Virus record (IMG/VR): IMGVR_UViG_3300020185_000227
Coordinates: 1-26,316 of that record
Origin: a virus
DNA length: 26,316 nucleotides
Direction: 5' to 3' (one strand)
Shown here: positions 1-26,316 of the stretch, piece after piece
Position numbering within the stretch: position 1 is the stretch's first letter
Layout of the letters: every line of letters begins with the position of its first letter
Notes under the pieces: model-generated
Told to the model about the DNA's origin: nothing
Seen by the model: the letters and a program-made list of their open reading frames with translations, nothing else
Databases searched by the model: none
Translations under genes and position numbers: made by a program

Positions 1-577
1 CAACAATTTGTCCACCTGATCCTGGTAAATCTTGAAAGTCTGATTGTTTTGTTCCAGGAGTCCATTCAGAAACATCATTTATTCCTGACCATTGTATTCT
101 ATTTGATCCTGTTGATAAATTTCCTGTAATTAAAAAATCTCTAATAACACCTGATGTTTTAAAAGTTGGAACGTTTGCAGCTATTGAAGTAAAGGCTGCA
201 AAATTTGTAGATGTACCCATTAAATAATATTGAGGAACATCAATACCGTTACTTGCTATGACATAATTACCGAATTGAGTAAATGTCCAAAAATCTGTAT
301 CACCACCTGTAAATCCAGATGCTCTTGAAACAAATCCACCACCTGTTAATTCATATATATTTGTATTTGTTGCTACAAAATTATAAACGTTATTAGAGTT
401 ATCTCTAAAAGAACTTGCTCCTCTTGAATCTGATACTGTACTATTTGTAGAATAATTTACTAATGAAGGAAATCTTTTATAAGAATTTAATGCGTAATAA
501 ACATTGTTAGCAACGTTAGCTCCAGGATTATTATGTTCTGGTTGGTCAGGCAACCATTCTCCAAAAGGTATTTGCAT
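1..577 (-). CDS. Packaged-DNA stabilisation / tail accessory protein (P22 gp10-like), partial
   Basis: The frame opens at ATG 577-575 and runs off the left edge, giving 192 residues without a stop. It begins MQIPFGEWLPDQPEHNNPGA, followed by N-V-Y-Y-A and Y-K-R-F-P-S-L. From memory of the family, this opening (WLPDxP, then a 'Y-(R/K)-x-F-P' strand) is typical of phage stabilisation proteins related to P22 gp10, which plug the portal vertex after DNA packaging. The rest is beta-rich with short G/S/T/N turns (for example LTGGGFVSRASGFTGGDTDF), as expected for a tail-hub beta-propeller. It lies 9 bases downstream of the adaptor gene in the same transcript, the usual order for head-tail connector genes. 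The C-terminus is missing. Family assignment is by pattern recognition only. Confidence 0.6.
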   Translation of the reverse strand, partial: MQIPFGEWLPDQPEHNNPGANVANNVYYALNSYKRFPSLVNYSTNSTVSDSRGASSFRDNSNNVYNFVATNTNIYELTGGGFVSRASGFTGGDTDFWTFTQFGNYVIASNGIDVPQYYLMGTSTNFAAFTSIAANVPTFKTSGVIRDFLITGNLSTGSNRIQWSGINDVSEWTPGTKQSDFQDLPGSGGQIV

Positions 578-586
578 TAATATTCC

Positions 587-1264
587 TTAACCGTTATTAT
601 TTGTAGCATAATAATTTTTATCATTAAATGCACCTGCTACTGTTACATCTGATTGTTGTTGCAATGGAGCATTTCCATAAGCATCTTCTCTATCATTTCT
701 CTCAAGTCTTTCAAGAGCTGTTTGATACATTTTTTCCCATTGCCCAGCTTGATTAGGTTCAATACCACCTAAAAAATTTGAAGCATGATATAATGAACCA
801 TATAAATAAATTGCTGGATGATTTGTTAAAATATAATTAGTTGAATTTGTTGATGATAATCCAGGAAACTGTTTATAATAATTTAAATAAAGTGTGTAAT
901 CACTATCAGGGATAGGAGCAAATCTAATATTATCTCCTAAGATTGTATAGCTTGATGGTTGTCCAGAAGTTGAACCACCTTTAATTTGATCCATTTGAGC
1001 TGGAGTTAAATAAGTTAAAGCATATTTAGTTCCACCATTTAAAATATACATATCTCTTACTTGTAAAAAATCAGATGGTAAAGGTGATGTTTCACCATTA
1101 AGAGTGATAGTTGTTTGATCTATCATTTTTCTAATTCTTAATTTAGAGTTAAAATCTTTTTCTGCCAAGACAATAAAATCTTGAGAAATTTCATTTGTTA
1201 AATCTGTTCTGTTTAACCAATTTGCTAATGATGCTTGTAAATCCGTATAGTTATTTAATGCCAT
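587..1264 (-). CDS. Head-tail adaptor protein (SU10-like phage adaptor)
   Basis: 225 residues. The N-terminus MALNNYTDLQASLANWLNRT, followed by an acidic F-I-x-L-A-E-x-x-F-N-S-x-L-R-I-R-x-M stretch, is the signature I associate with the SU10-type phage adaptor family (gp4/gp16-like connector proteins that form a ring under the portal). A central beta region (YTILGDNIRFAPIPDSDYTL, then Y-Y-K-Q-F-P) and a C-terminal helix with W-E-K-x-Y-x-x-A-L are also usual for it. It overlaps the upstream 110-aa gene by one base (TAATG type), so translation is probably coupled. It acts in the capsid vertex as a structural part of the virion. Length is normal for the family. Confidence 0.72.
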   Translation of the reverse strand: MALNNYTDLQASLANWLNRTDLTNEISQDFIVLAEKDFNSKLRIRKMIDQTTITLNGETSPLPSDFLQVRDMYILNGGTKYALTYLTPAQMDQIKGGSTSGQPSSYTILGDNIRFAPIPDSDYTLYLNYYKQFPGLSSTNSTNYILTNHPAIYLYGSLYHASNFLGGIEPNQAGQWEKMYQTALERLERNDREDAYGNAPLQQQSDVTVAGAFNDKNYYATNNNG

Positions 1265-1596
1265 TATAATTTTCCTTCAGCAGTTTTAAAATATCTAAAT
1301 TCGCTGCTATTTAATTTTTGTTTTAATATTTTTTTTTGAACTTCTGGTGGAAGTGCAAACCAATTACTATCACCATTATACTCATTTGCCCACACACTTA
1401 AAGCAATAGTTGGAATACTGGCTACTCTTTTCAAATCTCTTGATTTAGAATAGCCATCATTCAAATTTAATAATTCTTTATTGTGTTTTAGGTGTGAATC
1501 AATATTAACTTCTTCTTTAACTGCAATTTTACCTTCCATGTCATCTTTCATGTAAGTTGTTTTTTGCAATCCGTCTAAAATTATATCTTTTTTCAT
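1264..1596 (-). CDS. Conserved phage protein of unknown function, head-region (110 aa)
   Basis: 110 residues, charged and lysine-rich at the N-terminus, with no membrane segment. The C-terminal half (VASIPTIALSVWANEYNG, then a short helix with F-A-L-P-P-E-V-Q-K-K and ending F-R-Y-F-K-T) resembles a small protein that often sits just before the adaptor gene in marine podovirus-type phages. I know no experimentally defined role. It overlaps the adaptor gene by one base and the 44-aa gene by four (ATGA), so all three are probably translated together. A minor head or assembly role is inferred from position only. Confidence 0.6.
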   Translation of the reverse strand: MKKDIILDGLQKTTYMKDDMEGKIAVKEEVNIDSHLKHNKELLNLNDGYSKSRDLKRVASIPTIALSVWANEYNGDSNWFALPPEVQKKILKQKLNSSEFRYFKTAEGKL

Positions 1597-1727
1597 CTGC
1601 CTTGACCTTTATATCTTGTTTGTCTTTTTTGTCTTTTCTCTGATTTGTTCTGAGATTTTTTATGCTTACCAGGTCTTTTAGGTGGTTTAGCTCTTGGAAC
1701 AAAATGAGTGAACTTTTGTTTAGCCAT
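1593..1727 (-). CDS. Small highly basic phage protein (44 aa)
   Basis: 44 residues, starting at ATG 1727-1725 (MAKQKFTHFVPRAKPPKRPG) and ending at TGA 1595-1593. About a third of the residues are K or R, with a C-terminus ending K-G-Q-G-R. The pattern 'K-x-P-K-R-P-G-K-H-K-K-S-x-N-K' and final G-Q-G-R recur, as I recall, in small proteins beside the capsid genes of pelagiphage-like genomes. The stop overlaps the start of the 110-aa gene (ATGA), a clear coupling signal. The composition suggests nucleic-acid binding, perhaps packaged DNA or a scaffold contact; this is inference. Confidence 0.7.
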   Translation of the reverse strand: MAKQKFTHFVPRAKPPKRPGKHKKSQNKSEKRQKRQTRYKGQGR

Positions 1728-1728
1728 A

Positions 1729-2013
1729 TTAGCCAGACATTTCAGTAACTGAAACTTCAGCAGTACCTATCACAGCAACTTTTTCACCAGGTGAAACTTT
1801 AAAAATTTCAGGTTGGTCAGCAGGAACAAATATACTTGCAGATCCAGCAGTAGCTGAAGCAGTTGGTGCAGAACCAAATAAAATATGAATGTCAGCAGGT
1901 GTTGCTATTCTTACATATTCAGTTTGAGAACCAAATGCAGCAGATGCTACAGATGAACCTGAAGTTGTTAAGCTTTGATGTGTAGTAGGTCTTAATCCGT
2001 AATTAAAACTCAT
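1729..2013 (-). CDS. Putative small virion protein (94 aa), unknown function
   Basis: 94 residues starting MSFNYGLRPTTHQSLTTSGS. It is rich in A, S, T and V, has no cysteine and no membrane segment, and has alternating beta-type stretches (YVRIATPADIHILFGS, IFVPADQPEIFKVSPGEKVA). This resembles small capsid decoration or head-fibre proteins, and it lies just after the decoration-like gene and three genes after the scaffold in transcription order. An SD of the type AGGAG lies about 8 bases before the start. A stem-loop in the gap upstream may set its expression relative to the previous gene. Function is inferred from composition and position. Confidence 0.6.
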   Translation of the reverse strand: MSFNYGLRPTTHQSLTTSGSSVASAAFGSQTEYVRIATPADIHILFGSAPTASATAGSASIFVPADQPEIFKVSPGEKVAVIGTAEVSVTEMSG

Positions 2014-2034
2014 AGTTTTTCTCCTAATTAATTA

Positions 2035-2065
2035 TGGGGGAAATACCGCTAGGCAAGATCCCCCA
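2035..2065 (-). promoter_or_regulatory. Intergenic stem-loop (TGGGGGA / TCCCCCA)
   Basis: A perfect 7-bp stem, TGGGGGA at 2035-2041 with TCCCCCA at 2059-2065, encloses a 17-base loop in the gap between the 94-aa gene and the decoration-like gene. On the minus strand no T-run follows, so it is not a standard intrinsic terminator. It could be an attenuator, a pause site, or an RNA-stabilising 3' structure. The same stem recurs at 2486-2503. Confidence 0.45.
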
Positions 2066-2072
2066 AATGTTA

Positions 2073-2414
2073 TTATCTTCTTATTACAAAAGTTACAACT
2101 GCTTTTGAAGTATTAGAAGATCCACCGTCTGTAATCATTTCGATAGATCCACCTTCAACAACAGTATTGTTTCCAGTTGGTGCAGCTGTATCAATAGCAC
2201 CAGCAGAGCCAGAAGCTACGATAGATATTCCACCACCTGTAACTGCTGTACCACCGATTTCAAAAGAAAGTGCGGCAGTTCCTGTAATAGTTGCTTGATT
2301 AGCAGTTAAAATTTTTACAATTTTTCCGCCATCAGGTATTGCAACAAAAGTTGATGAAGCAGTTGAAACATCTTCAATTTCAGCTGTTATAAAATAGTCG
2401 TTTAGTGTTCTCAT
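2073..2414 (-). CDS. Putative capsid decoration protein (113 aa)
   Basis: I place the start at ATG 2414-2412 (MRTLNDYFITAEIED), because AAAGGAT lies about 6 bases upstream. A longer frame from 2462 would add 16 residues without an obvious SD. The protein is 113 residues, beta-rich and Gly/Ala/Thr/Ser-rich, with repeated short strands (VAIPDGGKIVKILTA, LSFEIGGTAVTGGGISI, AVVTFVIRR). The 'RTLNDYFI' opening and position directly after the major capsid gene are, as I recall, typical of small capsid-surface proteins in pelagiphages. It would sit on the capsid exterior. Stem-loops lie on both sides of the gene. No enzymatic motif is visible. Confidence 0.6.
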   Translation of the reverse strand: MRTLNDYFITAEIEDVSTASSTFVAIPDGGKIVKILTANQATITGTAALSFEIGGTAVTGGGISIVASGSAGAIDTAAPTGNNTVVEGGSIEMITDGGSSNTSKAVVTFVIRR

Positions 2415-2485
2415 GTTTTTATCCTTTATTTGCTTCGTTCCGTCATTGACTTCAAAGACCAAACAAAATTGTTAGTTTAATATGA

Positions 2486-2503
2486 TGGGGGATTTCTCCC
2501 CCA
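2486..2503 (-). promoter_or_regulatory. Intergenic stem-loop after the capsid gene
   Basis: TGGGGGA at 2486-2492 pairs with TCCCCCA at 2497-2503 around a 4-base loop (TTTC). It lies in the 102-base gap between the major capsid gene and the decoration-like gene. It is compact and G:C-rich in very AT-rich surroundings. On the minus strand the sequence after it is ATCATATT, with no clear U-tract, so a partial terminator or a 3'-end protecting structure is more likely than a full stop. Confidence 0.55.
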
Positions 2504-2516
2504 CCAAAAGTATTTA

Positions 2517-3467
2517 TTATGAAGTAGTTAGGTCTGTTACCATTCCACTTGATTTTTCATTTCTTGACTCAAGAGTGTACTCAGCTACCATAAATCTCTG
2601 ATCTGCATCTTTAGTTTGTGCAGGAGTTTGTAGAGAGAAATCTCTTAGGAAAGAAACTGCAAAGTAATCCATCTCTAAGATAAGAGCATCTTGACCTACT
2701 TTTGCAGCAGTACCATTAGCACCTCTAATGAATCTGTTTGGAGCTACTTGCATAGTTCCGAAATCTGACTCATATACATCAATAGAAGTAATTAATCTTC
2801 TATCTTCAGCAGCGTCAAATCTTGTAGATCCACCAGTAAAGCCTGATAGTTTTTGTTTATTGAAAGCACCAACCATAATCATGTTAGGGTTTCCGCCTTG
2901 ATTATAACAATCTCTCAAAACACCTTTTAACTGATCTTCAGTAAAAGCTCTTTGAGTACCATCTACTCTAGCAGCACCGTTACCAGCACCAGATCCACCA
3001 GCACCTGCGTCAACGTTAGTTTCGATCCAAGTTTGGACTCCACCTAAAGTTCTAGCAGTTGTAGCGTCACCAGCTGCTTTTGCAACGTTAGATAAAAGAG
3101 CAGTTTCCATATCTCTTTTTAATTCTTTCGCAGCTTTAGCTACTTGGTAAGCTAACTCATTATTTCTTCCAGCAGAAGTTACAGCATCATTAGTTCCTGA
3201 TACTTGAATTCCTTTAGTAGAAATTTGAGTGTAGTTAGTTTCTTTTGAAGTTGCAGCAAGAGTTTCATAAGCAATGTCATCTCCCTCAACTGCAGCGTTA
3301 GCAGCAACATCAGCTAATGCATCTGTTTGCCATTGGTGTGTAGTGTTTGTTGCTTTGTTTTTTGCAACGCCAGACATAAAAGGAGTTTCTGTTGGACTGA
3401 TATTGTAAATAATGTCCGCTAGATCTTCTCTTATTCCGACTGTTTGGTACGTTTGATATGTAGCCAT
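2517..3467 (-). CDS. Major capsid protein (SU10-like, DUF5309 family)
   Basis: 316 residues. The N-terminal signature YQTVGIREDLADIIYNISPT, followed by E-T-P-F-M-S, then H-Q-W-Q-T-D-A-L-A, is characteristic of the DUF5309 / SU10 major head protein family, an HK97-fold capsid protein. Other expected parts are a long helix (residues about 107-130, rich in A-K-E-L-K-R-D-M-E), a glycine-rich loop (about 152-165), N-P-N-M-I-M-V-G-A-F-N-K-Q-K-L, and a C-terminal beta region with S-L-Q-T-P-A-Q-T-K-D-A-D. Length is normal. A GGAG Shine-Dalgarno precedes the start. The scaffold gene is immediately upstream in the transcript and the decoration gene downstream. Confidence 0.9.
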   Translation of the reverse strand: MATYQTYQTVGIREDLADIIYNISPTETPFMSGVAKNKATNTTHQWQTDALADVAANAAVEGDDIAYETLAATSKETNYTQISTKGIQVSGTNDAVTSAGRNNELAYQVAKAAKELKRDMETALLSNVAKAAGDATTARTLGGVQTWIETNVDAGAGGSGAGNGAARVDGTQRAFTEDQLKGVLRDCYNQGGNPNMIMVGAFNKQKLSGFTGGSTRFDAAEDRRLITSIDVYESDFGTMQVAPNRFIRGANGTAAKVGQDALILEMDYFAVSFLRDFSLQTPAQTKDADQRFMVAEYTLESRNEKSSGMVTDLTTS

Positions 3468-3491
3468 TTTTTTTCTCCGTTAGGTTATTGT

Positions 3492-4472
3492 TTATAGATA
3501 ACGCATCAGTAATTCTGTTGCATCTTTTGTGCTTCCAGACTTCCTTAACGTTTTAATCTTATTCAACCTAGATTGACCATCCATATCTTCTTTAGTGCTT
3601 TTAACGCCAGACTTAACAAATTTAGATGGTTTAACTTTTTTACTTACTAAATTGGGTTTAGTCGCATTAGCTTTCATTCCATCCATAATCACATCAAAAT
3701 ATCTTGAATCATAAATTCTTGCGACATCCTCATTTGAGAATCCTTTAGAACTTAAATAATTCATAATATTTGACTTTACTGAAGTACCTTTAATTGGATC
3801 AGCAAGTTCAGGATGTTTTAAATGAAGTTTTTTTTGTTCTTCTCTTAATATTTCCTGGAACTGAGAATTTTGATGATCTCTCAGTTTTTGCTGTGCTTGT
3901 TGTATCGTTTGTTTTCGTTTCTGAATCTTACGATCAACTCTAGCAGCTTCAGTTGGATCTTCATCCCAAAGAGCATCAAGCTCCTTAGAATTCATATCAT
4001 TGTTAATCTCAGCATTTAAAGTCGCAACTAATGAATTTAAATTGTCGATCTTTGTCGAATACTGATTTTTCAAACGATCTTCCGCAGATTTTAGCTCTCT
4101 TTTTTCAATTGCTATTTCTTCGGTTTTTCGTCTGTAGTCGGCATCTTTTTGATAACCTGCTTTTAATTCGTCAAGGTCAACATCAATCTTTTCACCATTT
4201 ATAATAACCTGGTGTAGATCAGTTTCTTGTTCTTCAATTGCATTTTCATCTTCTGATGCTTGTTCTTCATCAGAAACTTCCAAAATTTCTTCTGGTTGAG
4301 TTTCAGGTTGTTGTTCAACTTCAGATTCTGCTTTTACAGTTTCTTTTGGTTCAACTGGTGTTGCTTCTACTTCAGTTTTTTTGATAACTCCTTTAGAGTC
4401 CATTAAACCTTCAATAGATTTTGCAGCACCTTGTACTGAAGCATTGTTCAGTAATGGGTTTCCGTCAGACAT
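3492..4472 (-). CDS. Capsid scaffolding protein
   Basis: 326 residues, located between portal and capsid genes as scaffolds usually are. The N-terminal third is very acidic (E/Q/T/P-rich, residues about 30-85), and the middle (about 105-210) is a long charged helix, probably coiled coil. The motif D-V-D-L-D-E-L-K-A-G-Y-Q-K-D-A-D-Y-R-R-K-T-E is one I recognise from scaffold proteins of marine phages. The C-terminal quarter is basic (K-K-V-K-P-S-K-F-V-K-S-G-V-K), consistent with the helix-turn-helix end that binds capsid subunits. It has one of the best ribosome sites in the window, AGGAGG five bases before ATG. It would direct procapsid assembly and then leave. No protease is visible, so how it leaves is unknown. 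Confidence 0.78.
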   Translation of the reverse strand: MSDGNPLLNNASVQGAAKSIEGLMDSKGVIKKTEVEATPVEPKETVKAESEVEQQPETQPEEILEVSDEEQASEDENAIEEQETDLHQVIINGEKIDVDLDELKAGYQKDADYRRKTEEIAIEKRELKSAEDRLKNQYSTKIDNLNSLVATLNAEINNDMNSKELDALWDEDPTEAARVDRKIQKRKQTIQQAQQKLRDHQNSQFQEILREEQKKLHLKHPELADPIKGTSVKSNIMNYLSSKGFSNEDVARIYDSRYFDVIMDGMKANATKPNLVSKKVKPSKFVKSGVKSTKEDMDGQSRLNKIKTLRKSGSTKDATELLMRYL

Positions 4473-4526
4473 TTAGTCCTCCTATGTTAAGCTGTCTTGC
4501 GACTTGGCTTATTCTAACCATTGTGG

Positions 4527-4823
4527 TTAAAATTTTGTGTTATTCTGTTGTTTCCTAAAATCCTCAAGCTGTCTAGCTGCAAGTTTTCCAGTTTCAATAA
4601 TTGTATGTAAGTGTTGTTCCACTTTACCTACAACATTATAAGCAATCCAAAGTTTTTCTCTGGTATCACTTTCTTTAGCACCTGTTTTTTCAAGAAGTGC
4701 TTCAGAATAAATTTTTTTAAGAGCTTCTATACTCTCTTGAAAAAGTTTACTCTCCAATATTTGTTTGGCTTCGTTGGATCGGCTGATTTCCACCGCCCTG
4801 TCCGCCTGGTCTTTGATTTGCAT
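4527..4823 (-). CDS. Conserved phage protein overlapping the portal gene (98 aa)
   Basis: 98 residues, mostly helical: a core with A-K-Q-I-L-E-S-K-L-F-Q-E-S-I-E-A-L, then T-R-E-K-L-W-I-A-Y-N-V-V-G-K-V and H-L-H-T-I-I-E-T-G-K-L-A. I recognise the form (ending 'V-x-x-H-L-x-x-I-I-E-T-G-K-L-A') from small genes next to the portal in many phages, but know no function. The start at 4823 has an AAGGA SD about five bases upstream and no later ATG is available, so the gene overlaps the last 77 bases of the portal gene in another frame. A role in head assembly is inferred from position. Confidence 0.65.
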   Translation of the reverse strand: MQIKDQADRAVEISRSNEAKQILESKLFQESIEALKKIYSEALLEKTGAKESDTREKLWIAYNVVGKVEQHLHTIIETGKLAARQLEDFRKQQNNTKF

Positions 4824-6978
4824 TTAATCCTTGTACTTGTTTTTGAAACATATTAGCCGATTTTGTTGCTTGGTCAAGAATTTTACCTTCTTCGGCAATC
4901 ATAATTTTGTCTAAATCAGCATCTGCTTTAATTTTTGCTGTATCAATCTGTGTATTATATTTTAAAGCCATTTCTTTTACTTTTGCTTCAAAATCTAAAG
5001 TCATAGCTTGAGTTTTTTGTTCTAATTCTTTGTATTGTAATTCAATATCAGCAATTTTTCTCTTATTCTCAGCATCAATTCTAGTAAATTCTATCTTCTC
5101 AATAGGAGATGGTTCAGGTGGTTGTGGTGGTGGCATCATTTGTTTACCAATATCAGGATCAACAAAATAACTTTCTACATTTTTAAGTCCTGCGTTCTCA
5201 ACAACTTTGCTTAAAGTATTATAGATATTCTTTAATGTTACCATTGGCATTTCTTTTCCGCCTTGTAATTGGAAAGCTTGTATTTGTCTTTCAAGAATAC
5301 TGTTTAACATAATTGTTTGTTGTTCTTTAGAACCAGTTCCAAGTCCTACAACGATTGAAATATTAAATCTATCTTTCCATTCTGTTGGTTTAATAGGAAT
5401 GTATTGGTTGTTAAGCATAATAATTTTTTCTTTATCTTGATACTTAACCATTAGTTCAAATATTTTTCTAAATAAATCTTTAACTCCTGTTTCTGCAAAG
5501 ACTCTTGCTATCAATTCTGATCTCATTTGTGTTTGCGTCATCAACGCATTTACACCTGTTGCAGTTTTAGAATTTAAACTATCTGCATCTAATCCTTGAG
5601 AAGACTTTGTTACACCAGTTCTTGCTTCTCTAACTGTATCTAAATAATTTAATAAAGGAAAAGCTTGTTGTGAAATTGGTTGAGCTTGTAAAGGTTGCAT
5701 AACTTGATTTGGTGGTTGCTTAGTTCTTACTACTCCACCTGGTCTAGTTGTTAAAAGATCATCCATGTTTACCATACCATCCATGATCGCAACTCTGTTG
5801 TTGTTAGTTAAATACATATTGTCTAACAACTGACGCATTACAGTTGACTTCATTAACTGAACATCCTCAACTAACTCTGAAACTGATCTTCCATAAAATC
5901 TGTGTGGCATTGGAATAGGAGTAACTGTTACAAACGGAACACTATCACAAGGCATATTTTCTAAAATTGTAGAACCGTCATCTCCAGCAGAAACAATTTT
6001 TCTAAGTTCTGCAATACCATCTCCATCATAATCGTATTTAACATAGCATTCATAAATTAAAACTTTTTCTGTAGATTCATCTGTTGCATTATCAACTGGA
6101 TATTCATCTATATCTCTTTGTCTTGTAATTTCTTCGTTGTTGTAAATATCTAATTCTGATTTAGGTAAATCTTTAACTTCATCTTCTGGATAACCCATAG
6201 AAATTAAATCTGACCTTGTTACTAAAACTTTATGTGCAACAAAATCAGCTTCTTCAATTGTCTTTGCGTTTCTATCAATTAAAAATTCTTCAGGTGGAAC
6301 ACTTTCAATTTTTACTTTACCTGTTCTTTTAGTTCTTTTAATTCTGCAATTATATAAAGTAAATTTTGGAACTTGCATATTTTCAATTGCAGGATTTCCT
6401 TGAGCTTCATATTCAGCGACTACTTTTTCAAATTCTTGTTTAGCAGCTTCATCTTCAATTTCTTCTTCTTCAATAAACTCTATTTCATCTTTGCTATCTT
6501 CTAAAGCTTCCTTGTCTTCCAAAGATAAATTTTCATAAGTTTCATATTCTACTGTTTCATTATCATCCCAATAAATTTTTAAGAAACCATTCTTTTCAAT
6601 TAAAGCATCTTTGAAGAAATTATATAATAATTGAAAACCATTATTGTCTTTGTAAAAGACATGATTTAAATAAGCTGTAGCTTGTTCTGCCATAGGCACA
6701 TCTTCACCTGTAACAGGTTCACATCTAACTACCTTATCACTTGCTGTAAATACTCTTAATAAATTTGGTAAGATACTTTCAATCGTATCAGATACATCAG
6801 TTGATACCACTTGTGAACGACCATCTATTTCTGTTCCAAGTTTTTCACCTAAATAATATTCTAAAGATTTTCTTCTTGATTCTGAAAGTTGACCACCTAA
6901 AAAACCTAAAGCATTTTCTATTTGATTTCCAAGTAATGATTGTAATTTAAAATCGGATTCTTCTTTTTTTTTCTTCAT
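4747..6978 (-). CDS. Portal protein (large, SU10/P22-like podovirus type)
   Basis: 743 residues, a normal length for the large portal class. Landmarks: an N-terminal Y-Y-L-G-E-K-L-G-T-E-I-D-G-R-S-Q-V-V-S-T-D-V region; V-P-F-V-T-V-T-P-I-P-M-P-H-R-F-Y-G-R-S with V-E-D-V-Q-L-M-K-S-T-V-M-R-Q-L-L-D-N-M-Y-L-T-N-N-N-R after it, the diagnostic central segment of this family; then a stem/wing region and a long charged helix (about residues 625-690), probably coiled coil. The C-terminus is Gly/Gln/Pro-rich. The portal forms the dodecameric ring through which DNA enters and leaves the head, and docks the terminase encoded one base upstream in the transcript. Its 3' end is shared with the 98-aa gene. Confidence 0.9.
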   Translation of the reverse strand: MKKKKEESDFKLQSLLGNQIENALGFLGGQLSESRRKSLEYYLGEKLGTEIDGRSQVVSTDVSDTIESILPNLLRVFTASDKVVRCEPVTGEDVPMAEQATAYLNHVFYKDNNGFQLLYNFFKDALIEKNGFLKIYWDDNETVEYETYENLSLEDKEALEDSKDEIEFIEEEEIEDEAAKQEFEKVVAEYEAQGNPAIENMQVPKFTLYNCRIKRTKRTGKVKIESVPPEEFLIDRNAKTIEEADFVAHKVLVTRSDLISMGYPEDEVKDLPKSELDIYNNEEITRQRDIDEYPVDNATDESTEKVLIYECYVKYDYDGDGIAELRKIVSAGDDGSTILENMPCDSVPFVTVTPIPMPHRFYGRSVSELVEDVQLMKSTVMRQLLDNMYLTNNNRVAIMDGMVNMDDLLTTRPGGVVRTKQPPNQVMQPLQAQPISQQAFPLLNYLDTVREARTGVTKSSQGLDADSLNSKTATGVNALMTQTQMRSELIARVFAETGVKDLFRKIFELMVKYQDKEKIIMLNNQYIPIKPTEWKDRFNISIVVGLGTGSKEQQTIMLNSILERQIQAFQLQGGKEMPMVTLKNIYNTLSKVVENAGLKNVESYFVDPDIGKQMMPPPQPPEPSPIEKIEFTRIDAENKRKIADIELQYKELEQKTQAMTLDFEAKVKEMALKYNTQIDTAKIKADADLDKIMIAEEGKILDQATKSANMFQKQVQGLNANQRPGGQGGGNQPIQRSQTNIGE

Positions 6979-6979
6979 A

Positions 6980-8248
6980 TTAAATTATATAATTTGTGTT
7001 AACATAAACTTCTTTTTTCCAGTCAGTCATTTTACCACCAACAAAAGTACATCCATATCTAAAAGCATCAGAAGGGTGACTTGCAAAATTATGAATCGGT
7101 CTGTTTTTAAAACATTGATTCTTATCATCCCACTTTTTTTGGTATGCTTTTAATGCCTCAAATCCTTTGTAAGTATTTTTCTTATCAAAGTAACAATTTG
7201 GCAAAGCCTTTCTAACGGATTCAATTCCATCTTCAATAGAAAGTTTAGGTGCAATATCAAAAGAGATACCAAGCTCTAAAGCAGATTCCAATCTTGATTT
7301 TCCAAATGCTCCTAATTCTCTAACTTTTATATCATGTGGAGCTATATGTCTATCATATTTATAAGGTTTGCTTTCCAATAGATCAGCATAGAAGTCAAGA
7401 CCCTCTCCTGATGATTCTTCATAATCAATAACTCTAATTTCATCTCCATGCTTTTGGACAAACCATATTGCTGTAGAATCTTTAAGACCTAAATCCCACC
7501 ATGTTTCTGTTTTTAAATTAGGATCATAAGGAACATCTGTTACTTTTCCTGTTTTTTCTAATTCCTCAATAATAGCACCATAATATGATCCAGTAATTGC
7601 TGCTTGAAATGAACATTCAAATTCTTGTTCATATAAGTCTTCTGACATCATTTGTCTTGCAGCTTCCAATTCCTCTGGATCTAAAATATTAGTTTGAGAT
7701 GATTTGTATAATCCTGCATACCAATTTTTATTTTGTTTAGCTTCCTGATATAATTGAAAAAAATAATTTCTTCCTTTTGGAGTTCCTATAAATACACACC
7801 AACCCTTTCGGTCTGCCAATGCAGGTCTTATAACCTCAGGAAAGATTGTTGGTTTGATAGACTGAGTTTCGTCAAAAACACATCCATCTAAAAATATACC
7901 TCTTAAGGCTTGATCGTTTTCAGCTCCAAGAATTGTAATCCTTGCACCATTTAAAAGATCACATCTTAATTCTGATTCATTAAATTTAGTTCCAGGAATT
8001 TTTCCAGCAAATTGTTTTATGTAGTCCCATGCTGTAGATTTACCCTGTTTAAATGTAGGACTTATGAATGCGTATCTTGGGTTTGGCAAAGAACAAGTAA
8101 GTGCTGCTTTAATCATGTGATTAATCATCATTACTGTCTTTCCAGCTCTCCTGTGCAAAACAAGCACACTAAATCGGTGCTTATCAATTTTTTTATGCAA
8201 AAAATTTTGTAATTCTCTTGGCTTATATGGAATGACAATTTGTTTCAT
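6980..8248 (-). CDS. terL: Terminase large subunit
   Basis: 422 residues. The ATPase half has a Walker A motif of the terminase type (H-R-R-A-G-K-T, residues 32-38), Walker B V-F-D-E (124-127), and coupling motif G-T-P-K-G (155-159). The nuclease half shows W-W-D-L-G-L-K-D-S-T-A (aspartate 252), a second acidic strand at I-D-Y (D275), A-P-H-D-I-K (303-308), and the C-terminal H-P-S-D-A-F-R-Y-G (391-399), which matches the usual third acidic position. The protein pumps DNA into the procapsid through the portal and cuts it. Start and previous stop overlap as ATGA, so it is coupled to the small gene before it. Confidence 0.95.
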   Translation of the reverse strand: MKQIVIPYKPRELQNFLHKKIDKHRFSVLVLHRRAGKTVMMINHMIKAALTCSLPNPRYAFISPTFKQGKSTAWDYIKQFAGKIPGTKFNESELRCDLLNGARITILGAENDQALRGIFLDGCVFDETQSIKPTIFPEVIRPALADRKGWCVFIGTPKGRNYFFQLYQEAKQNKNWYAGLYKSSQTNILDPEELEAARQMMSEDLYEQEFECSFQAAITGSYYGAIIEELEKTGKVTDVPYDPNLKTETWWDLGLKDSTAIWFVQKHGDEIRVIDYEESSGEGLDFYADLLESKPYKYDRHIAPHDIKVRELGAFGKSRLESALELGISFDIAPKLSIEDGIESVRKALPNCYFDKKNTYKGFEALKAYQKKWDDKNQCFKNRPIHNFASHPSDAFRYGCTFVGGKMTDWKKEVYVNTNYII

Positions 8249-8448
8249 TTTAAAATAAAACCCCCCCTAATGAATATTTGATTGAAAGGATAATTTAATG
8301 GAGTAATTCCTAATTCTTCTACCATATATTCACTAAAATCCCTAGCGTCATCTAAGTTTTCGAAACCATCAAAATGTATTATTACAGAATTACTTGTTTC
8401 TGAAACAACAACAATAGCATTTATTTTGAATTTATCTTTATCTAACAT
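8245..8448 (-). CDS. Unknown small protein between the terminase genes (67 aa)
   Basis: I use ATG 8448-8446, giving MLDKDKFKINAIVVVSETSN; a TTG at 8502 would add 18 residues. Both starts are uncertain. An AGGAGG at about 8474-8479 lies inside the longer reading frame, 26 bases before the ATG and too far to serve it. The protein alternates beta and helix (INAIVVVSETSNSVIIHFDG, then D-D-A-R-D-F-S-E-Y-M-V-E-E-L-G), a ferredoxin-like pattern, with no catalytic motif. It is coupled to the large terminase by an ATGA overlap. A packaging accessory role is possible from position only. Confidence 0.6.
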   Translation of the reverse strand: MLDKDKFKINAIVVVSETSNSVIIHFDGFENLDDARDFSEYMVEELGITPLNYPFNQIFIRGGFILK

Positions 8449-8538
8449 TGGCGGCTTCTTGTTTAACTGTGTATACCTCCTAACGTTATTAACGCAAGGC
8501 AAATTTTTAAATCAGGTGACCGCCTTTTTTGACCCCCC

Positions 8539-8559
8539 TAGCTTTTTTTATAGCTTTTT
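8539..8559. repeat. Direct repeat TAGCTTTTT x2
   Basis: TAGCTTTTT occurs at 8539-8547 and again at 8551-8559, start to start 12 bases, directly after a run of six C. Near-helical spacing would suit a small-terminase binding site, but two short AT-rich copies can arise by chance. Confidence 0.35.
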
Positions 8560-8676
8560 AATACTCAATTTTTAGTTATTACTGATAATCATCTATTAGC
8601 GGTACATCTTAGCAAGTGATTATTAATCAAGTAGGTATAAGCTCACTTAGATTTTATTTTTTTTTGGCCTATATAG

Positions 8677-8695
8677 AGTATAGGCAACTATTCAT
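8677..8695. repeat. Inverted repeat GCCTATA / TATAGGC
   Basis: Perfect 7-bp arms at 8677-8683 and 8689-8695 with a 5-base centre (TAGAG), preceded on the plus strand by a long T-run. Because the T-run is upstream on the plus strand, it reads as an A-run after the hairpin on the minus strand; neither direction makes an intrinsic terminator. It fits better as a protein-binding palindrome or part of a packaging signal. Confidence 0.5.
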
Positions 8696-8770
8696 TAGAA
8701 AGTTCAAAGAATTTCTATACTTATTTAAAAGCATAAAGAATTAATATTGATTTAATTGATTTATTATTGA

Positions 8771-9175
8771 TTAGTCCTTAGACCATTTGACAACTAGCGG
8801 TTGACCATCAGCATTTGCTAAGCTTATTTTTTGTGCATTGTCGTTGTATTTTGGCAACAATTTAGAAGCTTTCCATTTAGTAAGGGCTACAGCTTCTTTA
8901 AGTAAATGAGATGTTGCAAGGTCACCCTTGCCATTAGCTTTAAAATCTTCAATCATGTTCTTTAATTCTGTTTGACTTTCACTTAATAGATAATCAACGC
9001 CATCTTGCTTTGCCAGTTCATATTCCTGTCTAACTTTGGGCTTTTTGTGGCATAATTTCCTGAAACCCTCCCAGCTTAAATTCAAATCTTTTAGAATTGT
9101 TTTTATACCGTTACCAATGGCCAGCTCACTATAAATCTTGTTTAAAACTTCATTTGTAAATTTAATATTATTCAT
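8771..9175 (-). CDS. terS: Terminase small subunit
   Basis: 134 residues. The N-terminal 45 residues form a helix-turn-helix (I-Y-S-E-L-A-I-G-N-G-I-K-T-I-L-K-D-L-N-L-S-W-E-G-F-R-K-L), followed by V-R-Q-E-Y-E-L-A-K-Q-D-G-V-D-Y-L-L, then a helical oligomerisation region, W-K-A-S-K-L-L-P-K-Y, and a basic, tryptophan-bearing tail. This matches the small-terminase type seen in many temperate and marine phages ('R-x-x-Y-x-x-A-R', 'W-x-x-x-K-L-x-P-K-x-Y'). It would recognise the packaging site and recruit the large subunit. It is the first gene of the leftward unit. No SD is visible before the ATG; the leader is only A/T. Confidence 0.8.
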   Translation of the reverse strand: MNNIKFTNEVLNKIYSELAIGNGIKTILKDLNLSWEGFRKLCHKKPKVRQEYELAKQDGVDYLLSESQTELKNMIEDFKANGKGDLATSHLLKEAVALTKWKASKLLPKYNDNAQKISLANADGQPLVVKWSKD

Positions 9176-9197
9176 ATAATTATTTTTAAATTAACTA

Positions 9198-9237
9198 TTG
9201 ACAAGCTATTGACAATATATTAATAATTGATTATGTT
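9198..9237 (+). promoter_or_regulatory. Early promoter region with tandem TTGACA boxes
   Basis: TTGACA at 9209-9214, 17 bases, then TATGTT at 9232-9237 gives a near-consensus sigma70-type promoter facing the early genes; the predicted start is about 9244. A second TTGACA at 9198-9203 is 17 bases from TAATAA (9221-9226). The ten bases CTATTGACAA are repeated directly at 9195-9204 and 9206-9215, so the two boxes may serve two promoters or be a repeat bound by a regulator. No transcription data are available. Confidence 0.7.
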
Positions 9238-9279
9238 TAATTTATATACAAAAAAACAACTAAAAGAAAGGCAAATAAT

Positions 9280-9753
9280 ATGCAATTAGAAACTAATAAA
9301 ACAAATAAAAAAGATGTTGACGTTGACCAAATTGAAGCTGAAAAAGTTAGAGCTTTACAATCTCACTTAGGCTTAACTGATGATGAAGTTAGTGAAATGA
9401 CTTTGGAAGATGGTTTTTTATACCATGTCAATGGTAATGAGTACAAAGTTTTAACTGATGATGAAGCTGATGATGAAGTAAAAGAATATATTGAGCAATC
9501 AGTATGGGCTTTTAATCCTTCATTTTTAGCGGCTCATGCTAAGGATGGAATTGATGAAGATGTATTTAAGGTTTTAAGTGAAAATTGTGAAAGTTCAAAC
9601 GAAGCTGTTAAATCATTAATTAAAGATTTTGACCATTTTGTTGATGATGCTGTTTTAAGTGATGGTAGGGGTCATTTTATGTCAACTTATGACGGTCATG
9701 AGCATGAAGTTAATATTAAAGGCAATTACTATTATATTTATAGAACTAATTAA
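9280..9753 (+). CDS. Conserved acidic phage protein of unknown function (157 aa)
   Basis: First gene of the early unit, with AGAAAGG about nine bases before ATG. 157 residues, strongly acidic. The middle (Y-K-V-L-T-D-D-E-A-D-D-E-V-K-E-Y-I, then W-A-F-N-P-S-F-L) and C-terminus (D-G-R-G-H-F-M-S-T-Y-D-G-H-E-H-E-V, ending Y-Y-Y-I-Y-R-T-N) are those of a family I have often seen near early or recombination genes of phages and plasmids; its function is not known to me. Strong acidity and first position in the early operon are features of DNA-mimic or anti-defence proteins, but that is speculation. It is soluble, without signal peptide or cysteine motif. Confidence 0.8.
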   Translation: MQLETNKTNKKDVDVDQIEAEKVRALQSHLGLTDDEVSEMTLEDGFLYHVNGNEYKVLTDDEADDEVKEYIEQSVWAFNPSFLAAHAKDGIDEDVFKVLSENCESSNEAVKSLIKDFDHFVDDAVLSDGRGHFMSTYDGHEHEVNIKGNYYYIYRTN

Positions 9754-9771
9754 AAGAAAGGATTATTTAAC

Positions 9772-9834
9772 ATGGAATATTTCTATTTAGCTTTAATATT
9801 ATCAATAATAATTACTTTAATTTGGGGGAAATAA
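9772..9834 (+). CDS. Micro-protein with one membrane segment (20 aa)
   Basis: ATG 9772 follows GAAAGG by ten bases and the frame reads MEYFYLALILSIIITLIWGK, almost entirely a hydrophobic helix with one lysine at the end. The stop overlaps the next start (TAATG), supporting translation. Unknown function; tiny early membrane proteins can act on host envelope processes or superinfection, but nothing here shows which. Confidence 0.5.
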   Translation: MEYFYLALILSIIITLIWGK

Positions 9835-9992
9835 TGGAAGACAGTATTTTAAAACTAATAACAATTGGTTACGCTTTGGGAATTGGTATTTGTGGTTTTA
9901 TGGCCTATCTAGGCATTAAAGGCACAAACGAAGCAATTGACCATCAAAATCAAATAATTAAAAAAAGAAATCAATCTATTGACAAGATTTAA
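9834..9992 (+). CDS. Small single-pass membrane protein (52 aa)
   Basis: 52 residues starting MEDSILKLITIGYALGIGIC. A hydrophobic, glycine-rich segment covers about residues 8-29, followed by a polar, basic tail rich in N, Q and K (I-D-H-Q-N-Q-I-I-K-K-R-N-Q). It probably has one membrane helix with the tail on one face. GGGGGA lies upstream inside the preceding micro-gene, and TAATG links the two. Function unknown. The promoter for the next gene lies over the last codons. Confidence 0.6.
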   Translation: MEDSILKLITIGYALGIGICGFMAYLGIKGTNEAIDHQNQIIKKRNQSIDKI

Positions 9993-10007
9993 TATTGATT
10001 ATATATT
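9979..10007 (+). promoter_or_regulatory. Second early promoter (TTGACA-N17-TATATT)
   Basis: TTGACA at 9979-9984, exactly 17 bases, then TATATT at 10002-10007; the start would be near 10014. The -35 is embedded in CTATTGACAAG, the same eleven bases as at 9195-9205. ATTGACA (9978-9984) and TGTCAAT (10007-10013) form 7-bp inverted arms around the whole promoter, a possible operator. It sits at the end of the 52-aa gene and drives the 198-aa gene. Confidence 0.72.
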
Positions 10008-10013
10008 GTCAAT

Positions 10014-10035
10014 AACTAACAAAGAAAGGTAATAA
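10014..10035 (+). repeat. Repeated translation leader, copy 1
   Basis: Twenty-two bases starting AACTAACAAAGAAAGG immediately before the start codon of the 198-aa gene. An identical copy lies at 10633-10654 before the 58-aa gene, and a degenerate one precedes 11279. The copies carry the ribosome site AGAAAGG, and copy 1 begins at the predicted transcription start. Confidence 0.7.
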
Positions 10036-10036
10036 A

Positions 10037-10633
10037 ATGAGCATAAAAAATAATATAGAAACATCAATTAAATTTGGCGGCTTTTATGAATCAATTCACA
10101 GTTCAAATATAGATCATATGGTTGAAGCGTTTGAATATGATTTTGATCATGTTGATTATAAAAAAACTCATCAGGATTATATTGAAAATTATTCATATAA
10201 TTTAAGTGATTATATTTACGATCAATATAAAGTTATTATTAATTTTAATAAGGTAAAATTATATAGCCCTGAATATTATAATTATTCAACTGACACAATT
10301 GATTGTAAAATTAAATCTAATCAAGTTTATGATCTAAATGAAGTTATTAAAAAAGATAAAAACTTTTTAGAATATCTAAAAAAGGCAACTACTAGCTATG
10401 ACGGTTTTATGTCATTTTATACGTTTAATGAAGCGTTAAGCAATAAAAATAATATACTTATTATGTATGTATTGGAATACATCTCAAATAAATACAATGA
10501 TAGTATTTTGTATGATTTGCCTGAATTTAACGTTTATTTAAATAAAGAAGGTCAAAAAATTGAGAATGAAAAAATGGAAGCAAATGAAAGGCAAATAGAA
10601 TTTGAAAGCAATCAATTAAACTTTCAATTTTAA
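10037..10633 (+). CDS. Unknown early phage protein (198 aa)
   Basis: 198 residues, soluble, rich in N, Y, D and I, with no cysteine pair and no motif I recognise. The N-terminal stretch F-G-G-F-Y-E-S-I-H-S-S-N-I-D-H-M resembles the opening of small ArdA-like or 'YubA-like' phage accessory proteins (F-x-G-F-Y-x-S-x-H), a family of unknown role; this likeness is from memory. The C-terminus is a charged helix (I-E-N-E-K-M-E-A-N-E-R-Q-I-E-F-E). It is the first gene after the second early promoter and has AGAAAGG seven bases upstream. An alternative is a purely phage-specific protein. Confidence 0.7.
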   Translation: MSIKNNIETSIKFGGFYESIHSSNIDHMVEAFEYDFDHVDYKKTHQDYIENYSYNLSDYIYDQYKVIINFNKVKLYSPEYYNYSTDTIDCKIKSNQVYDLNEVIKKDKNFLEYLKKATTSYDGFMSFYTFNEALSNKNNILIMYVLEYISNKYNDSILYDLPEFNVYLNKEGQKIENEKMEANERQIEFESNQLNFQF

Positions 10634-10654
10634 ACTAACAAAGAAAGGTAATAA
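10633..10654 (+). repeat. Repeated translation leader, copy 2
   Basis: Identical over 22 bases to 10014-10035. It starts at the last base of the 198-aa gene's stop codon and ends one base before the ATG of the 58-aa gene. It contains AGAAAGG as ribosome site. Confidence 0.7.
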
Positions 10655-10655
10655 C

Positions 10656-10832
10656 ATGACTAAATATAAAATAGTTGACTGGATGAATAATAGAATATTT
10701 CCTGATAAAATTTTTAAAAGCTTTGAGCATGGATGGGAATATATCTATAGCAAATTTGATAATAATGAAGATCATCAGGAATATTATGTTGTTGATGTTA
10801 ATCAAAAAGAAAGGGTAAGCAATGATTATTAA
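10656..10832 (+). CDS. Small conserved phage protein (58 aa)
   Basis: 58 residues, starting MTKYKIVDWMNNRIFPDKIF and continuing with S-F-E-H-G-W-E-Y-I-Y-S-K-F, then H-Q-E-Y-Y-V-V-D-V. I recognise this layout ('Y-x-I-x-D-W-x-x-N', 'F-x-S-F-E-x-A-W-x-x-I', 'E-Y-Y-V-V') as a small family found in many phages and plasmids with no assigned function. AGAAAGG precedes the start by seven bases. It overlaps the next gene by eleven bases. Confidence 0.72.
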   Translation: MTKYKIVDWMNNRIFPDKIFKSFEHGWEYIYSKFDNNEDHQEYYVVDVNQKERVSNDY

Positions 10833-11037
10833 TAATGATAACTTTGATATGGCTTGTCAATTAGCGGATGATATATATTTTAAATTTATTGACAGCTTAG
10901 ACAATAAAAAAGCAAGTGAATTTGTAGTACCTGATAAAGACAATATAGGCTCTACAAAAAACACAGAAAAAGGTAGTGAGCTATATTGGGACATAGAAAA
11001 CACTATTAAAAACACATTAGACAATAGAAAGGTTTAA
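10822..11037 (+). CDS. Unknown early protein (71 aa)
   Basis: 71 residues, acidic and soluble, with no motif I recognise (M-I-I-N-N-D-N-F-D-M-A-C-Q-L-A-D-D-I-Y at the start). GAAAGGG stands 6 bases before the ATG. It starts inside the 58-aa gene and is followed after two bases by the next gene. Function unknown. Confidence 0.65.
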   Translation: MIINNDNFDMACQLADDIYFKFIDSLDNKKASEFVVPDKDNIGSTKNTEKGSELYWDIENTIKNTLDNRKV

Positions 11038-11039
11038 CA

Positions 11040-11207
11040 ATGTACATAATTGATTATCCCAATCAAAGAATAAAAAAGTTTTCTAACAATGAATTAGAAG
11101 ACTTTTTAAATACCATTGTCAAAAAAAGATGGATATTTATTAAAGATAAAAACAAAGCTAAAAAGTTTATCAATCAAGTATCTTTAAATAGAAAGGGTAA
11201 TAAATGA
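11040..11207 (+). CDS. Unknown basic early protein (55 aa)
   Basis: 55 residues starting MYIIDYPNQRIKKFSNNELE, lysine- and asparagine-rich, with a central W-I-F-I-K-D-K-N-K-A-K-K-F strand-helix. AGAAAGG ends inside the previous gene about 6 bases before the ATG. The stop overlaps the next ATG (AAATGA). Function unknown. Confidence 0.6.
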   Translation: MYIIDYPNQRIKKFSNNELEDFLNTIVKKRWIFIKDKNKAKKFINQVSLNRKGNK

Positions 11208-11257
11208 TTGAAGCATGGATAATAATTGAGTTAGTTTTAATAACTTTTTTTATTTAA
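11204..11257 (+). CDS. Possible 17-aa membrane micro-protein
   Basis: The frame reads MIEAWIIIELVLITFFI and stops. GAAAGGG lies eight bases before the ATG, and the start overlaps the previous stop. It is wholly hydrophobic apart from two glutamates. So short a frame can be chance; the ribosome site and coupling are the only support. Confidence 0.35.
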   Translation: MIEAWIIIELVLITFFI

Positions 11258-11278
11258 TAACAAACTAGAAAGGTAAAC

Positions 11279-11338
11279 ATGAAAATAGATAACAATATGC
11301 CAGATAAAGAAAACATAACAGAAAGTGAGGTTAAATGA
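11279..11338 (+). CDS. Possible 19-aa leader peptide or gene remnant
   Basis: AGAAAGG six bases before ATG 11279; the frame reads MKIDNNMPDKENITESEVK, then TGA overlapping the next ATG. Its last residues (T-E-S-E-V-K) and the coupling junction are identical to the end of the following 62-aa gene. It therefore looks like a duplicated coupling cassette or a shortened relative of that gene. Confidence 0.4.
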   Translation: MKIDNNMPDKENITESEVK

Positions 11339-11343
11339 ATAAA
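11317..11343 (+). repeat. 27-bp direct repeat, copy 1
   Basis: Starts AACAGAAAGTGAGG and ends at AATAAA. It contains the end of one frame (T-E-S-E-V-K-stop), a ribosome site and the start M-N-K of the next. Copy 2 is at 11502-11528, 185 bases on. Confidence 0.85.
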
Positions 11344-11523
11344 CAATTTTTATTTTGGAGAGAGGTAAATAAAAGAGTAAGAGAGGAATGTACTATTGAA
11401 GCTAAAGATTTAGATGAAGCAACAAAATTACATAATGAGGGTTATTGTGATTATGTTGAAGTTGATACTTTAGATGAAGATGAAATATTAGATGAAGGAA
11501 CAACAGAAAGTGAGGTTAAATGA
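11335..11523 (+). CDS. Small acidic early protein (62 aa), paralogue of the next gene
   Basis: 62 residues: MNKQFLFWREVNKRVREECT at the start, a middle A-K-D-L-D-E-A-T-K-L-H-N-E-G, then D-Y-V-E-V-D-T-L and an acidic tail. This is the plan of a small family seen in many phages (aromatic N-terminal strand, 'A-x-S/D-x-x-E-A' helix, acidic beta C-terminus), function unknown. The next gene follows the same plan. It is coupled at both ends through the 27-bp repeat. Confidence 0.65.
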   Translation: MNKQFLFWREVNKRVREECTIEAKDLDEATKLHNEGYCDYVEVDTLDEDEILDEGTTESEVK

Positions 11524-11528
11524 ATAAA
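11502..11528 (+). repeat. 27-bp direct repeat, copy 2
   Basis: Identical to 11317-11343 over 27 bases. It spans the junction of the 62-aa and 52-aa genes and supplies the ribosome site and start of the latter. Confidence 0.85.
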
Positions 11529-11678
11529 TACAGAATATATAATAAGCTTATTGGTTATGAGGAATTAGTTGAAGCTGAAAGTGAGCAGGAAGCTGAAATT
11601 CAAGGCTTAGAGGAAGTTGGATCAAATATTCAAGAATACATAGACATAAATGTTAAGCAAATAAACAAAGAGGAATAA
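11520..11678 (+). CDS. Small acidic early protein (52 aa), paralogue of the preceding gene
   Basis: 52 residues: MNKYRIYNKLIGYEELVEAE, then S-E-Q-E-A-E-I-Q-G-L-E-E, then I-Q-E-Y-I-D-I-N-V. The order of elements (M-N-K, aromatic strand, acidic helix with E-A, strand Y-I-D/V) follows the 62-aa protein before it, though side chains differ widely. Starts in copy 2 of the 27-bp repeat. The next gene begins directly after its stop. Function unknown. Confidence 0.65.
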   Translation: MNKYRIYNKLIGYEELVEAESEQEAEIQGLEEVGSNIQEYIDINVKQINKEE

Positions 11679-11927
11679 ATGAAAGTATGGAATATTAGAG
11701 TTACCGATAGGAATGGATTTGATAGCTATTCTTTTTTTCAAGAAGATGAGCCTACCAATCAACAGTTAGAAGTTATTAAAAATATATATCAAAATTCAGG
11801 CAGGTACATTCCTGAAGATATAGAGGATATTGATGTTGAAATAAAAGGTAGTTTTGACAATCAAAATATTCCAACATACGACCAATTAATAGATAATTTG
11901 AAAAATAAGTATGAGGTAAAAAAATGA
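11679..11927 (+). CDS. Unknown early protein (82 aa)
   Basis: 82 residues starting MKVWNIRVTDRNGFDSYSFF, then acidic (E-D-I-E-D-I-D-V-E-I). The opening strand followed by a polar loop and helix resembles other small early proteins here. AGAGG lies about five bases before ATG inside the previous gene. Ends in ATGA overlap with the next gene. Function unknown. Confidence 0.65.
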   Translation: MKVWNIRVTDRNGFDSYSFFQEDEPTNQQLEVIKNIYQNSGRYIPEDIEDIDVEIKGSFDNQNIPTYDQLIDNLKNKYEVKK

Positions 11928-12031
11928 TAATTTTAGGTCATCCAATACATAGAAATGATGTTAAAAAATACTTAGCAATTTTTGGCCTATCTATATTTTT
12001 TATAGTTGTAGTTTTATTTTTATTACTATAA
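11924..12031 (+). CDS. Membrane micro-protein (35 aa)
   Basis: 35 residues: a polar N-terminus (MIILGHPIHRNDVKKY) and a strong C-terminal hydrophobic helix (about residues 17-35, ending V-V-V-L-F-L-L-L). Coupled to the previous gene through ATGA; GAGG stands 8 bases before the start. It would sit in the inner membrane with the short tail in the cytoplasm. Function unknown. Confidence 0.55.
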   Translation: MIILGHPIHRNDVKKYLAIFGLSIFFIVVVLFLLL

Positions 12032-12044
12032 CTACCAAAAAAGA

Positions 12045-12230
12045 ATGGTTAGAAAGCTTCAAACATATTATGAATTTAAACTAAATCTTGAGCTTTGCAA
12101 CGTTAACACATTTGAAAAAGATGATGAAATTAGAAAGTTATACGACCAATATATCAAAGATAGACAACAGACTGTTGTCCAAATGCCAATTAAACATACA
12201 AACAAAGCAATTAAGAAAGCTATTGGCTAG
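12045..12230 (+). CDS. Unknown small basic protein (61 aa), end of the early unit
   Basis: 61 residues, charged, starting MVRKLQTYYEFKLNLELCNV with a helix E-K-D-D-E-I-R-K-L-Y-D-Q-Y-I-K-D-R. Only a weak AAAAGA ribosome site precedes it. A second frame at 12088-12282 overlaps most of it; I prefer this frame because its composition matches neighbouring genes. Last gene before the hairpin that may end the unit. Function unknown. Confidence 0.5.
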   Translation: MVRKLQTYYEFKLNLELCNVNTFEKDDEIRKLYDQYIKDRQQTVVQMPIKHTNKAIKKAIG

Positions 12231-12261
12231 AACTTATTGGAATGTAAAAAGAGGAAGGGGA

Positions 12262-12292
12262 TTAGGGGGTAAGAAAGGTTAAGACCCCCTAA
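12262..12292. terminator. Possible bidirectional terminator hairpin between convergent genes
   Basis: TTAGGGGGT (12262-12270) pairs perfectly with ACCCCCTAA (12284-12292), 9 bp around a 13-base loop. It lies between the end of the rightward early unit (12230) and the end of a leftward gene (12339). A T-run (CTTTTTG) follows ten bases later on the plus strand, and CTTCCTCTTTTT follows on the minus strand. U-tracts are distant, so termination strength is uncertain. Confidence 0.5.
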
Positions 12293-12338
12293 ATCCAAAT
12301 ACTTTTTGAGAAAAGCATTTAATACCTAGATATTGTAG

Positions 12339-12620
12339 TTAACTTTGTCTAGCATACTTCATCTTGAGTTTCTTTTCAATATCTTTTTCTAAATATTTAT
12401 TCTTTTCAACTTCAGACCAATATTCACTAACTATTCTGTCCACATCCTTATCCTTATAGTTATTATTATTTAGATAAGTTAGAAGGTTAATCAGGGGGGG
12501 GCTTTTTGCCTGATTTCTTTTATTACGTTCTATAGCTTTCCTGTAATTGAAATTAGATGACTTTCTAATCTTAGAAAGTTCATATCTTATTCGTTCTATC
12601 GGTACGTATTTCTTATTCAT
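12339..12620 (-). CDS. Unknown basic protein (93 aa)
   Basis: 93 residues, very rich in K, R and N, helical (I-R-Y-E-L-S-K-I-R-K-S, later V-S-E-Y-W-S-E-V-E-K-N-K-Y-L-E-K). No motif I recognise. A run of seven C/G (about 12488-12494) encodes its P-P segment. AGGA lies about 13 bases before the ATG and an A/T-rich promoter-like stretch (TATATATTATAAAG on the minus strand) lies just upstream, next to the GGTACAT palindrome. It is the last gene of the leftward island. Confidence 0.55.
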   Translation of the reverse strand: MNKKYVPIERIRYELSKIRKSSNFNYRKAIERNKRNQAKSPPLINLLTYLNNNNYKDKDVDRIVSEYWSEVEKNKYLEKDIEKKLKMKYARQS

Positions 12621-12669
12621 TACTTAATTATATTCCTAACTAGTTCTTTATAATATATATCTTTATTTA

Positions 12670-12710
12670 GGTACATTCTATGTACCCCCCATCAAGCATT
12701 AAATGTACCC
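12670..12710. promoter_or_regulatory. Operator-like palindrome GGTACAT-TCT-ATGTACC with a third half-site
   Basis: A perfect inverted repeat with 7-bp arms lies at 12670-12686, and a further ATGTACCC copy is at 12703-12710, 23 bases from the first ATGTACCC (12680-12687). It sits in the 127-base gap between the winged-helix gene and the 93-aa gene, upstream of the latter's likely promoter. Such spacing suits binding of a dimeric regulator. Confidence 0.5.
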
Positions 12711-12747
12711 TCCCTCATACACTTGATAGACCCCTCTTAATAAAGTG

Positions 12748-13161
12748 TTAACAATTAATGACCTTTATCCCCTTCTTATTAACAAACTTATCCCTCAACT
12801 TTTGGTTGTATATTTGTTTTTGTTTTTGGGACATAATATTTCTCAACTTAAGGTTGCTTTGCAATATGGATTGGAAGTCTTCGTCTTCTCTAAAATGGTA
12901 TTTGTTTGTCATATTTTTGCCTCTATTTCGCCATGTAATATAGCCGAATAATTGCAATTTATCTAAAGCTCTCACAAGCGTTCTCTTGTCCTTTATTTTA
13001 AGTTTTCTTTTAAGGTAAGCATGACTAGGGGTACACCCTCTAACAGCTGTCTTAAGCCTTCTCAGAAGCATATAGAGGCATTTTTCAACAGGGGTTAAGA
13101 CCTCATTATCCAATAAACTATGCTCAACTTTTAAGAATGGTTCTAATGTATTATTTTTCAT
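12748..13161 (-). CDS. Winged helix-turn-helix protein, replication or transcription regulator (HTH_36-like)
   Basis: 137 residues. Residues about 20-90 make a winged helix: L-T-P-V-E-K-C-L-Y-M-L-L (helix 1), T-P-S-H-A-Y-L-K-R-K-L (helix 2), D-K-R-T-L-V-R-A-L-D-K-L-Q-L-F-G-Y-I (recognition helix), then a beta wing I-T-W-R-N-R-G-K-N-M-T-N-K-Y-H-F. This plan is shared by the HTH_36 family and by N-terminal domains of DnaD- and plasmid Rep-like proteins. A basic C-terminus follows, with no second domain. It could be a replication-associated factor or the regulator of this island. Its start overlaps the upstream nuclease-like gene by 11 bases. Confidence 0.7.
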   Translation of the reverse strand: MKNNTLEPFLKVEHSLLDNEVLTPVEKCLYMLLRRLKTAVRGCTPSHAYLKRKLKIKDKRTLVRALDKLQLFGYITWRNRGKNMTNKYHFREDEDFQSILQSNLKLRNIMSQKQKQIYNQKLRDKFVNKKGIKVINC

Positions 13162-13657
13162 ATTGAAATTGATCTATGGGTTTAAGTTTGTCAAATGGAA
13201 CTGACCAAACATAAGGTCTATTATCATTATTAAAGTTTGTCCAATTACCTACTAAAGATACATCTCTGGCCAGAATATATCCATAAAAATAATACTTAGG
13301 TGTGTCATCACCTACTAAGAAATAATAATCTTCATGGTTGAAAGGCTTTCTAATAATTAAAGATTTGTTTTGCTTTGAATGTAATTGAGATCGTACTTGA
13401 ACAGGCTTATTATTTATAATTAAATCCTTGCCGAAATAATTATTAACTGAATGAGAAAAATAAGATTGCATTTTTTTTGATAATGCCATCTCACAAATTG
13501 TTCCTGAGATACTTCTACCCCATTCCTCATAAATACTAAATTTAGCACCATGACCCCATTTAATATTATTTCTCATGCTTTCAGACTGTCTTAGTAAACC
13601 TGTAAATGCACCAGAAAATATTTCCTCCCATTTTAATTCAACGCTTTCTATGGTCAT
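13151..13657 (-). CDS. Putative PD-(D/E)XK-fold protein, degenerate active site (168 aa)
   Basis: 168 residues. The arrangement is that of a phage PD-(D/E)XK-like family: G-R-S-I-S-G-T-I-C-E-M-A-L-S helix (E56), F-G-K-D-L-I (D78), then V-Q-V-R-S (87-89) where an active enzyme has E/D-x-K, next a strand L-I-I-R-K-P, Y-Y-F-L-V-G and Y-G-Y-I-L-A-R-D-V. The final 'V-W-S-V-P-F-D-K-L-K-P' recalls the 'W-x-V-P-x-x-x-L' ending of that family. With Q-x-R in place of the catalytic pair it may be inactive and DNA-binding only. Family call is tentative. First gene of the leftward island, divergent from the exonuclease gene; no SD is visible. Confidence 0.45.
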   Translation of the reverse strand: MTIESVELKWEEIFSGAFTGLLRQSESMRNNIKWGHGAKFSIYEEWGRSISGTICEMALSKKMQSYFSHSVNNYFGKDLIINNKPVQVRSQLHSKQNKSLIIRKPFNHEDYYFLVGDDTPKYYFYGYILARDVSLVGNWTNFNNDNRPYVWSVPFDKLKPIDQFQYEK

Positions 13658-13700
13658 TAAATATAAATATATTATTTTTAAAATAAAGCAACATTAACTG

Positions 13701-13729
13701 TTGACTTATTTGTAAATATTTTGTAAACA
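13701..13729 (+). promoter_or_regulatory. Promoter for the recombination operon, apparently leaderless
   Basis: TTGACT (13701-13706), 17 bases, TAAACA (13724-13729). The ATG of the exonuclease gene is at 13736, about seven bases after the -10, just where transcription should begin, and no SD precedes it. The 78-base gap also must hold the promoter of the opposite gene, for which I see only loose A/T boxes. Confidence 0.6.
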
Positions 13730-13735
13730 CATCTT

Positions 13736-14698
13736 ATGAATTCAGAAAGGTTCACAGATACAGCATGGACAACAGGAAACTTTAATAAAGCAACTATTAG
13801 TCCTAGTCAAACCGCTTTAAATAATTGGACATACTTTTTAAAGTATCAATTAATTCCTCATTTAAAATTTAAACCAGAAAAACCTTCTATTAGTTTTAAA
13901 ACAGGAACATTTGTTCATGAATGGTTTCAAAATATATTAATGGGTAATGCAAAAATAGAAGATGTTGAAAAACATTTTAAAACTCATATTGAGCAATTTA
14001 AATTTTCAGAAAAACATAGAATGAAATCTTTATTTTTATTAAAAAATATTAAAGGCTACGTTCAAAGACACTTAGACGCTATTAAAGAAATATCAACATG
14101 GGGTGAAGGTTGGGGAATTGAGAAACCTTTTTCAGATTGGTATGACAATAAATATTTAGGCCAAACTTTAAACATTGCTAACGAAGGTTTTATAGATTGC
14201 TATAATGATGATCTTGAAATTATAACAGAACATAAAAATAGATTTGGTTCAGCTAAACTTAGTCCATTAAAAAAAGAGCCTAAAAAAAATGTCAAACCAA
14301 ATGAAAATAGAATAGGGGATTGGACATATACAAAATCACAAAAAATTAATAAACCTCAATTTACTCATTGCATTCAAGTTGCAGTTTATTCTAAACATTA
14401 CAATTATAAGTATCAGCCTTACTTAATTTATGTAGGGGATAGCGATTACACTATATTTACTAAGGATAATTGTTGGGAATTATCTAATTCAGGTCTTGAG
14501 TATTTTTTTGAAAAATTTATTCAGATTAATATTCAAAGACAAGAAATGTTAAGGATTGCCAATGGAGATATAAGAAAGTTAGCAATAATGATTGGTGTGG
14601 ATTGGTCAGAAATTAGAAACTATAAAAATAATTTCTTATTAGAAAACTACCATGAGGAAGATATGTATAAACTAGAAACTTTTTACGAACAATTATGA
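13736..14698 (+). CDS. RecB-like PD-(D/E)XK exonuclease
   Basis: 320 residues. Motifs of the RecB/Cas4-type nuclease (PDDEXK_1 class) occur in order: G-T-F-V-H-E-W-F (57-64, the conserved His motif), G-F-I-D-C-Y (D154), L-E-I-I-T-E-H-K (E165 and K167, the D-E-x-K core), and Q-V-A-V-Y (214-218, the Q-x-x-x-Y motif). No four-cysteine Fe-S cluster is visible, unlike Cas4 or AddB. It likely degrades DNA ends to make single strands for recombination, working with the putative annealing protein two genes on, as in lambda Red-type modules. First gene of the operon, with an apparently leaderless start. Confidence 0.85.
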   Translation: MNSERFTDTAWTTGNFNKATISPSQTALNNWTYFLKYQLIPHLKFKPEKPSISFKTGTFVHEWFQNILMGNAKIEDVEKHFKTHIEQFKFSEKHRMKSLFLLKNIKGYVQRHLDAIKEISTWGEGWGIEKPFSDWYDNKYLGQTLNIANEGFIDCYNDDLEIITEHKNRFGSAKLSPLKKEPKKNVKPNENRIGDWTYTKSQKINKPQFTHCIQVAVYSKHYNYKYQPYLIYVGDSDYTIFTKDNCWELSNSGLEYFFEKFIQINIQRQEMLRIANGDIRKLAIMIGVDWSEIRNYKNNFLLENYHEEDMYKLETFYEQL

Positions 14699-14709
14699 TT
14701 GGAGAAAAT

Positions 14710-14982
14710 ATGACAGATAAAATAATGATGGAACTTGCAAAGATGCAAACAAAAATAAGAAGTTATGAGTTAGAAATAAAATCATACAAAGATTTACTTC
14801 TTAAAAGAGATGATGAAATAATTGAGCTTAGAAAAAAAGTAGAACTAAAAGATTTAGAAGAAAAAATGATAGCTAAAAACAAAAGTTATTTAGAATTAAA
14901 AGCTTTAAAAGATCAAGAACAAATAGAAGAAAATAAAAAACTAAAGAAAGGTAAAAATGAAAGTAAGCGAAGAAGTAAATAA
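14710..14982 (+). CDS. Coiled-coil protein between exonuclease and annealing protein (90 aa)
   Basis: I start at ATG 14710, five bases after GGAGA; an ATG at 14695 overlapping the exonuclease stop would add five residues. The protein is one long charged helix (M-M-E-L-A-K-M-Q-T-K-I-R-S-Y-E-L-E-I-K onward), probably coiled coil, ending in a lysine/arginine-rich tail (K-K-G-K-N-E-S-K-R-R-S-K). It could bridge the two recombination proteins or be a structural dimer. It overlaps the next gene by 26 bases. Function unknown. Confidence 0.65.
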   Translation: MTDKIMMELAKMQTKIRSYELEIKSYKDLLLKRDDEIIELRKKVELKDLEEKMIAKNKSYLELKALKDQEQIEENKKLKKGKNESKRRSK

Positions 14983-15622
14983 AATACTAAAACAATACAA
15001 CGTTGATCCTAACAAAGCATTATGGAATTGTCATGGCACAGGAATTATGCTTCATAAATATTGTGAAGAAATTGGGGCAAGAGCTGGTGTTGAGGTTATA
15101 GAATATATAACTGAAAAAATTGAAGGAGATAATGTTGTTATTAAATGTCATGCAAAAATGAATGATAAAACTGTTTTTAGTTATGGTGAGTCTAGTCCAA
15201 AAAATTCTAAGAATGCTTATCCTGTTGCTATGGCTGAGAAAAGAGCATTTGATAGATGTGTATTAAAATTGGTAGGTCTTCATGGCCATATTTACGCTAT
15301 GGATGAAATGCCTGACACAGATAGAATAGAAGAAAATCTAAAAGTTGAAACTAAAACTTTTAAACCAACAATTGCTAAACCTAAAATAGTTAAACCTATT
15401 GTTAGTTCAGGAGAAAAAATTGATGACATATACATTGCTACTGAATTAGATGTTATTGAAAAAAATCCTAACAATAAAAATTCTACTACCTTAAGAAGTG
15501 ATTTAGAAAATCTTAAGACTAGAATAAATAAGGCTGGATATTGGGATGCGTTTATCAAGTCTAATAATTTTTTAAAGTTTAACGCATTAAGAAATCAAAT
15601 AACCAAGAAACAAAGGAGTTAA
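14957..15622 (+). CDS. Putative single-strand annealing / recombination protein (221 aa)
   Basis: 221 residues. The N-terminal two thirds match a conserved phage family I recall from alphaproteobacterial phages: M-L-H-K-Y-C-E-E-I-G-A-R-A-G-V, F-S-Y-G-E-S-S-P-K-N-S-K-N-A-Y-P, then V-A-M-A-E-K-R-A-F-D-R-C-V-L-K-L and G-L-H-G-H-I-Y-A-M-D-E. A beta sheet followed by a basic helix with A-E-K-R-A recalls Rad52/ERF-type annealing proteins, and it stands next to a RecB-like exonuclease; both are indirect. The C-terminal third (from about 125) is linker plus a small helical part (L-K-T-R-I-N-K-A-G-Y-W-D-A-F). AGAAAGG precedes the start. Alternative: a non-annealing DNA-binding partner. Confidence 0.5.
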   Translation: MKVSEEVNKILKQYNVDPNKALWNCHGTGIMLHKYCEEIGARAGVEVIEYITEKIEGDNVVIKCHAKMNDKTVFSYGESSPKNSKNAYPVAMAEKRAFDRCVLKLVGLHGHIYAMDEMPDTDRIEENLKVETKTFKPTIAKPKIVKPIVSSGEKIDDIYIATELDVIEKNPNNKNSTTLRSDLENLKTRINKAGYWDAFIKSNNFLKFNALRNQITKKQRS

Positions 15623-15624
15623 AA

Positions 15625-15822
15625 ATGGCGTTTGAATTAAAAGAAGGAGAAGGTTTCCTAAACAGAGATAATGAAAATCCAGAAAAATTTTGGGGTTCAT
15701 TTAAAATTAGTAAAGACATGAAGCAAGGTGAAACAATTAACCTTACTGAATGGATTAATACTAAAGATGATGGGAGAGTTGTTCATAAATTACAAGAAAG
15801 AAAACCTAAGGTTGATCTTTAA
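15625..15822 (+). CDS. Small conserved phage protein (65 aa)
   Basis: 65 residues: MAFELKEGEGFLNRDNENPE, F-W-G-S-F-K-I-S, then E-W-I-N-T-K-D-D-G-R and a basic end. It resembles a widespread small family in phages that begins 'M-x-F-E-L-K-x-x-x-G-S-L-F' and often follows recombination or replication genes; I know no proven role. A strong AAAGGAG lies 6 bases before ATG, and the gene is two bases after the previous stop. A single-strand DNA-binding or regulatory role is possible. Confidence 0.65.
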   Translation: MAFELKEGEGFLNRDNENPEKFWGSFKISKDMKQGETINLTEWINTKDDGRVVHKLQERKPKVDL

Positions 15823-15835
15823 TTTGTAATTAATG

Positions 15836-15880
15836 GGGGGTGGTATGGTTGTTTTTTGTTCCCTGTTAGAACTCACCCCC
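15836..15880 (+). promoter_or_regulatory. Intergenic inverted repeat GGGGGTG / CACCCCC
   Basis: GGGGGTG at 15836-15842 pairs with CACCCCC at 15874-15880 (one more G-T pair is possible), with a 31-base loop containing GTTTTTTGTT. It lies in the gap between the 65-aa gene and the next. No T-run follows, so an attenuator, pause site or antiterminator target is as likely as a terminator. Confidence 0.4.
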
Positions 15881-15887
15881 TGTTAAA

Positions 15888-16091
15888 ATGAAATATATTT
15901 TGTATTTAATTATAGCAATTAATTCAGAACTTTATGAGATTAAAAAAATAACAATAATGGAAAATGTAAGTTGTGATACAGCCAAAGAAAAAATTTTACA
16001 ATATAAAAAAGATGTTGGTTATTTTTATAAAAATGAATTGGTAATGGGTTACTACTGTAAAGATTTAAAAGGAGAGAAATATGTCAGATGA
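15888..16091 (+). CDS. Small exported or membrane-anchored protein (67 aa)
   Basis: 67 residues with a hydrophobic N-terminus (MKYILYLIIAI), probably a signal or anchor, then a polar part with two cysteines (N-V-S-C-D-T-A and M-G-Y-Y-C-K-D-L) that could form one disulphide. The layout (short signal, '-C-D/E-x-A-' then '-Y-x-C-') resembles the late 69-aa gene at 18963-19172. It has no SD, only GTTAAAATG after the inverted repeat. Function unknown. Confidence 0.55.
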   Translation: MKYILYLIIAINSELYEIKKITIMENVSCDTAKEKILQYKKDVGYFYKNELVMGYYCKDLKGEKYVR

Positions 16092-16428
16092 CAATGTAAA
16101 GTGGATAGATATAGGTGAGAAATTGGTTAAGCAAATGCTTGAAAAGAAACAAGAAGAATATGGTAGTTTTAGAAATAACGCTTACATCATTGCAAGTTTT
16201 ATTCAAAGTACACTTGAAGTTATTAATAATAAAGAAATAAAAGTACCTTTAACTTTGATACCTCAATTGATGATGATACTTAAAATTACTAGAACTATTG
16301 ATGATGGTACTAAAAAATCAATTTACAAAGAAGATACTCATAAAGATATAGCAGGGTATAATAATTTATTAAAAGATATGCTTATCAAGAATGAGGAGGA
16401 AGGTAATAATGACTATTACAAATTCTAA
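16081..16428 (+). CDS. DUF6378-like phage protein (115 aa)
   Basis: 115 residues. The features E-E-Y-G-S-F-x-N (about 26-33), a helix of I-P-Q-L-M-M-I-L-K-I-T-R (63-75) and D-T-H-K-D-I-A-G-Y-N-N-L-L (90-102) are those I associate with the DUF6378 family, small all-helical phage proteins that look like MazG-type nucleotide pyrophosphohydrolases ('K-x-x-R ... D-x-x-D-x-A-G-Y'). Role in nucleotide clean-up is inference. GGAGAG lies six bases before ATG, inside the previous gene, with which it overlaps by 11 bases. Confidence 0.6.
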   Translation: MSDDNVKWIDIGEKLVKQMLEKKQEEYGSFRNNAYIIASFIQSTLEVINNKEIKVPLTLIPQLMMILKITRTIDDGTKKSIYKEDTHKDIAGYNNLLKDMLIKNEEEGNNDYYKF

Positions 16429-16687
16429 AAAAAAACTTTTTTATAGTCCCAGAATAAAAGAAGTAATTGATTTTATGTCTAAATATTTTAAAGAAAATGA
16501 TTGCTATCCAAAATTAGATGAGATTGGCAAAGCTTTAAATATAACTAAACAAAGAGTTGGTATTCTTTTAAAGAATGCTGAGAGCTTAGGATTAATTGAG
16601 TCAAGCAATGTGTTTATGAGAAAATATGTATTGACTAAACTAAATAAAAACAGTAAATTAAAAGTCAACAATTACTATGAGTTGTAA
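16409..16687 (+). CDS. Helix-turn-helix DNA-binding protein (LexA N-terminal type, 92 aa)
   Basis: I choose ATG 16409 because AGGAGGAAGG ends five bases before it; an ATG at 16391 would add six residues inside the previous gene. The protein resembles the winged helix of LexA: S-P-R-I-K-E-V-I-D-F-M-S-K-Y-F, C-Y-P-K-L-D-E-I-G-K-A-L-N-I-T, K-Q-R-V-G-I-L-L-K-N-A-E-S-L-G-L-I (recognition helix then wing). There is no peptidase domain. It probably regulates phage transcription. It overlaps the next gene. Confidence 0.68.
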   Translation: MTITNSKKKLFYSPRIKEVIDFMSKYFKENDCYPKLDEIGKALNITKQRVGILLKNAESLGLIESSNVFMRKYVLTKLNKNSKLKVNNYYEL

Positions 16688-16859
16688 AAAAATATATTAT
16701 TACGAATTTTCAGCAACTCTGGAAGAAGAATTTGATACTGTTGAGAAGGCAACAGAGCAAATAAATGCAACAGATAATGCGATCGTTAAAGAAATAACAC
16801 ATAAAAGTCTGGTGCATTCAATAGTAAAAAAGGAGGATGGGAATGAACCTAAGCAATGA
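16677..16859 (+). CDS. Unknown small protein (60 aa)
   Basis: 60 residues, starting MSCKKIYYYEFSATLEEEFD, then V-E-K-A-T-E-Q-I. It has the same plan as the early 52- and 62-aa proteins (aromatic first strand, acidic helix with E-x-A, second strand), so may be of the same small-protein kind; that is inference. It overlaps both neighbours. Function unknown. Confidence 0.55.
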   Translation: MSCKKIYYYEFSATLEEEFDTVEKATEQINATDNAIVKEITHKSLVHSIVKKEDGNEPKQ

Positions 16860-17031
16860 GCTTCCTAGATTGTATGGAAAGCTACAAAAGTGTCATAATA
16901 AAATTATGGCTTCTGTAGATACAAGAATGTGTATTCATACATATCAGGATTACCTTGAGTACAAACAATTAGTAAGAAGAATTGTTAATGCTCAAAATAA
17001 AGACGCTAAAGTTATATACAGTAGCCTGTAA
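16843..17031 (+). CDS. Unknown small protein (62 aa)
   Basis: Start at ATG 16843, six bases after GGAGG; the ATG at 16837 is too close to that site. 62 residues, basic and helical (L-P-R-L-Y-G-K-L-Q-K-C-H-N-K-I-M-A-S) with Y-Q-D-Y-L-E-Y-K-Q-L-V-R-R-I. Two cysteines and two histidines are present but not in a zinc-finger spacing. Function unknown. Confidence 0.58.
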   Translation: MNLSNELPRLYGKLQKCHNKIMASVDTRMCIHTYQDYLEYKQLVRRIVNAQNKDAKVIYSSL

Positions 17032-17075
17032 TAACTAAGGCCATAATATAAAACAAACAGAAAGGATGGGGATAG

Positions 17076-17480
17076 ATGTCTTCAAAAAAAAAAGAAATAA
17101 ATAAAATAACATTTGATAAGCACATAGGAATAAGATTAAGAAATCTTAGAGTAAAAAATAAATATACTCAAACAAGAATTTCTAAGGTCTTAGGTTGTTC
17201 TTTTCAACAAATTCAAAAATATGAAAGAGGTATGAATGGATTAAGTTCATTCTTGCTTGGAAAATTAGCAGTCTTTTTTAATGTTTCGTTAGAACATTTT
17301 TATGAAGATTATGATTTTAAAAATCACACTAGCACATTAGGTTATGAAAATATGTACCCTGAAATCAACAGAGGTAATCAGGTAAGAAATGAAAATTTAT
17401 ATCCTAACCCTAATTCTTATAAGGAATTGTCTGATCCTGTAAGTGAATTAATTTCCTCTAATTTAAAAATAGAACAGTAG
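17076..17480 (+). CDS. XRE-family transcriptional regulator
   Basis: 134 residues. The HTH covers about residues 14-76: H-I-G-I-R-L-R-N-L-R-V-K-N-K-Y-T-Q, I-S-K-V-L-G-C-S-F-Q-Q-I-Q-K-Y-E-R-G, and L-L-G-K-L-A-V-F-F-N-V-S-L-E-H-F-Y. The 'F-Q-Q-I-Q-K-Y-E-R-G-x-N' helix is the form common in Alphaproteobacteria. The C-terminal half is polar and low complexity, with no peptidase domain. It ends the rightward operon and could repress either divergent promoter; the operators are not shown. AAAGGATGGGGATAG precedes the start. Confidence 0.85.
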   Translation: MSSKKKEINKITFDKHIGIRLRNLRVKNKYTQTRISKVLGCSFQQIQKYERGMNGLSSFLLGKLAVFFNVSLEHFYEDYDFKNHTSTLGYENMYPEINRGNQVRNENLYPNPNSYKELSDPVSELISSNLKIEQ

Positions 17481-17487
17481 TAATGTC

Positions 17488-17527
17488 TGGCCAGGAGTAT
17501 TAAATTATTTCTGGCCAACTACTTTTT
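17488..17527 (+). terminator. Terminator-like hairpin between convergent operons
   Basis: TGGCCAG (17488-17494) pairs with CTGGCCA (17511-17517) around a 16-base loop, and TTTTT follows at 17523-17527 on the plus strand. It starts 7 bases after the XRE stop. The right arm lies inside the last codons of the opposite-strand 57-aa gene, so it can only end the rightward operon cleanly. Confidence 0.6.
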
Positions 17528-17678
17528 CGTCATCTTCTTTCATACATTTATAATGAGCTTTGGTATGATTGGCAAAGGCTACAAAAGAATCATCACTAAC
17601 AAGTTCTTTCTTACAATATCTACAATCACCAACACTCATTAATTTTTCTTTCTTAACCCAAGTTTTCTTTTTAGACAT
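17505..17678 (-). CDS. Small zinc-binding-like protein (57 aa)
   Basis: 57 residues from ATG 17678-17676 to TAA 17507-17505, starting MSKKKTWVKKEKLMSVGDCR. Contains C-x2-C (residues 19 and 22) and later H-x3-H-x2-C (38, 42, 45), a plausible single zinc site (C-C-H-C or C-C-H-H). The N-terminus is lysine-rich. Last gene of the late unit, with its stop 25 bases from the convergent XRE stop. No SD is seen. It may bind nucleic acid; function unknown. Confidence 0.6.
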   Translation of the reverse strand: MSKKKTWVKKEKLMSVGDCRYCKKELVSDDSFVAFANHTKAHYKCMKEDDEKVVGQK

Positions 17679-17737
17679 ACGAATATTGTTTACCCCTCCA
17701 TCATACCCAGTTGACTAGCAACTACACCTAATAACAA

Positions 17738-17899
17738 TTATTTTTTCTTAGCAGTTCTCTTTGCTTTTCTTAATGCTTTATCAGAAACTGTTCCTTTACC
17801 TGGATTACTTTTACCAGACTTTTTTTTCTTATTCATATAATAGTACAATCCTTTTTTGACTGTACGACCATCTTTAGTTTTGTGATAACCTTTTTTCAT
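17738..17899 (-). CDS. Lysine-rich small phage protein (53 aa)
   Basis: 53 residues, starting MKKGYHKTKDGRTVKKGLYY; about half are K, R or G. The parts K-K-G-L-Y-Y-Y-M-N-K and G-K-G-T-V-S-D-K-A are, from memory, repeatedly found in small genes near the lysis region of pelagiphage-like genomes. An internal ATG at 17836 in the same frame would give a shorter form. The start overlaps the previous stop by one base (TAATG). Strong basicity suggests DNA binding. Confidence 0.68.
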   Translation of the reverse strand: MKKGYHKTKDGRTVKKGLYYYMNKKKKSGKSNPGKGTVSDKALRKAKRTAKKK

Positions 17900-17994
17900 T
17901 ATTTCTTTTTCTTATATTTTTTCATTTTAGCTTTTTTTGCAGCTGCCTTACCTTTTTTAGTGTAAGGGTATTTTTTTCCATTAACCATTGGCAT
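17899..17994 (-). CDS. Lysine-rich micro-protein (31 aa)
   Basis: 31 residues, starting MPMVNGKKYPYTKKGKAAAK and ending in K-K-K-K. I recognise 'M-P-M-V-N-G-K-K-x-P-Y-T' as a small protein common in uncultured marine phages, role unknown. AAAGGAG lies 8 bases before ATG, one of the clearest ribosome sites here. The AAKKA pattern is histone-tail-like. Confidence 0.72.
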   Translation of the reverse strand: MPMVNGKKYPYTKKGKAAAKKAKMKKYKKKK

Positions 17995-17995
17995 A

Positions 17996-18130
17996 TTATT
18001 TTCTCCTTTTATGTTTACCCATATACCATTCAGAAGGTTCATAGTTCCATCTTTTACCATGATGACCTCTTAAATCGGCATATAACATTCTTAACTTAAC
18101 TATACTTTTTATCAAGAATTTTTTTACCAT
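17996..18130 (-). CDS. Small basic protein (44 aa)
   Basis: 44 residues from ATG 18130-18128 to TAA 17998-17996, starting MVKKFLIKSIVKLRMLYADL; the C-terminus has H-H-G-K-R-W-N-Y-E-P-S-E-W and ends K-H-K-R-R-K. It overlaps the end of the upstream gene by 7 bases and its tail lies over the next gene's ribosome site, so the genes are interlocked. Function unknown. Confidence 0.6.
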   Translation of the reverse strand: MVKKFLIKSIVKLRMLYADLRGHHGKRWNYEPSEWYMGKHKRRK

Positions 18131-18363
18131 TTCTTACAGCTCCAATATCTAGCACTAAATACATCTTTAGCGGTAGCACATTTATGTCTAGCTCTAAAAG
18201 ATTTTCGTCTTGCAGGAATGTTTTTCTTTATAGTCATATTGGCATCACCATATCTAATAATCTTTTCCTTGCCACCCTTACAAGCTTTAACTACAAATTT
18301 CTTACCACCTGATATTTGTCTTTTAGGTGAATTACATTTCATTTTAGATTTATCTATTGCCAT
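18124..18363 (-). CDS. Conserved phage protein, DUF5872-like (79 aa)
   Basis: 79 residues, basic. The motifs M-K-C-N-S-P-K-R, V-K-A-C-K-G-G-K-E-K-I-I-R-Y-G, R-R-K-S-F-R-A-R-H and S-A-R-Y-W-S-C-K-K-W follow the order I know from the DUF5872 family of small cyanophage and pelagiphage proteins. Four cysteines (residues 9, 28, 62 and 76, counted by eye) suggest a metal site or disulphides; many relatives lack them. It overlaps the endolysin gene by 10 bases. Function unknown; may be a virion-associated or DNA-binding protein. Confidence 0.7.
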   Translation of the reverse strand: MAIDKSKMKCNSPKRQISGGKKFVVKACKGGKEKIIRYGDANMTIKKNIPARRKSFRARHKCATAKDVFSARYWSCKKW

Positions 18364-18797
18364 GATTTATAACCTTCTTTGTCTTTAGTTAATGCTTGTC
18401 CTCTAGGATTAGATACATAAGATACATGAATCCATCCACCATTATCTTCAGTATAATATTCAAGTATTGCTTGGTCAAAAGGTAAATTTTCTATGATGTG
18501 TTTAAATACTCTTTTATTATCAACGCCTGGAATAGTAAAATCTGCTGCACAACCAGAGCAATGTTGTGAGGTAATTTTAGAGCCAACTAATCCTGCTAAT
18601 TTTTTTGATCTATAACCAGAGGTAATTACTAAAGGTAAATTATAATCATCTCTTAAAGGTTGTAATATATTCTCACATAATAATTTTAAGTTCTCTATAT
18701 GCTCTGAGCTTGGCTCATTATCTATACCATTTCTTAAAGCAGTTTGAGATTGTATCATCTCTTTTAAATTAAAGTTCTCAGTCAATTTCATTTTCAT
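18354..18797 (-). CDS. Endolysin, peptidase M15A family
   Basis: 147 residues, single domain. The zinc motif of M15A peptidases is present: S-G-Y-R-S (60-64), S-Q-H-C-S-G-C-A-A-D-F (77-87, with H79 and D86) and W-I-H-V-S (122-126, H124). It would cut peptide cross-links of peptidoglycan at the end of infection. No signal peptide, so a holin from the same cluster is needed for export. Two in-frame ATGs, two codons apart, follow GGAG and the true start is uncertain. It overlaps the genes on both sides. Confidence 0.88.
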   Translation of the reverse strand: MKMKLTENFNLKEMIQSQTALRNGIDNEPSSEHIENLKLLCENILQPLRDDYNLPLVITSGYRSKKLAGLVGSKITSQHCSGCAADFTIPGVDNKRVFKHIIENLPFDQAILEYYTEDNGGWIHVSYVSNPRGQALTKDKEGYKSWQ

Positions 18798-18963
18798 TTA
18801 CTCCATCAAAATATTTATAATCAAATTCTACAACTCTGCAATCATGTTTTTTACGCATAGACTTTTGTTTATCTTTAAATTCTAATGCTTTTTTTTCTGT
18901 TTCAAAGATAATATTAGTGAATATCTGATAGATATTATCTTTTTTCCAAATGACGCACCACAT
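18778..18963 (-). CDS. Small conserved phage protein (61 aa)
   Basis: 61 residues, starting MWCVIWKKDNIYQIFTNIIF, then T-E-K-K-A-L-E-F-K-D-K-Q, and V-V-E-F-D-Y-K-Y-F-D. I recall the same 'M-W-C-V-I-W ... I-F ... E-Y-D-Y-K-Y-F' layout beside endolysin genes of marine phages, unassigned. It starts at the last base of the preceding stop and overlaps the endolysin by 20 bases. Function unknown. Confidence 0.65.
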   Translation of the reverse strand: MWCVIWKKDNIYQIFTNIIFETEKKALEFKDKQKSMRKKHDCRVVEFDYKYFDGVNENEID

Positions 18964-19172
18964 TAAATTGAATTAAGTTCTTGGCAGGAAAAACTAACAA
19001 TAGTCTTTTCTTCATTTACTCTATCCTTACCCATAGATAGATTAAAATCATAAGCAAGAGAATAACCTTGATTAGAACATTCATACCAATTATCAAACTG
19101 TCCCATTGGTTGAGGGTTTATACAAATTCCTAAACTAGATGAGCAGATAGTTATTACTAATAAAAATTTCAT
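18963..19172 (-). CDS. Small exported protein with conserved cysteines (69 aa)
   Basis: 69 residues. N-terminal signal-like segment MKFLLVITICSSSLGI, then P-M-G-Q-F-D-N-W-Y-E-C, and a C-terminal V-S-F-S-C-Q-E-L. After cleavage, paired cysteines could make a disulphide in the periplasm. The form ('signal, Q-F-D-x-x-Y-x-C, F-x-C-x-E') is known to me from lysis regions of marine phages. It may be an outer-envelope or spanin-like factor; a lipobox is not evident. Coupled to its neighbours by one-base overlaps. Confidence 0.65.
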   Translation of the reverse strand: MKFLLVITICSSSLGICINPQPMGQFDNWYECSNQGYSLAYDFNLSMGKDRVNEEKTIVSFSCQELNSI

Positions 19173-19387
19173 TAAGGATGTTCCAATAACATTTTATTGG
19201 TTTCCTTTAATTCCTTTAATTTTTTATTAGCATCCTCTAAATCTTTACTAATATTCTCTAACTTTTGCAGACATCTTTTATTGGCAGAGTCTTTAGATTT
19301 ACCTGCGTCTTGGAGTTCAGCAATCTCTTGTTTTAAGATCCTTATTTGATCTTTATACTCATTCAGTATCTCTGTATTATCAGACAT
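19172..19387 (-). CDS. Coiled-coil protein in the lysis region (71 aa)
   Basis: 71 residues, nearly one continuous charged helix (I-R-I-L-K-Q-E-I-A-E-L-Q, L-E-D-A-N-K-K-L-K-E-L) with one cysteine and no membrane segment. It shares stop/start bases with its neighbours. The position between the holin-like gene and the exported protein would suit the soluble part of an i-spanin, but there is no anchor. Function unknown. Confidence 0.6.
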   Translation of the reverse strand: MSDNTEILNEYKDQIRILKQEIAELQDAGKSKDSANKRCLQKLENISKDLEDANKKLKELKETNKMLLEHP

Positions 19388-19767
19388 TATTTCTTTTTAA
19401 ATAAATCCATTCCAGGTTTTAGACCATATATACTACCAAATATTCCAAGAACTAACCATTTATAAAATTCTGGAAAGTTATTAAAGTATTGAAAAAATAA
19501 ATCTAATTTTTCTTTTGCTTGTGGATCACCACTAAATACAGACCATGCTAATACTACTATAGGTAAAACTACTATTATCAAAACTAGCTCATCTTTCCAA
19601 CCTTGATTTTGATTGGTCATTACAGCTTTTTGATAATTTATTTCTCCTGAAGCCATCTTAGCCATATGATTTTTCTCAGCTAAAGATTCTAATTTTTTAG
19701 TTTCTTGTCTATTCTTATAAACCTCAGCACCAGTTTTTACTGCCATTCCTAATAAATTAAACCACAT
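19387..19767 (-). CDS. Holin-like membrane protein (GTA 3TM-holin type)
   Basis: 126 residues. After a polar N-terminal helix (about 1-50), W-K-D-E-L-V-L-I-I-V-V-L-P-I-V-V-L-A-W (57-75) forms a membrane segment, with a second hydrophobic segment F-Y-K-W-L-V-L-G-I-F-G-S-I-Y-G-L (101-116). 'G-W-K-D-E' before the first segment is typical of holins of the gene-transfer-agent 3TM family found in Alphaproteobacteria. It would open the inner membrane for the endolysin. The next gene upstream is also a membrane protein, so which is the true holin is not certain. Confidence 0.65.
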   Translation of the reverse strand: MWFNLLGMAVKTGAEVYKNRQETKKLESLAEKNHMAKMASGEINYQKAVMTNQNQGWKDELVLIIVVLPIVVLAWSVFSGDPQAKEKLDLFFQYFNNFPEFYKWLVLGIFGSIYGLKPGMDLFKKK

Positions 19768-19778
19768 AATTTAAATCC

Positions 19779-19967
19779 TTATTTACTTCTAACAGAGTCT
19801 ATAAAATTATATACCCTGCCAAATTGTTTATCAATAGACATTAAATCAGATTGAATCATAGTTACTACTAATTGCAGCTCTATTAATGTAACCAATGTCC
19901 ATGTTGCTAAACCTAATAAAATTGTACCCAATAAACCTATTAACATTGTATTAGTTTTTCTTGTCAT
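19779..19967 (-). CDS. Small single-pass membrane protein (62 aa)
   Basis: 62 residues: short basic N-terminus (MTRKTNTM), one long hydrophobic segment (about 8-36, glycine and leucine-rich), then a polar helix (S-D-L-M-S-I-D-K-Q-F-G-R-V). Anchor plus periplasmic helix is the layout of an i-spanin or a holin partner. Starts inside the previous gene's stop (ATGA). Confidence 0.6.
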   Translation of the reverse strand: MTRKTNTMLIGLLGTILLGLATWTLVTLIELQLVVTMIQSDLMSIDKQFGRVYNFIDSVRSK

Positions 19968-20035
19968 ACTGGACTCACAATCATTGTTAAAATAATAAAA
20001 GCTATAATAATACCACCTGTAAAATAATAATTCAT
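19964..20035 (-). CDS. Membrane micro-protein (23 aa)
   Basis: 23 residues, MNYYFTGGIIIAFIILTMIV plus S-P-V, essentially one hydrophobic helix. GAGGAT lies five bases before ATG and the stop overlaps the next ATG, so translation is likely. Role in lysis is inferred from position. Confidence 0.55.
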   Translation of the reverse strand: MNYYFTGGIIIAFIILTMIVSPV

Positions 20036-20050
20036 ATTTATCCTCATAAA

Positions 20051-20215
20051 TTATTTAACAACCTTACCTTTATTAATACCTTTTTTAATCACATAACCTT
20101 GTGTACCATTAGCACCATGATCTACCTCTTGTCTTAGGCTCTTAAAAATATTCATTTCTTTTAAATTCTTTTCTATCTTCTTTTTAAACGACTCTAAAAC
20201 TTTGTTATCTCTCAT
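20051..20215 (-). CDS. Unknown small basic protein (54 aa)
   Basis: 54 residues: charged helix (L-E-S-F-K-K-K-I-E-K-N-L-K-E-M) then G-A-N-G-T-Q-G-Y-V-I-K-K-G. No membrane segment. Coupled to the previous gene by ATGA. Function unknown. Confidence 0.55.
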   Translation of the reverse strand: MRDNKVLESFKKKIEKNLKEMNIFKSLRQEVDHGANGTQGYVIKKGINKGKVVK

Positions 20216-20412
20216 TTACTACCACCTATGTAACCACCAATAACACCAATTAATCCTGTAACAGACATCTTCATAAGGGTTATGACACTTTCATCTACTG
20301 GTCTATTTTCTTCTAATGCTACCCAATAGTCGCCAACAATAATGACACCTAAAAGTATTAACACACCACTTGTGATTAATAGAATTACAATGTCTTTAAA
20401 GTTTTTAATCAT
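20212..20412 (-). CDS. Two-helix membrane protein, possible holin (66 aa)
   Basis: 66 residues with two hydrophobic segments: V-I-L-L-I-T-S-G-V-L-I-L-L-G-V-I-I-V-G (about 9-27) and M-S-V-T-G-L-I-G-V-I-G-G-Y-I-G-G (about 49-64), separated by an acidic loop (E-E-N-R-P-V-D-E-S). Small size, two helices and lysis-cluster position fit a class II holin or an antiholin. Overlaps both neighbours through ATGA junctions. Confidence 0.6.
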   Translation of the reverse strand: MIKNFKDIVILLITSGVLILLGVIIVGDYWVALEENRPVDESVITLMKMSVTGLIGVIGGYIGGSK

Positions 20413-20507
20413 TTCTTTTTCCTTTTTTTAGGTGGTGCATCTGAAATAAACTTATCAAAAAAGTCGTCTAGCAATCCAAAAAATTTATAAAAAAATCTAT
20501 CAATCAT
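20409..20507 (-). CDS. Amphipathic micro-protein (32 aa)
   Basis: 32 residues, MIDRFFYKFFGLLDDFFDKF then a proline pair and a K/R-rich end. The first twenty residues form an amphipathic helix full of phenylalanine, likely to lie on a membrane surface. Related forms occur, as I recall, in marine phage lysis regions. Overlaps both neighbours (ATGA, and 8 bases). Confidence 0.6.
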   Translation of the reverse strand: MIDRFFYKFFGLLDDFFDKFISDAPPKKRKKK

Positions 20508-20826
20508 AATGAAACATCTTTAGTTTAATATTAAGTCTTTTTTGTTCTTTTGTAGGACTTCTTGAAATTCTATAAGAACCTTTAGGTTTATCTTTAAGAC
20601 TTTTACCTTTTTTGTGCTTTCTAAAAGTTGCACATTTTATATCTATTAACTGTATTTTACCATTTCTATCTACGATTACAATATCAAAAGGACAGCTAGG
20701 ATCACAAGATTTGGCTACCCAATATCCTTGTCTAGTGTACTCTGCGATTGATTCGTATTCGCCTACTGTTCCTTTGATTGATGTTTTTTTTTGTCTGTCA
20801 GAGATTATTTGTTTATCTGATTTCAA
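20500..20826 (-). CDS. PD-(D/E)XK nuclease-fold protein (Holliday-resolvase-like)
   Basis: 108 residues, beginning at TTG 20826-20824, as no ATG fits. G-T-V-G-E-Y-E-S-I-A-E-Y (acidic helix, about 19-30), C-P-F-D-I-V-I-V-D (D48), then I-Q-L-I-D-I-K-C (D62, K64) give the D-x(n)-D/E-x-K core. The layout suits archaeal Holliday-junction-resolvase-like or PDDEXK_5 phage enzymes. Three cysteines (two at C-D-P-S-C) may bind metal. The C-terminal part is basic. A late-expressed nuclease could resolve or trim concatemers for packaging. Confidence 0.72.
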   Translation of the reverse strand: MKSDKQIISDRQKKTSIKGTVGEYESIAEYTRQGYWVAKSCDPSCPFDIVIVDRNGKIQLIDIKCATFRKHKKGKSLKDKPKGSYRISRSPTKEQKRLNIKLKMFHYD

Positions 20827-20830
20827 GATG

Positions 20831-21007
20831 TTACTTTATAAAGTAATTATATCCGCTTGTTACTATTCCTGCTAAAGCTATTAAAATCCATATAGCACCT
20901 TTACCCTTATTAATGTCTGCTCTAAGTGAAGCTGTTTCACTTCTTAATTCTCTTATCTCTTTTACTAAGAAATCAATTTTCACTTCTGTTGCAGATTTTC
21001 TGGCCAT
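20831..21007 (-). CDS. XhlA-like membrane protein, possible holin component (58 aa)
   Basis: 58 residues: N-terminal charged coiled coil (E-V-K-I-D-F-L-V-K-E-I-R-E-L-R-S-E) and one C-terminal membrane helix (A-I-W-I-L-I-A-L-A-G-I-V). This coiled coil plus C-terminal anchor is the layout of hemolysin XhlA-type phage proteins, found in lysis clusters. GGAG precedes the ATG by about ten bases. It begins four bases after the large virion gene. Confidence 0.65.
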   Translation of the reverse strand: MARKSATEVKIDFLVKEIRELRSETASLRADINKGKGAIWILIALAGIVTSGYNYFIK

Positions 21008-21011
21008 AATA

Positions 21012-24000
21012 TTAATTCTCCAAAGGGTCTTTTATTTCAAGTGGATCTTTTATTTTTGTATTATTTTTTGTTTTTTTAGATTCTTTTTTTAATCCGTCTA
21101 TTAAATCATTTATATAATCAATACCGATAACATCATTTATAACCCTTCTTTCATCTCTACTCAAGTTATTATATTCATATTGTAATAAGTAAGGAGCTAG
21201 TTCTGCATTGCTTTGTAACTCTTTTTTTGTTTCTTCTTTTACTTGTTTCAAAGCACCTTTAATTAAAAGAATTTTATTACTAAAAGGTTGTTTTTGATAG
21301 TAATCTGTTTTAACAAATTCTGAAATACCATAACCAATTTTAAAAGACAATATATCTTTATAAGCTCTATCTAGTTCAGGAATTTTTGTAGATTTAAATA
21401 TTTCTTGAGATTGTATTTGAAGTTTATCAAACTCTTTTTCTGCTTCATTTTTTTCAGTTATAAATCTAACCCCTGTAAATTGACCTAGTGCTGGTGATTC
21501 TTTTACGATAGGTGCAGCTTCTGGTTTTCCAGTTTTTTCATTAATAATAAAATTAGTTGGTGATGTATAAGCAGGTAAGTCTGTGTCCATAAATCTTTTC
21601 TTAAATGCACCAACAAAAGGTTCTTCATTTGTGCTTCTTGACTTACGCATTTCAGGATAAAACTCAGCCATCATATCTGTAATATTTTGAATTGGAGTTA
21701 AATAACCTGCTAATGTTTCACCGATAAATTTTTTAAGTCCTCCAGTCCAAGCTGCTGCTCCAGCTTTAACATTTGAATTTGTAATATAATCTACTATCTG
21801 GTCAAATATATACAGACCAGTTGTTCCTCTTACACCTGCAAAAACAGTTATTATATCTTTTGGATCAATATTTCTTAAAGTTCCATCTTGAAGTCTATTA
21901 ATAACATCACCCACAAATAAATAAGCAGCCAATGGGTTATAAGGTCTAGTATCAATAGTTCTATCTCCTATTTTAAATTCATACCATTTCTCACCAGCAT
22001 AATCTTGTTTTCTTAAAGCCATTGCAGCAAATAATAAACCTGTTCCCATTAATGCTCTTGATAATCCTGATGTATCTCCCTTTGCAATTTTAGCTCTATC
22101 TTTACTTGATAGAAATCTTAAAAAACCAAAAGGACTAAACTCAGCATGGAATCTTAAAGAGTTCATTAAGAATCTAGGGAAGGGTACAATAGAAGTTAAA
22201 ACAAAAGGTAATGAGTTTATAGTTCCAATAACTCTTGCTGCAAACGCATCATAAGTTCCTTTCTTATACATATTAAATTCTTTAGCAAATGTAACTTCTA
22301 ATGCTTTATCTACTGCGGCCGCAACATCTGAAGCTCTAATTAAACTATGTTCTTTATCTCTTATTATCTGATTTAAATTTTTATTATTATAATGTTTAGG
22401 ATTTGCTTTTATTAACTCATCAAGTCTTGACATAAGAACAGCTCTCCTTGTAATGAACTCTTGAGTTTTATTTAAAAAGTTTAAAAAATCTACACCTTCT
22501 TGAGCTTTATCTAAAATTCTATCAACTTTTCCTGGCTTAATACCTTTACCAGCAGCAGCAGTTACAACATCAGATGAGTATCTAATAAATATTCTATTTT
22601 TTTCTGATGGGAATTGATCTAAAATTTTATTAGTTTGTTCTTTTACTTTTTTAAATTCTGAAGGTTTCCATTGTCTAAAGTTTGTAACTAATTGATTTAA
22701 ATTTGATAATGGACTTACTTGATTTTTTTGAAATTGGTCAGGCTTAACAAATGGTTTAACTATTTGTTGTAGTCCATAGTCCATTAAGCTTTGCAATGAA
22801 TCTAAAGTTATTCTTGATGACTGAGAAGCATAGTTACGAACCGCAGTTGCAATTCTTGTTACTAGTAATCCCCTTCTTAAATTATCTAATCTTTTTATTA
22901 CATGAGTTATAGGGTTAATACTTTGTCCAAATATCTGGCCTGTTGGATCTAGTTTAGTTTTTAAATATCTCATTGATTGAGAATATGCAGCAAGTTCTTT
23001 TGCAGATTTACTGGCACTTGGAAATATGTAATTGATTAATCTTTCAACTGGTATTTTATTATCTTCAGCAACCCTTCTTATAATATATGGTGTTTCATAT
23101 TTGTCTGATAACAATATTTCTTGCATCTGTAATGACAAAGGCTTTTCTTTTGTAGGTACAAGTTTTATATTTTCTTCTTGAATAAATTTTACAACTGATT
23201 CGTTAATTTTAGTTACGACTTCATTAGGTAAAGCAGGATCTCTTTTTAAACTTTCTGGTGTATCTATAGTTTTTATATCTTCAACAATTTTTTCTTTTGG
23301 TTTATTGAACTCTTTTACTTTTGTTAAGGTGATACTTCCTTTTTTTCCATTTGGTAATTCAACAACAAATTTTTGTACATCATCAATATTTTCTACCATT
23401 TTTCCAGCAATAGCAGTTTTGTTTTTTATTTTAGCTTGTGTTCCAATATTATCAATGATGATAGTATCTCCAATATTAAAATCTGTTTTAACTGTTTCTA
23501 TTTTTTCAGGACTAGTAAGATCATTAATTATTTTATTTTTTTCTACAATATTTGTTGTATTTAATTTTTCACCTATAATTTCATCTTTCTTTTTAATTTG
23601 TGTTAATTCATCATCAACTATTTTTTCAATATTTCTTTTAACTTCTATTTTATTTTCTGGAGATTTGTTTGCATATTGAACAACATCCGTTATTTCCTCA
23701 CCAGTTTTAATGCTTTTAATTGTATTTGTTTTTTTAGCAACAGGAGTAAAACCTGTTCCTGATCTTCCCATTACATCTATTAAAGCAAGGTTAATATCTC
23801 TTGTTAATCTTTCACCTGCTCCTCCAGGCTCTTTATCTAAAATTTTATAAACAAAATTTAAACCATCTCCAGCAAGACCTGAAGCTGCAAAACCAATAGT
23901 ATTACCAGCCTTTAATAATGTATCTACACCAGCAGCGGTAGTGTCTATCAAGTATGAATTAAACTTTCCTAATAAAGTATTTTGATCTCCATAAATAAAT

Positions 24001-24320
24001 TTTAATTTTTCTTTACTATCATCACTTAATCCTAGTGAGCCTTGCCATACTTCTTGCATTTGTTTTGATGTAATCGGTATAGCTTTTTGAAAAATATTTT
24101 TTTGTTTATCTTCTATGGGATCTTTAATTTCTTTTAACTTTTCTTCTTCTGAATAACCTTTACCACCAGTATCTATAATTTCAGATACCGACATACCAGG
24201 AAAATCTTTTTCTAATTGTGTTTGAGGTTTTACTTTTTCTTCTTCTTCTTTTTCTAATGGATCTATTATTGAAACTGATTTATTAGATGTTTTTAATGGG
24301 TCTATTATTTGAATAGCCAT
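21012..24320 (-). CDS. Large internal virion / ejection-like protein (1102 aa)
   Basis: 1102 residues, no catalytic motif. The N-terminus (1-75) is acidic linker with repeats of I-I-D-P-L (residues 5-9 and 18-22) and I-K-D-P-I (about 65-69); the C-terminus ends K-D-P-L-E-I-K-D-P-L-E-N, the same motif. Residues about 280-338 look like a small SH3/KOW barrel (F-N-I-G-D-T-I-I-I, later V-V-E-L-P-N-G-K-K-G-S). The middle contains long helices and hydrophobic stretches (L-P-F-V-L-T-S-I-V-P-F-P-R-F-L-M-N; A-L-M-G-T-G-L-L-F-A-A-M-A-L). Size, helices and membrane-prone parts fit podovirus ejection proteins that leave the capsid to make a channel, as T7 gp15/gp16 do. No transglycosylase signature. Assignment is from context and composition. 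Confidence 0.6.
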   Translation of the reverse strand: MAIQIIDPLKTSNKSVSIIDPLEKEEEEKVKPQTQLEKDFPGMSVSEIIDTGGKGYSEEEKLKEIKDPIEDKQKNIFQKAIPITSKQMQEVWQGSLGLSDDSKEKLKFIYGDQNTLLGKFNSYLIDTTAAGVDTLLKAGNTIGFAASGLAGDGLNFVYKILDKEPGGAGERLTRDINLALIDVMGRSGTGFTPVAKKTNTIKSIKTGEEITDVVQYANKSPENKIEVKRNIEKIVDDELTQIKKKDEIIGEKLNTTNIVEKNKIINDLTSPEKIETVKTDFNIGDTIIIDNIGTQAKIKNKTAIAGKMVENIDDVQKFVVELPNGKKGSITLTKVKEFNKPKEKIVEDIKTIDTPESLKRDPALPNEVVTKINESVVKFIQEENIKLVPTKEKPLSLQMQEILLSDKYETPYIIRRVAEDNKIPVERLINYIFPSASKSAKELAAYSQSMRYLKTKLDPTGQIFGQSINPITHVIKRLDNLRRGLLVTRIATAVRNYASQSSRITLDSLQSLMDYGLQQIVKPFVKPDQFQKNQVSPLSNLNQLVTNFRQWKPSEFKKVKEQTNKILDQFPSEKNRIFIRYSSDVVTAAAGKGIKPGKVDRILDKAQEGVDFLNFLNKTQEFITRRAVLMSRLDELIKANPKHYNNKNLNQIIRDKEHSLIRASDVAAAVDKALEVTFAKEFNMYKKGTYDAFAARVIGTINSLPFVLTSIVPFPRFLMNSLRFHAEFSPFGFLRFLSSKDRAKIAKGDTSGLSRALMGTGLLFAAMALRKQDYAGEKWYEFKIGDRTIDTRPYNPLAAYLFVGDVINRLQDGTLRNIDPKDIITVFAGVRGTTGLYIFDQIVDYITNSNVKAGAAAWTGGLKKFIGETLAGYLTPIQNITDMMAEFYPEMRKSRSTNEEPFVGAFKKRFMDTDLPAYTSPTNFIINEKTGKPEAAPIVKESPALGQFTGVRFITEKNEAEKEFDKLQIQSQEIFKSTKIPELDRAYKDILSFKIGYGISEFVKTDYYQKQPFSNKILLIKGALKQVKEETKKELQSNAELAPYLLQYEYNNLSRDERRVINDVIGIDYINDLIDGLKKESKKTKNNTKIKDPLEIKDPLEN

Positions 24321-24322
24321 TA

Positions 24323-25042
24323 TTATTTACCATATTTTTTATTATAAAATTCAATTAAATCTTTTTCTGAAACTTTTGGATTTTGTTCTTTAGCAGAAAC
24401 CAACCAATCTTTTAAAGGGGGTATATTACCCTTAGGTATAGACATTTCTTTATTTTCATCAGATTTAAATTGTGCAACTTGATCTAAGAAACTCATGTTG
24501 GGTTTTATTTTATTATCAAATAAAAATTTATCAGCTTTGTTTAAATCTTTATACCATTCGTCAAAATTTTCACCAGCTGCTTTACCTTGTTGGTACAAAG
24601 ATAATGCTTCTTTAGATAAAGTATTTTCTTTACCTTTATTTAAGTAAGCACCAAGTGCAGCTTTATATTCTGGACTTCCAGCTTCATATCCAGCAGCTTC
24701 TAAATTCTTTTGTAATTCAGTTTTTTTAGGAGTCATATATTGTTGTAATTGTGCTGTTTGAGATACAGCAGGAAGTAATGCAGAGAAAGGATCTTTGCCT
24801 TGCATACCTTGACCAAAAAGAGCAGAACCTAATAAAGCAGATTGAGGTATATTACCTAAAAGTCCACCTGGTTTGTCTTGACCTAAATTTAATAATGATT
24901 TTCTTGGATTAACAACACCATTTCCTATTTGACCACCTGTTCCAAATAAACCTTGTGTTCCACCACCAAATCCTTCTCCTGGTCTGTCCATACCAGCTTT
25001 CCCCATCATAACTTGTTTAAGTAAATCTACTAATCTTGACAT
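24323..25042 (-). CDS. Putative internal virion protein (239 aa)
   Basis: 239 residues. The N-terminal third is glycine-rich (G-E-G-F-G-G-G-T-Q-G-L-F-G-T-G-G and similar), the middle contains S-A-L-L-G-S-A-L-F-G and a helical region, and the rest is helical with A-A-G-Y-E-A-G-S-P-E-Y-K-A-A-L-G-A-Y-L. No catalytic motif. Two bases separate it from the 1102-aa gene, and it shares an ATG/stop base with the gene before it. Such small Gly-rich proteins often accompany ejection proteins in marine podoviruses, so a virion role is likely; that is inference. Confidence 0.55.
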   Translation of the reverse strand: MSRLVDLLKQVMMGKAGMDRPGEGFGGGTQGLFGTGGQIGNGVVNPRKSLLNLGQDKPGGLLGNIPQSALLGSALFGQGMQGKDPFSALLPAVSQTAQLQQYMTPKKTELQKNLEAAGYEAGSPEYKAALGAYLNKGKENTLSKEALSLYQQGKAAGENFDEWYKDLNKADKFLFDNKIKPNMSFLDQVAQFKSDENKEMSIPKGNIPPLKDWLVSAKEQNPKVSEKDLIEFYNKKYGK

Positions 25043-26316
25043 TATATTAATCCTCTTTGTTTTAAATAATCTATATAATATGGATTATTTGTTAAATCTG
25101 TTCTACTATATGAACCATAAGGTTGTGCAGAGTAACCAAATTGTTGACTTTGTTGATTTATACCAAGTATATTATTTATGCTACTCTTAGCATTATTATA
25201 GCTTGTTTGTAGGTCAGATGAAAGAGAATATTGTCCACCAGTATTAATATTAGATTGTCCACCCATATTTAAATTAGAAAAGTATTGATTTACCATAGAT
25301 CCATCAGATTGAGGTGTTTGAGTTGTTGTGGTTGTTTGAGGAACATAACTTTGATTATCTCCATTATCACCACCACCAAAATTCATCTCATTAAGTTTTG
25401 ATTGAACATTTTCTTGAGTTGGTTCTCCACCTAAAATACCTTCAAATGGATTTGGTATAGAATAACCCATAGCTGTAGCATTTTTATAAGCACCATATAA
25501 AAGACCAGCACCTGGAAATAAAAAACTCAAACCATAACCTATAGCTTTATTTATTGGATCTTCCATAGGACTAATAGCATATCTTGCTTCTTGTCTTTGA
25601 TCTTCTAAAACTTGTTTTTGTTCATCAGTTAATTCAATATCCTGATAATCACCAGTTAAATAATCTAATTTTGTTTCTGTAGAATCTTTTCCACTTTCTG
25701 TATTAGGTGTTTCAGGTACTGTAAAATCTGTTTGAGAAGCATCTACTCCTCCTCCTACAGGTAAATCTATATCTATAGGTGCAACTCCATCAGTTATTTC
25801 TGCTATATTTGGTCTATCTATATCTGTAGTTACAATTGGTTCTGGATTTAAAATAGAAGGTGGTGCAACAGCTGTAGGTGCAGTTGGTTCAGTTACAATT
25901 GGCTCAGGATTTAAAATAGAAGGTGGTGCAGTTGGTAATGTTTGAACAGGTTGTGGATTTTGTAAAGGAACTGTAGGAATATCAATTACAGGAATTTCTC
26001 TAAAATCTTCTATATCTAATGGTTCATCTGGTGTAGGTGGATTTAAAATAGAAGGTGGTGCAACAGCTGTAGGTACAACTGGTGTAGGTTCAATTGGTGT
26101 AGGTTCAATTGGTGCAGGTGGATTTAAAATTGATGGTGGTGCTGTTGGGGTAGGTGCAACTTGTTCAGGTGCAACAGTTATAGGTGCAACTGGTGTAGGT
26201 GCAACTGGTTCTGGATTTAAAATAGAAGGTGGAGCGATTGGTGTAGTTACAGTTGGTGTAGGTTCAACTGGAACAGGTGCAACTGGAATAGGTGTAGGTG
26301 TAGGTGCAACTGAAAC
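25042..26316 (-). CDS. Proline-rich repeat virion protein, partial (start outside the window)
   Basis: The frame stays open from the right edge to the stop at 25042, 424 residues. An ATG at 25566 is internal: no SD precedes it and the frame continues upstream with coherent protein, so I take it as one gene. From the edge inward there are about 170 residues of V/A/P/T/E repeats with five copies of A-P-P-S-I-L-N-P. Next come about 80 acidic residues (L-T-G-D-Y-Q-D-I-E-L-T), a glycine-rich hydrophobic part (G-Y-G-L-S-F-L-F-P-G-A-G-L-L-Y-G-A-Y, possibly membrane-active), and a Q/N/G/T-rich tail. It is probably an extended virion component. Which one cannot be told without the missing N-terminus. 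Confidence 0.65.
   Translation of the reverse strand, partial: VSVAPTPTPIPVAPVPVEPTPTVTTPIAPPSILNPEPVAPTPVAPITVAPEQVAPTPTAPPSILNPPAPIEPTPIEPTPVVPTAVAPPSILNPPTPDEPLDIEDFREIPVIDIPTVPLQNPQPVQTLPTAPPSILNPEPIVTEPTAPTAVAPPSILNPEPIVTTDIDRPNIAEITDGVAPIDIDLPVGGGVDASQTDFTVPETPNTESGKDSTETKLDYLTGDYQDIELTDEQKQVLEDQRQEARYAISPMEDPINKAIGYGLSFLFPGAGLLYGAYKNATAMGYSIPNPFEGILGGEPTQENVQSKLNEMNFGGGDNGDNQSYVPQTTTTTQTPQSDGSMVNQYFSNLNMGGQSNINTGGQYSLSSDLQTSYNNAKSSINNILGINQQSQQFGYSAQPYGSYSRTDLTNNPYYIDYLKQRGLI
25844..26235 (-). repeat. Five copies of a 23-bp repeat coding for APPSILNP
   Basis: Copies lie at 25844-25866, 25907-25929, 26039-26061, 26120-26142 and 26213-26235, each close to GGATTTAAAATAGAAGGTGG plus TGC on the plus strand. 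Start-to-start distances are 63, 132, 81 and 93 bases, all multiples of three, so the reading frame is kept. Copy 4 differs at two bases and copy 5 at one. Confidence 0.85.

Follow-up and report, generated by a model that had tools for sequence, protein, structure and literature searches.

The early region of a SAR11 (Pelagibacter) podophage, read here in a window of 26,316 nucleotides (the whole of the IMG/VR stretch analysed, IMGVR_UViG_3300020185_000227), contains a cluster of very small genes that makes up the variable section of its first early operon. We propose, at odds of roughly two in three, that this is a hypervariable accessory stretch with fixed ends and interchangeable one-gene cassettes that encode host-factor-binding micro-proteins. 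The genes and their conservation, the fixed ends around a variable middle, a 34-bp promoter-like element (P2) and the recurrent sequences at the cassette junctions are all shown by the sequences compared (Table 1).

How would such an array work? Host RNA polymerase would most likely read the operon from P1 and from P2 up to a hairpin between the convergent operons. Each middle cassette would amount to one gene that begins at a start-associated sequence of type A or type B, both of which would serve as ribosome sites, and type B, read through within the 3' end of the preceding gene, would couple the two genes. The junctions would also offer short stretches common to different cassettes, where exchange takes place. 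In the opening stage of infection, the cassette products would most likely act by binding or blocking host factors, in takeover or counter-defence.

Table 1. Features of the early operon, in window coordinates (pN/pS is against relatives)
Feature	Position	Strand	Remarks
P1, promoter-like site(s)	9198..9237	+	TTGACA-18-AATAAT and TTGACA-17-TATGTT, overlapping; 5' of first early gene
157-aa acidic protein, fixed 5' gene of operon	9280..9753	+	15 distinct relatives, pN/pS 0.34; outside the predicted range 9772-12230
20-aa hydrophobic frame	9772..9834	+	AAAGG site, hydrophobicity; putatively TAATG-coupled to next gene
52-aa single-helix membrane protein	9834..9992	+	7 distinct relatives, pN/pS 0.33
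P2, promoter-like site	9979..10012	+	TTGACA-17-TATATT inside 34-bp inverted repeat TTGACA-N22-TGTCAA
Type A, copy 1 (AACTAACAAAGAAAGGTAATAAAATGA)	10014..10040	+	26/27 bases same as copy 2
198-aa protein, GFYxSxH...SPxYYNYxTDxI...SYDGFxSFY family	10037..10633	+	wide phage family
Type A, copy 2	10633..10659	+	26/27 bases same as copy 1
58-aa cassette protein	10656..10832	+	16 distinct relatives, pN/pS 0.19
71-aa cassette protein	10822..11037	+	pN/pS 0.37
55-aa basic cassette protein	11040..11207	+	13 distinct relatives, pN/pS 0.34
17-aa hydrophobic frame	11204..11257	+	overlaps conserved DNA element
19-aa frame	11279..11338	+	both junction types at its borders; last 7 codons are duplicated junction
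Type B, copy 1 (ACAGAAAGTGAGGTTAAATGAATAAA)	11318..11343	+	exact 26-bp duplicate of copy 2
62-aa acidic cassette protein	11335..11523	+	pN/pS 0.21
Type B, copy 2	11503..11528	+	exact 26-bp duplicate of copy 1
52-aa acidic cassette protein	11520..11678	+	3 distinct relatives, pN/pS 0.45
82-aa protein, fixed 3' block	11679..11927	+	19 distinct relatives, pN/pS 0.18
35-aa single-helix membrane protein, MIIxGxxIHR head, fixed 3' block	11924..12031	+	pN/pS 0.62
61-aa basic protein, fixed 3' block	12045..12230	+	25 distinct relatives, pN/pS 0.43
Strong hairpin between convergent operons	12259..12296	.	surrounding 81 nt -23.1 kcal/mol, z -3.4

Fixed ends and a variable middle

Between 9772 and 12230 lie 13 frames, of 20, 52, 198, 58, 71, 55, 17, 19, 62, 52, 82, 35 and 61 codons, every one with the length and place given in the original prediction, whose headline figure of about fourteen is reached if the upstream 157-aa gene is counted. 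That prediction had nearly all frames linked by ATGA or TAATG, which overstates the coupling: six of the 12 joints overlap (ATGA, -4, at four; TAATG, -1, at one; 11 nt at one), two adjoin at 0 and +2 nt, and the remaining four are separated by 13-44 nt. The GAAAGG-type ribosome site ascribed to each frame is found at seven (AGAAAGG/GAAAGG precedes 9772, 10037, 10656, 10822, 11040, 11204 and 11279); as for the other six, GTGAGG or GAGG precedes 11335, 11520, 11679 and 11924, 9834 has just GGGGG, and no ribosome site could be recognised upstream of 12045. Across 244 kb of related early-region DNA, AGAAAGG occurs 215 times against 43 expected, 159 of these directly 5' of ATG.

Relatives share the ends of the operon (the 9280 gene; the 82/35/61-aa block) and differ in the middle. 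The 9280 gene has a homolog in the same place, adjoining TerL, in the cultured phage Lederberg EXVC029P, and its product weakly matches phrog_15770, of unknown function. At the other end, the 35-aa gene follows the 82-aa gene in about 16 distinct contigs and keeps its head and helix there, and fragments matching the 61-aa protein occur in HTVC112P and HTVC028P. The 82-aa protein is modelled as beta-beta-alpha-beta-alpha (AlphaFold2 pLDDT 79.5); a fold search with this model returned many weak matches to uncharacterised phage proteins of 50-90 aa, none at E<0.001.

The two P1 sites, with 11/12 and 10/12 consensus matches, sit between the divergent TerS gene and gene 9280. Because promoter-like sites as a class show no excess over shuffles (34 found, 33.4 expected), we argue only for P2, from its conservation: the element has 19 sites in relatives, all 19 exactly 34 bp long, with about 0 expected. 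The first gene 3' of it varies among relatives (at least eight kinds), and the 52-aa membrane gene (9834) is found immediately 3' of it in relatives. The hairpin at 12259-12296 presumably ends the early transcript, and an intrinsic-terminator scan did not score it. Position, together with P1 and P2, suggests early timing. The description of the cluster as early and accessory is borne out insofar as small, uncharacterised genes on one strand, oriented divergently to the terminase in this phage as in Lederberg EXVC029P, lie behind promoter-like sites and turn over rapidly.

Most of the frames are probably real. All ten of at least 35 aa show purifying selection against relatives (pN/pS 0.18-0.62), so the lack of conservation that had been named as counting against the short frames does not apply to these ten of the 13; it does apply to the 19- and 20-aa frames, whose only counterpart was in an identical contig from the same phage. 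The 17-aa frame behaves as a conserved element of DNA would. On balance, we think that part of the list does not consist of genes: the 19- and 20-aa frames would be junction by-products, and the 17-aa frame would mark a conserved element, of DNA or RNA, ahead of the 82-aa gene. The 19-aa frame is probably a scar of cassette exchange, and the reality of the 20-aa frame is doubtful. For the 17-aa stretch, a DNA pattern recovers 11 viral contigs (one being the same phage), and in relatives the element lies directly 5' of the 82-aa gene. Its pS is 0.095, against about 0.4-0.5 for the adjacent gene in the same contigs, its pN 0.161 and its pN/pS 1.69, and the ten aligned versions vary chiefly at first and second codon positions, which suggests conservation at the DNA rather than the codon level. 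Yet the frame is open, with a start, in 10/10 distinct aligned versions and remains hydrophobic after every change, and a firm test would need more than ten short, related sequences. A promoter within this stretch was considered and rejected, since inspection of the alignment revealed no convincing -35/-10 pair kept among relatives.

Junction sequences and probable cassette exchange

Two recurrent sequences mark starts within the cluster, type A (AACTAACAAAGAAAGGTAA) and type B (AGAAAG[T/C]GAGG), with the consensus AGAAAG[TC]GAGG or AACTAACAAAGAAAGG here. Neither the type A pair nor the 26-bp type B duplicate arose in any of 100 shuffles. Among relatives, the type B motif occurs at 32 places, 32/32 of them before ATG, at about 20 different gene starts; the complete genome of HTVC204P has three copies, all within its early cluster. 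At 28 of 31 sites the upstream gene reads the motif as GAA-AGY-GAG, the frame in which its stop coincides with the following start. In the 71-aa family the C-terminal tail goes with the junction and not with the protein, being DNRKV where an A-type site follows and DKKESEV where a B-type site follows. Because of this switch, a functional C-terminal ESE tag, considered in view of the ESEV or ESEE endings of many unrelated proteins, was rejected.

Could the junctions be nothing but strong ribosome-binding sites that selection has kept alike, with ordinary illegitimate recombination moving the cassettes and the junctions playing no part? We regard this as possible, if not the reading we favour. 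Each motif includes Shine-Dalgarno letters, AAAGG or GAGG, and the coupling geometry evident in the GAA-AGY-GAG frame could by itself keep the type B motif. But the alphaproteobacterial 16S rRNA 3' tail is CCTCCTTTCT, with which the 10-base run AGAAAGGAGG would pair better than AGAAAG[TC]GAGG, and this run is very rare, with 2 copies, neither of them at a start, against 32 of the bulged form. Identity also reaches past the pairing core on both flanks, and the 62-aa cassette common to this phage and HTVC204P starts and stops at junctions.

Base-level breakpoints were mapped in two cases. HTVC204P is the only named phage with a megablast match to the region, over 11332-11502 of the window, a match that begins 3 nt upstream of the 62-aa start and stops 1 nt short of the following junction. 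Compared with the relative L110, the 62-aa cassette has 0.5 silent changes over 31 sites, against 19/42 in the 82-aa gene of the same pair, a contrast that points to recent exchange of this cassette. Weaker blocks of similarity cross several cassettes (in loci L009, L010 and L115, for example), so stretches longer than one cassette are swapped or inherited as well.

A stronger version of cassette exchange, which we consider unlikely, would make the junctions and P2 a dedicated platform for swapping single early genes among SAR11 phages by homologous recombination at the junctions, possibly through the phage's own annealing protein (14957-15622). If it were true, any junction-flanked gene dropped in would at once be transcribed, translated and coupled, and the array would amount to an integrase-free phage version of the integron.

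Cassette proteins and their possible roles

The 198-aa protein belongs to a family with 148 viral loci, found by pattern and tblastn, and 17 loci in bacterial assemblies; all of its invariant residues (F13, G15, F16, Y17, S19, H21, P78, Y81, N82, D86 and S126 in a 42-sequence alignment) are present here. The protein is modelled with confidence (AlphaFold2 pLDDT 91, pTM 0.84), and the model matches seven uncharacterised phage folds at E<0.001 and nothing in the PDB at E<0.1 (best E 0.2); a CutA-like fold was rejected at a TM-score of 0.15. When every family member was scanned for function, only functionless PHROGs and chance matches appeared: 14/42 and 11/42 members match phrog_37559 and phrog_8431, both functionless, and the window's own protein matches neither. 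In bacterial assemblies, relatives occur in mixed settings, among them beside MORN-repeat genes (Porphyromonas) and a C5 methylase (Bacteroides), and a search for a common neighbour among them yielded none. Relatives of the 71-aa protein lie near the 198-aa family in distant phages too (loci L144, L180, L183, L184, L190 and L202). As a widespread and confidently modelled family unlike any solved structure, the 198-aa proteins are a concrete target for function tests.

Pfam, PHROGs and PADLOC (which covers defence, not counter-defence) linked none of the ten longest proteins significantly to a function, in line with the expectation that no known replication gene is present, and gave no sequence match to known anti-defence or takeover families; nor did the 198- and 82-aa models match a fold of known function. 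The 62-aa (11335) and 52-aa (11520) proteins have no profile match to DpnD/PcfM-like proteins (PF14207), to which another cassette, in the relative L013, scores E 0.005 and 17.2 bits, below the curated cut-off of 25 bits. The membrane helices predicted for 9772, 9834 and 11924 were confirmed as single hydrophobic helices, and the 17-aa frame adds a fourth.

Host takeover or counter-defence, as originally predicted, is the likeliest role of the cluster, whose setting is typical of such genes although no known family is matched. In the narrow sense of inhibitors of restriction, CRISPR or abortive infection, counter-defence is a tentative reading. Several of the proteins are strongly acidic (net charge -11 for the 62-aa protein, -8 for the 52-aa protein at 11520), as are DNA-mimic inhibitors. 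In archaeal viruses, counter-defence genes came to light in a comparable way, among small early genes with fast turnover that stand behind a common regulatory sequence (PMC11065993). Against it, the proteins here match no known family and have no predicted partner. They may instead steer host transcription, translation or metabolism, an alternative that we hold with similar reserve. Placement in the first operon would fit it, as would the retention of the 198-aa family near terminase genes at 32/83 loci, in phages with two different terminase types. In the cultured pelagiphage HTVC027P, moreover, early-expressed genes are all of unknown function, and these genes have been proposed to start transcription of the phage, which lacks an RNA polymerase of its own (PMC12753301). 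However, no partner or activity is indicated for the present proteins, and the match of the 62-aa protein to phrog_1307, an RNA polymerase inhibitor, is weak and not significant (E 0.055).

Relation to known systems and outlook

Equivalent clusters exist in two cultured phages, HTVC204P (gp01-gp10) and Lederberg EXVC029P (27-35), where they are annotated as hypothetical proteins, so the expectation that this region is undescribed needs qualifying. Both clusters adjoin TerL and are alike in place, strands and gene size. HTVC204P shares two cassettes (the 58-aa protein is 85% identical to gp03, the 62-aa protein 92% identical to gp06) and Lederberg EXVC029P shares the 9280 gene, but most cassettes differ, and the 198-, 71-, 55- and 82-aa proteins were found in neither.

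The junctions resemble the Start-Associated Sequences (SAS/ESAS) of cluster K mycobacteriophages, short repeats just 5' of many non-homologous gene starts that hold Shine-Dalgarno letters and further conserved letters, and that were proposed as a translation signal and possible recombination target (PMC3203893). The likeness lies in a short conserved sequence immediately 5' of non-homologous starts. Because the letters differ (the 13-bp GGGATAGGAGCCC in cluster K, in another host), we regard the junctions as SAS-like in their working and do not class them as SAS. Here, moreover, the sequence comes in two types, of which type B mostly sits within the 3' end of the preceding gene, and a single inverted repeat, P2, precedes one type A copy, whereas about half of the cluster K copies have one. 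Early regulons of archaeal viruses also place unrelated small early genes behind a strongly conserved regulatory sequence, which served to predict anti-defence genes; there each gene has its own promoter copy, whereas in this phage a single promoter element stands ahead of an array of several genes, and what recurs lies at the translation starts (PMC11065993).

What appears to be new is the cassette array with fixed ends, the 34-bp P2 element, the two recurrent start-site sequences and the wide 198-aa family. SAR11 phages, whose Pelagibacter hosts abound in the ocean, are among the most numerous marine viruses, and their first-expressed genes are almost all of unknown function. A promoter element combined with junctions that mark gene starts would give a handle for listing the early genes of SAR11 phages from metagenomes, for which the shared early regulatory sequences of archaeal viruses set a precedent (PMC11065993). 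The cluster would be a good place to seek new phage tools against hosts, and its junctions offer a testable case of the one-gene-at-a-time assembly of mosaic phage genomes.

A conserved cluster of small early genes

Sequence comparison of the window, a virus record of 26,316 bases, places this virus among mosaic SAR11 podophages: with Pelagibacter phage HTVC106P it shares 82% identity in the portal protein but only 60% in the large terminase (53% with HTVC204P), a mosaicism between neighbouring packaging genes. Leftward late genes start near 9175 and rightward small early genes at 9280.

All 13 frames of the early cluster were found with the lengths and positions predicted. The original prediction had nearly all of them coupled by overlaps and each preceded by a GAAAGG-type ribosome site; both features are real but were overstated, with overlaps at 6 of 12 joints, GAAAGG at 7 of 13 starts, GAGG at 4, a weak site at 9834 (the first 52-aa frame) and none at 12045 (the 61-aa frame). 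Hydrophobic helices occur in four products, where three had been given as a minimum. We gathered relatives with the terminase, 157-aa, 198-aa, 82-aa and 58-aa proteins as queries and compared their codons with those of the window, and pN/pS fell below 1 in all ten of the following frames, in gene order: 52-aa (0.33), 198-aa (0.54), 58-aa (0.19), 71-aa (0.37), 55-aa (0.34), 62-aa (0.21), second 52-aa (0.45), 82-aa (0.18), 35-aa (0.62) and 61-aa (0.43). About 16 distinct contigs have the 35-aa protein next after the 82-aa gene, its MIIxGxxIHR head kept; the 20-aa and 19-aa frames had no relatives among the collected sequences. As a modular early unit the cluster is real, well conserved and was rightly singled out, for reasons of which only part proved correct.

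Is the 17-aa frame a gene? Its DNA is conserved across 11 contigs (one of them the same phage), and in relatives it lies immediately upstream of the 82-aa gene. Its silent sites are nearly invariant (pS 0.095; pN/pS 1.69), and the stretch may act as DNA or RNA instead of, or besides, encoding a peptide. At position 4640 of another contig (L101), a 16-residue hydrophobic start, MIEILLITEIILIFFF, resembles the frame, with quite unlike DNA (E 0.25); this likeness, if real, would favour the peptide reading.

Features of the window
Feature	Position	Remarks
Portal and adjoining terminase	4747-8248
157-aa gene	9280-9753	left end of the cluster
Early cluster	9772-12230	plus strand; 20, 52, 198, 58, 71, 55, 17, 19, 62, 52, 82, 35, 61 codons
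P2 inverted repeat	9979-10012	before the 198-aa gene; 20- and 52-aa frames separate it from the 157-aa gene
Type A junctions	10014, 10633	AACTAACAAAGAAAGGTAATAA[A/C]ATGA
Looser type A copies	9258, 11263, 14939
Type B junctions	11318, 11503	ACAGAAAGTGAGGTTAAATGAATAAA, exact duplicate
DNA match to HTVC204P	11332-11502	the region's only DNA match to a named phage
Strong hairpin	12259-12296	follows the 82/35/61-aa block
Convergent gene group	12339-13657	faces the early genes; includes HTH replication-initiator-like protein
HTH_3 repressor-like protein	17076-17480
Three strongly basic small proteins	17738-18363	net charges of +14 to +20; encoded on the minus strand

Cassettes and start-site junctions

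Gene order among relatives is constant at both ends of the array and variable in the middle, where cassettes are gained and lost from phage to phage. The left end, the 157-aa gene, also lies beside TerL, in the same place, in cultured phage Lederberg EXVC029P; proteins related to the 157-aa product also occur in phages that infect Gram-positive bacteria (43% in Alicyclobacillus phage KKP_3916, 29% in Bacillus phage BM15). The right end is the 82/35/61-aa block. The 62-aa cassette is common to the window and HTVC204P (92% amino-acid identity), and their DNA match runs from 3 bases upstream of its start to 1 base short of the next junction. Between the window and another relative (L110), silent differences number 0.5 in 31 sites for the 62-aa gene and 19 in 42 for the 82-aa gene; by this count the former has been exchanged recently, whereas its neighbour has not.

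Two recurrent sequences, types A and B, precede gene starts. The 14939-14959 type A copy lies outside the cluster, before a 221-aa gene at 14957 that is probably an annealing protein, judging from its place after a nuclease-like gene and from HTVC204P gene order; an 85% repeat shared with the cluster was also found. Among relatives, AGAAAG[T/C]GAGG occurs in 32 copies, every one before an ATG and ahead of about 20 different genes, and plain AGAAAGGAGG is nearly absent. The upstream gene reads type B as GAA-AGY-GAG at 28 of 31 sites, so that unrelated proteins finish in ESEV, ESEE or ESED. Members of the 71-aa family carry different tails, DNRKV in the window and DKKESEV in L010, and we assign the tail to the junction and not the protein. 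Cluster K mycobacteriophages have the closest known counterpart, the Start-Associated Sequence, which its authors propose as a signal for translation and also as a potential recombination target (PMC3203893); its letters are different and its inverted repeat is distributed otherwise, and we therefore say that the junctions work like that sequence, not that they are it.

The P2 element and the 198-aa family

P2 is a promoter-like site within a TTGACA...TGTCAA inverted repeat, the left arm forming the -35 box with TATATT 17 bases further on. In relatives the repeat lies directly downstream of the 157-aa gene, and its arms are spaced by exactly 22 bases at 19 of 19 sites in 244 kb of their DNA, where chance predicts none. 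The first gene behind it is of at least eight different kinds (198-aa, 104-aa, 83-aa, 58-aa relative, 82-aa beginning MIKKIVNK, 39-aa relative of the 52-aa protein, 93-aa and 108-aa, and L053 has one of 100 aa). The HTH_3 protein is a candidate repressor that could bind the repeat; no integrase was seen in this phage.

The 198-aa family comprises 148 viral loci and 17 in bacterial assemblies, with invariant F-x-GFY-x-S-x-H, SP..YN...D and further aligned residues. Its confident model (pLDDT 91, pTM 0.84) resembled seven uncharacterised phage proteins and nothing among solved structures. At 32 of 83 loci the 2.5-kb flank includes a large terminase, and the terminases are of two types, which argues that different phage lineages have kept the family at this early site next to the packaging genes; the 71-aa family recurs at the same loci in distant phages. 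In Porphyromonas somerae (L235 4743-6708) MORN-repeat genes surround a relative (5932-6708) and, next to it, a protein of similar appearance (4743-5540), and in Bacteroides sp. 224 (L234 5839-9112) the neighbours of another relative are a C5 cytosine methylase and a weakly DpnD/PcfM-like protein.

Possible roles of the cluster

What is new here is the promoter element of fixed spacing, the pair of junction sequences and the 198-aa family with its novel structure. Database profile searches gave no significant match of the ten longest cluster products to a known functional family, and our view of function draws on precedent. The early-expressed genes of pelagiphage HTVC027P, all of unknown function, are suspected by the authors who describe them of helping to initiate phage transcription (PMC12753301), and small early genes of archaeal viruses, unrelated to one another but preceded by a common regulatory sequence, proved to include anti-defence genes (PMC11065993). 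From these precedents, host takeover or counter-defence, about evenly balanced, would be the likeliest role of the cluster.
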